Counted from the first letter of the stretch, positions 1 through 64,000 are shown. The stretch is 64,000 bases of DNA from Anaerolineaceae bacterium (GCA_002702065.1 NZXX01000013.1:248001-312000), one strand, 5' to 3'. Notes: generated from the sequence alone by a model not told the origin. A program made the numbers and translations.

Positions 1-2
1 GC

Positions 3-1001
3 AGCACATTCAACCTGGCCGAAGCCATGACCTATCCAACCGCGCTGCCCCACCGGCTCGATGCAGAGGGCATGCTGCGTGTGATTCACCGGCAAGCGGA
101 CAATGACATGGGGCACGCTTCCAGTTTCTGCTTTGGTTCGACGCACGACCTGGCAAAATTCGCGGCGGCCTTGCTGACTCCGGGCGTATTGTTTGATGCG
201 GCGACCCTGCGTCATATGCAATCACCGGCGATCAGCCTGCATGTTGAGGGGGCCAATTACCCCGGCGCGCTGATGAATGCTGCTTTTGGGTTGGGGCAGG
301 AACTGGGTGAATATCGCGGCTGCCGGCTTGTGGGTCATGGCGGCATGAACCAGAGCTTCAACTGCTTCCTGAAATTGTTCCCCGACCAGCAGATTGCCCT
401 GGTGTTGCAAACCAACTACATGGGCGATGAAGATGCGCTGAACATTGTGTTTGAGCTGTTTGACGAACTGCTGCAACCATCGGCCCCGCTTCGCCCGCCG
501 GAGCCAGCTACCGTGCCGGATGCGACACAGGCGCAACGGGTTGGGGAATATATCAACCCCGCCAGAGGGATTCGAACGATCACCCTCGACAACGGGCAGC
601 TGATGCTGGACTCGCAGCACGCGCTCATCTGCATTGGCGAAGGCCAGTATGTCTATCGCTCGGACTGGCTGCGCTTCCCGGTGGCCTTTCCCTACCCCGA
701 TACACTCGTCGTGCGGGGTCTGCCGTATACACGCTTGCACCGCGAAGCATTTGAACCGGACCTGGCCCAATGGCAGACCTATGCCGGTGTGTTTGTCGAT
801 CCGTTTACCCCCTACCCCGCAGACTCAGCGATCCGGGTGCATTTTGATCAGGGACGAATCTGGATTAACGATACGGTGCAGGAAGCGCTTTCCAACACCC
901 GGTTTGTATCGGCCAGGGGGCTATACGAATTTTCCGGTCGTGGTGCGCTTCAAGTGCAGATGGGATGCCATTATGTGCGTTCGTCGCAGTCGGACACATA
1001 G
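3..1001 (+). CDS. Serine hydrolase, beta-lactamase/penicillin-binding family, C-terminal part (5' end outside window)
   Basis: Frame is open to the left window edge (STFNLAEAMTYPTALP...); GHGGMNQSF motif and downstream beta-rich domain typical of the family. Confidence 0.65.
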   Translation, partial: STFNLAEAMTYPTALPHRLDAEGMLRVIHRQADNDMGHASSFCFGSTHDLAKFAAALLTPGVLFDAATLRHMQSPAISLHVEGANYPGALMNAAFGLGQELGEYRGCRLVGHGGMNQSFNCFLKLFPDQQIALVLQTNYMGDEDALNIVFELFDELLQPSAPLRPPEPATVPDATQAQRVGEYINPARGIRTITLDNGQLMLDSQHALICIGEGQYVYRSDWLRFPVAFPYPDTLVVRGLPYTRLHREAFEPDLAQWQTYAGVFVDPFTPYPADSAIRVHFDQGRIWINDTVQEALSNTRFVSARGLYEFSGRGALQVQMGCHYVRSSQSDT

Positions 1002-1070
1002 AGTCCCTTACCCGACCGGCGGCATTTCGTGCTACAATGTCGCCCATTACTGGTTACGTCTGCCGCGTGT

Positions 1071-2030
1071 ATGCTCCGTTTTCTTAGCCAACGCCTGATT
1101 GCCTTTATCCCCACCCTGATCGGCATTTCTATTCTGGTCTTCGGTGCGATTCGGCTGGTCCCCGGCGACATTATCTCTGCCACGCTCGGCACAGAAGCCG
1201 GGATGCTGACGCAGGCGCAGCGGGCCTCGCTCGAACGCTATTACGGACTGGACAAGCCGCCGCTGGAACAGTATTTCGTCTGGATGGGCGAAGCCTTGCA
1301 GGGCAACCTGGGCCAGAGTGTGCGCCATGGCCGCCCGGTGACGGAACTGATCGCCGAGCATTTTCCGCTGACGCTGGAACTGGCGCTGCTGGCTGTGATA
1401 ATCGCGCTGCTGGTGGGGGTCCCCTTCGGCCTGATCTCAGCGATCCGGCACAACACATGGATTGATTTTGCGGGCCGCCTGTTCGCGCTGATCGGGCTGG
1501 CGGTGCCCAATTTTCTGCTTGGCACGCTCATCATTTTCGCGCTGTCGGTCTACTTCGGTATCCTGCCCAACGCCGGGAATTACGTCGATTTTACCGAAGA
1601 CCCGCTGCGCAACCTGCAACAATTGATCTTCCCGGCCATCACGCTGGGGTTTGCCTTCGCCGCGTCCGTCATGCGCATGACGCGCTCGTCCATGCTCGAA
1701 GTGCTGGGCGAGGATTACGTCCGCACCGCCCGCAGCAAGGGCCTGCGCGAACGCACCGTCATCACCCGGCACAGCCTGCGCAACGCCCTGATCCCGGTCG
1801 TCACACTGGTCGGCATCGAGATGGGCTATCTGCTGGGGGGCACATTCATCATCGAGCAGATTTTCGCACTGCCCGGCATTGGCCGCCTGCTGATCAACGC
1901 CATCTCGCAGCGGGAGTATGCGCTGGTGCAGGGGATCGTCCTGTTCATCGCGATCAATTTTGTCATCATCAACCTGCTGGTTGACCTCGTGTACGCGGCT
2001 ATCGACCCGCGCATCAGCTATGACGGCTAA
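1071..2030 (+). CDS. ABC transporter permease, DppB/OppB type
   Basis: MLRFLSQRLIAFIPTLIGISILVFGAIRLVPGD start and RSKGLRERTVITRHSLRNALIPVVT permease signature; internal ATG at 1071 preferred over 1029. Confidence 0.9.
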   Translation: MLRFLSQRLIAFIPTLIGISILVFGAIRLVPGDIISATLGTEAGMLTQAQRASLERYYGLDKPPLEQYFVWMGEALQGNLGQSVRHGRPVTELIAEHFPLTLELALLAVIIALLVGVPFGLISAIRHNTWIDFAGRLFALIGLAVPNFLLGTLIIFALSVYFGILPNAGNYVDFTEDPLRNLQQLIFPAITLGFAFAASVMRMTRSSMLEVLGEDYVRTARSKGLRERTVITRHSLRNALIPVVTLVGIEMGYLLGGTFIIEQIFALPGIGRLLINAISQREYALVQGIVLFIAINFVIINLLVDLVYAAIDPRISYDG

Positions 2031-2898
2031 TTCGCCATCCCTCGTCCTCGATCAACGCGCCCAGGGGCCAGGATTCCTGCGCCGGTTGCTGGGCAATATC
2101 AGCGGTGCCTTCGGTCTGCTGCTGGTGTGCATCTTCCTGCTGGTGGCACTGCTCGGTGCCGCCGGGATTACGCCGTTTCCGCCGGACAAGCAGACGCCCA
2201 TCGACCGCCTGAAGCCGCCGGACGCGCCGTACCTGATGGGCACCGACCTGTTCGGGCGCGATGTTGCCAGCCGGGTGATGAGCGGCGCGGCCAATTCGCT
2301 GCGAGTGGCGCTGGTTTCCGTCGCTCTGTCGACGCTGGTGGGCACGGCGCTCGGTGTGACGGCGGGGTTTGTCGGTGGTTGGGTGGATAACACCATCATG
2401 CGCGTGATGGACGTTTTCTTTGCCTTCCCTGCCCTGCTGCTGGCGCTGGTGGTGGTGACGGTGCTGGGGCCGGGCCTGAACAATGCGACACTGGCGATTG
2501 CCATCGTCTACACGCCGATTTTTGCGCGGGTGGCCCGCGGGCCGGTGCTGTCCGTCAAGGAGATGGAGTTCGTGCTGGCGGCGCGCTGTTTGGGCAAGCG
2601 ACCATTGGGCGTGCTGCTGATGCATGTGCTGCCCAACACCCTCGCCCCGCTGATCGTGCAGGTGAGTCTGGCGCTGTCATGGGCGCTGCTGACCGAAGCC
2701 GCGCTGAGTTTCCTCGGTCTGGGCACCCAGCCGCCAGCCGCCTCATGGGGCGTGATGCTGAGCGAAAGCCGCGGCATCGCCGAACGTGCCCCCTGGCTCA
2801 TGATCTCCCCCGGCATTGCCATCATGCTCGGTGTGCTCGGCTTCAACCTGCTCGGCGATGGCCTGCGCGATGTCCTCGACCCCCGTATGCGCCGGTAA
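2020..2898 (+). CDS. ABC transporter permease, DppC/OppC type
   Basis: Starts inside the stop region of the previous gene (11 bp overlap); PYLMGTDLFGRDVASRVMSGA and C-terminal LLGDGLRDVLDPRMRR. Confidence 0.9.
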   Translation: MTANSPSLVLDQRAQGPGFLRRLLGNISGAFGLLLVCIFLLVALLGAAGITPFPPDKQTPIDRLKPPDAPYLMGTDLFGRDVASRVMSGAANSLRVALVSVALSTLVGTALGVTAGFVGGWVDNTIMRVMDVFFAFPALLLALVVVTVLGPGLNNATLAIAIVYTPIFARVARGPVLSVKEMEFVLAARCLGKRPLGVLLMHVLPNTLAPLIVQVSLALSWALLTEAALSFLGLGTQPPAASWGVMLSESRGIAERAPWLMISPGIAIMLGVLGFNLLGDGLRDVLDPRMRR

Positions 2899-2975
2899 GG
2901 CAACGTGTTGCATGGAGCGGAGCCGGTGCGTGTCACGTGCAGAATGGTAAAGCTTTGAAGTATAGAGCGCAATTC

Positions 2976-4466
2976 ATGATGCTGTTTATTCTGGTTTTTG
3001 TGGGCCAGGCCAGGACTCAGGACATTGTGAATAAAGCGTTTTATTACTACTCCGAGGAAGCGAGCGCATTTGTCATTGGCACAACTGAAAACAGTGAATT
3101 GCGGGTGTTCGCAGAATACGAACTACCCAGCAGTTGTTTCGATTATGACAGTTGTAATGTGTATGGACCGGGATTCTCGCCCTCGAAGAAATGGTTTTCA
3201 TGGATGTTTGACAATAATGCTGCGCGCCCTTCTGTTGATGCCCAAGCGCATGTGGTTAATGTGAATACGGGCAGACAGCAAATACTGCTGGACGGCGATG
3301 GCGGCATCAGGCATTTATCGTGGTCGCCTACGGACGATCTGCTGCTTGTGGAGCGTTTCAACTTTGCAGCAGGCAATACGACCTATTTTGTATGGGACAT
3401 CAACACAACGCGAGAGTTGTTTACCTATCCTGAAAAGGTCATCGTTGAGTGGACGCCGGATGGTCGTCTTGTGACGTATCTTCCATTGAGTGATGATGGT
3501 CCGCCCCAGATAATCATCACGGATACCTTCGGCGAAGTGTTCATGAAACACAGTGTTTCCGGGTTATGGGAGCAAAGCCAATCTTACGCTTGTAAACCGT
3601 TCTGGTCGCCGACAGGACACCTGATGTTTGTAAACGAATCAGCGCAATTGACAGTTGCGTATTCTGCTCATCGTCAAGAGTTTTCGCTCAGGTTTCAAGA
3701 TACATATCTCATTCGGGTTGAGTGGAGTGCGGACAACAACTATGCGCTGATATTTTCGAGTGATCAGTGTGCCCCTATCACGTCTTCCACAGTCACCAAT
3801 CTCTGGTTACTCTCATACCCTAACCAAGAGCTTACTTTTTTGTCCGACGCTGCTACCCCGCCGTTTCATGTAAGCCTACCGGCTCTTCAGAAACACAGTT
3901 GGTCTCCTGCCACCAACGATTTTTTCTACGTGACCACACAGAACAACACAAAGAAGCTCATCGTCGCGTCTTTGCCTGCGTTGGTATCACATGACGTCTA
4001 TGCAGATACAGAAATCAGACCCGAACAGACCGAGTGGCTGCACAACGGACAACTTGCATTTTATGGGTTATCAACTGGTGGTGATGCGTCTATTTACGTT
4101 TTTGATAGCCAAAAAAGGATGACGCATCAGTTGGTTTCTGGCAAGATAGTAAACCAAAATTTTGACTTTTCGCCCAACGAAGCGTTGATTGTTTTTGACA
4201 ACATCTCGGTTTGTAATGGAATATGCCTATTCGATGTTGAAGCGAACACGCACACTGCTTTTGAGTTTCTTCGTGACCCGGACTCCGGCGGTAGTGGTTC
4301 TGTCGAAGAGTTTCTTTGGCATCCAAATGGGGATTTACTTCTGGTAACAGGCAGCCGAGTAGGGAGCAGTCGACAGATCAATGTTATGAACGTAGAGACG
4401 TTCACCCACAGAGCACTTGATGGATGGTTTGTACTTTCGCCGGCGTCATTTGGTTGGTTCGATTAA
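2976..4466 (+). CDS. Secreted beta-propeller (TolB/WD40-like) protein
   Basis: Signal peptide MMLFILVFVGQARTQD; repeated WSPT/WSAD/WHPNGD blades. Confidence 0.65.
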   Translation: MMLFILVFVGQARTQDIVNKAFYYYSEEASAFVIGTTENSELRVFAEYELPSSCFDYDSCNVYGPGFSPSKKWFSWMFDNNAARPSVDAQAHVVNVNTGRQQILLDGDGGIRHLSWSPTDDLLLVERFNFAAGNTTYFVWDINTTRELFTYPEKVIVEWTPDGRLVTYLPLSDDGPPQIIITDTFGEVFMKHSVSGLWEQSQSYACKPFWSPTGHLMFVNESAQLTVAYSAHRQEFSLRFQDTYLIRVEWSADNNYALIFSSDQCAPITSSTVTNLWLLSYPNQELTFLSDAATPPFHVSLPALQKHSWSPATNDFFYVTTQNNTKKLIVASLPALVSHDVYADTEIRPEQTEWLHNGQLAFYGLSTGGDASIYVFDSQKRMTHQLVSGKIVNQNFDFSPNEALIVFDNISVCNGICLFDVEANTHTAFEFLRDPDSGGSGSVEEFLWHPNGDLLLVTGSRVGSSRQINVMNVETFTHRALDGWFVLSPASFGWFD

Positions 4467-4482
4467 GACACCATCTAGTCGC

Positions 4483-4528
4483 TTGGTGACGGCCTGCGCG
4501 ATGTCCTTGCCATCCATTCGAGGGTAAA
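4483..4528 (+). pseudogene. Relic of a DppC-type permease 3' end
   Basis: cttggtgacggcctgcgcgatgtcctt (LGDGLRDVL) matches 2851-2877 at 23/27 nt; all four differences are synonymous third positions. Confidence 0.6.
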
Positions 4529-4618
4529 ACACTCTTTAGTAATAAGTACTTAAGGATAAAGCAAGGTATTTAAGGTTATATTGTAATTATTGTAATTAAA
4601 TACAGGAGAATCTTAATT

Positions 4619-5626
4619 ATGGCTACCAAGCAACCACTCATATCCTGTCCAAACTGTGGTCAGGAATTTGAACTCGATAAGGCATTCGCGGAACACTTCG
4701 AGGATGAGAAACGTAAAGCAGTCGCCCAAGCAATAGACACGTTCAAGAAAAAGACAGAAGAAGAACGTATTCAACTTGAAAATGACTTTGAAGAAGAACG
4801 TAAAGAACTCAAGAAACAAATTCAACAGCAAGCTCAAGATGATGCTGAGAAAAAATATAAACTTGAGATTGAATCCAAAGATCAGGAATTAAAGAGAATT
4901 CAGAAGCAGCTTGAAGAACTTGAAAAACGCACCCGTCAAGGATCAATGGAATTGCAGGGTGAAGCGTTGGAATCATATCTAAAAGAGGAGCTTACAACCA
5001 ATTTTCCGCTGGATACTATAACAGATGTTAAGAAAGGCCAATCTGGAGCTGATATTACACACAGCGTAATCAATACACGAGGCCAACGTTGTGGGACAAT
5101 TCTTTGGGAAGCAAAAAATACTAAAAACTGGAACGATTCATGGCTAAGAAAAATCAAAGATGATGCCTCTCAATGTAACGCACAGGTCATGGTAATTGTT
5201 TCTGTAGCGTTACCTGATGGTATCAAGGTATTTGATTTGAGAGATGGTGTCTGGGTTTGTAGTGTTGAGACAGTTTCAGCGTTGGCCCGCATAATACGCG
5301 AAAATCTGCTTCATGTCACTAACCTCCATCGAGCAATGGATGGGCAAGGCACCAAAATGGAAGCTGTGTATACCTATCTGACAAGTATGACATTCCGAGA
5401 TCGTGTTCAACGAATGGTTGAAACATGGGAATCACTAAAAAAACAAATTGATGCTGAAGAGAGGGCCATGCAAAAACAATGGAAAGAACGAAGAAAACAG
5501 CTTGATATCATGATCAATGTAACAACTGATATGTACACCGATATTTCGTGCATCATTGGGGGAGATATGCCCCGTGTAGCAGGTTTGTCGCTGGAAGCTC
5601 TCCCTGCGGGGGAGCAAGTTCAATAA
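4619..5626 (+). CDS. DUF2130 domain-containing protein
   Basis: N-terminal CPNCGQEF zinc ribbon, coiled coil, then WEAKNTKNWNDSWLRKIKDD nuclease-like DUF2130 core. Confidence 0.85.
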   Translation: MATKQPLISCPNCGQEFELDKAFAEHFEDEKRKAVAQAIDTFKKKTEEERIQLENDFEEERKELKKQIQQQAQDDAEKKYKLEIESKDQELKRIQKQLEELEKRTRQGSMELQGEALESYLKEELTTNFPLDTITDVKKGQSGADITHSVINTRGQRCGTILWEAKNTKNWNDSWLRKIKDDASQCNAQVMVIVSVALPDGIKVFDLRDGVWVCSVETVSALARIIRENLLHVTNLHRAMDGQGTKMEAVYTYLTSMTFRDRVQRMVETWESLKKQIDAEERAMQKQWKERRKQLDIMINVTTDMYTDISCIIGGDMPRVAGLSLEALPAGEQVQ

Positions 5627-5657
5627 AAAAAGGCGCGGGATCGACAGACCCCACGCC
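5625..5657 (-). terminator. Rho-independent terminator of the sugar ABC operon
   Basis: Minus strand GGCGTGGGGTCTGTCGATCCCGCGCC followed by TTTTTTT. Confidence 0.75.
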
Positions 5658-5683
5658 CTGGTTACAAACGTTGTTGCGGAAGG

Positions 5684-7000
5684 CTACTTGACCGCCAGCC
5701 GCTCGATCAAGGCCTGCAAGTCCTGCGCTGCCTGCTCCACCGTGGACTGCCCGTAGGCAACCTGCTGGCCGATCAGCTCAAGCTCGTTGACAAATTCCTG
5801 ATCGTTCGGCAGGTTCGGACCCTGCGGGACCACGCGCCCGGCTTCGGCAATCGCGTTGTAGAGGCGGTAAACCTCGGCATCCAGCGGGGTGGCACTCTCG
5901 GAGATGGCCTCGCGCACCACCGGCGAAGAAGGCACACCACGATTGGTTTCGAGGATCGCGCCTGCTTCGGGGCTGGTCACAAAGAAGTTGATGAACAGCG
6001 CCGCGGCTTCCTTGTTTTCACTGGCATTGTTCATGCCCAGGTACTGGCTCATCTGGATCGCGTAGGCCGGATCGCCACCCGCGGGCAGCGTCGTCATACC
6101 CAGTTCGTCAGTCATAGCTGCCTGATAGGCCGCGACCTGATTACTCCAGACCAGACCCACCGCTGCATCACCGGCCACCAGCGCCGAGCTGTCCGGGCCG
6201 TCTTCAGTGTAGGTGTAGGTGGTGTCGGCGTCGGGGATCAGCCCTTCTTCGCGCATGTCGGCCCACATCTGAAGCCAGGCTTCGGCGGATTCAAGCGTCG
6301 CGTAAGAGGTGCCGCCATCGTCCAGCGTCCAGATCGGTGTGCCCTGCTGCGTGTAGAAATAGCTCATGTAGTTGGCAGTGTTGGTGCTGTTATCCACGAA
6401 CGGGAAGACACCTTCGGGCAGCGCATCTTTCAGCGTCCGGCCATAGTCGATGAATTCTTCCCACGTCATGTTGTATTCGGGCAGTTCAACGCCCGCCGCT
6501 TCGATCATCGTCTTGTTGTAAGCCAGCACAAGCGTGTTCGTGCCCAGGCTGATGGCGTACAGATTACCGTCGGCGTCTGTCGCCGGGGCAAATGCCGCCT
6601 GATCAAACGTTTCGGGCGTGTCGATCATCAGCTGCTCGCCCAGATAGTCGTTGAGCGGTTCCAGATACTGGGTGTAATCCGGCCAGTTGCCGCCGAACTG
6701 AATGATGTCGGGGGCATTGTTGGCTGCCAGCTGTGTGTCCAGAAGCTGGAAGTGGTCACCGGCACCGCCGTTGGGCTCGCCCACGATGGTGATGTCGGGA
6801 TACGCGGCCTCGAACAGCGCGATCACCTCAAGCGTTCTCTGAGCGCGGTCATCATTGCCCCACCAGCCCATGCGCAGTTCGGCAGGGCCACCCGTATATT
6901 CGGGGAGCGTGGTCGAATCCTGGGCCATGCCCGGCACGACGAAGGCTGCCAGCAGCAGCGCCAGCAAAGTCATGATCGTGATGGTTTGATATTTTCGCAT
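5684..7000 (-). CDS. Extracellular solute-binding protein, family 1 (sugar ABC transporter)
   Basis: MRKYQTITIMTLLALLLAAFVVPGMAQ signal peptide; WWGNDDRAQRTLEVIALFEAAYP and PDIIQFGGNWPDY. Confidence 0.9.
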   Translation of the reverse strand: MRKYQTITIMTLLALLLAAFVVPGMAQDSTTLPEYTGGPAELRMGWWGNDDRAQRTLEVIALFEAAYPDITIVGEPNGGAGDHFQLLDTQLAANNAPDIIQFGGNWPDYTQYLEPLNDYLGEQLMIDTPETFDQAAFAPATDADGNLYAISLGTNTLVLAYNKTMIEAAGVELPEYNMTWEEFIDYGRTLKDALPEGVFPFVDNSTNTANYMSYFYTQQGTPIWTLDDGGTSYATLESAEAWLQMWADMREEGLIPDADTTYTYTEDGPDSSALVAGDAAVGLVWSNQVAAYQAAMTDELGMTTLPAGGDPAYAIQMSQYLGMNNASENKEAAALFINFFVTSPEAGAILETNRGVPSSPVVREAISESATPLDAEVYRLYNAIAEAGRVVPQGPNLPNDQEFVNELELIGQQVAYGQSTVEQAAQDLQALIERLAVK

Positions 7001-7099
7001 CTTTGAAGTCTCCTGTTTCTGTAATGGTTTAAGTTTTGGCAGGCAAACCTGAAATCCGTTATCGGTCATCATGTCATATACATTTCTCCTGTTAGCGAA

Positions 7100-7945
7100 C
7101 TAACCTTTTATGCCCGTAGTCGAGATGCCCTGTACGAAGTATTTCTGCAACGAGAAAAACAGGATAAAAGCGGGAATAATCGAAAGTGTGGACATCGCCA
7201 GCGCGCCGCCCCAGTTGGATACTGCACCGGCATCACCGACGAACGTGCGCAGCGCCCGCGATACGGTGAAGGTGTCCGGTCGGGTGAGGTACAGCAGATG
7301 GTTGAAAAAGTCGTCCCATGTCCACAGAAATGTGAACAGCGCGGTTGTCACCAGCGCGGGGCTGGCAAGCGGAACGATGATGCGCCAGTACACGCCGATC
7401 TTGCCGCATCCGTCGATAATCGCCGCCTCCTCGATCTCTTTGGGCAGGCTGCGCATAAACTGCACAAGCAGAAATACGAAGAAGGCATCGGTCGCGAGGA
7501 ATTTCGGTACCAGTATTGGCAGGTAGGACCCTACCCACCCGAAGGTGTTGAACAGAATATAGCGCGGCACCAGCGTGACATGACCCGGCAGCATCAACGT
7601 GAGCATCATGATTGCGAACCATACTTTCCTGCCGGAGAAGCTCAGGCGCGAGAACGCATAGGCCGCCATCGAGCAGGAAATTACATTGCCGATAATGGCG
7701 ACAACGCACATGAGGAGCGAGTTGGTAAAGAATCTGCCGAAGGTCGTACCCGCATAACCCTGCCAGCCGGTGATGTAATTCTCAATCGTCAGGGTTGTAG
7801 GGATCAGGCCGGGATCGCTGAAGATCATATTGTTAGGCTTGAACGAGCTGATAATCATCCAGGCAACGGGGTAGATCATGAATACCCCCAGCGCAATGAT
7901 GAACAGATGGGTCAAGCCATGACGGAAAAATGTGTTTGTTTTCAT
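7100..7945 (-). CDS. Carbohydrate ABC transporter permease, MalG type
   Basis: EAAIIDGCGKIGVYWRIIVPLASPALVTT EAA-loop motif. Confidence 0.9.
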   Translation of the reverse strand: MKTNTFFRHGLTHLFIIALGVFMIYPVAWMIISSFKPNNMIFSDPGLIPTTLTIENYITGWQGYAGTTFGRFFTNSLLMCVVAIIGNVISCSMAAYAFSRLSFSGRKVWFAIMMLTLMLPGHVTLVPRYILFNTFGWVGSYLPILVPKFLATDAFFVFLLVQFMRSLPKEIEEAAIIDGCGKIGVYWRIIVPLASPALVTTALFTFLWTWDDFFNHLLYLTRPDTFTVSRALRTFVGDAGAVSNWGGALAMSTLSIIPAFILFFSLQKYFVQGISTTGIKG

Positions 7946-7946
7946 G

Positions 7947-8963
7947 TTATTCCCCCACCCCATATGACACCCACCAGCTTGATGAGCGGAAGACAATCGC
8001 CGTAATCAGCCCGATAATGAGCAGCAGCACCCAGGCCATCGCCGACGCGTAGCCCATTTCGTGGTAGGTCCAGCCCTGTATATACAGATGCAGTGTGTAG
8101 AACAGTGTCGAGTTGAGCACCCCGCCCCGGCCACCGCCGATGATATAGGCCTGGGTGAACGCCTGAAACGCGCCGATGATCTGGATGACCAGATTAAACA
8201 GAATGACTGGCGAGAGCAGCGGTATCGTAATGGAGAAGAACTGCCGCACTTTGGATGCGCCGTCCACGCTCGCCGCTTCGTAATACTCCTGCGGGATCTG
8301 CTTCAACCCGGCGAGGAAGATAATCATCGACGAACCAAACTGCCACACGGTCAGCAAGATGAGTGTCCAGAGCGCGTAATTTGGATTGGTGATCCAGCCG
8401 GGCAGGTCGGTAAAACCGAGCACCCCCAGAAACCCGTTGATCAGGCCGTCTTTCTCGAACAGTTTCCGCCACAGCACCGCAATGGCGACCGAGCCACCGA
8501 GCAAAGTCGGGATGTAATAGACCGCGCGATAAAACGGCACCCCGCGCAGCCGCTGATTCAGCAGCATGGCCACGCCCAGGGCGAAGATCAGCTTGAGCGG
8601 CACGGACACAAACACATAGGTGAACGTCACAGACAGCGACTTCATATAATATGGGTCGACCCGCATCACCTCGCCACTGGGCGCCGTAAATTCGGACAGG
8701 CCAACCACAGACCCAAACATCTTCACATAATTGCCCAGGCCGATCCATTGCGTCGAATCCGGTTGGGTGAAGTCATAGTCTGTAAAGCTGAGCGCCAGCG
8801 AGTAACCCATTGGGTACAGCGTCAGAGCGATAAAGCCGATCAGCCACGGCGCGAGGAACAGATATGCCACCGCATTGCGCTTGAACGATCTGATAACGCC
8901 GGACATAATGCGGGCAAAAAAGCCTTCGTTGGTTTGGGGTTGCAGTTGTTCAAAAGTTGTCAT
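7947..8963 (-). CDS. Carbohydrate ABC transporter permease, MalF/UgpA type
   Basis: EAASVDGASKVRQFFSITIPLLSPVILF EAA-loop motif. Confidence 0.9.
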   Translation of the reverse strand: MTTFEQLQPQTNEGFFARIMSGVIRSFKRNAVAYLFLAPWLIGFIALTLYPMGYSLALSFTDYDFTQPDSTQWIGLGNYVKMFGSVVGLSEFTAPSGEVMRVDPYYMKSLSVTFTYVFVSVPLKLIFALGVAMLLNQRLRGVPFYRAVYYIPTLLGGSVAIAVLWRKLFEKDGLINGFLGVLGFTDLPGWITNPNYALWTLILLTVWQFGSSMIIFLAGLKQIPQEYYEAASVDGASKVRQFFSITIPLLSPVILFNLVIQIIGAFQAFTQAYIIGGGRGGVLNSTLFYTLHLYIQGWTYHEMGYASAMAWVLLLIIGLITAIVFRSSSWWVSYGVGE

Positions 8964-9035
8964 TGAGGTCGCACCTCGACTGTCACTCTCATTGGCTCAT
9001 GCCACACTGACGAAACCTGGACTACTTGTAAATCG

Positions 9036-10070
9036 CTAGCTTTCCTCCGGTCGCCGAACCGGGCCGGTCGATTCACGGACGATCAACTGAACTTCCGCCG
9101 TTGTGACTTGCTGCGGCAGGTCCGGCTCTGCGAAGCGGTTGAGCAGCAGTCGAACGGCATCGCGCCCGCTGGCTTCGGCCTTTCCGGAAACCGTCGTCAG
9201 GCGCGGCATGGTATAGCTGGCCAGTGGAATATCATCAAACCCGGCTACGGACAGATCATCGGGCACGGTCAAGCCGAGGTCGTTGGCCGCGCGCATCACG
9301 GCGATCGCCAGCAGGTCGTTAATCACCAGCAGCGCGGTCGGGCGATCAGGGCGATTGAGCAGGTTATACGCCGCCTGATACGCCTCGTCCAGATTTTCGC
9401 CGCAGTACACCTCGTAACCAGCCATCACGACCAAACCCGCCTCCCGCAGCATGTCGCGGTAGATCAGCAGCCGGTCAAAACCCTGTTCTTCGCGGGTAAT
9501 GCCGTAGACAAACCCGATCCGCTGGTGCCCCAGTTCCAGCAGGTGGCGCATAAGGGCGCGGGTGCCGCTGGTGTAGGCATGAAACACATGATCAAACTCC
9601 GCTTTGGCCGCTGTAATTTCCACGACGGGCCGCCCGGCCTTCCGCAGGTAATTGGTTAACCTGGGCAGCAGATACTTGGCCGCTGCCATGAGGATAAACC
9701 CGTCGACCGGCTGGCGTCGCAGCTGGCGGATCGTGTTGGCTTCCTGCTGCGTATCCAGTGGATGGTGGGCCAGATGCAGGCTGTACCCGGCTTCGTGCAG
9801 GCCATCCGAAATGCCGGACAGAATCTGCCAGAAGAAGGGGTTATGGATGGCCGGAATGATGACGCCGACAATGTTGGTGCTGCCCATGCGCAGCGATTGC
9901 GCACGCGCATCCGGCTCGTAACCTAGCTCGTTGATGGCCTCCATCACGCGCTGCCGGGTTTCGTCGGAAATCGGAATCTTCAGTTCGGTCTGGTCGTTCA
10001 AGACATACGACACGGTCGAGCGCGAGACCCCTGCCCTGCGTGCCACATCTTTTTGCGTCGGACGTTTCAT
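9036..10070 (-). CDS. LacI-family transcriptional regulator
   Basis: MKRPTQKDVARRAGVSRSTVSYVLND HTH and periplasmic-binding-protein-like core. Confidence 0.92.
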   Translation of the reverse strand: MKRPTQKDVARRAGVSRSTVSYVLNDQTELKIPISDETRQRVMEAINELGYEPDARAQSLRMGSTNIVGVIIPAIHNPFFWQILSGISDGLHEAGYSLHLAHHPLDTQQEANTIRQLRRQPVDGFILMAAAKYLLPRLTNYLRKAGRPVVEITAAKAEFDHVFHAYTSGTRALMRHLLELGHQRIGFVYGITREEQGFDRLLIYRDMLREAGLVVMAGYEVYCGENLDEAYQAAYNLLNRPDRPTALLVINDLLAIAVMRAANDLGLTVPDDLSVAGFDDIPLASYTMPRLTTVSGKAEASGRDAVRLLLNRFAEPDLPQQVTTAEVQLIVRESTGPVRRPEES

Positions 10071-10097
10071 AAAAGTCAGAAATCTTGTATAAACATA

Positions 10098-10125
10098 TTG
10101 ACACGTGACAATTGACACGTGTCAA
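10098..10125. promoter_or_regulatory. Tandem LacI-family operator
   Basis: TTGACACGTGACAA (10098-10111) directly abutting perfect palindrome TTGACACGTGTCAA (10112-10125), between divergent lacI and GH78 genes. Confidence 0.75.
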
Positions 10126-10227
10126 TGAGTGTAGCGCCAGTTTTGAAAGACGTCAAGTTATTCAAATACGGATGCGACCAAGCCAGACAGACGGTGCAGA
10201 TCATTAACCACACCCACGAGGTGAATC

Positions 10228-12882
10228 GTGAAAATCAGCCATCTCAAGACCAACCATGTGACGAACCCGCTGGGGTATGCCATCGAGAAACCGACCTTCT
10301 CCTGGATCGTTGAGGACACCAGCGATACGACCCAGACGGCTGCTCAGGTGCTGATCAGTCTGGACCGCCATTTCGAGCAGGTCATCTTCGACAGTGGCAA
10401 GGTGGATGGCGCTGGCATCGACAGCGTGGCTTATCACCCCCCTATCGCCCTGCGGCCCCGTACCCGATATTTCTGGAAAGTACGCGTCTGGGGCGAACGC
10501 GAAAACGCGGAAAGCGACCCCGCGTGGTTCGAGACGGCGAAGATGGCCGAAGACTGGCAGGCAACATGGATTACGCCGGATTTTGCCGACAACCAGACCC
10601 ACCCGATTATGTACCAGCAATTTGATCTGCCAGCGCAGGCGGTCGCCGCACGGGCGTATATCTGCGGTCTGGGCCTGTATCATTTTGAGCTGAATGGCCG
10701 TAAGGTGGGCGAGGAATATCTCACGCCATACTGCAACGCCTACGACCAGTGGCTTCAGTACCAAACCTTCGACATCACCGAGCAATTGCAACCCGGCTCG
10801 AATCTGATAACTGTGATGCTGGGCAATGGCTGGTACAAGGGCCGCTATGGTGCCAATGGCGGCGCTGTCGAGTTTTATGGCGATCGTTTTGCGCTCATCT
10901 GCGAGCTTCATATCACGCTGGAAAACGGCGATACGCGGGTTGTCGTCACCGATCCATCGTGGAAAGCGCAGCCCGCCCCGGTCATCGCGAGCGACATTTT
11001 TGATGGTGAAATTTATGATGCGCGCATCGCCAAAACCGTGACGCCAGCCGAAAACGCCTACCCGGTCAAACCCATTGCCATCGACAACGGGCGTCTGGAA
11101 GCCCGCCGTTCATTGCCGGTCAGCATCAACGAGACGATTCAGCCATGCGCGTTAATCCACACACCCGCCGGCGAAACGGTGCTGGATATGGGCCAGAACA
11201 TGACAGGTTGGCTGCGCTTCAGAACGAGCGCACCGGCTGGCACGCGCATCCACCTTCAGTTTGGCGAAGTGCTGCAAGAGGGCAATTTCTTCCGCGATAA
11301 CCTGCGCACCGCCAAAGCCGAATACACTTACATCGCCGATGGTACGGATGCCGTGGTGGAGCCATACTTCACCTTTTACGGCTTCCGGTATGTCAAAATC
11401 ACGGGCTGGGACGGTGAACTCAAGCTGGATGATTTCACCGGCTGTGTCGTTTATTCCCGCATGGACCTGACCGGCGAGATTGAGACATCCAACGCCAGCG
11501 TCAACCAGCTGATCCAGAATGCGATGTGGAGCCAGAAAGGGAACTTCCTCGATATTCCAACCGACTGCCCGCAGCGGGATGAACGGCTGGGCTGGACAGG
11601 CGACATCCAGGTATTCTCCGGCACAGCATGCTTCAATATGGATGTGGCGGCATTCCTGACGAAGTACAGCTATGACCTGGGCAAGGAGCAAACCAAAACC
11701 GGGGGCATGGTGCCGCATATCGTGCCGATGTCGAACTTGAACAAAGGGGGTTCGACGGCCTGGGGCGATGTCGCAACCATCGTGCCCTGGAACCTGTACG
11801 AATTCTATGGCGACCGCGATATTCTGGAACAGCAGTTTGAAAGTATGCGCGGCTGGGTGGATTACATCAAAGGCATTGACGAAGCAACCGGCGTGAAACG
11901 TCTGTGGACCGAAGGCCTGCACTTCGGGGACTGGCTGTCGCTCGACCCCCCGCTTTACCCGGACCCGCGCCGGGGCGGCACCCCGCATGATTTTATCGCG
12001 TCGGCATTCTATTGTTATTCTGCGCGGCTGGTGGCGCAGGCCGCCACCGTACTGGGTAAAACCGAACCGGCGCAGACCTACGGGCAGCTGGCCGCCGAGA
12101 TCAAAACCGCCATTCAACAGGAATACTTCACCCCGACCGGGCGGTTAGCGGTGCCGACCCAGACCGCTTATGTGCTGGCCCTGTTCATGGACCTGGTGCC
12201 GGATACACTCCGCCAGCGGGTCGCGGATGATCTCATCAAAACGCTGGAAAAAGATCAGGTCCATCTTCGCACAGGCTTTGTGGGCACGCCCTATCTGTGC
12301 CGGGTGCTTTCGAATATCGGTGCCAATGACCTGGCTTACCGGCTGCTGCTCAACGAGGATTATCCATCGTGGCTGTACGCGGTGAACCTGGGCGCAACCA
12401 CCATCTGGGAACGCTGGAACTCGCTCAACCCCGATGGCTCGATCAGCTCAACTGGCATGAACTCGCTCAACCATTATGCCTATGGCTCGATTGTCGAGTG
12501 GATGTACCGCGATATGTGCGGTCTGAATCCCGTTTCAAGGGAGGATTTCGTCACCGGCTTCCGCACGGCCCGCATCGCCCCCAAACCGGACCCATCGCTG
12601 CAATGGGCGAAGGCCCGCTACCGTTCGGCGGCGGGGTACTACGACAGCGGCTGGTGCATCGACGCCGGCGGCAAGCTCACCATCGAGATCACCATCCCGT
12701 TCAACGCAACCGCCCAGGTGATTCTGCCCAACGCGCCCATCAACGCCATCACCCTCAACGGTCACCCGCTGGATCACGGCGAAGCCACCGATGACGGCGT
12801 GGCATTGACGCTGAGCGCGGGCACTTACCGGTTTGAGTACCTGTTAGACGGACATGCCCAACATCAGGCGGCCACGTCGTAG
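10228..12882 (+). CDS. Alpha-L-rhamnosidase, GH78
   Basis: GNGWYKGRYG, DIPTDCPQRDERLGWTGD and TIWERWNS motifs. Confidence 0.92.
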   Translation: MKISHLKTNHVTNPLGYAIEKPTFSWIVEDTSDTTQTAAQVLISLDRHFEQVIFDSGKVDGAGIDSVAYHPPIALRPRTRYFWKVRVWGERENAESDPAWFETAKMAEDWQATWITPDFADNQTHPIMYQQFDLPAQAVAARAYICGLGLYHFELNGRKVGEEYLTPYCNAYDQWLQYQTFDITEQLQPGSNLITVMLGNGWYKGRYGANGGAVEFYGDRFALICELHITLENGDTRVVVTDPSWKAQPAPVIASDIFDGEIYDARIAKTVTPAENAYPVKPIAIDNGRLEARRSLPVSINETIQPCALIHTPAGETVLDMGQNMTGWLRFRTSAPAGTRIHLQFGEVLQEGNFFRDNLRTAKAEYTYIADGTDAVVEPYFTFYGFRYVKITGWDGELKLDDFTGCVVYSRMDLTGEIETSNASVNQLIQNAMWSQKGNFLDIPTDCPQRDERLGWTGDIQVFSGTACFNMDVAAFLTKYSYDLGKEQTKTGGMVPHIVPMSNLNKGGSTAWGDVATIVPWNLYEFYGDRDILEQQFESMRGWVDYIKGIDEATGVKRLWTEGLHFGDWLSLDPPLYPDPRRGGTPHDFIASAFYCYSARLVAQAATVLGKTEPAQTYGQLAAEIKTAIQQEYFTPTGRLAVPTQTAYVLALFMDLVPDTLRQRVADDLIKTLEKDQVHLRTGFVGTPYLCRVLSNIGANDLAYRLLLNEDYPSWLYAVNLGATTIWERWNSLNPDGSISSTGMNSLNHYAYGSIVEWMYRDMCGLNPVSREDFVTGFRTARIAPKPDPSLQWAKARYRSAAGYYDSGWCIDAGGKLTIEITIPFNATAQVILPNAPINAITLNGHPLDHGEATDDGVALTLSAGTYRFEYLLDGHAQHQAATS

Positions 12883-12947
12883 ACCCAAAGACCAGCGCCG
12901 GCGTGTCTCACCACAATGACGCCGTAACATAACCGCGAGACGCTTAC

Positions 12948-13964
12948 TCAGCAGTCGGCAAAAACGGCGGGCTTGATGACGCGGGAGCCGATGCGGCCCA
13001 GATCAACGCACAGGCGGTGGAACATGGCGTCGCCGTCATACGTGCCGATGATCGCCCCACCCGACCCGGCAAATTTGGCACTGGCACCACAGGCGCGCGC
13101 CGTCTCGATCATCTGCACCTGCCAGTCGGACAACTGGTAGATGCTGCGGCGCAGGTCAAAGTTCTGGTTGATGAGCTGCCCCAGTTGGTCGACATCATTA
13201 TTCAGGATAGCTTCGCGGCCCGCTTCGGCAAACCCGGCAAAGGTCTGCATGGCGTTGACGACGAGCGAATCGCCGCGCATGAAGCGCCCGCGAATGTCAT
13301 TGTGGAATGTCTCGGTCGGTTCGCTCAGGTCCGTGTGATAGGCGAGATACAGCGGCGGGCGGGGGTTGGGGTCCAGCCGTTCGTAAGCGTAATGCGTCAG
13401 GCCATGAAGCTGCCGCGCCTGATCCTGATGAAAATCCATATAGACCATGTTTTCATAACACTGGATCACGCGGTCCTGCAACCCGGCAGCGATACCCAAT
13501 TCTTCTGTCTCCACCGACAGCGCAAACGACGGCATGATTTCCAGCGGAATCTCGATGTCATAATAGGCCATCAGGCAGCGCAGGGTCGCAATAATGATCG
13601 AACTCGACCCGGCCAGCCCAACCTGCCGGGGGATATTGGACTCGTAGCGCACGGAGAAATTGCGGTCGTGCAGGTGCAGCCCCTGTGACTGGCAGTATTC
13701 GACAAAACGCTTGATGGTCGCCTTGACCAGCCGGATGCCGCCGTAATACCCGTGCATCTGCACATCGTGAGCCAGGTCCGTCACCGAGCGGAAGCGGGCG
13801 CGGTCGTGCTGGGCCAGCACGATTTCCAGCGTATCCCATTGATACAGCACCACTTCGGACCAGAAATTGCGCACGCTGATGGCAATAGTTTTGCCATGAT
13901 AGCCATCTGATGGATTACCGAGCAGCCCGGCGCGGGCATAAACCCGCCTGCGAATGATGTCCAT
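12948..13964 (-). CDS. GHMP kinase, plant-type glucuronokinase-like
   Basis: LLGNPSDGYHGKTIA, GYYGGIRL, NIPRQVGLAGSSSI, ELGIAAGLQDRV, NFDLRRS and KFAGSGGA match the plant glucuronokinase pattern. Confidence 0.75.
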   Translation of the reverse strand: MDIIRRRVYARAGLLGNPSDGYHGKTIAISVRNFWSEVVLYQWDTLEIVLAQHDRARFRSVTDLAHDVQMHGYYGGIRLVKATIKRFVEYCQSQGLHLHDRNFSVRYESNIPRQVGLAGSSSIIIATLRCLMAYYDIEIPLEIMPSFALSVETEELGIAAGLQDRVIQCYENMVYMDFHQDQARQLHGLTHYAYERLDPNPRPPLYLAYHTDLSEPTETFHNDIRGRFMRGDSLVVNAMQTFAGFAEAGREAILNNDVDQLGQLINQNFDLRRSIYQLSDWQVQMIETARACGASAKFAGSGGAIIGTYDGDAMFHRLCVDLGRIGSRVIKPAVFADC

Positions 13965-13968
13965 CCGG

Positions 13969-14844
13969 TCAGGCCTCCAGTCTGGCGGCGAGATAATCGT
14001 GCAGCGCGGCGCCCAGCTTTTCATCGGCCAGTGCAAATTCGATAAAGGCGCGGAAATACGCCTCGAAATTGCCGATGTCGTAACGCTGTTCGTCGCTGCG
14101 CAGCCGCACGCCATACACTTTTTCGCCCTGCTGAATCAACAGTCGAATGGCGTCCGTCAGCTGAATTTCGCCGCCCTTGCCCGGTTCGATTTTTTCCAGC
14201 GCGTCAAAGATTTTGGGCGTGAAGATGTAGCGGGCGGCAATGGCGAGGTTGCTGGGGGCTTCTTCCAGCGATGGTTTCTCAACCACGTCCAGCACTTCAA
14301 AGACCTCGCTGTCGTCTTTGGGTTTGGCGATGCCATAACGCGAGACTTCGTTATCGGGCACTTCCTCAAAAGCGATGACCACCTCGCAGCCCTGCTCCTC
14401 GAAACACCGCTGCATCCGCTGCACCACGTCGCTTTCGGCGTTCAGACCAATCAGCGAATCACCGAGCGCGACCACAAACGGCTGATCGCCGACAAAGGAC
14501 TCCGCACACTGGATCGCGTGGCCCAGCCCCAGCAGTTCCCGCTGGCGGGTGAAAAAATAGCGGGCCTGGAAACGGTCAAATTGCAGTTCGGCCAGCAGGT
14601 CTTCCTTACCGGTTTCGCGCAGAGCTTCGACCAGTTCCTTGTTGACATCAAAGTGGTTCTCAATCGACGTTTTGCCGGGGCCGGTAATAAACAGCACCTG
14701 ATCGACCCCAACACGATTGAGTTCCTCGACGATGTACTGCACGACGGGTTTGCGCCCGACTGGCAGCATCTCCTTGGGCTGTGACTTGGTGATGGGTAAA
14801 AGACGTGTACCTAACCCTGCTACGGGAATGACTGCAATGTTCAT
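13969..14844 (-). CDS. galU: UTP-glucose-1-phosphate uridylyltransferase
   Basis: AVIPVAGLGTRLLPITKSQPKEMLPV and GKGGEIQLTDAIR. Confidence 0.92.
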   Translation of the reverse strand: MNIAVIPVAGLGTRLLPITKSQPKEMLPVGRKPVVQYIVEELNRVGVDQVLFITGPGKTSIENHFDVNKELVEALRETGKEDLLAELQFDRFQARYFFTRQRELLGLGHAIQCAESFVGDQPFVVALGDSLIGLNAESDVVQRMQRCFEEQGCEVVIAFEEVPDNEVSRYGIAKPKDDSEVFEVLDVVEKPSLEEAPSNLAIAARYIFTPKIFDALEKIEPGKGGEIQLTDAIRLLIQQGEKVYGVRLRSDEQRYDIGNFEAYFRAFIEFALADEKLGAALHDYLAARLEA

Positions 14845-15030
14845 TGGTTTACCTGCCGAATGTCTGGATGCTGCACAATAAACGGGTCTGAGGGTCGTAC
14901 CTGAAGTTGTTCACTGCGGAGGATAATCTGTAAACCGCTCAGTCTTGCCTTTATTGAACTATACCCCAGGTGCTGCATCCGGTAAACCACCGTATAATTA
15001 ACGTATGGGCACCGCATCACATGGGACAAG

Positions 15031-15540
15031 ATGACCGGTTACGACATTGTTCAACTGACCGCCGATGACTGGCAGGCGTATAAAGCTATCCGTCTGGAAG
15101 CGCTGCGCAACGCACCACAGGCGTTCGGCTCGACCTATGCCGACAACATGAAGCACCCGGACTCGTTCTGGCGTGGACGGCTGGAAGAAGCTGCCGCAGG
15201 GGAACGAAGCTGGCTGCTGTTTGCGCGCCACGAAGATCAACTGGTGGGGCTGATCGGCGCGTTTAACGACGACGACCCAACGGCGGTTCAGATTATCTCG
15301 ATGTATATCACCCCCGCGTTTCGGGGTCAGGGCGTTGCCAGCGCGCTGATGTCCGCCATCCTGAACATTCTCCAGCAGCAGGCGCGTTTCCAGGTTGCCC
15401 GGCTGACCGTCAATGCTGAACAGACCGCCGCTGTCCGGCTGTATGAACGGTTGGGCTTCGAGATCGAAAAAACGGAATGGCTGCCAGCGGGTGATAGTCA
15501 GTTTCATGACATCCACACAATGGCGAAAGCCCTGCGCTAG
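15031..15540 (+). CDS. GNAT-family N-acetyltransferase
   Basis: YITPAFRGQGVASALMSAILN acetyl-CoA motif and VNAEQTAAVRLYERLGFE. Confidence 0.9.
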   Translation: MTGYDIVQLTADDWQAYKAIRLEALRNAPQAFGSTYADNMKHPDSFWRGRLEEAAAGERSWLLFARHEDQLVGLIGAFNDDDPTAVQIISMYITPAFRGQGVASALMSAILNILQQQARFQVARLTVNAEQTAAVRLYERLGFEIEKTEWLPAGDSQFHDIHTMAKALR

Positions 15541-15629
15541 GCCACCACATCCCCCACCTGACCCGCCGCGAAAGGTCCGCGTGGTTTAGGCGTGGAACCC
15601 CCGAATCTGCTAAGATAAAATCAGGGAAT

Positions 15630-15720
15630 CAGTTCTCAGTGGTCAGCTATCAGCCAGGACTAATGCTGATCACAAATCAGCGTACTTTGTTCAGCACGAA
15701 GAACTGAGAACTTAGAACTG
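15630..15720. repeat. MITE-like imperfect inverted repeat
   Basis: AGTTCTCAG (15631-15639) inverted at CTGAGAACT (15704-15712), with TCAGC-type internal motifs. Confidence 0.5.
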
Positions 15721-15758
15721 CCTATCTAATAAAAATTCTTGCAAAAAAGGAGACGGCG

Positions 15759-16424
15759 ATGGCGGTGGAATCGATCAAACTGCGGGATGCCGAGATTTTT
15801 AAGGAACTATCCGACGACGTTCTGGAAGAACTGGCCCGGTCCTGCACCACGATGGAACTGCTGGCCGGGGAAACCCTGTTCGAGCAGAATACGCCCGGCG
15901 ATTCGCTCTACCTGCTGGAAACCGGTCAGGTGCATATTGTGCGCCAGCACCCGGACGGCGAACAGGTCATTCTGGCGACTGAAGGCCCCTATTATGTCAT
16001 CGGCGAACTCTCCATGCTGGTGGGTCAGCCACGAACCGGCGCGGTTGTGGCGGTGTCGGACTGCACGCTGATCGCCCTGAATCGCGCTGCGTTTGACGGC
16101 GTTTGTGCGCAGCGCCCGGAACTGGCCGTCGCTGTGATGGGCCATATCGGCCAGCGGTTGTATCGCATGAATTTGGAGGTGCGCGAACACGCAATCGGTA
16201 ACGTCGCGGCCAGGGTGGCGACGCTGCTGGTGCTGCTGTCTGGCGGCAAGAATGGCCCGGTGGATGCGCATATCCGCGTCAGCCGGATCGCACGGGCGAC
16301 CGCTACCGACGCCGATGTGGTCGAACGCCTGCTGCAAGACTGGGTAAAAGAGGGGTACATCACCTTTGAAGCGCGGCGCATGACGATTAACCAGATCGAG
16401 ACATTGCGCGATATTGCGGGGTAA
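15759..16424 (+). CDS. Crp/Fnr-family regulator
   Basis: cNMP-binding GDSLYLLETGQVHIVRQHPDGEQVILATEGP and C-terminal wHTH. Confidence 0.85.
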   Translation: MAVESIKLRDAEIFKELSDDVLEELARSCTTMELLAGETLFEQNTPGDSLYLLETGQVHIVRQHPDGEQVILATEGPYYVIGELSMLVGQPRTGAVVAVSDCTLIALNRAAFDGVCAQRPELAVAVMGHIGQRLYRMNLEVREHAIGNVAARVATLLVLLSGGKNGPVDAHIRVSRIARATATDADVVERLLQDWVKEGYITFEARRMTINQIETLRDIAG

Positions 16425-16519
16425 GATCAGGCCGGGTGTTGAACCCGTATGGATGCCGGACCAGGTGTTGAACATTTGTTCTATTCTCTGTATAATACAG
16501 AAAATGATGAGGTAGACAA

Positions 16520-16813
16520 ATGAGCATTAATCCGGCAACCCTGCAACTGCTGGTGTGGATTATTATTGGTGCGGTGGCAGGCACCGTGACCAGCATGCTT
16601 TTTTACCGGCGCTCCGGGCCAATTGCCGACCTGAGCACCCTCGGTCTGGGGTTGATGGGGGCGTTGGTGGGGCGCATCCTGTTCGATCTTTTCCGGGTGA
16701 CGCTGAGCATGCCCGCGCTCATCATCAGCGTGGATGATCTGGTAGCCGCGATCATCGGTTCGCTGATCGTGTTGTTTTTCATCCGTTCGCAGTCGTCAGG
16801 CCGCCGGAAATAA
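16520..16813 (+). CDS. Small membrane protein, GlsB/YeaQ/YmgE-like
   Basis: WIIIGAVAGTVTSMLF and a Gly-rich hydrophobic pattern. Confidence 0.55.
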   Translation: MSINPATLQLLVWIIIGAVAGTVTSMLFYRRSGPIADLSTLGLGLMGALVGRILFDLFRVTLSMPALIISVDDLVAAIIGSLIVLFFIRSQSSGRRK

Positions 16814-17145
16814 GGCGTGGCCATGGCATGGCTTTGCCAGCGCAGCCCGTCATTCGAGAAGCCGGTTTGCACACTACCTAACAACGGCAGTTGATGATCC
16901 AGCCTCAACCACACTCGCCCTTCCAACGGTGGCAGCGGTCTGCTTCGGACCGACGCAAAGGTCCATGCATGACCCTGTTTTCGTGTTAGCTTCGGGTGAA
17001 GCATCAAGATAGGTTATAATCATACTGGCACCATACGGCTATAGCGTTGCGGAGGCTGTCGATTTTTCCCGGCGCGGCCAAAGCATAATCATGTCCCAGT
17101 GAAATGTGCTATTCCAATGAATAGACGCTGTTCACGGTTTTATCT

Positions 17146-18243
17146 ATGGGCGGTCCAGGCCACCTGAATCTGATTGAGATGGAGTTCGGAGTCCCTATTT
17201 TGTCGCTGTTGAGTAACTTTTCCCTTTCGATGTTGAATTCATTATCCGCCAGTATCGCGCTTGTGGACACGCAAGGCACCATCATCGCCGTGAATCAAAC
17301 GTGGCGATACTTCGCTGATCAGAATAATGCGACTACCAATGTCTCCGAAGGGGTCAATTACCTGCAAACCTGTTTGAACAGCCGGGGCCACGACGCAGAA
17401 ATGGGCCGCCGGTTTGGTGAACGATTGCAAGCGGTGCTGCAAGGTGAGATCGACGAATTTTCGCTGGAATACCCTTGTCATGCCCCGTGGGAACGCCGCT
17501 GGTTTATGGCCAAGGTTTCCAGTTTTTTAGATGGCGAGACTCGTTATGCCGTGGTGACGCATGAAAATATCAGTGAGCGAGTCCAGGCCGAACAACTGCT
17601 GATTGAGACCACCAGTGAACAAGCCCGACGCGAGGAACGCCAGCGCCTTTCACGGGAACTGCACGATGGCATCTCTCAAACGCTGTTTTCCATCATGACC
17701 ATTGCACAGACGATTCCACGGTTGCTGGATACGAATTCGACGAAGGCACGCGAACAGCTTGAAAACATGGTGCAGCTCAGCACCGGCGCGCTCTCGGAAA
17801 TGCGCATGCTGCTTCTGGAACTCAGGCCGGATACGATTGAAAAGACCGCGCTGGCGAAATTGATCAGCCAGTTATTGATCAGTGCCACCAGCCTGCAAGG
17901 CATTACCGCCGACTTCAGCCACAGCGGGGTCACGCCGAACCTGCCGCCCGATGTGCATTTTGCCATCTACCGTATCACCCAGGAAGCCATCAACAACGTC
18001 ATCAAACACAGCCAGGCTTCCCAGCTGAAGGTGCGGCTGGACTGTGAGGCGGGGCGGTTGTTATTACTGGTGGAAGACAACGGCGTGGGTTTCGACATGA
18101 ATACACGCACCAACGGCATCGGTTACAGCAGTATGCATGAGCGCGCAGCCGGTATTCAGGCGCAGCTGGCGATTGACAGTGCTCCGGGCAATGGCACCCG
18201 TGTCCACGTGGAATGGGTACCCCCCACCGGCACGTTAGTCTGA
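17146..18243 (+). CDS. PAS-containing sensor histidine kinase, NarL/HisKA_3 type
   Basis: REERQRLSRELHDGISQTLFSI and VEDNGVGFD/GIGYSSMHERA motifs. Confidence 0.9.
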   Translation: MGGPGHLNLIEMEFGVPILSLLSNFSLSMLNSLSASIALVDTQGTIIAVNQTWRYFADQNNATTNVSEGVNYLQTCLNSRGHDAEMGRRFGERLQAVLQGEIDEFSLEYPCHAPWERRWFMAKVSSFLDGETRYAVVTHENISERVQAEQLLIETTSEQARREERQRLSRELHDGISQTLFSIMTIAQTIPRLLDTNSTKAREQLENMVQLSTGALSEMRMLLLELRPDTIEKTALAKLISQLLISATSLQGITADFSHSGVTPNLPPDVHFAIYRITQEAINNVIKHSQASQLKVRLDCEAGRLLLLVEDNGVGFDMNTRTNGIGYSSMHERAAGIQAQLAIDSAPGNGTRVHVEWVPPTGTLV

Positions 18244-18265
18244 GCCAATTTTTTTGAAGGGCGTG

Positions 18266-18853
18266 CTAGTCATTCATCCCTTTGCCGTCGAGAATGTGCG
18301 GCGTGTATTTCTCGACCCGCGCTGCCCGCGTTTTGGATTGTTTGGCCGAAGAAAAGTAAAGCAGGTAGCCGCGCTGCCGGCCCGGAGTCAGGGCTTCGAA
18401 AGCGGCCTTCAAGGCAGGGTTTTCGTCGAGCTTCTGCTGAAACTCGTCGGGCATGGGGAATTCTGCTGTTTCTTTAAACGTCACTTCCAGCCCGGCCTTC
18501 TCCACTTCAACCGCTTCCTGAATATAGGCCTTCAGCATAGGTTCCATCTCGACAATTTCATCGACATGGGTGAAACGAATCTGCCGCGCCGCCTGCGTAT
18601 TGGCGGTCATGGCGACCAGAATATCGCCGGGGTCTTTCAGCAGCGCACCTTTGGGAAACATGAACGCGCAGTAAGCTTTGAATTCCTGGATCAGAACGAT
18701 GTTACCGCCCTCGAATGTGTAGCACGGATGCATCCATTTCACTTCTTCGGTCAGCCCACAGTCCAGCGCAATCTCCCGTAACTGCGTCAGCTCATCGTGC
18801 CACTGTTTGTTTTTGCGGATGTAACCGTCAACGCTCGGATTCCTGTTCATCAT
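18266..18853 (-). CDS. YdeI/OmpD-associated family protein
   Basis: EEVKWMHPCYTFEGGNIVLIQEFKAYCAFMFPKGALL. Confidence 0.75.
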   Translation of the reverse strand: MMNRNPSVDGYIRKNKQWHDELTQLREIALDCGLTEEVKWMHPCYTFEGGNIVLIQEFKAYCAFMFPKGALLKDPGDILVAMTANTQAARQIRFTHVDEIVEMEPMLKAYIQEAVEVEKAGLEVTFKETAEFPMPDEFQQKLDENPALKAAFEALTPGRQRGYLLYFSSAKQSKTRAARVEKYTPHILDGKGMND

Positions 18854-18978
18854 ATATGTCCTTTCAATGCGCTCATCATGGCATCGACACAGAATGATAT
18901 GCATGTTCTGCCAGACTACAGGAAGAAAATTCAGCCGTCAACGCGCCATCCCCTTCTGATCACAGCCAGCAGGCAGGG

Positions 18979-19860
18979 TCAGTCGCCGCCCAGCACGCCG
19001 AAATAATGCTCGAAAAATGCGTCTGCCTGCACGCTGGTGGCCACTTCATGATAGGCATCATCCGCGCCGGGGGACCAGTGCGTCTTGCCCAGGCGTTCGG
19101 GGTCATCCAACTCGATGTCCACCTGCCCGCGCTCGAAGCCGCAAATACCCTCATCAAAGATGACCGCCGCCGCCAGCGGGTCATGGAAGGTGATGACTTC
19201 GCGCTGCTTGAACCACACTTCGGCAAAATCCAGCACCGGGCGCAGCAGCCCGCTTTGGAAACGCTCGCGCACGGCCCCGGCATGCATCTGAACCTGTGTG
19301 GTGACATCCAGCCCGATGGAGCGCATATAGGGCGGTCGGGCGCGATAGGTCATGGCCGACGCGTGCGGGTCGAGGATGATATTCCATTCCAGCCCATCGC
19401 GCTCACCACTCCAGAACGAGCCACCCATCAGCACCATGCCTTTCAGCAATGCCGGAATTTCGGGATCGGTCGCAAACAGCAGCGCGGCATTGGTCAGCGG
19501 CCCGATCGTCAGCAGAACGACTTCGCCCGGATTCTCGCGGATGGTCCGCTGCAAAAACTGAACAGCCTGCCCTTGCGGAAAATCAGTCTCGTGCGGCCAG
19601 TTTTCCAGCGCGGCGGCCTGTGGCGCATGCGGCTGACGCTGGTCGATCAGCAGCGGTGACTGCGCCCCCACATAAATCGGCACCTCCACCCCGGCCAGGC
19701 GGCACAATGCGCTGGCCAGCTGCGCCCGCTGTATCCCTTCTCCGGTCACGGTGGTAATGCCCAGCAGTTCGCAGTCGGGATGCGCCAGCAAATACGCCAG
19801 GCAAATCGCATCGTCAATGTCGGAGCCAATATCCGTATCCAGCAGCACTTTAATCGTCAC
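18979..19860 (-). CDS. Nucleoside hydrolase (IunH family)
   Basis: N-terminal [20 protein letters not shown] signature. Confidence 0.9.
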
Positions 19861-19988
19861 TCTATATCCTTTTTACACGTATGAAGAACAGCGGCATTTT
19901 AGCGTGAGAACCGGTCGATTGCATCATGCCTGCTATTCTGATCAATCAAGTGGCTGTTTGACATCGACCGGAAATTGCATACAATATT

Positions 19989-20000
19989 ATTGTCTACAAT
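19989..20000. promoter_or_regulatory. Candidate GntR operator upstream of the regulator
   Basis: ATTGTCTACAAT, 5+5 bp palindrome with 2-nt centre. Confidence 0.5.
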
Positions 20001-20017
20001 ACAGCCCGGCACAAACG

Positions 20018-20692
20018 ATGAAGTTCTTATCCCAGATACAACCGGTCAGCCTGCGTGAACAAGTTGTCGAACAAGTGCGAACCGCCATTATCGAGGGGCG
20101 GTTGCGGCCTAACGACCATATCACCGAAGCGAACCTGACCGAGCAGTTGGGCGTCAGCCGGACGCCGGTGCGCGAAGCCCTCATCCTGCTGGAACGCGAG
20201 GGGCTGGTCGTCTTTGCGCCGAACCGGGGGGCATTTGTCCGCGTGTTTGACGAAGCCGACGTCGAAGATATTTTTTCGATGCGCACCGCGCTGGAAAATT
20301 TTGCTGCCGAGCTGCTGCTGCCCCACGTGACGGCTGATGACCTCGCGCAACTGGATTCCATTATCAACCAGCAGGAAGATGCGATCCGGCGCAAGGATTT
20401 CAACAACGTCCGCAGCCTGGACATGGCCTTTCACCGCTACCTGGTGCATAACAACAACAATCAATTGCTGACCCGTAACTGGGAAGAAATCGTCGCACAG
20501 ATCGCCGCGCTGCTGTACATGCGGGCTGATGCCATGCCGGACTATGATGAAATGCTGGCGGTGCGCGACCATCGTGCGATTCTCGATGGCTACCGGGCCC
20601 ACAACCTGACTGCGGTACACGAGGCCAACCGGCGCATCAACAACCGGGTGGCGGGTGAATGCAAACGGGCGCTGGCAATAAACAATTACTAG
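20018..20692 (+). CDS. GntR-family regulator (FCD type)
   Basis: LREQVVEQVRTAIIEGRLRPNDHITEANLTEQLGVSRTPVREAL. Confidence 0.92.
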   Translation: MKFLSQIQPVSLREQVVEQVRTAIIEGRLRPNDHITEANLTEQLGVSRTPVREALILLEREGLVVFAPNRGAFVRVFDEADVEDIFSMRTALENFAAELLLPHVTADDLAQLDSIINQQEDAIRRKDFNNVRSLDMAFHRYLVHNNNNQLLTRNWEEIVAQIAALLYMRADAMPDYDEMLAVRDHRAILDGYRAHNLTAVHEANRRINNRVAGECKRALAINNY

Positions 20693-20795
20693 CAGGTATG
20701 GTCTGGGGTCATTACACTCTGAATACAATTTAACAGGCGTGATTTTGTGCTGATATCCGGCATGGACTTGCGTGTTAACGTCATTGCGGTTTATT

Positions 20796-20807
20796 GATCG
20801 TATACAA
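20796..20807. promoter_or_regulatory. Candidate GntR operator upstream of the apiose cluster
   Basis: ATCGTATACAAT matches ATTGTCTACAAT at 10/12. Confidence 0.45.
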
Positions 20808-20832
20808 TGTGCAATTATTGGAAAGATAAGCT

Positions 20833-22761
20833 ATGTCTGACCTTGAAAAGAATGTCCTGTTGTATGGTCGGTCCGACCCCCTGACGGAATCCAGGTTACT
20901 GACTGCCGGGCCGGTATCACTGCGGTATGCCGGGGGCGACATTCGCTATGTGCGGCTGGGCGACCACGAAATTCTGCGCCGGGTGTATGCCGCCGTGCGC
21001 GACCATAACTGGGACACCATTACGCCACGTATTCATAATGAACGTATCGAGCAGGAGGCGGATTCCTTCCGGGTGACGTTCGATGCGGTGCATGTACAAG
21101 GCGACGTCGATTTTGTGTGCCACAGCAGCATCAGCGGCGAGGCCGATGGCACCGTGACATTCCAGTTCGACGGCGAAGCACGTTCGACTTTCAAGCGCAA
21201 CCGCATCGGCTTCTGCGTGCTGCATCCCACGCATCTGGCCGGGCAAAGCTGCGTCGTGCGCCATGTCGATGAGCAGGAAGAAGACGGGCAGTTCCCGCTG
21301 TATATCTCGCCACACCAGCCCATCTTCGACATTCGTGCCATCACCCACGCGGTGACGCCGGGTGTGCAGGCCGAAGTGCTGATGGAAGGCGACACCTTCG
21401 AAATGGAGGACCAGCGCAACTGGACGGATGCCTCCTACAAGACCTACTGCACGCCGCTGCGCATCCCCTACCCCGCACAGATCGAGGCCGGGACAGAGAT
21501 TCATCAGACGATTACGGTGCGGCTTCATGGTGACATGCCCCCAACATCCAAACCAGCCAGCAAAGCAGAACAGACGCTGCGCATCACAGATCGTTCCGTA
21601 CCCGTACCAGCGATCGGATTAGGCATGGCCGGCCATGACACCGAACTGACCGAGGCCGAAATCGCCCGGCTGAAAGCCCTGAATCTGGCGCATCTGCGGG
21701 TCGACCTGCGTTTTGACCGCGAGGACAGTTGGGCATTCGACCTGCGCCAGGCAACCGAGGCCGCCCGCAAGCTTGGTATTCAACTGGAGATGGCCGTGTT
21801 CCTGACCGATGCCGCCGATGCGGAACTGGATGGCCTGCGCGCCGCTTTCGACGAGACACGGCCACCGGTTATGCGCTGGCTGATCTTTCATGAGGGTACG
21901 ACCGATGCCGCTACCCTCCAGCTTGCCCGCGAAAAACTGGGTGACACCGGCGCGCCTATCGGGGCCGGAACGGATTTCTTCTTCACCGAACTCAACCGCC
22001 AGCGCCCGCCTGCTGCCGATGCCGACTGCATCAGCTATTCACTCAACCCGCAGGTACACGCCTTCGAAAACGTCGACCTGATCGAAACCCTGCCAACCCA
22101 GGGCGAGACCGTCACCAGTGCGCAGCAGTTCAGCGCCGGCAAACCAGTCATCGTCAGCCCGGTCACGTTGAAGATGCGCCGCAACCCGAATGCGACCGGC
22201 CCGCAGCCCGAACCGGACCCGGACACCCTGCCGCCCACGGTGGATGTGCGCCAGATGTCGCTGTTTGGCGCGGTCTGGACCCTGGGCAGCATCAAGTCCC
22301 TGGCGGAAAGCGGCGCGGCCAGCGTCACCTATTACGAAACCACCGGCTGGCGCGGCGTGATGGAAACGGCACAAGGCTCGCCCCTGCCCGGTCAATTCCA
22401 GTCGATCCCCGGCGCGGTCTTCCCGCTGTATCACGTGCTGGCCGCTGTCGGCGATTTTGCCGGGGGCGAGGTCATCCTCAGCGAACCGGGTGACGCGCTG
22501 ACTGGCAACGGGTTGGTGCTGCGTCAGGACGGGCGCACCCGCATCCTGCTGGCCAATTACACGCTGTACCCGCAAACCATTCATCTGCCGGATATAAAGG
22601 AAGCGGCACAGGTGCATACCCTGCATGCCGACAACGCCGAAGCCGCCATGCGCGACCCGGAAGCCTTCCGCCAGCAGCCCGGCACACCTGTTCCGGCGTC
22701 CAGCGACGGCCTGCGCATCGAGCTGCCGCCGTACAGTGTGGCGCGGGTGGATGTGGGATAA
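20833..22761 (+). CDS. apnL: D-apionate lactonase-like protein
   Basis: Length and QMSLFGAVWTLGSIKSLAESGAASVTYYETTGWRGVM pattern; position beside RLP, DUF1537, ApnO- and ApsD-like genes. Confidence 0.7.
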   Translation: MSDLEKNVLLYGRSDPLTESRLLTAGPVSLRYAGGDIRYVRLGDHEILRRVYAAVRDHNWDTITPRIHNERIEQEADSFRVTFDAVHVQGDVDFVCHSSISGEADGTVTFQFDGEARSTFKRNRIGFCVLHPTHLAGQSCVVRHVDEQEEDGQFPLYISPHQPIFDIRAITHAVTPGVQAEVLMEGDTFEMEDQRNWTDASYKTYCTPLRIPYPAQIEAGTEIHQTITVRLHGDMPPTSKPASKAEQTLRITDRSVPVPAIGLGMAGHDTELTEAEIARLKALNLAHLRVDLRFDREDSWAFDLRQATEAARKLGIQLEMAVFLTDAADAELDGLRAAFDETRPPVMRWLIFHEGTTDAATLQLAREKLGDTGAPIGAGTDFFFTELNRQRPPAADADCISYSLNPQVHAFENVDLIETLPTQGETVTSAQQFSAGKPVIVSPVTLKMRRNPNATGPQPEPDPDTLPPTVDVRQMSLFGAVWTLGSIKSLAESGAASVTYYETTGWRGVMETAQGSPLPGQFQSIPGAVFPLYHVLAAVGDFAGGEVILSEPGDALTGNGLVLRQDGRTRILLANYTLYPQTIHLPDIKEAAQVHTLHADNAEAAMRDPEAFRQQPGTPVPASSDGLRIELPPYSVARVDVG

Positions 22762-22782
22762 ACAACTGGAATAGTCATGAGC

Positions 22783-22820
22783 GTGTTGTAGGGGCGCCTC
22801 GCGAAGCGCCCCTACACAAC
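22783..22820. repeat. Short palindromic REP-like element
   Basis: GTGTTGTAGGGGCGCCTCGCGAAGCGCCCCTACACAAC. Confidence 0.65.
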
Positions 22821-22843
22821 AATCGTACCTGTAAGGAACACTT

Positions 22844-24112
22844 GTGAGTAACACCGACCGCGTGACCGCAACCTATTATATCGAAACGGCGCACCCGCTG
22901 GAACAGGCCGCCGGGATTATGGCCGGGGAACAATCCGCCGGGACATTCGTCAAGGTGCCGGGCGAAACGCCAGAACTTCAGGAACGGCACGGTGCCCGCG
23001 TCGAACGCATCACCGAACTGGACAGCGTGGCATCCCCCACCCTGCCCGGCGCACGACCACCCAAAGGCAGCACGCAGCCCATTTACCGCCGTGCCGAAGT
23101 GGTGCTGTCGTTCCCGCTGGAAAACATCGGCCACTCGCTGCCGCAGTTGATGACCACCGTCGCGGGCAATCTGTTCGAACTCGCGCCATTTTCTGGCCTG
23201 CGTCTGATCGACATCGACGTGCCACCCGCCTTTGCGGAGAGGCAGCCCGGCCCGCAGTTTGGCATCGAGGGCACGCGGCGGCTGTCCGGTGTGCAGGGTC
23301 GCCCGCTGGTCGGCACCATCATCAAACCGAGCGTTGGCCTGACCCCGGAACAAACCGCTGATCTGGTGCGCACGTTGTGCGAAGCCGGGCTGGACTTCAT
23401 CAAGGACGACGAACTGATCGCCGACCCGCCCTACTCGCCGCTGCACAAACGGGTCGAGGCCGCCATGCGCGTCATCAACGACCATGCGGACAAAACCGGC
23501 AAGAAAGTGATGTACGCCTTCAATATCAGCGGCGACATCGACGACATGCTGCGCCATCACGACAAGGTACTGGCTGCTGGCGGCACCTGCATCATGGTCA
23601 ACCTGATTTCGGTCGGGCTGGCCGGGGTGGTCAAACTGCGCCGCCACAGTCAACTGCCGATACATGGGCACCGCAACGGCTGGGGCGCGCTCACCCGTGA
23701 CCCGGCACTGGGCTTCGATTACCGCGCATACCAGAAATTCTGGCGGCTGGCCGGGGCCGATCAACTGCACGTCAACGGCCTGCGCAACAAATTCTGCGAA
23801 ACGGATGAGTCCGTCATCGCGTCCGCCCGCGAATGCCTGACGCCGATAGCGGGGGGACAGGTGGTGATGCCGGTGTTTTCGTCGGGCCAGTGGGCCGGGC
23901 AAGCGCCGGATACATACGCGGCCCTGAACAGCGTCGACCTGATCTATCTGGCGGGCGGGGGGATTATGGCACACCCTGCCGGGCCAGCCGCCGGGGTCGC
24001 CAGCCTGCGCGAAGCCTGGGAAGCGGCCATGTCTGGCATACCACTGGCCGAATATGCCCACGATCATCTGGCCTTGCAGCAGGCCATTGAAAAATACGGG
24101 GCAATGCGATGA
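22844..24112 (+). CDS. RuBisCO-like protein, 3-oxo-isoapionate-4-phosphate decarboxylase or transcarboxylase/hydrolase type
   Basis: GLDFIKDDELI (RuBisCO KxDE metal site), GTIIKPSVGLT; loop-6 lysine motif not recognisable; neighbourhood. Confidence 0.8.
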   Translation: MSNTDRVTATYYIETAHPLEQAAGIMAGEQSAGTFVKVPGETPELQERHGARVERITELDSVASPTLPGARPPKGSTQPIYRRAEVVLSFPLENIGHSLPQLMTTVAGNLFELAPFSGLRLIDIDVPPAFAERQPGPQFGIEGTRRLSGVQGRPLVGTIIKPSVGLTPEQTADLVRTLCEAGLDFIKDDELIADPPYSPLHKRVEAAMRVINDHADKTGKKVMYAFNISGDIDDMLRHHDKVLAAGGTCIMVNLISVGLAGVVKLRRHSQLPIHGHRNGWGALTRDPALGFDYRAYQKFWRLAGADQLHVNGLRNKFCETDESVIASARECLTPIAGGQVVMPVFSSGQWAGQAPDTYAALNSVDLIYLAGGGIMAHPAGPAAGVASLREAWEAAMSGIPLAEYAHDHLALQQAIEKYGAMR

Positions 24113-24125
24113 TAGCAACAAGCCC

Positions 24126-24193
24126 ACCTCACCCCCCAACCCCCTCTCCATATATAGAGAGGGGGAGTCGAGCAAACCAGGAAGGGGGTGAGA
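24126..24193. repeat. Diverged ACCTCACCCC...GGGGTGAG palindromic element
   Basis: ACCTCACCCC left end, CCCCCTCTCCATATATAGAGAGGGGG hairpin, GGGGGTGAGA right end. Confidence 0.6.
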
Positions 24194-24194
24194 T

Positions 24195-25556
24195 ATGACT
24201 TTACTCCTCACCTTCTATGGCGACGACTTCACCGGCTCCACCGACGCGATGGAGGGGTTGACGCTCAACGGAGTGCCGACGGCGCTGTTCCTCGAAGCCC
24301 CGACGCCGGAGCAGCTGACCGGGCGATTTGCCAATCTGCGGGCACTGGGGGTGGCTGGCATCAGCCGGTCGCTGTCGGTGGAAGACATGGAGGCCGAACT
24401 GCGCCCCACGTTTGCCGCGCTGCGGGCACTCGGCGCGCCGCTGACGCATTACAAAGTGTGTTCCACCTTCGATTCGTCGCCAGCGGTGGGCAGCATTGGC
24501 CGGGCTGCCGACATTGGCGCAGCGGTGTTCGAGACGCCAGTCGTGCCGCTGATGGTCGGCGCACCCAGCCTGAAGCGCTATGTCGCTTTTGGCAACCTGT
24601 TCGCCACCGTCGGGGAGACCACGTACCGCATTGACCGCCACCCGACGATGAGCAAGCATCCGGTCACGCCGATGCACGAAGCGGACTTGCGCCTGCACCT
24701 CGGCCAGCAAACCGACCGCCCCATCGGGTTGATCGATATGCGCCAGCTAAGCGCCGATGACGCAGCGATCCGCACGCAGTTTCAGGCACTGGCGGACGAT
24801 GGCGCGCAGATCGTGCTGTTCGACACGCTGGACGACTCGCACCTGCCCAAAATCGGCGCAGCCATCTGGTCGCTGCCCGATCAGAAGCCAGTGTTCGTCG
24901 TCGGCTCGTCGGGCGTGGAATATGCCCTGACCGCGTACTGGCACAGCGCAGGCCTGGTTGAGAAGCCGCCGCTGCCTGCACCTGCGGGCCATGCCGATCA
25001 GATGATCGTGATATCGGGCAGCGCCTCGCCCGTATCGGCAGAACAAATCGACTGGGCCAGCGCCAACGGCTTTGAGGTGATCCGGCTGGACAGCGCCGCA
25101 CTGGTCGACTCCGCCTGTGCAGACCAGACCCGCGAGGCCGCCATTGCCGGTGCGCTGCGTGTGCTCGACGCTGGGCGCAGTGTCGTGCTCTATTCGGCGT
25201 ATGGGCCGGACGACCCCGCGCTGGCAACCACACGGACAAAGGCACAGGCATTGCGGCTGAACCCGGCCAATGTGGGGCAGCGATTGGGCACCCAGCAGGG
25301 GCTGCTGCTGCGTGCGCTGTTGGAACAACGCCCAGATATTCGCCGTGTGTGCGTGGCGGGGGGCGATACGTGCAGCCATGCCGCCCGCCAGCTGGACATC
25401 TTCGCGCTGGAAGTGCTGACTCCGTTGGCCCCCGGCGGCCCCTTGTGCCGGGCCAGTGCCTATACGCCGCGCTTCGATGGGCTGGAGATCGTGCTGAAGG
25501 GCGGTCAGGTCGGCAAGGCAGATTTTTACGGCGTCGTGCTGCGGGGCAGCGCATGA
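24195..25556 (+). CDS. oiaK: DUF1537 (four-carbon acid sugar kinase) family, probable 3-oxo-isoapionate kinase
   Basis: N-terminal YGDDFTGSTDAMEGL and C-terminal GGDTCSHAARQLDI / LVLKGGQVG-type motifs; pathway context. Confidence 0.75.
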   Translation: MTLLLTFYGDDFTGSTDAMEGLTLNGVPTALFLEAPTPEQLTGRFANLRALGVAGISRSLSVEDMEAELRPTFAALRALGAPLTHYKVCSTFDSSPAVGSIGRAADIGAAVFETPVVPLMVGAPSLKRYVAFGNLFATVGETTYRIDRHPTMSKHPVTPMHEADLRLHLGQQTDRPIGLIDMRQLSADDAAIRTQFQALADDGAQIVLFDTLDDSHLPKIGAAIWSLPDQKPVFVVGSSGVEYALTAYWHSAGLVEKPPLPAPAGHADQMIVISGSASPVSAEQIDWASANGFEVIRLDSAALVDSACADQTREAAIAGALRVLDAGRSVVLYSAYGPDDPALATTRTKAQALRLNPANVGQRLGTQQGLLLRALLEQRPDIRRVCVAGGDTCSHAARQLDIFALEVLTPLAPGGPLCRASAYTPRFDGLEIVLKGGQVGKADFYGVVLRGSA

Positions 25557-25614
25557 ACCGCACCCTGCGACGAGTCATTCTGCCTGTTGGAGACGCAACG
25601 GAGGCGAACCCGAT

Positions 25615-26643
25615 ATGATGATTGCGGCGCTGGTCATCCTGATCCTGATCCCAGGGTTGATCTTCTATCTGCTGCGGGGTGGTCCTCGACTGCCTGCTGA
25701 GACGGATGCCATCATTCAGCGCGTGATGCGGGGCGACCTGCCGGAACTCGTCACGGGCGAAACGGGTCACGCGACATCGCATGGGCTGAAGATCTGGTAT
25801 GAGCGACTTGAACCAACCGGCGCGATGAGAGGCACGCTGCTGCTGAATATGGGCAGTGGCGGCAGCGCAATTGAGTGGACGCCGGGGTTTCTGCGGACCT
25901 TCACCGATGCGGGTTATCAGGTCATCCGGTATGACTATCGCGGAACCGGTCTGTCCGATTGGGTCAAAGATTGGAGCCGCAAGAATCCGTATACCATCGC
26001 GGACATGGCCGACGATGCTCTGGCAGTCCTCGACGCACTGTATATCGAGCAGACGCACGTACTGGGCTTGTCGATGGGCGGGATGATCGCGCAGGCGATG
26101 GCGATCAAGCAGCCGCACCGGTTCCGGTCGCTCATTTTGTTGATGACTTCCGGTGACATTGGCGACCCGGACATGCCCAGCCTCAGCTCGCGCTACTTTT
26201 TGGGGGCCTTGCTAAAAGGGCTGCCCCTGCTGCGCTATCGTCTGGTCGGCGGCGAGAAAAATCTGATCAAGGAACGCGTCGCCAAGCTGATTTCATTCGC
26301 TGGGTCGGACAATCTCCACATTGAGGAAACCGCCGAAACCGTGCTGTACGACCTGCGCAAACGGCGGGGTTTCAACCTGAAAGCGGTCTTTCAGCATCAG
26401 ACCGCCGTCACGATTTCAGGGTCGCGCTATGAGCAGTTGAAAAGCCTGCCGATCCCGGCACTGGTCATTCACGGCACTGCCGACCAGATGATTCCGGTTG
26501 AACATGGCAAAAAACTGGTCGCGGTGCTGCCTGATGCAACCGGCCTGTGGCTGGACGGTGTGGGGCATGGCTGGCCGGTGCCGAATATGGACCGGGTGAA
26601 TGATGCCATTCTGGCGCATCTAAACACCCATGAACACTCTTGA
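25615..26643 (+). CDS. Alpha/beta hydrolase
   Basis: HVLGLSMGGMIAQAMA nucleophile elbow and IHGTADQMIP. Confidence 0.9.
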   Translation: MMIAALVILILIPGLIFYLLRGGPRLPAETDAIIQRVMRGDLPELVTGETGHATSHGLKIWYERLEPTGAMRGTLLLNMGSGGSAIEWTPGFLRTFTDAGYQVIRYDYRGTGLSDWVKDWSRKNPYTIADMADDALAVLDALYIEQTHVLGLSMGGMIAQAMAIKQPHRFRSLILLMTSGDIGDPDMPSLSSRYFLGALLKGLPLLRYRLVGGEKNLIKERVAKLISFAGSDNLHIEETAETVLYDLRKRRGFNLKAVFQHQTAVTISGSRYEQLKSLPIPALVIHGTADQMIPVEHGKKLVAVLPDATGLWLDGVGHGWPVPNMDRVNDAILAHLNTHEHS

Positions 26644-26709
26644 TAACGGTTTCAACAGGGCATCGCGCCCAAACATCGACTTGTGAAATGAGCAAAGGAA
26701 CAAACGATC

Positions 26710-27555
26710 ATGGCAATGAAAATCGCATTGATGGGCGCAGGCGGCAAGATGGGCACGCGCGCTATCGACAAACTGAAGGACAACCCTCGTTACAACGTGC
26801 TGTGCATCGAGGTCAGCCCGGCGGGTATCCAGCAGGTGGAAGCACGCGGTTATAAACCGGTGCCCCAGGACGAAGCGCTGGCGCAGGCCGACGTTGTGGT
26901 TCTGGCGCTGCCGGACAAACTGATCGGGCGTGTGACCAGCGCGATTGTGCCCAGGCTGAACAGCGGCGCGATGGTGATGGGCCTGGACCCGGCGGCGGCT
27001 TTTGCTGGCGTTATCCCCATCCGCGAAGACCTGACCTACTTTGTGGCTCACCCCTGCCACCCGCCCCTGTTCCACAATGAAACCGACCCCGACGCCCGCG
27101 AAGACTGGTTCGGCGGCATCGCGGCGCAGCATGTGGTGTGCGCGCTGCATCATGGGCCGGAAGCAGATTACGCCAAGGGCGAGCAGATCGCCATTGACCT
27201 GTTCGGCCCCATCATCAAAGCGCACCGCATCACCGTCGAGCAAATGGCCATCCTCGAACCGGGTCTGGTCGAAACCACCACGCTGGCGCTGATCGGCGTG
27301 ATGAAGGAAGCCTATGATGAAGTGGTGCGCATGGGCGTGCCGGAAGAAGCGGCATGGGCCTTCTTTCTGGGGCACATCCGCACCGAAATGGCGATTGTCT
27401 TCGATATTGCCGGGTTCCCGGTGTCGGACGGCGCCAAGCTGGCGATGGAAAAAGGCATCGATCAACTGATGCGCCCGGACTGGAAAGAACGCGTCTTTGA
27501 CCTGGAGAAGATTCGCCACAGCGTCCATGAAATCACGGACAGTGTGAAGGTTTAA
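26710..27555 (+). CDS. apnO: D-apionate oxidoisomerase-like NAD(P) oxidoreductase
   Basis: KIALMGAGGKMGTRAIDKL Rossmann fold, AHPCHPPLF and C-terminal helical domain; pathway context. Confidence 0.7.
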   Translation: MAMKIALMGAGGKMGTRAIDKLKDNPRYNVLCIEVSPAGIQQVEARGYKPVPQDEALAQADVVVLALPDKLIGRVTSAIVPRLNSGAMVMGLDPAAAFAGVIPIREDLTYFVAHPCHPPLFHNETDPDAREDWFGGIAAQHVVCALHHGPEADYAKGEQIAIDLFGPIIKAHRITVEQMAILEPGLVETTTLALIGVMKEAYDEVVRMGVPEEAAWAFFLGHIRTEMAIVFDIAGFPVSDGAKLAMEKGIDQLMRPDWKERVFDLEKIRHSVHEITDSVKV

Positions 27556-27662
27556 TCGACCAACCAGATCAAAAATACATCCATGGCCCTTCCCTACAAA
27601 GGTTTGAATTTTGGGCAACTTACCGGATGAAGTACGAAACAATGGAATATGTTCTTTGGGAC

Positions 27663-27682
27663 GGACGCAGCACGCTGCGTCC
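27663..27682. repeat. Short palindromic repeat
   Basis: GGACGCAGCACGCTGCGTCC, 18/20 identical to 31221-31240. Confidence 0.6.
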
Positions 27683-27805
27683 CTACTCCAAATGACTTTT
27701 TCGTTTGTACTTAAAGGCTTTCGACCACTGGCATAGGCCCTGGTTGGCCTGCCATGACGATTTGATAAAAACCGCTGTCATCGAAGCGAATGCGAGAAAA
27801 GAACC

Positions 27806-28840
27806 ATGACCCTCAGATTTGCAATGTTGGGTGCCGGATTCTGGTCGGCGTTTCAACTGGCCGGGTGGCATGAGCTGGATGGCCTGGAATGCGTGGCGAT
27901 CTGTGATCCGGTACAGGCCAAAGCCGAAGCCCGCGCTCAACCGTTTGGCGTGCCGCGTGTTTACACCGACCCGGCAGAACTGATGGCGCAGGAAACACTG
28001 GATTTTGTCGATGTGGTGACGCCGGTCGAAACCCACCGCCCGCTGGTCGAACTGGCCGCCGGGCACGGACTGCATGTGGTTTGCCAGAAACCGATGGGCG
28101 TTGACCTGGCCGAAGCGGCGGCGATGGTCCGCACATGCGAACAGGCCGGGGTCAAGCTGCTAATCAACGAAAACTGGCGCTGGCAGAACCCGCTGCGCCA
28201 GTTCAAACGCCAGTTGGATGCCGGGGCCATCGGCCAGCCGTTTCGCGCCCGCATTCACTATGTCAACAGTTTCCCGGTGTTCGACAATCAGCCGTTTCTG
28301 AAAAGCCTCGACCAGTTCATCCTGACGGATATTGGCAGCCACATTCTGGATACAGCGCGGTTTCTGTTTGGCGAAGCGCACACGCTCTATGCCCAGACTC
28401 ACCGCGTCCATCCGGACATCCAGGGTGAGGATGTCGCCACCGTCATGATGAACATGGGCGACAACATCACCGTCACCTGCGAGATGAGCTACGCCAGCCG
28501 CACCGAGATCGAGCGCTTCCCGGAAACGTATGTCTATGTCGAAGGGCGCGACGGTTTCCTTGAACTGGGGCCGGATTTCTGGATTCGGGAAACCACCACC
28601 CAGGGCACGCTGGCAAAACGCTATCCGCCGCCGCGCTATGCCTGGGCAGACCCGGCCTATGACCTCATTCACAGCAGCATCGTGCCGTGCCAGGCCAATC
28701 TGCTGTGCGACCTGCAAGGCAAAGGCACCGCCGAAACCACCGGCGCGGATAACCTGAAAACCTGCCAGCTCTATTTCGGCGCCTACGAATCCGCGGCCAG
28801 CAACACCGTGCTGCAACCGGGTGCATCGCCGTCCGCCTAA
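27806..28840 (+). CDS. apsD: Gfo/Idh/MocA oxidoreductase, D-apiose dehydrogenase-like
   Basis: RFAMLGAGFWSAFQLAGWHE, VVCQKPMG and ENWRWQNP motifs; pathway context. Confidence 0.75.
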   Translation: MTLRFAMLGAGFWSAFQLAGWHELDGLECVAICDPVQAKAEARAQPFGVPRVYTDPAELMAQETLDFVDVVTPVETHRPLVELAAGHGLHVVCQKPMGVDLAEAAAMVRTCEQAGVKLLINENWRWQNPLRQFKRQLDAGAIGQPFRARIHYVNSFPVFDNQPFLKSLDQFILTDIGSHILDTARFLFGEAHTLYAQTHRVHPDIQGEDVATVMMNMGDNITVTCEMSYASRTEIERFPETYVYVEGRDGFLELGPDFWIRETTTQGTLAKRYPPPRYAWADPAYDLIHSSIVPCQANLLCDLQGKGTAETTGADNLKTCQLYFGAYESAASNTVLQPGASPSA

Positions 28841-28890
28841 ATCCAGCGGCATACAAGGGAGGGTCTGTGCACCCTCCCTGCAACACACCC

Positions 28891-29352
28891 CTAACCGGCC
28901 TGCCCCACGTCCTTCGACGGATACCATGTGCCGGCATGGGCACGCAGGTAATCCTGCACGTCGCTGATGGCCGTATCACGCTCGCCAAACGCGATCACCT
29001 CGACCGACAACTGGTTGGCGCGGGCGGAGTCGTCTGGCGATAGCGAGGCTCGCAGTTCCTTCAGCAGCACGAGTTCGAGCTGGCGGTTGAGCTGTTTGAA
29101 GCGGGCATCAATTTTGGCCGATTCGGCGTTCAGATGCTGCCGGATACCGTCGTCCAGCAGGTCGATACCGCCCAGGCCATACTCGCCGGACGGGTTGAAT
29201 TTGACAAGCTGCAACCGCTGGTTGGGTGGCAGGTCGGCCCGTTGGGTGACGGTCGTAAACGGCTGTTCCTGCCAGCGTTCCTGATGGTCGGCGCGCTGGG
29301 TCGGTGTCTGTTTGACCGCGCTCTGGTCACGGATCAGGTAGTAGAGGCGCAT
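28891..29352 (-). CDS. Hypothetical protein
   Basis: Open frame co-oriented with the two proteins upstream of it. Confidence 0.45.
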   Translation of the reverse strand: MRLYYLIRDQSAVKQTPTQRADHQERWQEQPFTTVTQRADLPPNQRLQLVKFNPSGEYGLGGIDLLDDGIRQHLNAESAKIDARFKQLNRQLELVLLKELRASLSPDDSARANQLSVEVIAFGERDTAISDVQDYLRAHAGTWYPSKDVGQAG

Positions 29353-29384
29353 GAGACGTCCTTTCTTTCAAGTCATTAGCAATC

Positions 29385-29515
29385 AGCCTGTCAGCGTGTC
29401 AGCGGTCAGCACAAACCCCTGTTTGCCACCCTGCCCGCGCTCTGTGGCAGCACGCCGAAAGTCAGCTGCGACCAGCAAAAGCCACGATCATCACAGAGCA
29501 GATGGCTGACAGGCT
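29385..29515. repeat. MITE-like element with 11-bp perfect terminal inverted repeats
   Basis: AGCCTGTCAGC (29385-29395) and GCTGACAGGCT (29505-29515). Confidence 0.6.
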
Positions 29516-29520
29516 TCTCT

Positions 29521-30624
29521 TTAATCCAGCCCGGCCAACCGGTGCAGCAGACGCAGCTCGCTGGCCGTGAGTGATTCGTCCGTCAGCAGCGCCTCATCCA
29601 GCAGCCCGGCGAAGGTCTGCGACACGGCAGCGTTGTTGCCAATAATCAGGTTGTTGGTGGTGCTGGCACGGGTGCCGACGCCGGTGGTCGAACTGGCATA
29701 GCTGGCCTCGACACCATCGACGAAGATGTCCGGCAGTTTGCCGCTGTCGTCGATGCGCATCCCGACCGTGTGCCATTCGTTGGTGCTCAGTGTCGTACTG
29801 GTGACGCGCTGGGCGTTGGTGCTGCTGTAGTTGACCGTAGCGATAAGGTCACGGCTGGCGCTGTTAAAACGCAGCTCGAATTCCCCGGCTTTGCTGAACA
29901 GAGTCCCGGCGTTCCCCTCCCCGGCGCTGGATGGTTTGAACAGTGCCCACACGGTCAGCGCCGTCAGACCCTGAATGCTGGCTCGGTTATAGAGAGTGAT
30001 CAGGCTGGTCGCACCATCAAACAGAAACGCCTCGCCGGATTCGTTCAGGCCGTCCTGACCCAGCGTCGTGGTGCCTGCAATAGCCCCATCCAGTTGGCCG
30101 ACCTTGCGGGCCGAGACACTGTCCAGCGTGATGTCGCAGGCGGCGGTGCGCTTGATATTGTAGATGGCATTGTTGGCGATGGCCGCGGCACGGTATTGCC
30201 CTGTCCCATTCACGACCAGTACATTTTCGCTGCCGCCCAGAAAGCCAATCGACACACTACCGGACACCGCCGCTGCGGAATCCGCTTGCAGGATGACCGT
30301 ATCACCGACTGTGAACACCGTCTGCCGGGCCGCCAGCGAGGTGCCATCCGAGGCAAACCGGGCGAAACCTGCCGGGTTTTGCGTGACCTGGCTGTTGGGC
30401 GCGCTCTCGACGATGGTCCATCCATCCGGGTTATCGCCGGTCCAGGCGCTGAAGGCAGGGTTCGCCAGCAGCTCCGCGCTGATGGTGCCATCATAGGCCC
30501 GGTTACGGGCAATGGTCGCGCTGCGCTCCCGCATCGGCAGCCAGCAAACCGGCTCCAGCGCCCGCACATACCGTTCGTAACGCTGCCGGTCCGCCAGATG
30601 AATTTTGCGACGGGCGGCGATCAT
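29521..30624 (-). CDS. LamG/concanavalin-like domain protein
   Basis: FLFDGATSLITLYNRASIQGLTALTVWALFKPSSAGEGNAGTLFSKAGEFELRF LamG pattern. Confidence 0.7.
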   Translation of the reverse strand: MIAARRKIHLADRQRYERYVRALEPVCWLPMRERSATIARNRAYDGTISAELLANPAFSAWTGDNPDGWTIVESAPNSQVTQNPAGFARFASDGTSLAARQTVFTVGDTVILQADSAAAVSGSVSIGFLGGSENVLVVNGTGQYRAAAIANNAIYNIKRTAACDITLDSVSARKVGQLDGAIAGTTTLGQDGLNESGEAFLFDGATSLITLYNRASIQGLTALTVWALFKPSSAGEGNAGTLFSKAGEFELRFNSASRDLIATVNYSSTNAQRVTSTTLSTNEWHTVGMRIDDSGKLPDIFVDGVEASYASSTTGVGTRASTTNNLIIGNNAAVSQTFAGLLDEALLTDESLTASELRLLHRLAGLD

Positions 30625-31031
30625 CAGCGCACAGCCCCATCAAAGCCGTAGATGTAGAACGTGACATCGGCGGTTGTGTTGCTGCTCAGGATCAGCCGCA
30701 GCCGCTGAAGCCCAAACCCATGGCTGAGCCAGAAGCGTAAACCACCCGACGTCGGCAGCGTGCCGGACTGCCACACCGCGCTGGCATCCTGCATGTACAG
30801 CGGGTTGAGCGCGCCGCTGTCGTCGTCCGCTGCCTGGGCGGAAAGAGTGGTAGCCGCCGGGATTCCGGCAGCATCGTCGCACGACACAATGACAAAGCTG
30901 TAATTGCGTTCCAGATCGACCGCTGCCACCGCCGATCCATTGGCCCCGTTGGGGATGGTGAAGGTCTGGCGGTCACTGCGGCCAAAGCCGACTTCGCGGT
31001 TGACGGTTCGTCCCATAGTACTCATACGCAC
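30624..31031 (-). CDS. Hypothetical protein, possible phage-structural-like
   Basis: TGATG stop/start coupling to the LamG gene; beta-rich sequence. Confidence 0.5.
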   Translation of the reverse strand: MRMSTMGRTVNREVGFGRSDRQTFTIPNGANGSAVAAVDLERNYSFVIVSCDDAAGIPAATTLSAQAADDDSGALNPLYMQDASAVWQSGTLPTSGGLRFWLSHGFGLQRLRLILSSNTTADVTFYIYGFDGAVR

Positions 31032-31180
31032 ATCTCCTCAACAGACGTTCCTCTATTGAAGCGCAAAATGCGGCGCAGATGGTGAACATATGTTCTGTTT
31101 TTGGGGAATTAGTGGAGCCAGATCAAGATCAAGCAAAGACAGCGGGGAGGGGTATGTGTCAATATCTATCCGTAAATGGC

Positions 31181-31285
31181 GTAGGGGCGTAGCGTGCTAC
31201 GCCCTTTAAGTTTTTTTGGCGGACGCAGCGCCCTGCGTCCCTACACAATGGGGTTATTGGGCGACCATACCGGGTCGCCCCTACG
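31181..31285. repeat. Cluster of three short palindromic repeats
   Basis: GGGCGTAGCGTGCTACGCCC, GGACGCAGCGCCCTGCGTCC and GGGCGACCATACCGGGTCGCCC in series, each followed by a CCCTAC-like or CCCTTT end. Confidence 0.65.
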
Positions 31286-31347
31286 GGTTCGGGATAATTT
31301 ATCGTGAAATGCATGAAACGGAGGAATAGACAGGTGGTGGATTGGAT

Positions 31348-31430
31348 ACCTCACCCCGTCTCGCTACGCGATCCACCCCTCTCCAGTGATAGAGAGGGGA
31401 AAGGCAACCGCAGGTTGACCGGGGTGAGGT
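31348..31430. repeat. 83-bp palindromic REP/MITE-like element, copy 1
   Basis: ACCTCACCCC...GGGGTGAGGT ends; matches reverse complement of 43532-43614. Confidence 0.8.
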
Positions 31431-31448
31431 GTTAATGATTAGGTATAC

Positions 31449-32522
31449 TCAGTCCGCGCTGAGTTCCGCTTTGGGCTGAATGCGCCCGGCTTTGACCAGT
31501 TCGCCGTGAATCCAGTGGTAGGTCTGGGCGAGGCCGGTTTCCAGGCTGACCTGTGGCGACCACCCCAGCACCTGCTTGCAGTGGTTGTTGTCGCTGTTGC
31601 GCCCGCGCACGCCCTGCGGTTTGGTCAGGTCGTGCTGGCGATAGATCGTCTTGCCCGCGGCGTTGGCCACAATATCGACCAGCTCATTGATCGTAATCAT
31701 GCGATCCTGCCCGATGTTCAGCGGCTGCTGATAGTCCGACTGCATCAGGCGGTAGATGCCCTCGACGCAATCGTCGATATAACAGTACGAGCGCGTTTGC
31801 AGGCCATCGCCCCATACCTCGATGGTGCCGCCATCCGGGGCCAGCGCCACCTTGCGGCTGATGGCTGCCGGGGACTTTTCGCGCCCGCCGTCATACGTCC
31901 CCAACGGGCCATAGATATTATGGAACCGGGCGACCCGCGTTTGCAGGCCATAATCCTCGGTGTAGTGGCGGCAGACTCGCTCGGTATACAGTTTCTCCCA
32001 GCCATAGCCATCTTCGGGGTCCGCCGGGTAGGCGTCCTCCTCTTTCAGCGGGGTGACATCCGGCGTATTTTGCAGATACTGCGGGTAGATGCAGGCGCTT
32101 GAGGAATAAAACAGACGCTTCGCCCCCATCACCCGCGCCGCTTCCAGCGTGTGCATGTTGATCAGGGTGTTATCGCGCACGATGTCGGCCTTGTAGGTTT
32201 CGATAAAGCCGATGCCGCCCATATTGGCCGCCAGCATGTACACGTCTTCGACGCCCTGCATCGCCCGCAGGCAGTTGTCCCAATCGCGCAGGTCGAGCAG
32301 CATAAATTCGTGCGCCTGTGTCGGCTCGTACTCCGGTCGTTTAATATCCACCCCGCGCACATGATAGCCGCGTTCTACCAGATAGCTGGTCAAATGATGG
32401 CCAATAAAACCGCCTGCGCCTGTGACGAGCACTGTCCCGTTGTTCACGATTATCAACACCCCACTGGTATACTCAATTTCATCTGATGGAGGGCTGGTTT
32501 CATCCGTTGACCGGCCAACCAC
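31449..32522 (-). CDS. GDP-mannose 3,5-epimerase-like SDR (true start probably downstream near VLVTGAGGFIGHHL)
   Basis: AANMGGIGFIETYKADIVRDNTLINMHTLEAARVMGAKRLFYSSSACIYP, FHNIYGPLGTYDGGREKSPAAISRK and GVRGRNSDNN. Confidence 0.8.
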   Translation of the reverse strand: MVGRSTDETSPPSDEIEYTSGVLIIVNNGTVLVTGAGGFIGHHLTSYLVERGYHVRGVDIKRPEYEPTQAHEFMLLDLRDWDNCLRAMQGVEDVYMLAANMGGIGFIETYKADIVRDNTLINMHTLEAARVMGAKRLFYSSSACIYPQYLQNTPDVTPLKEEDAYPADPEDGYGWEKLYTERVCRHYTEDYGLQTRVARFHNIYGPLGTYDGGREKSPAAISRKVALAPDGGTIEVWGDGLQTRSYCYIDDCVEGIYRLMQSDYQQPLNIGQDRMITINELVDIVANAAGKTIYRQHDLTKPQGVRGRNSDNNHCKQVLGWSPQVSLETGLAQTYHWIHGELVKAGRIQPKAELSAD

Positions 32523-32756
32523 ACAGGGTTGCCCCTACGCTCATCCCTGAGATAATCTCCGCGTCAACAGCGCCCCTATCAGATGCCGCCATTATAGGCC
32601 ATGGGGCCGGGGTGCGTCTACACACGATCAGGGTACTGGTCGCCTCTGTCATTATAAAGTCATCACATTTGTCGGGCCGCGCGACGGGGCAACCCGCCCA
32701 CAGTATAATCGGCACACCATAATCTGGCGTATTTGCACACGGGAGCATCCTCAACC

Positions 32757-33704
32757 ATGCACGAACCCCCTGCCCCACTTTTCCGGGACCCGATCTACGA
32801 CGGCGCGGCGGACCCGGTCGTCATCTGGAATGTCGAAGAACAGGCCTGGTGGCTGCTGTATACGGCCCGGCGCGCCAACGTCGAGCTGCCCGGTGTCGCC
32901 TGGGCACATGGCACCGACATCGGCATTGCCCGTTCAACCGACGGCGGCCATCACTGGCTGTATCGCGGCACGCTGGATGGGCTGGCCTTCGAACGCGGAC
33001 GCAACACCTTCTGGGCACCGGAGATTATCCGGCATGAGGGGACCTATCATATGTATGTCAGCTATGTCCCCGGTGTGCCGCACGATTGGTCCGGGCCGCG
33101 GTCGATTGTGCATCTGACCAGCGCCAACCTGTGGGACTGGCAGTATCAGAGCACGCTGGCGCTGTCCTCCAACCGCGTTATTGACGCCGCCGTTCACCGC
33201 CTGCCATCTGGCGCATGGCGCATGTGGTACAAGGATGAGGTCAACCACTCGCACACCTACGCCGCCGACAGCGACGACCTGTATCACTGGACCGTACGCG
33301 GCCCGATTATTACCGATCGTCCCCACGAAGGCCCCAATGTATTCTTCTGGCAGCAAAGCTACTGGATGATCACGGATGTATGGCAGGGGTTGGGGGTTTA
33401 CCGGTCCGATGATGCCGAACACTGGCAGCAGCAGGCCAATATTCTGGAGACACCGGGCCAGCGCCGCGACGATGGCGTCATCGGCGGCCACGCGGACATC
33501 GAAGTGCAGGGCGAACGCGCCTTCATTTTCTACTTCACCCACCCGGACTGGGACCGTACCCGGCAGTATGGCATGGACGACAATCAGCCGTACCACGTCA
33601 AGCGCACATCGATTCAGGTGGCCGAGCTCGAACTGCGGGAAGGCCTGCTGGTGTGCGACCGCGACAAGCCGTTCGATTTCACGCTGCAACCGGGCGGGCG
33701 CTAG
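32757..33704 (+). CDS. Glycosidase-like five-bladed beta-propeller (GH43/GH32-type)
   Basis: DPIYDGAADPVVIWN, FWAPEIIRHEGTYHMYVSYVPG and MWYKDE motifs. Confidence 0.7.
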   Translation: MHEPPAPLFRDPIYDGAADPVVIWNVEEQAWWLLYTARRANVELPGVAWAHGTDIGIARSTDGGHHWLYRGTLDGLAFERGRNTFWAPEIIRHEGTYHMYVSYVPGVPHDWSGPRSIVHLTSANLWDWQYQSTLALSSNRVIDAAVHRLPSGAWRMWYKDEVNHSHTYAADSDDLYHWTVRGPIITDRPHEGPNVFFWQQSYWMITDVWQGLGVYRSDDAEHWQQQANILETPGQRRDDGVIGGHADIEVQGERAFIFYFTHPDWDRTRQYGMDDNQPYHVKRTSIQVAELELREGLLVCDRDKPFDFTLQPGGR

Positions 33705-33723
33705 TTTACCGACTTACCGGCGA

Positions 33724-34938
33724 TCAGTCGTCATCATCACCGCTGCCAGAGCCGCTGCTGCCGTTGTCGTCGTCATCATCATCGTTGCGGTTACTATTGC
33801 TGTTGCCATTGCCGTTATCGTCATCGTCGTCACCACCAGAACCGCCGGAGCCGCTGTTGTCGTTGGAGGGGCCGGCCTGAGCCGGTGGCGGTGCCGGCGA
33901 GAATGGCAGGTATAACTGCTGGCCGACCACAATCAACCCGGCATCCGTCAGGCAGTTGACGGCCATCAGCATGTCCAGCGTGATTCCGGTTTGTCCGGCG
34001 AGGCGCGAGAGCGTATCCCCGCTGCGAATCTGGTAGCTGACCCACCCTTCTGGCGGCGTCACGACACACCCCCCAGACGCACCATTGGCAGGCAAGCTGG
34101 TCGGCTGCGGTGATGGCGGGGTGCTGCTGGCGGTCGGCGTGAGCGTTGGGGCGACGGTTGGCGTCAGGGTCGGCATAACGGTGGGCGTTGCCGTCACGGT
34201 ACGCGTCGGCGCATTTGTTGGTGTGGGCGATGGCGTCGGCAGCGGGGGTTCGTCTGTGCGCTCGATCAGGTTGATCTGGTTCGCAATCAGGCGGCTGTCG
34301 GCTGTGGTATGGGCTTCGACCGCTACGTAATCGCCGATCAGGATGCCGGACGAACCGGTCGGCCCCGCCGGAACCGTCAGGTCCAGTCCGGCGACCTGCC
34401 ATGCTTCGCCGTTGATCGCCTGCACTTCTCCGCTGAAATCGACAGATTCGGCGCGGTCAATTGCCAGCAGCTGACGGATTTCGTTCAACCGGCGCTGGCC
34501 GAAAAATTCCTGCAACGCCGCCTGATCGCCCGGCAGACTGAGACGCACCTGTTCCGTAACGCGTTTGTAGCCATACAGCGGGTCACCCGGCAGGCTGGTT
34601 TCGGCGGCCAGCGCCGCCCCACCCAGCAGCACACTGAGCAGCAGCACCAACGACGCCGCCAGCCCGGCCAACCGGAACAGCGGCACGATTCGGTTTAGCG
34701 CCGGAGCCGGAGGATTCTGCTGCAAGGCCAGCCGCACGCGTTCGCGCCCACGGGCCTGCGCCGCCCGCATCTCCATCGGGTCGATGCGCACCCGCTGGAC
34801 AACCTGCCCGGTCATGAGCATGGGGCGCAGCTGGTCCGCAAACTGCGGATACGCCCGCAGACAGCCATCGAGCGTGTCGCCATTGTTCAGGCGGTCAATG
34901 CAGTCGTCAAAGGCGTTGATGAGGTCTCGTTGTGCCAT
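33724..34938 (-). CDS. Membrane protein with DUF5667-like region, LysM domain and Asp/Asn/Gly/Ser-rich tail
   Basis: LPGDPLYGYKRVTEQVRLSL, VSYQIRSGDTLSRLAGQTGITLDMLMAVNCL LysM, DDDDDNGNGNSNSNRNDDDDDD tail. Confidence 0.75.
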   Translation of the reverse strand: MAQRDLINAFDDCIDRLNNGDTLDGCLRAYPQFADQLRPMLMTGQVVQRVRIDPMEMRAAQARGRERVRLALQQNPPAPALNRIVPLFRLAGLAASLVLLLSVLLGGAALAAETSLPGDPLYGYKRVTEQVRLSLPGDQAALQEFFGQRRLNEIRQLLAIDRAESVDFSGEVQAINGEAWQVAGLDLTVPAGPTGSSGILIGDYVAVEAHTTADSRLIANQINLIERTDEPPLPTPSPTPTNAPTRTVTATPTVMPTLTPTVAPTLTPTASSTPPSPQPTSLPANGASGGCVVTPPEGWVSYQIRSGDTLSRLAGQTGITLDMLMAVNCLTDAGLIVVGQQLYLPFSPAPPPAQAGPSNDNSGSGGSGGDDDDDNGNGNSNSNRNDDDDDDNGSSGSGSGDDDD

Positions 34939-34943
34939 CGCGC

Positions 34944-35498
34944 TCACACCTGACTCATGATCTGCCGCAGTGTCTGGACCGCCCGAAATTGCAGGGATTT
35001 CACCGCGCCCACCTGCTTGCCCATAATATCGGCGGTTTCCTGAAGGGTCAGCCCTTGCCCAAAGCGCAGCACCAGCACTTCCTGCTGCTCGTCCACCAGC
35101 ATCCGCAGCGCCCGCCGGGCCTGTTCTGCGTCCAGCGCCCGCAGCGCCCGTGCTTCCGGTTCGTAATCGCTGGAAGCCGGAATCCACTCATCCAGCGCGG
35201 TAGTGGTCAGGCGGCTGCTGTAATGATCGTGAATGTGATTGCGAGCCACACGAAATAACCACCCCCTCAGGCTGTGGCGCGGCGCGCTGCCTTTCTGGAT
35301 CGCGTTCACCAGACTCAAAAACACCTCGCTGGCGAGGTCCTCCGCCAGAATCCGGTCCTCCACCCGCAGCCGGATGAAATTGTAGATCGGCGGAAAATAA
35401 CTGTCGTAAATCTTGAACATAGCGTCCTGATCGCCCCGGCGCGCTGCTTCCAGCAGCCGGTCTTCAGCCGCAATGTCAGGGAGCACAATCACGATCAT
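34944..35498 (-). CDS. RNA polymerase sigma factor, ECF type
   Basis: Region 2 DRILAEDLASEVFLSLVNAI and region 4 VLVLRFGQGLTLQETADIMGKQVGAVKSLQFRAVQTLR. Confidence 0.9.
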   Translation of the reverse strand: MIVIVLPDIAAEDRLLEAARRGDQDAMFKIYDSYFPPIYNFIRLRVEDRILAEDLASEVFLSLVNAIQKGSAPRHSLRGWLFRVARNHIHDHYSSRLTTTALDEWIPASSDYEPEARALRALDAEQARRALRMLVDEQQEVLVLRFGQGLTLQETADIMGKQVGAVKSLQFRAVQTLRQIMSQV

Positions 35499-35628
35499 GG
35501 AGGATTCAGCATTACAGACAATAAGACATTCAACCGGCCTAACTATAGCAATTCCTGCACACCTCCACCATATACCGCCAGGGGCAGGCGCAAGGCCCAC
35601 CCCATTTGCCAGTGGTCAGCAGCAGCCG

Positions 35629-36870
35629 TTAATCGTCGTCGTCCGAGTCACCGCTGCTTTCATTGTCGTCATCATCGTCGTCGTTGCGGTTGTTGTTCCG
35701 CCCGTCGTCGTCGTCATCATCATCATTGTTGTTGCTGTTGGTGTTGGTGTTAAAACCATCATCGTCGTCGTCATCGAAGTTATCGTTGAAATTGCTATTG
35801 TTGTTGAAGCCGTCGTCATCGTCATCATCGAACGAGGCCAGCGGGCGCGGCACCAGCAGTTGCGTACCCACCACCACCAGCCGCAGGTCCGTGATATTGT
35901 TCATGCGCGCCAGTTCTTCGATAGTGACGCCAGCGCGGGCCGCGATGCTCGACAGGGTATCACCTGCACGAACGGTGTACGTGACATTCCAGCTGCCGCT
36001 GGTATTGGTGTTCGCGTTGTTATTGGCATTGCTGTTGAAATTACCATTGCCATTTGCGTTGGCGTTGGCGTTGACGTTGCCATTGGCATTGGCATTCGAA
36101 TTGCCGTTGTTATTAAAGTTGTCGTCGTCGACAAAACCGTCATCGTCATCATCATCGAAGTTGCGGCGGGCGGTCTGGACTTCGCGGGCAATCAGCTGGC
36201 CGTTCTGGTTGCGCAGATGCAGCCGGACCAGCATCCCGGTCACCAGCTGGTTGCGGATTTCGGCGTTAGCAACGTCGATTGCCTGACCATTGACCACGAT
36301 GGTATCGCCATCAATCGCATCGAGCGTGCCGACCAGTTCAAACTCGCCGGGGCGGTCATCATCGGCGGCGTCACGGTCGTCGTCATCCGCCGGGTCATCT
36401 TCGTCGTCCAATTCGCGGGCGATCAGGCTGCCGTCATCAGCGAAGGAGGCTTCCACTTCCACAACCTGGCCGACCACTACCGGGCCATTAAATTCTGCAC
36501 CGGTCACGTCGAATGTAAAGCCACCGATGACCAGCGACGTGCCATTGAATGAATCCACGACACCGATCAGTTCAATCTCGTCGTCGCGCAGGTCGTTGTC
36601 ATCTGGCGTGTCGACTTCGCGCGCGGCGATGCGCCCGTCATTCAGCAGGGTGCCTTCGATTTTCACCACCGCGTCAACTGTCAGCGCGGCATTTAGCTGG
36701 GCCGTCGTGATGGTGACGGTCTGCCCGTTGACCACAATCGAACCATCAGCGTTGATCGATTCAACAGCGCCGACCATTTCAATGGTGTCGGGGCCACTCT
36801 GGGCCAGGGCGGTCTGCCCCACCAGCAAGACAGTCAGCAGAATCAGGGTCATACTCAATTTATATCGCAT
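35629..36870 (-). CDS. Secreted protein with DUF5666-like repeats, LysM and Asp/Asn-rich tail
   Basis: Signal peptide ending TALAQ; repeated IELIGVVDSFNGTSLVIGG blocks; TYTVRAGDTLSSIAARAGVTIEELARMNN-like LysM. Confidence 0.8.
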   Translation of the reverse strand: MRYKLSMTLILLTVLLVGQTALAQSGPDTIEMVGAVESINADGSIVVNGQTVTITTAQLNAALTVDAVVKIEGTLLNDGRIAAREVDTPDDNDLRDDEIELIGVVDSFNGTSLVIGGFTFDVTGAEFNGPVVVGQVVEVEASFADDGSLIARELDDEDDPADDDDRDAADDDRPGEFELVGTLDAIDGDTIVVNGQAIDVANAEIRNQLVTGMLVRLHLRNQNGQLIAREVQTARRNFDDDDDDGFVDDDNFNNNGNSNANANGNVNANANANGNGNFNSNANNNANTNTSGSWNVTYTVRAGDTLSSIAARAGVTIEELARMNNITDLRLVVVGTQLLVPRPLASFDDDDDDGFNNNSNFNDNFDDDDDDGFNTNTNSNNNDDDDDDDGRNNNRNDDDDDDNESSGDSDDDD

Positions 36871-37092
36871 GGAAATTGCTCCTATTGCTTTGGCCGAACA
36901 TCTCTATCGTCTGATAAAGCGCATAAAAGTTTCGGTAATCTGGCAAATTGCTCATCTGCCTTTCATCTCGGTTGGATCGAAAACAACCTACTAATTTCAT
37001 GTTTGACGGGTCAAAACAGCCTGAATCGCCTTCCTGACCAGGATGAGCTACGATGACTTGTAGAAATATGTCATCACCTGAGAAAACATCTT

Positions 37093-37893
37093 ATGACCTT
37101 ACACCTATCCGATTCAGCCCGCCGCGACAAAGCCAGACAGATTCAGGCGAACATGATCGCCTATATGCGGTTGTTCGCCGGGCTGCCGGGCATGGTCATG
37201 GTGGATGCCGACACATTCTGGTTCGTCAGCGGCAAACCCGCTCCGGGCAATATTATCCTGCGCACAGACTGGCCCACGGGTGACACCGAGACTCATATCG
37301 ATACCCTGTGCGCCCGGATCAGCCAGCATATCGACACCATCGACTGGTTTGTGTTCCCGCACGATCAACCGCCAGACCTCGGCCAGCGGCTGGCAGCACG
37401 CGGGATGCCGGGTGGGCCGGGCGGCAACTGGCTGTGGGCGGACCTGACTGCACAGCGCAATGCCCCGGCTGTACCGGACTCATTCCGTATCGAGCAGGTA
37501 CGCGATGATTCAATGATGGCGGCGTGGGTGCGGGTGTCGGAGGCTGGTTTCGGCGGTGATCTGGGGGTCTTCTATGAGGCTTATGCGCGACACGGCTATG
37601 GGCCTGCGGCCTTTTCACTGCACTATACCGGCTATCTGGGCGATGTGCCCGTGACTTCTGGCACCCTGTTGGACGCCGGATATACCGCCTCGCTTTATGA
37701 CATTTCCACCCCACCCGCCTATCGTGGGCAGGGGTTTGGCAGCGCGATCACGTATGCGATGATGCAGGTCATCCGCGACCGGGGCTACACCGATACCTGG
37801 ATCTGGTCATCGAACATGGCGAAAAGCGTGTACCAGCGGCTCGGCTATGTCGAAGTCGATTTTGGCCTGCGCGAACATACATGGCGCAAGTGA
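37093..37893 (+). CDS. GNAT-family N-acetyltransferase
   Basis: PPAYRGQGFGSAITYAMMQ and NMAKSVYQRLGYVE. Confidence 0.85.
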   Translation: MTLHLSDSARRDKARQIQANMIAYMRLFAGLPGMVMVDADTFWFVSGKPAPGNIILRTDWPTGDTETHIDTLCARISQHIDTIDWFVFPHDQPPDLGQRLAARGMPGGPGGNWLWADLTAQRNAPAVPDSFRIEQVRDDSMMAAWVRVSEAGFGGDLGVFYEAYARHGYGPAAFSLHYTGYLGDVPVTSGTLLDAGYTASLYDISTPPAYRGQGFGSAITYAMMQVIRDRGYTDTWIWSSNMAKSVYQRLGYVEVDFGLREHTWRK

Positions 37894-37974
37894 AGCCGGT
37901 CAGGCCCTTATCGCTTATGCTTTTGCCATCTATAGTATCTAACCTCAACCCATACCGATCATGAAGGAGAAACC

Positions 37975-38367
37975 ATGTCCACGCTTGAAACCAACAAAAC
38001 TGTTGTTCGGCGCTACATTCAGGAAGTGATCAATCAGCGCCAGCTCGACCTGATCGACACATTTTTTGTCCCGGCCATGCGCGAGAAAGTGCGTGGTTTT
38101 CTTACAAAAGGGGAAAACCCGTTCCCCGATGGGCACGAAGAAATCCTGGATATTATCGCCGAGGGCAACACCGTAATGGTTCGCTGGCTGTTCAAAGCCA
38201 CGCATCAGGGCACGTTTATGGGTGTCCCGGCCACCGGCAAACCGGTCGAGGTCGAGGGCTACGGCATTTACTATCTGGAAAACGCGCAGATCACATGGGA
38301 TACGATTTGCTTCGACTGGCTTGAAGCGCTGGAACAGATCGGCGCACGGGTGACCAGCGCAGACTGA
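37975..38367 (+). CDS. SnoaL-like ester cyclase
   Basis: NKTVVRRYIQEVINQRQLDLIDTFF and GVPATGKPVEVEGYGIYYLENAQI. Confidence 0.85.
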   Translation: MSTLETNKTVVRRYIQEVINQRQLDLIDTFFVPAMREKVRGFLTKGENPFPDGHEEILDIIAEGNTVMVRWLFKATHQGTFMGVPATGKPVEVEGYGIYYLENAQITWDTICFDWLEALEQIGARVTSAD

Positions 38368-38391
38368 CCCGCAACGGTGGCGCGTGACCAT

Positions 38392-38428
38392 AAAAAAGCC
38401 GCCTGCCAGCAGATGCCTGACAAGCGGC
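38392..38428 (-). terminator. Rho-independent terminator
   Basis: Minus strand GCCGCTTGTCAG...CTGGCAGGCGGC (with G-U pairs) followed by TTTTTT. Confidence 0.65.
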
Positions 38429-38448
38429 CCGATTGTCTGTTTTGGATA

Positions 38449-38616
38449 TTATGTATCGGCAAGACCAAGCCGGAAGACCAGTACCGCCAGCGGCACGAAG
38501 GAGAACAGCGCAAACAGGATCTGTACCATGACGGAGGCTGTACCTACCAGGCTGTTAAAGCCGACCACCGCCAGCACCGCCGCGACAAAGTAGCACAACA
38601 AAATCCAACGTAACAT
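38449..38616 (-). CDS. Small DUF1328-like membrane protein, 55 aa (absent from supplied ORF track)
   Basis: MLRWILLCYFVAAVLAVVGFNSLVGTASVMVQILFALFSFVPLAVLVFRLGLADT; AAGGTG upstream; terminator downstream. Confidence 0.7.
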   Translation of the reverse strand: MLRWILLCYFVAAVLAVVGFNSLVGTASVMVQILFALFSFVPLAVLVFRLGLADT

Positions 38617-38659
38617 CTTGCACCTTCTTTCAGGTCAAGTCAGCATATAAAGCAGACTG

Positions 38660-38980
38660 TCAGTCCTTGCTGCGGCCAAAGCCCCCGCGACTGCGGATTT
38701 TCGGGCTGTCGACCCGCGACCCCGAACCGGATGATGTACGCGAGCCGGATGACGAGGGTCGGCCAAAGCTGCCCCGGCTGCGGATATTCGGGTCGTCGTA
38801 CTGCGGGCGGCGTGCGCCACCAAAGAAGCCACGACTACGAATATTGGGATCGTCGTATTCCGGGTTGTTGGCCCCCCGCCGGGAATAAGGTGAGCCAAAC
38901 ATATTCATCAAACGCGGCAGCACCATCAGGCCGATGACGATCAGTGCCGCGACCATACACAGGGTTCCAAGGTCGTTCAT
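38660..38980 (-). CDS. Small membrane-anchored protein with repeated DDPNIRSRG motif
   Basis: N-terminal TM; EYDDPNIRSRGFFG, QYDDPNIRSRGSFG, RVDSPKIRSRGGFG. Confidence 0.65.
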   Translation of the reverse strand: MNDLGTLCMVAALIVIGLMVLPRLMNMFGSPYSRRGANNPEYDDPNIRSRGFFGGARRPQYDDPNIRSRGSFGRPSSSGSRTSSGSGSRVDSPKIRSRGGFGRSKD

Positions 38981-38994
38981 GGTTTTGATCCTTT

Positions 38995-39480
38995 TTACTG
39001 AACTTCGAAGCTGACCGTGTCGGCAGGATTGCCGTTGATATAAAACTCAGCTTCGTAGGTGCCGGGGTCCAGGCTCATTTCCACCGGTTCAAAGACAAAG
39101 TTCAGGCAGGTATTCTGATAGTCCTGATCCGCACGAATTTCGGTGGTGTCCTCGACGGCGTTGCCATCCTGATACAAACGTACGAATACGCCCGTGCCTG
39201 CAGGAATGTCTGCATCCGGCGCGACCACGTAAATCGGTTCCCTACCGCTGAACTGGCTGGTGGTATCAACCGCGCAGCCATCCCGATCAAGCGACAAAGC
39301 CGTTACCGGGTTGCCGATCTGGATATTTTCTGCACCGGGGATCGGCTCGTTTTCATTGACCACAGGGGCCGGTTCATTCAGCGAATCCGTATTAAACAGA
39401 CGCGGCAGCAGCAGTACCGCCCCAATAATGACCAGGGCAATAATGCCGATGGTTTTCATATCAAACCGCGAATTGTTCAT
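38995..39480 (-). CDS. Membrane-anchored hypothetical protein with beta-sandwich-like domain
   Basis: N-terminal TM followed by extracytoplasmic domain. Confidence 0.6.
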   Translation of the reverse strand: MNNSRFDMKTIGIIALVIIGAVLLLPRLFNTDSLNEPAPVVNENEPIPGAENIQIGNPVTALSLDRDGCAVDTTSQFSGREPIYVVAPDADIPAGTGVFVRLYQDGNAVEDTTEIRADQDYQNTCLNFVFEPVEMSLDPGTYEAEFYINGNPADTVSFEVQ

Positions 39481-39794
39481 GAGTCATTCCTTCGCACATG
39501 GTTCAAACGCTGTCATCACATTAGTTGTAAATGGTAGAAAATTCGCGGGGCGGCTGGTGGATTGGTCTATAGGTCAGGCGATTGATCGCTTGCTAGATCG
39601 TGCGGATAACGACTGAGGCGGGTTACGTAATGTTGCGTTCAGGCTCGTAAGAAAGCTGAGGGAATAGCCCGAAAGTACCTGCCAGCGTCATGTTTGCGTA
39701 GGGAAAACCTCATTTGTCATTAAATTTTCTTCCGTACACTGCACAGTCGGGTGAGTAAATTGTATTGCCCGCTTGCATGAGAGGAGATTTGAGA

Positions 39795-40886
39795 ATGAGG
39801 AAATTTATCACGATTTTGGCGGCACTCGGTTTGTTTGCAATGCTGATCGTGCCGACCTTCGCTCAGGAAGTGACTGAGGAACCAACCGTAACGACCGCAC
39901 CGGTCACCGAGCCAACCGCTGTGCCGACCGTGGCAGCAACGGCGGTGGCCACCATGGAAGCCACTGAAGAAATGTCCATGATGGAAGATATGGGCGGTCC
40001 AACGGTTGCGGACTTCATTGTAGACAACTATGTCCGCCTGGGCGAAGCCGTTCAGACAGCCGGGTTGGTCGACACACTCAACAGTGGTGACTTTACCGTG
40101 TTCGTGCCGAATGATGGCGCGTTCCTGACCCTGCTGAATGATCTCGACATTTCGCTGAATGATCTGTACTCGAATCCGGCCCTGCTGGAAGGCGTGATCA
40201 CGTATCATGTCGTACCAGGGATTGTGACTTCGGACGACATTCTGAACGGCGGCATGAACGTGCTGGATACGGTGCACGGTGGTTCGCTGGCCTTTGGTTA
40301 TAACGATGTGACCAGCCGCGTGACCATCAACGGTGGCGCCGCCTCCATCGAACAGCCCGACATCGTGCTGAGCAACGGCATTGTCCATGTGATCGACAAT
40401 GTGCTGCTGCCGCCGGATGCCGATGTGCTGATGACGAACCCGATGCCGGAAGCCACGGAAGAAGCGGTGGTTGCCAAGAGCCTGCTCGACATTTCATCCG
40501 AAACACTCGTGCGGCTGACGGAACTTGTGAATGCAGCCGGGCTGGCGGATGAGCTGGCAAGCGGTGAATATACGCTGCTGGCCCCCAACGACGGCGCGTT
40601 TACCACGCTGCTGAACGAACTGGACACCTCGTATGAAGGTCTGCTGGGCGACCAGGAACTGCTGATGGACGTGCTGACGTATCACCTGATTCCGGGCACG
40701 CTGACCGCGCAGGACCTGACCGGTACCGTTACGACCGTCAACGGCGCGACGCTGAACTTCGGCTATGACCCGAGTGTGAGCCGCATCACCATCAACGGTG
40801 GCGCTGCCTCGGTGGAACAGACGAACTTCCGCGCCAGCAACGGCGTGATGCACATCATTGATAACGTGCTGCTGCCACCGCAGTAA
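39795..40886 (+). CDS. Secreted protein with two fasciclin domains
   Basis: Signal peptide; FTVFVPNDGAFLTLLN...LEGVITYHVVPG and YTLLAPNDGAFTTLLN...LMDVLTYHLIPG. Confidence 0.92.
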   Translation: MRKFITILAALGLFAMLIVPTFAQEVTEEPTVTTAPVTEPTAVPTVAATAVATMEATEEMSMMEDMGGPTVADFIVDNYVRLGEAVQTAGLVDTLNSGDFTVFVPNDGAFLTLLNDLDISLNDLYSNPALLEGVITYHVVPGIVTSDDILNGGMNVLDTVHGGSLAFGYNDVTSRVTINGGAASIEQPDIVLSNGIVHVIDNVLLPPDADVLMTNPMPEATEEAVVAKSLLDISSETLVRLTELVNAAGLADELASGEYTLLAPNDGAFTTLLNELDTSYEGLLGDQELLMDVLTYHLIPGTLTAQDLTGTVTTVNGATLNFGYDPSVSRITINGGAASVEQTNFRASNGVMHIIDNVLLPPQ

Positions 40887-40910
40887 GCCGCTTATCAAAC
40901 CGATTTTCCG

Positions 40911-40945
40911 CAGGGTCGTGGCCACGTGTCACGGCCCTGTTTTTG
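40911..40945 (+). terminator. Rho-independent terminator
   Basis: CAGGGTCGTG gccacgtgt CACGGCCCTG TTTTT. Confidence 0.75.
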
Positions 40946-41092
40946 TGTACTGCACAGATCAAAAGCCAACAGGCGACGTTCTGTAGCGTCGATGCGCACC
41001 CTGAAGGGCATAAACGAATCACTCCTACCAAAACATTCCACATCCTACTTTATAATGCCAGTGACCTTGGATGTGATTCTGGAGGGGGACTG

Positions 41093-41944
41093 ATGAAAAT
41101 TTTACTTGCCGGAGCCACCGGGGCGATTGGTCGGCTGCTGCTGCCCTTGCTGATAGAAGCCGGACACGAAGTCGTGGGGTCCACCCGCAGCGCAGATAAG
41201 TTCGAGCAGATTACGGCGTTGGGTGGGCGACCCGTGCTTATGAATGCGCTCGACCGCGACAGTGTGTTTGCGGCGATGCAGCAGGCACAACCCGACGTTG
41301 TCATCCACCAGCTTACGGACCTGAGCAGCCGCGATTTTGCAGGCAACGCGCACCTGCGGGTGGTCGGCACGCGCCATCTGGTCGACGCGGCGCTGGCGGT
41401 GGGTGCGCAGCGGATGATTTCGCAAAGCCTGTCGTGGACGTATGTGGCCGGCGATTCACCGGCACATGAAGATGAGCCGCTCGACCTGGATGCGCCCGAA
41501 CCACGCCGTGGCACAGTGGCAGCGTGTGTATCGCTGGAACAGGCGACCGCCGAAATGCCGGTCGGGGTGGTGCTGCGCTATGGCATGTTTTACGGACCGG
41601 GCACATGGTTCACCCGCGATGGCCTGACCACCGACCAGATATGGCAGGGCGAGATTGTCGCCAGCGATGCGGTAACGTCATTTCTGCATGTGGCTGATGC
41701 GGCCCACGCGGCGGTGGCGGCGCTGGCATGGCCTGCCGGTGCGGTGAACATTGTCGACGACACGCCTGCTGTGGGGAAGGACTGGGTGCCGTTTTATGCC
41801 CAACAGGTGGATGCGCCCCCGCCCCCGGTTCAGGATGGCCGCCAGGGTTGGGAGCGCGGGCAATCAAACGCGAAGGCACGGGCGCTTGGCTGGACCCCGC
41901 AATATCCTTCCTGGTGCGACGGCTTCGAGCAGGTGTTGCGTTAA
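41093..41944 (+). CDS. NAD-dependent epimerase/dehydratase
   Basis: MKILLAGATGAIGRLLLPLLIEAGHEV Rossmann start. Confidence 0.85.
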   Translation: MKILLAGATGAIGRLLLPLLIEAGHEVVGSTRSADKFEQITALGGRPVLMNALDRDSVFAAMQQAQPDVVIHQLTDLSSRDFAGNAHLRVVGTRHLVDAALAVGAQRMISQSLSWTYVAGDSPAHEDEPLDLDAPEPRRGTVAACVSLEQATAEMPVGVVLRYGMFYGPGTWFTRDGLTTDQIWQGEIVASDAVTSFLHVADAAHAAVAALAWPAGAVNIVDDTPAVGKDWVPFYAQQVDAPPPPVQDGRQGWERGQSNAKARALGWTPQYPSWCDGFEQVLR

Positions 41945-41953
41945 ATACACCGA

Positions 41954-43489
41954 TCAGTGCTCGAAGGACAACGTCTCGCCTGCTTCGGGCTGGCCGCCTG
42001 TATGATCGCGCAGCGCGGTGACGATAAACTGCTGCACCCGCGCTTCACCGCGATCTGTCAGCCGCACCGTGCCGTTTTCCACCGCGGCCAGGTTGCGCCC
42101 GCGCACCCGCCCCAGGACGCGCTGCGTTTTCTGGCGCGACCAGTTGAGGTGTTCATGCAGGGTACTGACAGCCAGTTCCTGCTGAGCCTGTGCCGTGTTG
42201 GTGTGGTTGTAGACGTGCCCCATCAGCAGCTGGTCGGCGAACTGCTGGCGTTGGTGGCGGCGCCGGAGCACACTCGATACCAACCCGTAACGCGGCGAGA
42301 ACACCCACGTCAGCAGGAAGAAGACGAACATCATCAGCACCATGGCCGCCGAAATAGATGTGTTCCAGGTGGTGAAGCCGTCCAGCCCGATGGTGCGGTC
42401 CAGCAGGCGCAGCAAGTCGCTGACCTGAAAGATGCCGAGGAAGTTACCTCGTGACAGTTCATAACCGGTCGCGGTGCTCAGCCCACCGACTACCGGCGCG
42501 ATCAGCAGCATGAGGGCCAGCCGGTCCGTTAACAGATAGGCCGTCGCCGCCGGGATAACATAAAACGCCACCATCAGAATCGACCCGACCGCATCAAAGG
42601 CCGCGACCGCCGTCACACTGACCAGCACCATCAGCGCGTAATTCATCACGCCCGGATGAAAGCCCAGCGCTGCCGCCAGCCCCGCGTCGAAGGTCGTCAG
42701 CTTCAGTTCCTTATAAAACAGCACGACAAAGGCGAGGTTAACGAGCGTCGTCAGCAGCATGACGGTGATGGCCCGCGGCCAGAATACCAGCCCTGGCGGT
42801 TCGTCGATCAGCCGTTCGCGCCATGCTTCAGCAGCCGTGTAGGTACCACAGTTGAAGCAGGTTTCCTCGAACACCGCTTCCGGGTCGCGCGGGCCGATGT
42901 CGCCCCCGACCACACAGTTGACGCACTGCCGCCCCAGCTCAGCGCGCGGGTCGTCGGGTGTGATGACCACATCGTCGCACACATCCAGACAGTGGCTTTC
43001 CGTATCTGCCCACACCACGCCGATTTCACCCAGAATCACGGCGTCGGTATCCAGATGAACATTCGACGTAAACTGCGAAATCAGAATTATGGCGATGGCG
43101 AACAACAGCGGAAAAGCCAGCCCCAGCGCGGCATCGGCCTTGACCAGCCCGGAACGGTGAATCGCCTCGGTCAGCACGACGGTCGCTACCCCGGCGATGG
43201 CCGCGCCAACAATCAGAAACGGCGACGAAATATCCGGCTCCATAGCCGGCAGCGCGATCATCAGCAAAAAGGCGACGACGATGCCCAGCAGCACCGTATG
43301 GCTGATAGCGTCACTCGTCATCGACATTTTACGCAGCAGCAAAAAGGTCCCCAGCAGCGCACCGGAGATCGCCACCAGCACGCCGACGATGATGGCCGCG
43401 GTCTGCGGGTCACCCAGCGCGTTGTTCACCTGCTCGGCGGTGGTGAATTGCAGCAGCAGGTCAATTAATAAACGTTCGATCAGGTTCAT
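41954..43489 (-). CDS. Mn/Zn-type metal ABC permease with Cys-rich insert and C-terminal winged helix
   Basis: ABC-3 family TM pattern, NVHLDTDAVILGEIG; C-terminal LTDRGEARVQQF region. Confidence 0.85.
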   Translation of the reverse strand: MNLIERLLIDLLLQFTTAEQVNNALGDPQTAAIIVGVLVAISGALLGTFLLLRKMSMTSDAISHTVLLGIVVAFLLMIALPAMEPDISSPFLIVGAAIAGVATVVLTEAIHRSGLVKADAALGLAFPLLFAIAIILISQFTSNVHLDTDAVILGEIGVVWADTESHCLDVCDDVVITPDDPRAELGRQCVNCVVGGDIGPRDPEAVFEETCFNCGTYTAAEAWRERLIDEPPGLVFWPRAITVMLLTTLVNLAFVVLFYKELKLTTFDAGLAAALGFHPGVMNYALMVLVSVTAVAAFDAVGSILMVAFYVIPAATAYLLTDRLALMLLIAPVVGGLSTATGYELSRGNFLGIFQVSDLLRLLDRTIGLDGFTTWNTSISAAMVLMMFVFFLLTWVFSPRYGLVSSVLRRRHQRQQFADQLLMGHVYNHTNTAQAQQELAVSTLHEHLNWSRQKTQRVLGRVRGRNLAAVENGTVRLTDRGEARVQQFIVTALRDHTGGQPEAGETLSFEH

Positions 43490-43531
43490 TTGGGCTTACC
43501 ACCCTTTATAACACATTGACTGTACTTGGAT

Positions 43532-43614
43532 ACCTCACCCCGCCAACCTACGGTTGTCTTCCCCTCTCCATCGATGGAGAGGGGGTGGATCGCGTAGCGA
43601 GACGGGGGTGAGGT
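43532..43614. repeat. 83-bp palindromic REP/MITE-like element, copy 2 (inverted relative to copy 1)
   Basis: ACCTCACCCC...GGGGTGAGGT, same length as copy 1, internal CCCCTCTCCATCGATGGAGAGGGG. Confidence 0.8.
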
Positions 43615-43669
43615 TTGGGCCACAACTTGCGTTTTTCGGTTAATGATTACACTGTGTTCATGTCTGAGA

Positions 43670-44998
43670 TCAAAACGAATTATCCCTTTCCAGCAGCGCT
43701 TCCAGCCGCGACACCTGTTCGCGTGGCAGCACGGATTTAATCGGCTTTTGATGTTCCTCGGCCACGGAGGGCAGGCGCAGTTCTTCGGCGTACAGACGAT
43801 ACAGGTCCCATAGTTGCAGGTTACGCGCATCCTCGCGCGCTGCCGCCAGCCCGGTATCCGTCAGCGCCCAACTGTCGCCATCGACGCGACGCACCAGCCC
43901 GGTCTGTTCAAGCTGACGCAAACCCACCCGCACCACCGAACCCCGCAGAGCCGTCAGCATACCGCCGGGGGCCGGGTACGCCGGGTCATTGTGCTGCATC
44001 GCATGACGATACACATCGCGCAGCACGTTCTGTGCCGCGAACCGCTGCCGGTCCTGCCGCCTGCGCCATAATGTCCAGACCAGGCCCCGGTCCGGCGCGA
44101 AGGCAATCGACAGGAAGACAATCGTGAAGGCGACGACGATAATCAGCGGGCCAGTAGGCAGCCCTGCCTGTATGCCGCTGAGGATAGCCCCCGCCGCCCC
44201 CGCGAAGCCGCCAAATACCCCGGACAACACGATCATCTGGCCGAGCTTCTGCGTCCACTGGCGCGCCGCCACCGCCGGTGCGATCAACAAACCAACCATC
44301 AGGATAACGCCCGCCAGTTGCAGGCCGAGCACAATTGCCACGACGATCAGCGTCGACAGCAGCACGTCCAGGATGCGCACGGCGAACCCGTTGGCGCGGG
44401 CAAACTGCGGGTCAAACGTGATCAGCTTGAACTCTTTCCAGAACAGTCCAACGATCAGGAAGGCGATCAGCCCAACGGTGCTGATCAGCAGCACATCCTG
44501 TCGTTTGATGGCCGCCGCCTGCCCGAAAATAAACTGGTCCAGCCCCGCCTGGCTGGCGTCGTTGCGTGACTGAATGTACGTCAGCAGCGTGATGCCAAAG
44601 GCGAAAAACGCCGTCAGGGCAATGCCCATTGCTGCGTCCTGTTTAATGCGCGTGGTGCGGGTAACCCCATTAATGAACATCACCCCCAGCCAGCCCGCCA
44701 CCCCTGCCCCGATCAACAGCCAGCCCAGTTCACGCCCGAACAGCAAAAATGCAATCGCCACACCGGGCAGCGCCGCATGCGACAGCGCGTCCCCCATCAG
44801 GCTTTGCTGGCGCAGCACGGCGAATGACCCCAGCACACCGCTGACCACGCCGAGCACAGCGCCACCGGTCGCTACGGTCACCAGCGTATAATCATAATTG
44901 ACGCCCCATATCAGGGTGCTGAGAGGGACCAGCAGCGCAAACACCGCCACAATCGCCCCGATAATCAGCCAGATGCGCCGGTCGGCTGCGGTAATCAT
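43670..44998 (-). CDS. Mn/Zn-type metal ABC permease with C-terminal DtxR-like region
   Basis: ABC-3 permease core; C-terminal [51 protein letters not shown]. Confidence 0.85.
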
Positions 44999-45774
44999 GC
45001 CTCAACCTCCGCGCTGTGGTTCAGCGCCGCAATGCCCGCCACGCGTCCGCCATAGGTTTTGCGCAGGTTATCTTCGGTATAGATCTCCGGCACCGGGCCG
45101 CTGGCCGTGACTTCGACATTCAGCAGCGTCACCCAGTCAAAATAATCGGCGACGGTTTGCAGGTCATGGTGCACCACCACGACGGTCTTGTTGCGTGAGC
45201 GCAGTTCGCGCAGCAGGGCGACAATCGCCCGTTCCGTCACGGCGTCCACCGCGGCGAACGGCTCGTCCATAAAGTAGATCTGGGCATCCTGCACCAGCGC
45301 CCGCGCCAGAAAAGTGCGCTGCTGCTGCCCGCCGGAAAGCTGGCTGATCTGGCGGTCGGCCAGGTCCACGATGCCAACCTGTTCCAGCGCTTCATAGGCC
45401 TGTTGACGTTCGTTCTTGCCGGGGCGCCGGAACCAGCCTAACTGCCCGTACAGCCCCATCATCACCACATCCAGCACCGATGTCGGAAAATCCCAGTCGA
45501 CGCTGCCGCGCTGGGGCACATAACCCACCAGGTCGCGCGCTTTGGCATACGGCTGATCAAAAAAGCGGACATCCCCTGCCGCACGCGGAATGAGGTTGAG
45601 CGCCGCCTTGATGAGCGTGCTTTTACCGGCACCGTTCGGCCCGACAATCGCCATGAGAACGCCTTCAGGGACGTGCATATCGACATCCCACAGCGCCGGT
45701 TTGCTGTTATAGGCGACGGTCAGGTCTTCAATTTCCAGCGCCATCCTCGCGCCATGTTTGCCATTTCCGTTCAT
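44995..45774 (-). CDS. Metal ABC transporter ATP-binding protein
   Basis: GPNGAGKST Walker [16 protein letters not shown] signature, [12 protein letters not shown] Walker B. Confidence 0.93.
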
Positions 45775-45865
45775 GTCCTTTGTCCCTCTGTGGTCCATTT
45801 CCACCCGTATCAGGCATCGAAGCATATCGTAAGGGCGATTCGTGAATCGCCCTGTTTTTCGTCAT

Positions 45866-46918
45866 CTATTCCGCCATCTCCAGCAGTTCCACCGGCGGCA
45901 CCGGCTCCAGTCCTTCGGGCCATTCAGGAATATCAGCACCGAACGATTGCAGAATGGTGATGACGTTCTGCGCCAGCATCCCAATATACGTGCCGCCGAA
46001 CGACCCATCGGCGCCCATCGCGTCGGAGTAAAGTTCGCGCACGCCGATACCGATGTCGTGGCCGCGGGCTTCCGCCGCTTCCTGTACCGCTTCGATGGCA
46101 TTGGGCGGCACGCTGCTCTCGATAAACATGACGGGTATATCGCGTTCGATCACGAAGGTGACCAGCTCCTGCACATCAGCAACCCCGGCTTCGTCCTGCG
46201 TGCTGAGTCCCTGCAAACCGCGCACCGTCCAACCGAACGCCTGCCCGAAATAATTGAAGGCGTCATGCGACGTGACGAGCACCCGCTGGTCTTCCGGCAC
46301 CTGGGCCATCGCTTCCGTCGCCCACTCGAACAGCAAGTCAAGCTGTTCATTATAGGCTTCGGCATTGGCGGCGTATTCGTCGGCGTGATCCGGGTCCAGT
46401 GCCGCCAGTTCCTCGGCCATCAGCATCACAGACATCTGCCAGTTGCGCGGGTCGAACCAGAAATGGGGATCATCGACATTGGTCAGTTCTTCGGACAGGT
46501 TAAACCCGCCAATGGTGAAGCCCGCCTGCTTGACCGGGTCTGACACAGCCACCGTGCGGATGCTTCGTTCGCCCAAGGCCTGAAACACTTCGTCGAACTG
46601 GCCTTCGAGGTGCAGGCCGCTGTAAAACACAGCATCAGCGCTGCTCATGGCGGCAATGTCGGATTCAGTCGGCTGGTACAGGTGCGGGTCCACCCCGGCC
46701 CCCATCAGCGGTATAACGTCGACGTAATCGCCGCCCAGAATCGTCAAAGCATCATGAACCTGCGTGGTGGTGGCGACGATCGTCAATTGATCATCATCCT
46801 GGGCAGCCACACCCCCACCCCACCCCAGCGCAGCAATTATAAAAAGAAACAAACGCAAGGCTCGGCTTGTGTTCAATGTTATTCTCCTTCCGGCAGCCGA
46901 ATATGAATATTCGGTCAT
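45866..46918 (-). CDS. Metal ABC transporter substrate-binding protein (ZnuA/MntA type)
   Basis: GVDPHLYQPTESDIAAMSSADAVFYSGLHLE, DPHFWFDP and ESSVPPNAIEAV. Confidence 0.92.
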   Translation of the reverse strand: MTEYSYSAAGRRITLNTSRALRLFLFIIAALGWGGGVAAQDDDQLTIVATTTQVHDALTILGGDYVDVIPLMGAGVDPHLYQPTESDIAAMSSADAVFYSGLHLEGQFDEVFQALGERSIRTVAVSDPVKQAGFTIGGFNLSEELTNVDDPHFWFDPRNWQMSVMLMAEELAALDPDHADEYAANAEAYNEQLDLLFEWATEAMAQVPEDQRVLVTSHDAFNYFGQAFGWTVRGLQGLSTQDEAGVADVQELVTFVIERDIPVMFIESSVPPNAIEAVQEAAEARGHDIGIGVRELYSDAMGADGSFGGTYIGMLAQNVITILQSFGADIPEWPEGLEPVPPVELLEMAE

Positions 46919-46930
46919 GCTCTACCCCGA

Positions 46931-46946
46931 TTTAGACTTGTCTAAA
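46931..46946. promoter_or_regulatory. DtxR/MntR-type operator-like palindrome
   Basis: TTTAGACTTGTCTAAA: perfect 7+7 inverted repeat just upstream of the metal operon. Confidence 0.65.
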
Positions 46947-47087
46947 AATAACATGCACATTCAGGTTTGTCAAGGAGTCCAAACCACTTCATTCAGGTGA
47001 CAGCAGTAAAAACGTGAACTGGATGTGCGCGCCCATGAGCGTTACGCTGCATCTGAACGTCTGAAGGCAGCAATCGAGAGAAAACAC

Positions 47088-47256
47088 ATGAGTTCCAAAA
47101 ACTGGCAATTGGGCGACGAAGCCGCTGTCCAATATGAAACGGTGCTGGTTCCGGCCATACTGGGGCCGTTTGCCCAGGTGCTGGTTGACCGGGCGAATTG
47201 GGTAGCCGGCAGCATCGTCGTGGATATGGGCTGTGGCACAGGCGTGGCGACCTGTT
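47088..47256 (+). pseudogene. Truncated class I SAM methyltransferase
   Basis: MSSKNWQLGDEAAVQYETVLVPAILGPFAQVLVDRA...IVVDMGCGTGVAT then homology stops after motif I. Confidence 0.6.
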
Positions 47257-47372
47257 CCGCTCTCGCCTCATCAAAGCGACGGCATGAGGGCAAACGGCGG
47301 GTAAGCATCAGGCACAGGCAGCAGGCTGATCGTACAATGGGCATGTTGCAACCCTGATGAAGGAGAGACGCC

Positions 47373-48977
47373 ATGCCACGCATCTTTGTTGCCTACCGTC
47401 CGGGGCCGGATCAACCCGCAGCGCGCCGCCTGTACCGGATATTTGCCAAACGCTTTGGCAGCGACAATGTCGAGCAGGCCAGCTCGATTCCCGCCGGGCG
47501 TGACGTTCGCGTGGCTGCGGAGGAGGAAGTCAGCACCGCCGATGTGCTGCTGGTCATCATCGGCCCGACCTGGTTGAACGCCGCAGACAACAACGGCAAT
47601 CGGCTGCTGGAGCGCGAAAACGATCCCGTGCGCCATCAGATCGCCACGGGCATTGATTATGGCATGCTGGTGATTCCGGTGCTGATCGACGGGGCCAACC
47701 TGCCCAGCGCCGCCGATCTGCCAGCCCCCTTGCGTGACCTCGCCTATAAACAGCCCGCCGTCATCAACAACGACGCGGATATCCGCCGGCTGATCGCCGA
47801 ACTGGAACGCAAGCGCAAGCCGCGCAAAGCGCCACCGGCAGCAGCACCCGCCCCCCGGTCACGGCGCAGGCTCATTATCGCCGGAGCATTGCTGGTGACC
47901 CTGTTCGCAGGCATCGCAGCGGCTCTTGTGATGTTGAACGAACCGGCACCGATCAGCCGTGATGTGCGCACCAGCACCAGTGGCACAGAACCGGTCGTGA
48001 TGATTGCGACCAAGGCTGCAACAGAACCACCACAGGCCGTGCCGAGCCTGGTTTCGGCGGAACCAACCATCCTCTATCATGTCGCCTGGTCTGGTAACGA
48101 CCGTATCGCTGTCTCTGCGTCTACGGGCATCTATGTCTTCGACATCAATTCCCCTCAACAGCTTCTGAAACAATTCGACACCACCGACAATTACGCCCCG
48201 TTCGTGGCCATCAATGCCGATGGCACGCTGCTGGCGGCGTCTGGCCTGGAAAACGGCGACATTCGTCTGTGGAATGTCGAAACCGGTGCAGAAATGGGTC
48301 GTCTGACCGGACACGAAGGGGTATCGCGCGGTGTACTCTTTAACCATGAGGGCACACAACTTTATTCCGGCGGCGGTGATGGGACGATCCGCGTGTGGGA
48401 TGTAGCCAGCGGCCAACAGACGAATCTGCTGGATACGACAATGCCCTGCCCGGCTGTCTTCGCGCTGAATGCTGATGGCAGCGAACTGGCAGCGGCAGGT
48501 TTTGCATCTGCGTCAGATGGCTGTCGTGGCTCGGTACAGGGAACGGCCATCGAGATCTGGGATTTTGGTGACACGACATTTCAAACCTATCTCGACGGGG
48601 TTCCGGTCGAAGCCGTGGCATTCAGCCCGCAGAATGAACTCTACGTTTCGGCGGAGAAGCTGGTGTGGCGCTGGAACCCGGCGAACGACCAGTTGCAGGT
48701 GATCGCCAGTGACGGTGATGAGCGGTCCGATGGCGGCATGAGCCTGAGCCCCGATGGGATGCTGCTGGCACATGGTGCGCAGACGGTCGTACATCTGTAC
48801 GATTCGATCACGGGCGAGCCGCGCGGCGACCTGCAAGGCTGCCACCTGAGCTGGCTGGCGGGGGTCCATTTCAGCCCGGATGGCACCCGCGTCGCTTCTA
48901 TCGGCGCGCACGATGGTCTGGTTTGCATCTGGGACGTGACCGAGCAAACCCACATCATGACTTTGCAGGTGGCGTAA
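47373..48977 (+). CDS. TIR domain, TM segment and WD40 propeller protein
   Basis: PRIFVAYRPGPDQPAARRLYRIFAKRFG...DVLLVIIGPTWLN...NDPVRHQI TIR_2-like; TM LIIAGALLVTLFAGIAAALV; repeated IRVWD/IRLWN blades. Confidence 0.8.
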   Translation: MPRIFVAYRPGPDQPAARRLYRIFAKRFGSDNVEQASSIPAGRDVRVAAEEEVSTADVLLVIIGPTWLNAADNNGNRLLERENDPVRHQIATGIDYGMLVIPVLIDGANLPSAADLPAPLRDLAYKQPAVINNDADIRRLIAELERKRKPRKAPPAAAPAPRSRRRLIIAGALLVTLFAGIAAALVMLNEPAPISRDVRTSTSGTEPVVMIATKAATEPPQAVPSLVSAEPTILYHVAWSGNDRIAVSASTGIYVFDINSPQQLLKQFDTTDNYAPFVAINADGTLLAASGLENGDIRLWNVETGAEMGRLTGHEGVSRGVLFNHEGTQLYSGGGDGTIRVWDVASGQQTNLLDTTMPCPAVFALNADGSELAAAGFASASDGCRGSVQGTAIEIWDFGDTTFQTYLDGVPVEAVAFSPQNELYVSAEKLVWRWNPANDQLQVIASDGDERSDGGMSLSPDGMLLAHGAQTVVHLYDSITGEPRGDLQGCHLSWLAGVHFSPDGTRVASIGAHDGLVCIWDVTEQTHIMTLQVA

Positions 48978-49125
48978 AAGCAGCACCTACTGCCAAACAT
49001 CATCGCCCCAACATGTGCCCTGGCTGAAGATCAATGCTTGCCTGTGTACGGGCTTTATATTGCGTATGCCAGCAGGCGGTTGATCGCCTATTCAACCGGA
49101 TGAACATGTCTATTGGAGGCAAACC

Positions 49126-49653
49126 ATGAACCACGACGACAAACCGCATTACATGCGATTCGCAGCGATGATCGCAACGTCCATGCTGGTGATGTTCGGC
49201 CTGATGTATATCAACACCTTCGAGTTTGCACACATCCGCTGGAGCGAAACCCGTCTTTATATGACGTTTATTATGGGCGCGGCGATGGCCGTGATTATGT
49301 TGAGCTTTATGCGCGGCATGTATCACAATACCAAAGTCAATCTGGCTATTTATGTCGGCAGTGTGGTGGTATTTGTCATTGCGCTGTTTCTCCTCCGCAG
49401 CCAGACGCTGGTTCAGGATACGTCCTATATGCGGGCGATGATTCCGCATCACTCGATTGCTATTCTGACCAGCGAACATGCAGACATTAACGACGTGCGG
49501 GTGCGCGAGCTTGCTGATGAAATCATCGAGGCACAGCGGCGCGAGATCAAGGAAATGGATTGGCTGATTGCGGATATTGGTGAAAACGGAATCGCCGCGA
49601 CCCAGTCGGAGGCCGATGCCCGCCCGGTGCCGGAGTTCGAGGCCGAACCCTAA
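49126..49653 (+). CDS. DUF305-containing membrane protein
   Basis: MRAMIPHHSIAILTSEHADINDVRVRELADEIIEAQRREIKEM. Confidence 0.9.
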   Translation: MNHDDKPHYMRFAAMIATSMLVMFGLMYINTFEFAHIRWSETRLYMTFIMGAAMAVIMLSFMRGMYHNTKVNLAIYVGSVVVFVIALFLLRSQTLVQDTSYMRAMIPHHSIAILTSEHADINDVRVRELADEIIEAQRREIKEMDWLIADIGENGIAATQSEADARPVPEFEAEP

Positions 49654-49686
49654 GTTCGCCGGATGCCAAGCGCAAAGTTTGCGGGT

Positions 49687-50094
49687 CTATGGATATTTTT
49701 GTGCAGCAATCAACGCGCGACGCGTACGTATACGCATATCGTCATTCAGCTTAAGTACAAAAACGGTTACACGACCAGTGGCAGATAAGGGTACAATTCG
49801 CGCACCAACCAGCTGGAAATGTTTATCCCATTTTTCACGGCGGGGATTATAAAGCATTGCAATATCTTCGGTTTCAGGATCGAAGGACGCAAAATCACTA
49901 CCTTTGTGCCGGTTACAGTCCATGCAGCTCAGACACAAATTATCTGCCACTGTCAAACCGCGATGTTTTTCAGGAATAACGTGATCGACTTCGTGTGTGT
50001 AAAGGCTATCTCGCTCGTGAAGCAGGCAATATTCGCAGCGGCCTTGTGCACGTTCGATTACCAGGCGACGCAATGCCTCTGCAATGTAGGTCAT
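49687..50094 (-). CDS. HNH endonuclease
   Basis: CEYC...EVDHVIPEKHRGLTVADNLCLSCMDCNRHKG. Confidence 0.92.
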   Translation of the reverse strand: MTYIAEALRRLVIERAQGRCEYCLLHERDSLYTHEVDHVIPEKHRGLTVADNLCLSCMDCNRHKGSDFASFDPETEDIAMLYNPRREKWDKHFQLVGARIVPLSATGRVTVFVLKLNDDMRIRTRRALIAAQKYP

Positions 50095-50345
50095 TTGGCA
50101 GCCAGTGTTTGGTGAGCCTTTGCCTTGAGCAGGGTTACAAAATGATTGATCTGGCTGGCTTCTTCTAATTCTGCACGTTCGTCGGAAGTGAGTGTGCCGC
50201 TACGATTAGCGTCCAGCAGATCGCGCAACCGGGCCTGTGCGGAATCCGACGCGTGGAAGGCAATAATCTGCTCTGGCGTGGGCGAGGAAAGCAGAAACGT
50301 GAGTACTTCTTCCTGAATGGTGGCTGAACCTGTGTAATCGGTCAT
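50091..50345 (-). CDS. Small protein paired with HNH endonuclease
   Basis: 4-bp overlap with the HNH start; TIQEEVLTFLLSSPTPEQIIAFHASDSAQARLRDLLDANRSGTLTSDERAELEE. Confidence 0.75.
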   Translation of the reverse strand: MTDYTGSATIQEEVLTFLLSSPTPEQIIAFHASDSAQARLRDLLDANRSGTLTSDERAELEEASQINHFVTLLKAKAHQTLAAK

Positions 50346-50442
50346 CCGTCAGGCTCTCGCTAATTGGTTCAATACCTGGATTTTATGCGCAGTGACTCCT
50401 GCAGGTCAAGTGCAATACCACGTGCCTACACTGCTTGCGACC

Positions 50443-52371
50443 CTACAGGCTGGCGGATTCGGCGGCGACCTGCCACAGACGCACCGTACCATCAGCGCTG
50501 CCGGACGCCAGCAAATGGCCATCCGGGCTGAAGGTAACTGTGTTGACATCCCACGTGTGACCTTCGAGGACAGCCACCTGCTGGCCCGATTCCACTTCCC
50601 AGATGCGCACCGTCCGGTCGGCGCTGCCCGTGGCCACATAACGGCTGTCCGGGCTGAAGGCGATGCTCCAGATATTGCCGGTGTGGCCGCTGAGCGTGGT
50701 ATGAATGTCTCCGGTACCGAGGTCCACCAGATTAACCGTGTTGTTCCAGTAGGCCGAAGCGACATATTGTTTGTTCGGGCTGAACAACATACTGGTAACG
50801 CCATCTGCCGCACCGGCTGTACAGGCCACGTTAAAATTGTCCAGTTCGGCCAGCTCGGTCACGTCATCCACACCTTCGGATGGCAGCAGGCTGCCGTCGG
50901 CGCTCAGGTTCAGATGGCGGATGGGGCCACCGAGGTTGGTCAAGGCGGCGCGTTCCTGACCGGTGGCGGCGTCCCACAGGCGCGCGCTGGAATCTTCGCC
51001 ACCCGTCGCCACTGCCTGCCCATCCGGGCTGAAGACCACACTCAGCACCCGGCCCTGATGCCCGCTAATTGTATTGGTGGTGCGTCCGTCGGTGCCATCG
51101 CGGAATTCGAGCACGCCGACTTCGGTGCCTACCGCGATTGTCCCGCCGGATGGGCTAACAGCCAGCGCCTCGACCGTGCCATGATCCGCTGGTAAGCTGA
51201 CCAACTGCTGCCCGGCCCCCACATCCCACAGGTTAACCGCGCCGGGGTTGCCAAACGCGTCTCCCCCACCTGCGACCAGCGTCGTTCCGGCGGGGTTGAA
51301 CGCCAGCGCATTGACTCCGCCCCCATGCCAACCGGTCAGGCGGGCGATTTCCGCCCCGTCGGTCAGGCTGCGAATCTGTAAATCGCCGGTCTGTGACACC
51401 GAAGCGACCTGTTCACCATCCGGGCTGAGGGCGAGATGTACGATAAGGCCCTCCAGCGTGCGAACAGAATCGCCACTGCTGATGGACCACACCTGAGTCG
51501 CGGCACCCGCCGTGACCACATGCTCACCATCCGGCGCAAAGGCGATGTCCAGATGCCCGGTCAGGCTGTCTTGTGCCGCATGCGAGTCTGTATCCCAGAC
51601 ATGAACCGTGCCATCGGTCGCCGCGGCGGCCAGCAGCGTACTATCCGGGCTGAAAGCCAGCGACTCGATCTCAAAGTTGGTCAAGCCTTGCAACACCGCG
51701 ATCTGTTCCTGGGTGACGGCATCCCACAGAATGACCATGTTGTTGTTGATGCGACTGCCCGACGCGATGAAACGGCCATCCGGGCTGTAGGCCACGCTGG
51801 TAATGGTGTTTTCGTGACCGGGGAGCGTCGCAACGGTTTCGCCGGATTCAACATCCCACAGGCGCAGCGTGCTGTCAAAACCGCCAGAAACAATCATGGT
51901 GTCGTCCGGTGAAAAAGCAACGGATTCCACCTGCCCGTTATGACCTTCCAGCAGAGTCCGCGGCGTACCAGCGGCCATATCCCACAGGCGCAGCGTCTTG
52001 TCCCAGCCGCCAGACACCAGCAGGCGACCATCGCTGCTGAAGTCGATGCTGCTGACCGGGGCGGTGTGCCCTTGTAAAAAGCGCGGTGCCGCATCCAGAT
52101 CATGCGCTTCATAGAGCCAGATTCCGGCTGCGGTCGCTGCGGCCAGGGTCTCGCCATCCGGTGACCACGCCAGATCGTTGATCCACCCTCGCCCCAGGGT
52201 CGCCACCGGCAGAATATCATCAGCCAGGGTGATGGGGTCGGGCACAGCGGTAGGTGTCAGGCTGATGGCCGGTGCCTGCGGGCGGTTGAGCGTTAACGCA
52301 GCGGCGGCACTCAATACGGCCACTATCACAAACAGGCCGACAATTTTAATATTCAACAGGCTGCGGATCAT
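50443..52371 (-). CDS. WD40-repeat protein with N-terminal TM
   Basis: Many VAFSPDG...LRLWD repeats; TM IKIVGLFVIVAVLSAAAAL. Confidence 0.9.
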   Translation of the reverse strand: MIRSLLNIKIVGLFVIVAVLSAAAALTLNRPQAPAISLTPTAVPDPITLADDILPVATLGRGWINDLAWSPDGETLAAATAAGIWLYEAHDLDAAPRFLQGHTAPVSSIDFSSDGRLLVSGGWDKTLRLWDMAAGTPRTLLEGHNGQVESVAFSPDDTMIVSGGFDSTLRLWDVESGETVATLPGHENTITSVAYSPDGRFIASGSRINNNMVILWDAVTQEQIAVLQGLTNFEIESLAFSPDSTLLAAAATDGTVHVWDTDSHAAQDSLTGHLDIAFAPDGEHVVTAGAATQVWSISSGDSVRTLEGLIVHLALSPDGEQVASVSQTGDLQIRSLTDGAEIARLTGWHGGGVNALAFNPAGTTLVAGGGDAFGNPGAVNLWDVGAGQQLVSLPADHGTVEALAVSPSGGTIAVGTEVGVLEFRDGTDGRTTNTISGHQGRVLSVVFSPDGQAVATGGEDSSARLWDAATGQERAALTNLGGPIRHLNLSADGSLLPSEGVDDVTELAELDNFNVACTAGAADGVTSMLFSPNKQYVASAYWNNTVNLVDLGTGDIHTTLSGHTGNIWSIAFSPDSRYVATGSADRTVRIWEVESGQQVAVLEGHTWDVNTVTFSPDGHLLASGSADGTVRLWQVAAESASL

Positions 52372-52511
52372 GGATGCGCTTTCGGGTCTATGCGGCGGAA
52401 TCACAACCGTTATTTAAGATTAAGAAAGGATTGAGAACAATAGGCTTTAGGGACTAGGTGTTTGAAAGAACGCGGAACTCAAGATGGGGCGCAGCGTTTT
52501 GTTAGGCCCAT

Positions 52512-53126
52512 TCATTCTTGCCGATTCACCGATGTCGCTTTGATCGTGTCATAATAATGATTCTCCCCGATATCCTCGTACTCACGCGTGACGTGTAAGC
52601 CAACTTCAGAAAGCAGCTTTCGATATTCTGCCGCACCGAGCGAGCGTGATTCCAGGTCTGTCATGCCATCATTCCACACCAGGGGTTCAGTGCCACAGCT
52701 CGATGTGAACAGAAAGCGACCACCAGGCAAGAGTATGTCGGCAACCCTTTGGATAAGGTACCGCTGCTCTTCCGGTTGAAGCAGGAAGATCAGCCCCCAC
52801 GCGACGACACCGTCGAAAGTCCGATTGAAGAACGACGATTCCACAACGGACTCACATGCAACCGGTACGTCTGGCAGGTTGTGTCGGAACGCCTCCACCA
52901 AAGACGGCGCCGCATCGACACCATAGACATTCAACTGTTCGTCTACCAGGACTTTCGTAATGGGCAAACCCGTCCCGCAGCCTAAGTCGATGACAGCGGC
53001 CCCAGGGGGTAGTGTGCGAGCCCAGTCGCGCACCTCTCGCGTCCCTACGGCAGTCGAAGGCGCACGCCCTCGGCCTGCAAGAAACGCGGCAGCCACCCGC
53101 TCATATCCATTGGATTGGTCCATCAT
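52512..53126 (-). CDS. Class I SAM-dependent methyltransferase
   Basis: AVIDLGCGTGLPITKVL and LPGGRFLFTSS. Confidence 0.9.
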   Translation of the reverse strand: MMDQSNGYERVAAAFLAGRGRAPSTAVGTREVRDWARTLPPGAAVIDLGCGTGLPITKVLVDEQLNVYGVDAAPSLVEAFRHNLPDVPVACESVVESSFFNRTFDGVVAWGLIFLLQPEEQRYLIQRVADILLPGGRFLFTSSCGTEPLVWNDGMTDLESRSLGAAEYRKLLSEVGLHVTREYEDIGENHYYDTIKATSVNRQE

Positions 53127-53348
53127 AACCTCATGTTAGCCCACGTTCCTAATGAGTACATACAGAGCATTGCGGTGTATTTTGCCACTATACACCCGAT
53201 CTGGTTCAGAATAGAAATGCTGCTGGATAGGTTGCTTGGGTTCCAAAGTCTTTCAGTAACCTGCAAGGGAGGGTTGTGCTTCGTGGAAAACGATGGCCAG
53301 CACATCAGGGTTGGCTGACATGCTGACCATTTATTGACCGTGTTATGG

Positions 53349-54200
53349 CTAGACCATCGTGTTCGACATTTTGCCGAGTTTTTCGATCTCGACGGTGACT
53401 TCGTCGCCCGGCTTCATCCAGACCTTGGGGTTCATGCCCAGGATAACGCCTTCGGGTGTGCCGGTGGTGATGATGTCGCCGGCTTCAAGCGTCATGTACT
53501 GGCTGGCATAGCTGACCACTTCCGCCACCGAGAAGATCATATCCGCCGTGTTGGAGTTCTGGCGCAGTTCGCCGTTCAGCCAGCACTTCAGGTTGAGGGC
53601 CTGCGGGTCGCCGACTTCGTCCGCCGTCACCAGCCACGGGCCGATGGGCATGAACTTGTCCAGCGTCTTGCCGAGCAGCCACTGGCTGGTGCGCATCTGC
53701 AAGTCACGGGCGCTCAGGTCATTGCCGGTGGCATATCCCACCACATGATCGAGCGCATCCTCGACGGAAACGTCGCGGGTTTGCTTGCCGATGACAGCCA
53801 CCAGTTCGACTTCGTAATCGTACTCGACAGCGGCATCCGGCAGCGGAACGGGGTCGCCGGGGGCGGCAATCGTGTTGTTGAACTTGGAGAACAGCACCGG
53901 GGAGGTCGGGGTGGCCGCGCCGGACTCAGCCGCGTGACGGGCATAGTTGAGGCCCACGCAGATAATCTTGCCGGGGTATGGCACGCAAGGTCCGGGCTGC
54001 ACGCTGTCGGTAGGCAGCAGCGCTGCTTCGGGCGGATTGGCGGCCAGTTCGCGCAGCGCGTCGAGCGCCACTTCCCCACCAGCCAACACCGCATCCATGG
54101 TGGTGGGTACTTCCGCCAGGCCCGCCGCGGCAACATCCACCACACCGGCCTCGGTCTGAATCCCTAAACGCAAATCGGGTTGGATCGTCAATAGTTTCAT
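53349..54200 (-). CDS. Fumarylacetoacetate hydrolase family protein
   Basis: KIICVGLNYARHAAESG, DYEVELVAVIGK and GDIITTGTPEGVILGM. Confidence 0.92.
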   Translation of the reverse strand: MKLLTIQPDLRLGIQTEAGVVDVAAAGLAEVPTTMDAVLAGGEVALDALRELAANPPEAALLPTDSVQPGPCVPYPGKIICVGLNYARHAAESGAATPTSPVLFSKFNNTIAAPGDPVPLPDAAVEYDYEVELVAVIGKQTRDVSVEDALDHVVGYATGNDLSARDLQMRTSQWLLGKTLDKFMPIGPWLVTADEVGDPQALNLKCWLNGELRQNSNTADMIFSVAEVVSYASQYMTLEAGDIITTGTPEGVILGMNPKVWMKPGDEVTVEIEKLGKMSNTMV

Positions 54201-54473
54201 GATCGGCATATCTCCTGAATGCAGTTATCTCAAACGGCACGAGCATACCTCATATTGAGGCGACCAATCCAGCGTTCATACTCGAGTATTGTTTATCGAT
54301 ACAGGGTCTTTACAATTTACGGACAAGATCATTCGTGGATTGAAAATTAATTTATAGTTGGTGAATTAGGTAAAAATTCATTTAAATTAATTGAAAGTCA
54401 ATCCTAAAACCTCTATGCTAAAGTCACTCCACAAGGGAGGAGATTGACCATATTCAAGCAAAGGCTCTTTACC

Positions 54474-55505
54474 ATGTTTAACAGACGACTTTCAAAACTC
54501 GCAGTCCCGGTTCTCATTATGGGGCTGGCGTTTGCCGCAACCAGCGCCTCCGCCCAAACGCTGGCCTGTTCAATCAATGCGCCAGCGTCGATTGATGAAA
54601 ACCAGACGCTGACCATTACATTTGAATGTGATGACATCCCGGCGCCGGGTGTATTCGGTGTGGAGCTGGATCACAGCGTCGATGCCACCAGCATCACGGC
54701 TTCCAGCGGCGGCCTGAAGGTGGGTGTTCCCACTGTGGAATACATCGCCAGCCGGGGCTCAACCTCCGATGCTTATACCGATGGCAACATCTTCGATACG
54801 CTGGCAACCATTGATCTGAAGAACCTGCATGATGAAACCGGCGGCCTGTATGTGGTCAGCCTCAACAATGAGAGCGGCGCCCAGACACCTGCTACCGGCA
54901 GCAAGACTATTTCCAGCACCAGCTACTACCTGCCGCAGCCGGGCACCCTGACCATTAACGTGGATAACTTCATTCTGGGTGACCAGAACGGTCAGCAGCT
55001 GGCCGACGACCATACCATTACATCCGTCAATATCACGGTGAACGACCTGCCGCTGGCCTCGCTGGTGGGCAATATCGAGCGCGAAGCCTATGACGGCACC
55101 AACACAGACCTGACCGCCCTGACCATTACCATCGATGACGCAGCACCGGTCTCGGTGGTGGAAGATGCTGGTGGTGATGGCGCCGACTTCACGTATGCCG
55201 AAACACTGGCACTGACCAGCACCCTGGTTGTGGATGCCGACTCGCACCTGGGCTGCACCGACGCCACATTCGCCCTGCTGGACGAGGACAACACACTGGG
55301 CACACTGGTGCTGCTGGCCGGCGATGTCAACGACGACGACACCATCAACATTACCGACAGCACCGCCATCGGGCTGGACTTCGGCAATGCCATGCTGGCT
55401 GACGAAGCCGTCGACATCAACGACGATCAGATTATCAACGTGCTTGATCTGATCCATGTGGGCCGCAACTACGCCGAAACCGCCGGTACCTGCAGCTTCT
55501 CGTAA
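54474..55505 (+). CDS. Secreted cohesin-like protein with C-terminal type I dockerin
   Basis: Signal peptide ending TSASAQ; two loops DVNDDDTINITD and DINDDQIINVLD. Confidence 0.8.
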   Translation: MFNRRLSKLAVPVLIMGLAFAATSASAQTLACSINAPASIDENQTLTITFECDDIPAPGVFGVELDHSVDATSITASSGGLKVGVPTVEYIASRGSTSDAYTDGNIFDTLATIDLKNLHDETGGLYVVSLNNESGAQTPATGSKTISSTSYYLPQPGTLTINVDNFILGDQNGQQLADDHTITSVNITVNDLPLASLVGNIEREAYDGTNTDLTALTITIDDAAPVSVVEDAGGDGADFTYAETLALTSTLVVDADSHLGCTDATFALLDEDNTLGTLVLLAGDVNDDDTINITDSTAIGLDFGNAMLADEAVDINDDQIINVLDLIHVGRNYAETAGTCSFS

Positions 55506-55533
55506 ACCACGCTGCGAAACCACGCACAGCCGA

Positions 55534-55558
55534 GGGGGGCATTTCCGCCCCCCTTTCT
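55534..55558 (+). terminator. Rho-independent terminator-like hairpin
   Basis: GGGGGGC atttcc GCCCCCC TTTCT. Confidence 0.7.
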
Positions 55559-55571
55559 ACCCGTTGAATGA

Positions 55572-56261
55572 ATGAACAGAAAGAATCACATCATGCGAGG
55601 TTTTATCACACGCACACTGCCAATTAGTGTGTTGACCGTCCTTATTCTGATCAGTGTCACCGCCGCGATGGCCCAGGTATACCCCAGTGTGGATGTCAGT
55701 CTGAACGCGTCGCGGGCCCAGATCAACGAACTTATCTATGCGGACGTAATGGTTCGCAACGGAGTCAATATTGCCGGTGCCGATGTGGAACTGGCTGTAG
55801 AGGGCAACTGCCTGCGGGTCGAAGGTATGGAACCGGGCAGCTATATGCCCACCAGCGGCGACCGGGGCTTCACCGTCTTTAAAGCAAATACCGAAACCAC
55901 CGCGCGGCTGGCCGCCAATGTACTGGGGCGCGAGAACGTGTTACAGGGCGATGGTGTCTTTTTCCGGGTGCCACTGCGGGTCGTCTGCAATGATAACGAC
56001 TCCACTACGGTACGCATTGCCCAGGCGCAGTTGGTCGATGACCAGTTAACTGAATTCAAGCTGGTTGATGGCCTGCTGAACACGACCAACGCGGTCCTGA
56101 CGGTCGGCGCAGAGAGTCTGCCGGTGGTGGCGGACGTCGCCGAACAGGTCACAGCGGAAAGCAGCTCACCGGCCAAAATGGTGATCGTCGTCCTCGCCGG
56201 GCTGCTGGGCATCGTCTTCCTGGTTGGTGGTATGACCTTCTGGCGGCGTTCGCGTCAGTAA
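55572..56261 (+). CDS. Cohesin-like domain protein with C-terminal TM anchor
   Basis: Signal peptide; VDVSLNASRAQINELIYADVMVRNGVNIAGADVEL; C-terminal VIVVLAGLLGIVFLVGGMTFWRRSRQ. Confidence 0.65.
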   Translation: MNRKNHIMRGFITRTLPISVLTVLILISVTAAMAQVYPSVDVSLNASRAQINELIYADVMVRNGVNIAGADVELAVEGNCLRVEGMEPGSYMPTSGDRGFTVFKANTETTARLAANVLGRENVLQGDGVFFRVPLRVVCNDNDSTTVRIAQAQLVDDQLTEFKLVDGLLNTTNAVLTVGAESLPVVADVAEQVTAESSSPAKMVIVVLAGLLGIVFLVGGMTFWRRSRQ

Positions 56262-56293
56262 GGGCAAGTCCCGCTCAAGCAAGTATTCGTACA

Positions 56294-56323
56294 CAGGGGC
56301 GGTTCGAATCTGGATCGCCCCTG
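56294..56323. repeat. Palindromic repeat
   Basis: CAGGGGCGGTTCGAATCTGGATCGCCCCTG. Confidence 0.5.
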
Positions 56324-56366
56324 TCAATCGCTTTCGTATCAGTCAGGTAAATAAAGAAGCAACGAC

Positions 56367-57647
56367 ATGTCTTTGAATCGTGGATGGATCATCATAGTAG
56401 CGGTGTGTTGCCTGGTGGCGATCATCGTGCCCAATTTCTCGGCGACGCTGAACCCGGAATCGACCGAGGAACCTGGGGTATCCACCGAGACAGAGACACC
56501 GACCCCAACCGCAACGCCCACCAACCCACCCACGATGACTGAAGCAGCACCCATCGAAACCACCCTGCCGACAGCGACGATGATGCTGCCTTCCAGCACG
56601 CCGCTGCCCACGCTGACCGCGACACCGGTGGTCGAGCAAACAGTCGAAGTCACGCCGGTTACAGAGGTTGCGACCGAGGCGACCATCATCCCCACCCAGC
56701 CAACCGAAACGCCAACCGTGTTATCGCCGGAGGTGACGCCAGAAGTGACCCCGGAAACCACTCAGGAGCCCGCGCCGACCCTGACAGCAACCCTGGCTGG
56801 CGAAGCAACTGCCGAAGTCACCGAGCCTGTTGAAATCGTCGCCACCGAGACTCCGGTGATCACCCCGACAGACGGCACCGCTACAGTGACGCCTGAAGTC
56901 ACCGAAACGGAACTGACCCCGACCCCAACACTGGATCTGACAGCGACCGTCACCGAGATACCGGCTACATCCACCGAAACACCGAATGTCTGGGTCGTGG
57001 TCGGGCAGCAATCGCTGCTGGCAGGCGAGACGACATCGGTACAGGTGCTGATCGACTGCACGGTGGGAAGCTGCGACGGTGTTGAGATCGTCCTGGGCTA
57101 TGATCCGGCGCTGGTGCAGGTGCTGAATGTTCGCGCTGGTGAATATCTGCTGCGGACCGAGAATGCCCTGTCGCCCGCCGACGTGGTTATTGATGCCGTT
57201 CAGCACACCATTTCGGCGGCGTTTCACAAAATTAACGAAGGGGCACAGCCTACCAACGGCAGTGGTGTCCTGCTCGAAATTGATGTGATGGGCTTTGGCG
57301 CCGGGATCAGCTCGCTGGATGTGCAGCAGGTGGTCATTCTGGACCTGCTGGGCAATCCGGTGGATGCGACCGGTAGTGCTGGTGCTGTGGTGGTCCTGGA
57401 AGCGCCTACCTTAACCCCGACATTGACACTGACAGCAACCCTCGAACCATCCCCAACCATGACGGCTACCCCAACCGAAGTGTGCCTGCCGCTGGATGTC
57501 ACCTCGCTGGATCTGGAACAGATGCGGCAGACCTATGGCACCCTTGGCACAGCGCCGGATTTCCGCGAGGATGTCAACGGCGATGGCACCGTCAATATTC
57601 TCGATCTGGCTCTGGTTGCCAACGGCCACCTTTGTTCCCCGAATTGA
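56367..57647 (+). CDS. TM-anchored Thr/Pro-linker, cohesin, linker, dockerin-like protein
   Basis: N-terminal TM; T/P/E linker; VVVGQQSLLAGETTSVQVLIDC...GVEIVLGYDPALVQVLNV cohesin; DVNGDGTVNILD dockerin loop. Confidence 0.8.
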   Translation: MSLNRGWIIIVAVCCLVAIIVPNFSATLNPESTEEPGVSTETETPTPTATPTNPPTMTEAAPIETTLPTATMMLPSSTPLPTLTATPVVEQTVEVTPVTEVATEATIIPTQPTETPTVLSPEVTPEVTPETTQEPAPTLTATLAGEATAEVTEPVEIVATETPVITPTDGTATVTPEVTETELTPTPTLDLTATVTEIPATSTETPNVWVVVGQQSLLAGETTSVQVLIDCTVGSCDGVEIVLGYDPALVQVLNVRAGEYLLRTENALSPADVVIDAVQHTISAAFHKINEGAQPTNGSGVLLEIDVMGFGAGISSLDVQQVVILDLLGNPVDATGSAGAVVVLEAPTLTPTLTLTATLEPSPTMTATPTEVCLPLDVTSLDLEQMRQTYGTLGTAPDFREDVNGDGTVNILDLALVANGHLCSPN

Positions 57648-57850
57648 CCGGCTGTGCCTGCTAATCGAGGTTAGCAGGTAGCTGTTTCTAACAGCACGGT
57701 GCATATAACCGTATTTCAGGATTTTAAACCTTTTGAATTTGTGAAAAATTCGTGAAAATTTCGGTTTCGTAAGAATTTTTAGGCGCTCTGTAATGTCCAT
57801 CAGGCATTATTGCAAGGCTTTTCTGAGGAGGAGAACGCTTAGAAACGCTT

Positions 57851-58507
57851 ATGGACATTCAAATCGAAATCAATGGCGAAATTGTCGATGTGCAGGATTT
57901 GCAGACGCAGATGGGCAGCCCCACTGCGCAGGCCCTACGTCGGTTGGTCGAGCAGGTTGAGCAGCATGTCAGCCCGACCTGTGACATCCATCACCAGGCA
58001 CCGCTGATGACCATTGTGGTGACGGACCGGCAGCGGATGGGTGTGCGCATCAGCGGCTGCTGCGAAGCCTTCGTGGGGAGCATTCACAAAGAGTTGAAAG
58101 CTATCTTCGAAGCTGCCAACCGGCTGGCGACCAGCACGACGAGCGGCATGCTCATGAATCTGGTCGTGGGTGTAAGGGGGACAGACAAGGTTTTCGCTTT
58201 TGAGGTAGCCCGCTTCAACCGGTTGGTGATTGGGCGGATCGACCCGGTTACTGGCCACCGCCCGGATATTGACCTGTCGTCTTATGGTGCTTATGAAAAC
58301 GGGGTTTCGCGCCGCCATGCATCCATTCTCAAAATGAAGCACGGCATTTACCTGATGGATGAAGGCAGCCCGAATGGCACATTCCTGAACGACCGCCGCC
58401 TGCCCCCCAACGAGCCACATGCCCTGACCTATGGCGATCATATCCGCATAGGCCGCCTGGTGCTGGAGGTCACGCTGGATTATCCGCAGCGGGTTGCATC
58501 ATCGTGA
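57851..58507 (+). CDS. FHA domain protein
   Basis: IGRIDPVTGHRPDIDLSSYGAYENGVSRRHASI...DEGSPNGTFLNDRRL. Confidence 0.9.
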   Translation: MDIQIEINGEIVDVQDLQTQMGSPTAQALRRLVEQVEQHVSPTCDIHHQAPLMTIVVTDRQRMGVRISGCCEAFVGSIHKELKAIFEAANRLATSTTSGMLMNLVVGVRGTDKVFAFEVARFNRLVIGRIDPVTGHRPDIDLSSYGAYENGVSRRHASILKMKHGIYLMDEGSPNGTFLNDRRLPPNEPHALTYGDHIRIGRLVLEVTLDYPQRVASS

Positions 58508-58635
58508 TTTATTTGTGAATTAGAACACAATATGATTTTCATTGTTTATTTTTCACCATGAGGAAAACCCCCGACTTCGCCCGTCAGTGGCGTTTTTATT
58601 TCCCTGTTTCCAGTTGGTTAATTTAAACGAGGTGC

Positions 58636-58664
58636 TTGCGTACAGGGGAAAGATGATATAGAAT
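58636..58664 (+). promoter_or_regulatory. Candidate plus-strand promoter of the PrimPol leader
   Basis: TTGCGT, 17-nt spacer, TAGAAT. Confidence 0.35.
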
Positions 58665-58678
58665 ACATAACACGGTTT

Positions 58679-58758
58679 AAAAAAGCAAAGTGGGCACACG
58701 ACCATGTGCCCACTGGCTAAACCGTATCGAGCCCGCGCCAACAGGATTCGATAGGATG
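58679..58758 (-). ncRNA. Candidate approx. 80-nt antisense RNA ending in an intrinsic terminator
   Basis: Strong minus-strand promoter 58765-58792; TATCGA/TCGATA stem; GTGGGCACA tggtcg TGTGCCCAC followed by TTTGCTTTTTT. Confidence 0.55.
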
Positions 58759-58764
58759 AACTCA

Positions 58765-58792
58765 ATTATAGCACAAATCACCAATAATGCAA
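58765..58792 (-). promoter_or_regulatory. Near-consensus sigma70-type promoter with extended -10
   Basis: Minus strand TTGCAT, 16 nt, TATAAT preceded by TGN. Confidence 0.6.
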
Positions 58793-58900
58793 AAGTTGAG
58801 GGAATCTCTAACGAAGCGATTGGCGGCACAGGAAGGCACTAAAAATGGAGCCCTGACCGCACATACGTTCTAATATTTATTGGCTTACGCACTCAGTCCC

Positions 58901-59001
58901 TATAAAGGCGAAAGCCCGGTTTCCCTGCTTTAGTTTCTCAGGCTGATTCAGGTAAACGGGCCTATTGAGGAGATGCCTAAGCATCGGTATATGCGCTATT
59001 T
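58901..59001 (-). ncRNA. Second candidate structured RNA
   Basis: Downstream of minus promoter 59008-59036; GATGC-TTAG-GCATC hairpin, CCCGTTTACCTG/CAGGGAAACCGGG stem, GGC-TTTC-GCC then TTTATA. Confidence 0.4.
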
Positions 59002-59007
59002 CCCTGA

Positions 59008-59036
59008 ATTATAGCGCAAAAAACGTCGATTCGCAA
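59008..59036 (-). promoter_or_regulatory. Near-consensus sigma70-type promoter
   Basis: Minus strand TTGCGA, 17-nt spacer, TATAAT. Confidence 0.55.
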
Positions 59037-59064
59037 CAGGCAAATCCCTCAAGTAAGGTTAAAT

Positions 59065-61329
59065 TTGCCTGTTTATGGCAGGTCTACGGTATTTGATTCG
59101 CAAATTGCGGCATGGAATCAGCAGCGTTTTTCGCTGATTCCGCTGGTCGGTGGTGCCGATTCGCGTGTTGGCAAGCGCCCTGCCATCCGCTGGCAGCCCT
59201 TTACCCGGCGCCTCCCCTCCTCCACCGAACTGGAGACGTGGTTTGGTGCGGGCGACAGGCTGGCCTATGGTGTGGTTTGCGGGATGGTGTCCGGTCTGGT
59301 GGTTCTGGACCTGGATGATCTCCAGCTTGCTCACCGCTTTGCCCGTCAGTTCCCTCATCTTATCCAGACATTTACCGTTCAATCTGGCGTGCGTGGGACC
59401 CCACACCTCTACTGGCGTGCTAATTTCCCGGTAAGAACCCGGTCCTTCCCCGGTGGTGACCTGAAAGCTGATGGCAGTTATGTGGTTGGTCCCGGATCAC
59501 AGATCGCTGGCCGCGAGTGGCAGGTTCTGTGTCATCAGCCCGTGCGCCCGATCAGCCGTGAAGAACTGGATGCGGTACTGACCTATTTGATGCCTCCGGC
59601 GCAACCAGACCCTGAACCAGTAACCCCTGTTGCCAATGCAGATTTTGCCGCGTTGTATGGCTATTATGTGGATCGGTTGCAGAGCCGCAATGAAGCGTTG
59701 TTCCGGGTAGCCTGCCTGATGCGCGACCGGGGTTTTACGTTAGATGCGGTGATTGATCGATTGGCTGAGGTCCATGCCTGCCAGGTGTCGCCGTCTGGTG
59801 CGGTGACCGAAGCGTTCAGCCAGCGCTATGGTGAAGCACTGCGCACGATCCGCAGTGTGTTTACCCGCCCGGCTCGGCGTCAGCACGTGGCGTACAACAA
59901 TGATCAGCAACCGGTGAGCCGTTATCCGAACGCGGTGCGCGAGGCGTTGCTGCTCCGGCGTGATGGTGCCGCCATTGCTCGCACAATTGAAGCAGCTCGA
60001 TTGATGGGTATTGGTGCTGGTGCTGTGATCACGGAGCCGATGCTGTGCCGCTTGCTGAAGGGAATCATCAGCCGTGAGACGATCCGTAAAGCGCTGGCAG
60101 CCTGCTATGAAGATGGCCAACCTGTGTTTTGCCCCCCTGAGAACCCCCGTGCTGTAGCTGAAATCCCTGACGGGATGGTGAGACAAAACAATGCTATTTT
60201 GTCAGGTGGACAAAAGCAGACACGCCAGTTTATCCTGCCCGATGCGGCTACCCTGTGCCGCAAGCTGGGCGTTCGGGCCAAAGGCAGCGACCCGATTACG
60301 CTCGACGATGTACGCAGCTCGCGCTTGTACCGGCTGGCGCTGCATCAGGCGTTGTTACGGCGGCGTCCGGGCACTTATGCGCAGGCGCTGCTGGCGTCAC
60401 GGCTGGGCCTCAGCAGTCGATCCGTGCGGCGTTACAACGAGGCTCTGGGTGTACAGAGTCAGCCGACTTACCACGAAACACCGCTGCTGTGGATAAACCT
60501 GGACACGGTTCCGAGTGCTGGCGATATTGATCGCTTCGAAATCCGTACAGGCGGCCAGTTTCTGCTGGATGATACGGGCAAGCGCTGGCCGCTAAAGCGC
60601 GAGATTGCCGCCCAGCTGCTCAGTCGTGGGCATCGTGTTTCGCACATGCGGCAGGGATTCAGTTCGTATCATTGTGGCGACGCGGTTTTGAAACAGGCGG
60701 AACAGGCCGCGGTTCCGGCATCCATGCCGCCAGCACTGGCGACAATAGACAGCCAGCCAACAGCATGCCCGGCAGCGGCTCATCTCACCAGCCATGCAGC
60801 TGCGCCAGAACCCATGCAGCACCGCCCGAATTTGACGCGAGAAGGCCCCTCTGGGCGGCGCAGCCCGCAACAGGCTGTTTTTACTCGTAAAAACGCCAGC
60901 AAACGCCGTTTTCGCCAGCCACTGCCGGATAGCACCGCTGAACGACTCGCATGCCGCATCCATCGCCTGATTGATGACATGACACTGCCGAACGCGCGGC
61001 GGCTGGTCGATACCTATGATGCGGCTTCCGCTGAGGCAGCGCTGCGGAAATTCCGCTGGCTGAAGGCCCATCGCCATGTGACGGATGAAGCCGGGCTGAT
61101 CGTGACACTGGCGCGCACCAGCTGGCTGGCCCGTAAACGCCGCGCTGCTGAGCTGGCACCTGCGCCGTGCTTCCATGCCGAGCCGAGTCGCAAGCGTCGG
61201 GCAACGGGCTACGTGCATCCCAAGCGCGACTCGCTGAGGCAGTCAAGTACATACCGGGACTGGCGGGCGGACTTTTTCGGCTGGGATGATCCGCTGGCGG
61301 ATACGACGACGGAGGCCATGGCGTTCTGA
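59065..61329 (+). CDS. Bifunctional DNA primase/polymerase (PrimPol)-like replication protein, probable TTG start
   Basis: SGLVVLDLDD (AEP DxD motif), TPHLYWR (H motif), GSYVVGPGS; AAGTAAGG upstream. Confidence 0.8.
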   Translation: MPVYGRSTVFDSQIAAWNQQRFSLIPLVGGADSRVGKRPAIRWQPFTRRLPSSTELETWFGAGDRLAYGVVCGMVSGLVVLDLDDLQLAHRFARQFPHLIQTFTVQSGVRGTPHLYWRANFPVRTRSFPGGDLKADGSYVVGPGSQIAGREWQVLCHQPVRPISREELDAVLTYLMPPAQPDPEPVTPVANADFAALYGYYVDRLQSRNEALFRVACLMRDRGFTLDAVIDRLAEVHACQVSPSGAVTEAFSQRYGEALRTIRSVFTRPARRQHVAYNNDQQPVSRYPNAVREALLLRRDGAAIARTIEAARLMGIGAGAVITEPMLCRLLKGIISRETIRKALAACYEDGQPVFCPPENPRAVAEIPDGMVRQNNAILSGGQKQTRQFILPDAATLCRKLGVRAKGSDPITLDDVRSSRLYRLALHQALLRRRPGTYAQALLASRLGLSSRSVRRYNEALGVQSQPTYHETPLLWINLDTVPSAGDIDRFEIRTGGQFLLDDTGKRWPLKREIAAQLLSRGHRVSHMRQGFSSYHCGDAVLKQAEQAAVPASMPPALATIDSQPTACPAAAHLTSHAAAPEPMQHRPNLTREGPSGRRSPQQAVFTRKNASKRRFRQPLPDSTAERLACRIHRLIDDMTLPNARRLVDTYDAASAEAALRKFRWLKAHRHVTDEAGLIVTLARTSWLARKRRAAELAPAPCFHAEPSRKRRATGYVHPKRDSLRQSSTYRDWRADFFGWDDPLADTTTEAMAF

Positions 61330-61452
61330 TGCAGCGCCAGACCCCCTCAGCCATATCATCTGAAAACGCGAAAAAAGCGAAATGTTGCGCCTCGCGCGTA
61401 ACTATGCTAAAGTTCCAGTTATGTAAGCATAATGTAAAACGAACGAATCGCC

Positions 61453-61713
61453 ATGAAAATACTTGAACCGGACTACAATTCGCCACCCATTACTGATCAG
61501 GCACTCAAGATTCTGGACGTCTTGCAGGATAAACCTGGCGAGTGGATGAAGCGTAAGGAAATTGCACTGGCTCTGGGTAAACGCCGCCTGACCCCGTATG
61601 ATATTGAATTATTGCAGCGTTTATGTGATGAAAAACTGGCCGAGATTGGCAAGCGGCCCAACCCGACGCCGATTGGTTTTGAATATGCCTACCGCGCCAT
61701 GTCTGAGGATTAG
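61453..61713 (+). CDS. Small wHTH-like protein
   Basis: LKILDVLQDKPGEWMKRKEIALALGKRRLTPYDIELLQRLCDEKLAEI; located between PrimPol and parA. Confidence 0.6.
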   Translation: MKILEPDYNSPPITDQALKILDVLQDKPGEWMKRKEIALALGKRRLTPYDIELLQRLCDEKLAEIGKRPNPTPIGFEYAYRAMSED

Positions 61714-61722
61714 GAAAATATC

Positions 61723-62517
61723 ATGAAAGTGGTGACTTTACTCAACGAAAAAGGCGGTGTCGGCAAGACCACCGTCGCCACACATCTGGCCACTGGGCTG
61801 GCGATCAAGGGCTATCGGGTGCTGCTGGTGGATGCTGATCCGCAGGGTCATGCCACCGTGATGTTCGGGCTGAGCAAGGAACCGGGCCTATCCGACCTGC
61901 TGATACGCAATGCGCCGTATCAGCGCGTGCTGCGGCCCATCCCGCCGGAGATGTATGAGATCCCTGGCGAACCGGTGCGTGGCCGCCTGTATCTGATTTC
62001 GTCGAATGTCGAAACGCGCAACATTTCGACCAGCATGAGCAATATTCTGGTGTTCCGCGACCGGCTGCTCCCGCTGGAAACCACTGTTGATGTGGTGATT
62101 GTGGATACATCGCCAACACCGTCGATGCTGCATGGCTCGGTGGCGCTGGCGACGGATGGCATCGTGATCCCGACACTGTGCGAAATGCTGGCGTTTGATG
62201 GTGTGCGCGAAAGCCTGCTGCATCGCGAAAGCTTCGTGAGTAAAAAGCAGGAGCTGGGCCTGGGCGATGTCGAATTGTTCGGTATTGTCCCGACCCGGTA
62301 CAAGCAGAAAACGCTGGAACATACAGAAATGCTCGAACAGCTCGTCGAGGCATTTGGCGATACCGTGTGGAAGCCGGTTCAGGATCGAATTATCTGGAGC
62401 GAGGCGGCGCGCGCGTACCGCCCGACGTTCAGTTATGCACCGGGTTCGCAGGCCGCGATGGACGCCTGGAATCTGGTGGAACGCGCGGAGGAGGCACTGG
62501 CTAATGTCCCGTCGTGA
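61723..62517 (+). CDS. parA: ParA-family ATPase
   Basis: LLNEKGGVGKTTVATHLATGLA deviant Walker A. Confidence 0.93.
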   Translation: MKVVTLLNEKGGVGKTTVATHLATGLAIKGYRVLLVDADPQGHATVMFGLSKEPGLSDLLIRNAPYQRVLRPIPPEMYEIPGEPVRGRLYLISSNVETRNISTSMSNILVFRDRLLPLETTVDVVIVDTSPTPSMLHGSVALATDGIVIPTLCEMLAFDGVRESLLHRESFVSKKQELGLGDVELFGIVPTRYKQKTLEHTEMLEQLVEAFGDTVWKPVQDRIIWSEAARAYRPTFSYAPGSQAAMDAWNLVERAEEALANVPS

Positions 62518-63832
62518 TCGATCAAAACTGGGGAAAGCGTTCGGTACGCTGCCGGACCAGGTGACCAAGGAAGAAATCGACCTGGGGTTGTACGGGGACA
62601 TCGCGGCACTGGATGCGCAGCGGCGTGACGCGGCACCGGTCGACATTTTTTCGATTTACCCGGATGTCACCCAGCCGCGCCGCGTGATCCCAACCGAAGT
62701 ACGCCACATCTGGGCAGGCGACCCGGCCCAGATGCCCGCTTTGTTTGAAGCGTGGTTTGCCGCCATTACGCGCGAACGCAGTGCCCGTCTGCCCAAAAAT
62801 ATGAGCGACGCCGAACGGCAGTCACGCGCCTATTTTGACATTGGCGCCTATCTGGAAGGCACGTACTTGGGTGGCTCTGGCGGCGACGAAGACGACCCCC
62901 AGCCGCAGATCGACCCCGGCCCGCTGGAATCCGGATTTCGGCTGATTGTGGATCTGGCCGCGACGATCCGGCGCGATGGCCTGATTAACCCGATTACGGT
63001 GGCGCATGCCGGGGCGGATTACCGGCTGGAAACCGGCGAACGGCGCTGGCTGGCGTATCACCTGCTGCACGCGTTTTACGATGGCAGCGAGGGCCGCGCT
63101 GATGAGCGCGGTCAATGGGGCAAGATCCCGGCGTATGTGGTCGATACGGCCAGTGTGTGGCGGATGGCGCACGAGAACAACGTCCGTGATGATCTGAACG
63201 CGATTGGCCGGGCGCGCCAGTTTGCGCTGCTGCTGATGAGCATTTACCGGCAGCGGGGTGTTGATTTCGAGTCGTTTGCGGACCTGGTTCAACCCGGTGA
63301 ATGTGACCGTGTGTTTTACAGTCAGGTGGCCGATGGCACCGAGTTCCCGATGCCGCGCGGCAACACCGAGAAGCTGCTCAACGCGATGGGCTTCAGCAGC
63401 AAGAGCCAGCTGCGCGAACACCGGTCGCTGCTGACACTGCCGGACCCGGTGTGGCAGTGGGCGGATGATCTGGGCTGGGCGCAGTACCGCATCCGCAAGA
63501 TGCAGGAGCGGGCGGAGCGCGACCCGGAGAAGCTCATCGAGGTGGCGCAGCAGGAGGCGGAGAAAGACGGGCTAAGTGTCGGGACCCCGACACTTAAGGG
63601 TATCCCAAAGTCCGCGGACCCCTCCCCCACCCTGCCCGACATCGGCCCCCACCGGCGCGGCAAAATCCTGATTTCAAGGGGAGATCGGGCCAGAATTCGC
63701 GAATTAATGCTGCTGCGGAGTGGGGTAGGGCAGGTGGATAACCCAACCAAGCAGTACATCCGCGAGGAGATCAACGCGGCCCGCCGCTGGCTCAAACATC
63801 TGGAGCAGGCGCTCGACGACGACAAGTCCTGA
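62504..63832 (+). CDS. parB: ParB-like partition protein
   Basis: Overlaps parA end by 14 bp; INPITVAHAGADYRLETGERRWLAYHLL contains the GERR motif. Confidence 0.85.
   Translation: MSRRDRSKLGKAFGTLPDQVTKEEIDLGLYGDIAALDAQRRDAAPVDIFSIYPDVTQPRRVIPTEVRHIWAGDPAQMPALFEAWFAAITRERSARLPKNMSDAERQSRAYFDIGAYLEGTYLGGSGGDEDDPQPQIDPGPLESGFRLIVDLAATIRRDGLINPITVAHAGADYRLETGERRWLAYHLLHAFYDGSEGRADERGQWGKIPAYVVDTASVWRMAHENNVRDDLNAIGRARQFALLLMSIYRQRGVDFESFADLVQPGECDRVFYSQVADGTEFPMPRGNTEKLLNAMGFSSKSQLREHRSLLTLPDPVWQWADDLGWAQYRIRKMQERAERDPEKLIEVAQQEAEKDGLSVGTPTLKGIPKSADPSPTLPDIGPHRRGKILISRGDRARIRELMLLRSGVGQVDNPTKQYIREEINAARRWLKHLEQALDDDKS
63573..63596. promoter_or_regulatory. Perfect 11+11 inverted repeat within parB, candidate parS-like site
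   Basis: TAAGTGTCGGG AC CCCGACACTTA. Confidence 0.45.
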
Positions 63833-63901
63833 TTTACTCGGCGGGTACTTATCAAAATACTTGCCGGATCACTTATCAGCGCCACGAAAACCGGCAGGGG
63901 A

Positions 63902-63921
63902 GGGGGCCACGCCCCCTTTTT
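63902..63921 (+). terminator. Rho-independent terminator after parB
   Basis: GGGGGC CAC GCCCCC TTTTT. Confidence 0.8.
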
Positions 63922-64000
63922 GATTCCGGTTTGGCGGGGTGGATGGTGGCCCGCCGGGCGTCGGGATTGGGTTGGTGTGGTCCGGTGCATCGCCGGACGC

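Follow-up and report, generated by a model that had tools for sequence, protein, structure and literature searches.

A putative antisense RNA opposite the leader of a PrimPol replication gene on a 486-kb circular replicon of an Anaerolineaceae bacterium

The general plan of a countertranscribed RNA (ctRNA) placed on a rep leader is familiar from RNAII of pMV158, RNAIII of pIP501 and CopA of R1. By analogy, the nearest functional precedent for the locus described here is plasmid ColE2, where an antisense RNA to the 5′ untranslated leader of the Rep mRNA acts post-transcriptionally, according to the account in PMC5304414 (citing Yasueda 1994), and where the Rep protein belongs to the Prim-Pol superfamily (PMC10345425). 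In pSYSA of Synechocystis, the primase-type Rep CyRepA1 is encoded next to an antisense RNA (ssr7036/asRNA1; PMC9978351). The text of the replication papers on pRN1 does not mention an antisense RNA.

We analysed a 64,000-nucleotide stretch (the window) of an Anaerolineaceae bacterium and consider it very probable that PrimPol on a 486-kb circular secondary replicon is controlled by a ctRNA of its own, here called asRNA1, which is predicted from the sequence to be transcribed, to pair with the PrimPol leader and to lower PrimPol synthesis, giving feedback on copy number. The likeness to ColE2 is a small antisense RNA, here a predicted one, with complementarity to the 5′ leader of the mRNA for a Prim-Pol-type Rep; the differences are the 754-aa PF09250 protein, the 486-kb ParAB replicon, the Chloroflexota host and a second antisense promoter. 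The protein also falls outside the ColE2-family Reps as defined by a primase with PriCT/HTH domains, as a Pfam search gave no domain besides PF09250 and PLSDB gave no match. The antisense RNA of pSYSA lies on a small ORF that precedes the rep gene, and RNase E processing and RNA priming have been proposed for that plasmid (PMC9978351); asRNA1 is instead opposite the rep leader. The plasmids pMV158, pIP501 and R1 differ in their Rep families and hosts, and no attenuator was seen here. The literature searched, most subscription papers being outside its reach, held no description of ctRNA control of a Chloroflexota PrimPol, as the first-pass annotation had supposed; the novelty is nevertheless narrower than it had it, because antisense control of primase-type Reps was already known from ColE2 and pSYSA.

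The window covers bases 248,001–312,000 of a contig of 485,746 bp (C13), the ends of which overlap perfectly over 99 bp, as in a circular assembly. The cumulative GC-skew minimum of the contig is at 304,982 (56,982 in the window), approximately 1.5–2 kb before the PrimPol leader, and DnaA matches were found on contigs C12 and C3 and none on C13. Given its place close to the skew minimum, and with the circular contig lacking dnaA, the PrimPol–HTH–ParA–ParB region probably serves as the replication origin of a circular 486-kb megaplasmid or chromid; the origin and the initiator role of PrimPol are deduced from linkage and skew. The skew maximum is not opposite the minimum and the two arms look unequal. 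The two ends of the contig share many overlapping stretches of 70–77% identity and up to 3.3 kb, which suggests a very long repeat-rich gene across the circular join. Close to the skew minimum, positions 56367–57647 encode a protein that is predicted to be secreted and weakly matches cohesin and dockerin domains, preceded by two further predicted secreted proteins (54444–56261). Full-length PrimPol homologues were found on two other contigs, C6 (49.8 kb, its ends likewise overlapping over 99 bp) and C11 (173 kb, with the skew minimum 4 kb from its PrimPol), and a shorter, partial match on C7. The cell may thus hold several PrimPol replicons (C13, C6 and C11), which would need distinct antisense RNAs for their coexistence.

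The PrimPol-domain replication protein (PF09250, E 3.9e-14) is encoded on the plus strand at 59065–61329 from a TTG start. It is followed on the same strand by an 86-aa protein without Pfam match (61453–61713), a 73% identical homologue of which occupies the same place in a relative (L047), by ParA (61723–62517; PF13614, E 4e-28) and by a ParB-like partition protein (62504–63832), whose start was set at an in-frame ATG overlapping parA and whose PF02195 match is below the cut-off (E 7e-5). The HTH, ParA and ParB genes of the first-pass annotation therefore hold for ParA and, through the weak match, for ParB, whereas the HTH assignment finds no counterpart in Pfam. The same four genes occur in the same order in L047; ParA–ParB is convergent with PrimPol in genus g17 and in L043, L048, L055 and L103, and ParB adjoins PrimPol and ParA in L047, the g17 genomes, L043 and L048. 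Because PrimPol is linked with ParA–ParB in several lineages, the locus appears to be a replicon core, and with PrimPol-, ParA- and ParB-like genes downstream and the skew minimum nearby, the term replicon control region fits the sequence upstream of PrimPol.

PrimPol homologues were present in 59 of the 98 genomes of the family, whereas a class-wide search at E ≤ 1e-25 found them in 7 of 298 genomes, 6 of them from the same family; the named PrimPol-bearing members are metagenome-assembled genomes of Anaerolineae/Chloroflexota. For the contig search, a single protein query returned nothing and a 22-sequence alignment was too diverse, but a 12-sequence alignment was effective. Protein relatives of PrimPol on plasmids, phages and viruses were sought in PLSDB, INPHARED and IMG/VR and none were found. 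Reading of the ORF list showed no clearly recognisable integrase.

The candidate promoter of asRNA1, P1, is on the minus strand at 58765–58792 and reads TTGCAT-N16-TATAAT, with the −35 box TTGCAT at 58792–58787, a 16-nt spacer and an extended −10 element, TGC-TATAAT, at 58770–58765, the TG being that of the extended −10. From the position of P1, the RNA is predicted to start around 58758. Downstream on the same strand is a terminator hairpin, AGTGGGCACATGGTCGTGTGCCCACT (58689–58714), with 11 pairs including G–U and a 9-bp core, and because TTGCTTTTTT (58688–58679) comes directly after it, the 3′ end is placed near 58679, giving a putative RNA of approximately 80 nt (58679–58758, minus strand). 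Direct reading of the sequence thus bears out the promoter, the 9-bp hairpin with its T-run and the RNA of about 80 nt as proposed in the first-pass annotation, and its plus-strand promoter at 58636–58664 (TTGCGT-N17-TAGAAT) is matched exactly. A terminator of the upstream gene was considered as another reading of the hairpin and dropped because the T-run sits on the minus strand.

Cassettes of this type are rare. Under a strict rule, demanding a promoter scoring at least 10/12 or an extended −10 and then a hairpin of at least 7 bp with a T-run within 25–135 nt, only two sites were found on both strands of the 486-kb contig, P1–asRNA1 being one of them, and it is the sole such cassette with an extended −10 scoring at least 12. 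The folding energy of asRNA1 is −34.1 kcal/mol in comparison with −22.0 ± 2.7 in 200 shuffled sequences (z −4.5), none of which was as low. Rfam gave no matches for the whole window at curated/gathering thresholds and only chance-level matches for the leader at a permissive threshold.

The predicted promoter of the PrimPol mRNA, P+ (58636–58664, plus strand), would start transcription at about 58671. The most likely start of PrimPol is the TTG at 59065, and the leader is therefore approximately 390 nt long (58671–59064), both ends being predicted from promoter and start codon. It is strongly structured: the segment 58671–59100 folds with a z of −4.4, and none of 100 shuffles was as low. With a start at about 58671, asRNA1 has its complement in the first ~85 nt of the leader, in line with its earlier placement opposite the likely PrimPol leader. 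The arrangement recurs in relatives: of the 23 homologous asRNA1 loci, 20 have a sense promoter of the form TTGC-N17-TANNNT where the antisense RNA ends, in comparison with 7% of shuffles. The start from this promoter lies mostly 4–16 nt from the antisense RNA 3′ end, so that the antisense RNA faces the very beginning of the rep mRNA.

Such a position on the mRNA start suits mRNA control and counts against a ColE1-like scheme in which one of the overlapping RNAs would prime replication and the antisense RNA would block primer formation instead of PrimPol synthesis. The nearby skew minimum would agree with a primer, and pSYSA has been described in this way (PMC9978351), but a PrimPol could make its own primers, as established for the superfamily (PMC10345425), and we regard priming as very unlikely.

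Around the ribosome-binding site of PrimPol is a perfect 11-bp inverted repeat, AACAGGCAAAT / ATTTGCCTGTT (59035–59073, plus strand), with a Shine–Dalgarno (SD)-like sequence in the loop and the TTG start in the 3′ arm. The layout is kept in L035 and L047, with altered stem bases and retained pairing, and the repeat may act as a hairpin in the RNA or as an operator. The leader also contains a tiny ORF, ATG GAG CCC TGA (58845–58856), with an SD-like AGGAAGG 8 nt upstream; at a similar position in L035, ATG TAG comes after GGAGGAG. Pairs of SD and start codon were found in 17 of 74 leaders, on the antisense strand in 10 of 74 and in 11% of shuffles, an enrichment that is weak and not clear for the family.

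Within asRNA1, the stem-loop SL1 (58725–58753, minus strand) consists of UAUCGA, AU, CCUG, the loop UUGGCG, CGGG, C and UCGAUA. Between the window and L035, a 31-nt SL1 segment is 97% identical while the flanks and terminators differ, and in an alignment of 15 asRNA1 sequences, another genus included (A3), the core CCT--TGG-GC is invariant. The loop is UUGGCG in the window, L035 and L104, where a different stem carries it, and CUGGCG in genus g17, the stems again differing. YUNR loops are typical of antisense systems with loop–loop contact (PMC4485353), and the SL1 loop (58741–58736) contains such a motif (UUGG); by analogy, a [C/U]UGGCG loop of U-turn type suits loop–loop recognition. The I-complex plasmids ColIb-P9, IncK and IncB (Inc RNA/RNAI) resemble asRNA1 in having a stem-loop antisense RNA, a kissing loop and the hexamer UUGGCG. 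In ColIb-P9, judging from the title of Asano 1998 (cited in PMC10724649), the hexamer lies in the target loop, whereas here it is in the antisense loop and the target has CGCCAA; the Rep protein is also unrelated, and we see no clear translated leader peptide. The common UUGGCG is probably a convergence on a U-turn loop. Between the CGCCAA target loop and a TTGGCG at 58820, pairing could give a pseudoknot like that of ColIb-P9, and complements of the loop 6-mer occurred in 17 of 23 loci in comparison with 10.6 expected, a weak test among related sequences.

A strict antisense cassette was found within 800 nt upstream of PrimPol in 16 of 72 loci and in 1 of 360 shuffles, and no such cassette was seen on the sense strand upstream of PrimPol (0/72) or inside the PrimPol coding sequence (0/72). 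With a looser score, which takes in some P2-type cassettes (below), the numbers were 33 of 74 loci, 2 of 296 shuffles and, on the sense strand, 2 of 74 loci. As the loci are related, these counts are not independent trials, although the stems are widely different. The P1-like box in the relatives is TGTG[CT]TATA[AC]T with variants. Since asRNA1 was not recognised in some PrimPol leaders, among them about half of those in genus g17, it is either not universal or not always recognisable. Some g17 loci without recognisable asRNA1 (e.g., L112, L113, L115, L118 and L123) have minus-strand hairpins with the loop CUGCGC(C/G)AACA and a conserved GGATCGG...CCGATC stem approximately 160 nt upstream of PrimPol, the loop being partly complementary to the SL1 type of sister genomes.

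In A3, both members of four pairs in the terminator helix have changed, and none of 500 shuffles and none of the slid controls reached its covariation score. From the 15 sequences we built a covariance model (R1), which, run over the 98 whole genomes, gave 20 matches at E < 1e-4, of which 19 were antisense and upstream of PrimPol and one touched a contig end; many of the 20 are training sequences or near copies and others are from outside the training set. The asRNA1 of the window, itself a training sequence, scores 25 bits, with an E of 0.002 among PrimPol loci and 0.018 among the 98 genomes. Among the collected loci, five of six weak extra matches were in PrimPol antisense leaders. The model is specific to PrimPol leaders, as the remaining non-training members fit and there are no strong matches elsewhere. 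The covariance comparison of related loci, proposed in the first-pass annotation, thus found compensatory changes in the terminator stem and matches almost exclusively in PrimPol leaders, and the promoter and terminator, the loss of which in homologous loci would have spoken against an RNA, keep their position and architecture in many of them.

These patterns also bear on a reading of the hairpin and promoter-like boxes as DNA elements, such as an origin structure or protein-binding sites, and not transcribed RNA. Inverted repeats are frequent in origin regions, and the start-codon repeat as an operator would agree with this, but the T-run is found on one strand only, the order and distance of promoter and terminator are kept in relatives, and the stems vary while the loop and pairing persist. 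We therefore find it hardly credible that DNA elements explain the cassette.

A second minus-strand promoter, P2 (TTGCGA-N17-TATAAT, 59008–59036), lies inside the leader just upstream of the PrimPol start. Within 240 nt upstream of PrimPol, the pattern TTG-N16..18-TANNNT was found on the minus strand in 61 of 75 loci in comparison with 155 of 750 shuffles, 7 of 75 on the sense strand and 3 of 75 in coding sequence, and mostly at one position; in most loci the promoter has the form TTGC-N17-TANNNT and lies 80–110 nt upstream of the conserved PrimPol start. Across PrimPol loci, P2 is more conserved than P1. In many relatives, a long hairpin with a U-tail follows P2, the typical RNA end being ~76–147 nt after it, and within 310 nt upstream of PrimPol, 58 of 74 loci have antisense terminators in comparison with 24% of shuffles. 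From these features a second RNA, asRNA2, likely exists across the family. In the window it is plausible, with putative limits of 58903–59001 (minus strand), a long hairpin at 58963–58912 and the tail UUUCGCCUUUAU; its fold is unexceptional (z −0.75), and the terminator scan made no call on the tail, the terminator being weak there. The single ctRNA expected from the first-pass annotation is hence retained as asRNA1, while the conserved P2 within the leader makes two countertranscripts probable.

The conservation and fixed position of P2, the antisense terminators near PrimPol and the many loci with P2 yet without a recognisable P1 cassette raise the question of whether asRNA2 is the main regulator, with asRNA1 as an accessory or an addition of certain lineages. 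By its fold, asRNA1 is the far stronger RNA in the window, and no other part of the upstream leader is as well conserved as its SL1; we judge a leading role of asRNA2 unlikely, if less so than the other alternatives. With some hesitation, and at slightly less than an even chance, we propose an undescribed replicon class in one Anaerolineae family, with PrimPol and ParAB and up to chromid size, in which two ctRNAs on one rep leader would act as successive checks on PrimPol, asRNA1 on the mRNA 5′ end through its YUGGCG loop and asRNA2 by the start codon.

In the control by asRNA1 that we favour, PrimPol would be the replication protein of the 486-kb circular secondary replicon and its mRNA would begin at about 58671, with asRNA1 made opposite the first ~85 nt, stopping at its own terminator and present in proportion to the number of replicon copies. 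The UUGGCG loop, as a YUNR/U-turn kissing loop, would first contact the CGCCAA loop of a sense stem-loop in the nascent leader, and the pairing would lead to less PrimPol synthesis and fewer replication initiations, a negative feedback on copy number that would make asRNA1 a likely incompatibility determinant. The second RNA, starting from 59001, would probably act nearer the start codon. By analogy, the control probably acts after transcription, and a block that uses the structured leader and start-codon hairpin and affects translation or the stability of the mRNA seems more likely than attenuation, because the terminator scan found no intrinsic terminator on the sense strand of the window's leader. 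In attenuation of the pIP501/pT181 type, pairing of asRNA1 would induce a sense-strand terminator before PrimPol. As in those plasmids, the antisense RNA spans the very start of the leader, and sense terminator-like hairpins were seen in 33 of 74 relatives' loci in comparison with 21% of shuffles; many of these matches are nevertheless the complements of antisense hairpins, and we think attenuation improbable.

What the sequence comparisons support as new is the antisense control of a primase-type Rep on replicons of one Anaerolineae family that are very large, carry ParAB and probably encode a second antisense RNA. Control of this kind would thereby extend to very large, partitioned replicons, and a known type of plasmid brake is now apparent on a replicon class whose control had been obscure. 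The PrimPol–ParAB locus near the skew minimum, together with a copy-control signature shared across genera, offers a concrete and testable initiator and control circuit. The antisense RNA model gives a way to recognise PrimPol replicons in metagenomes, and vector development in an uncultured lineage could start from the locus.
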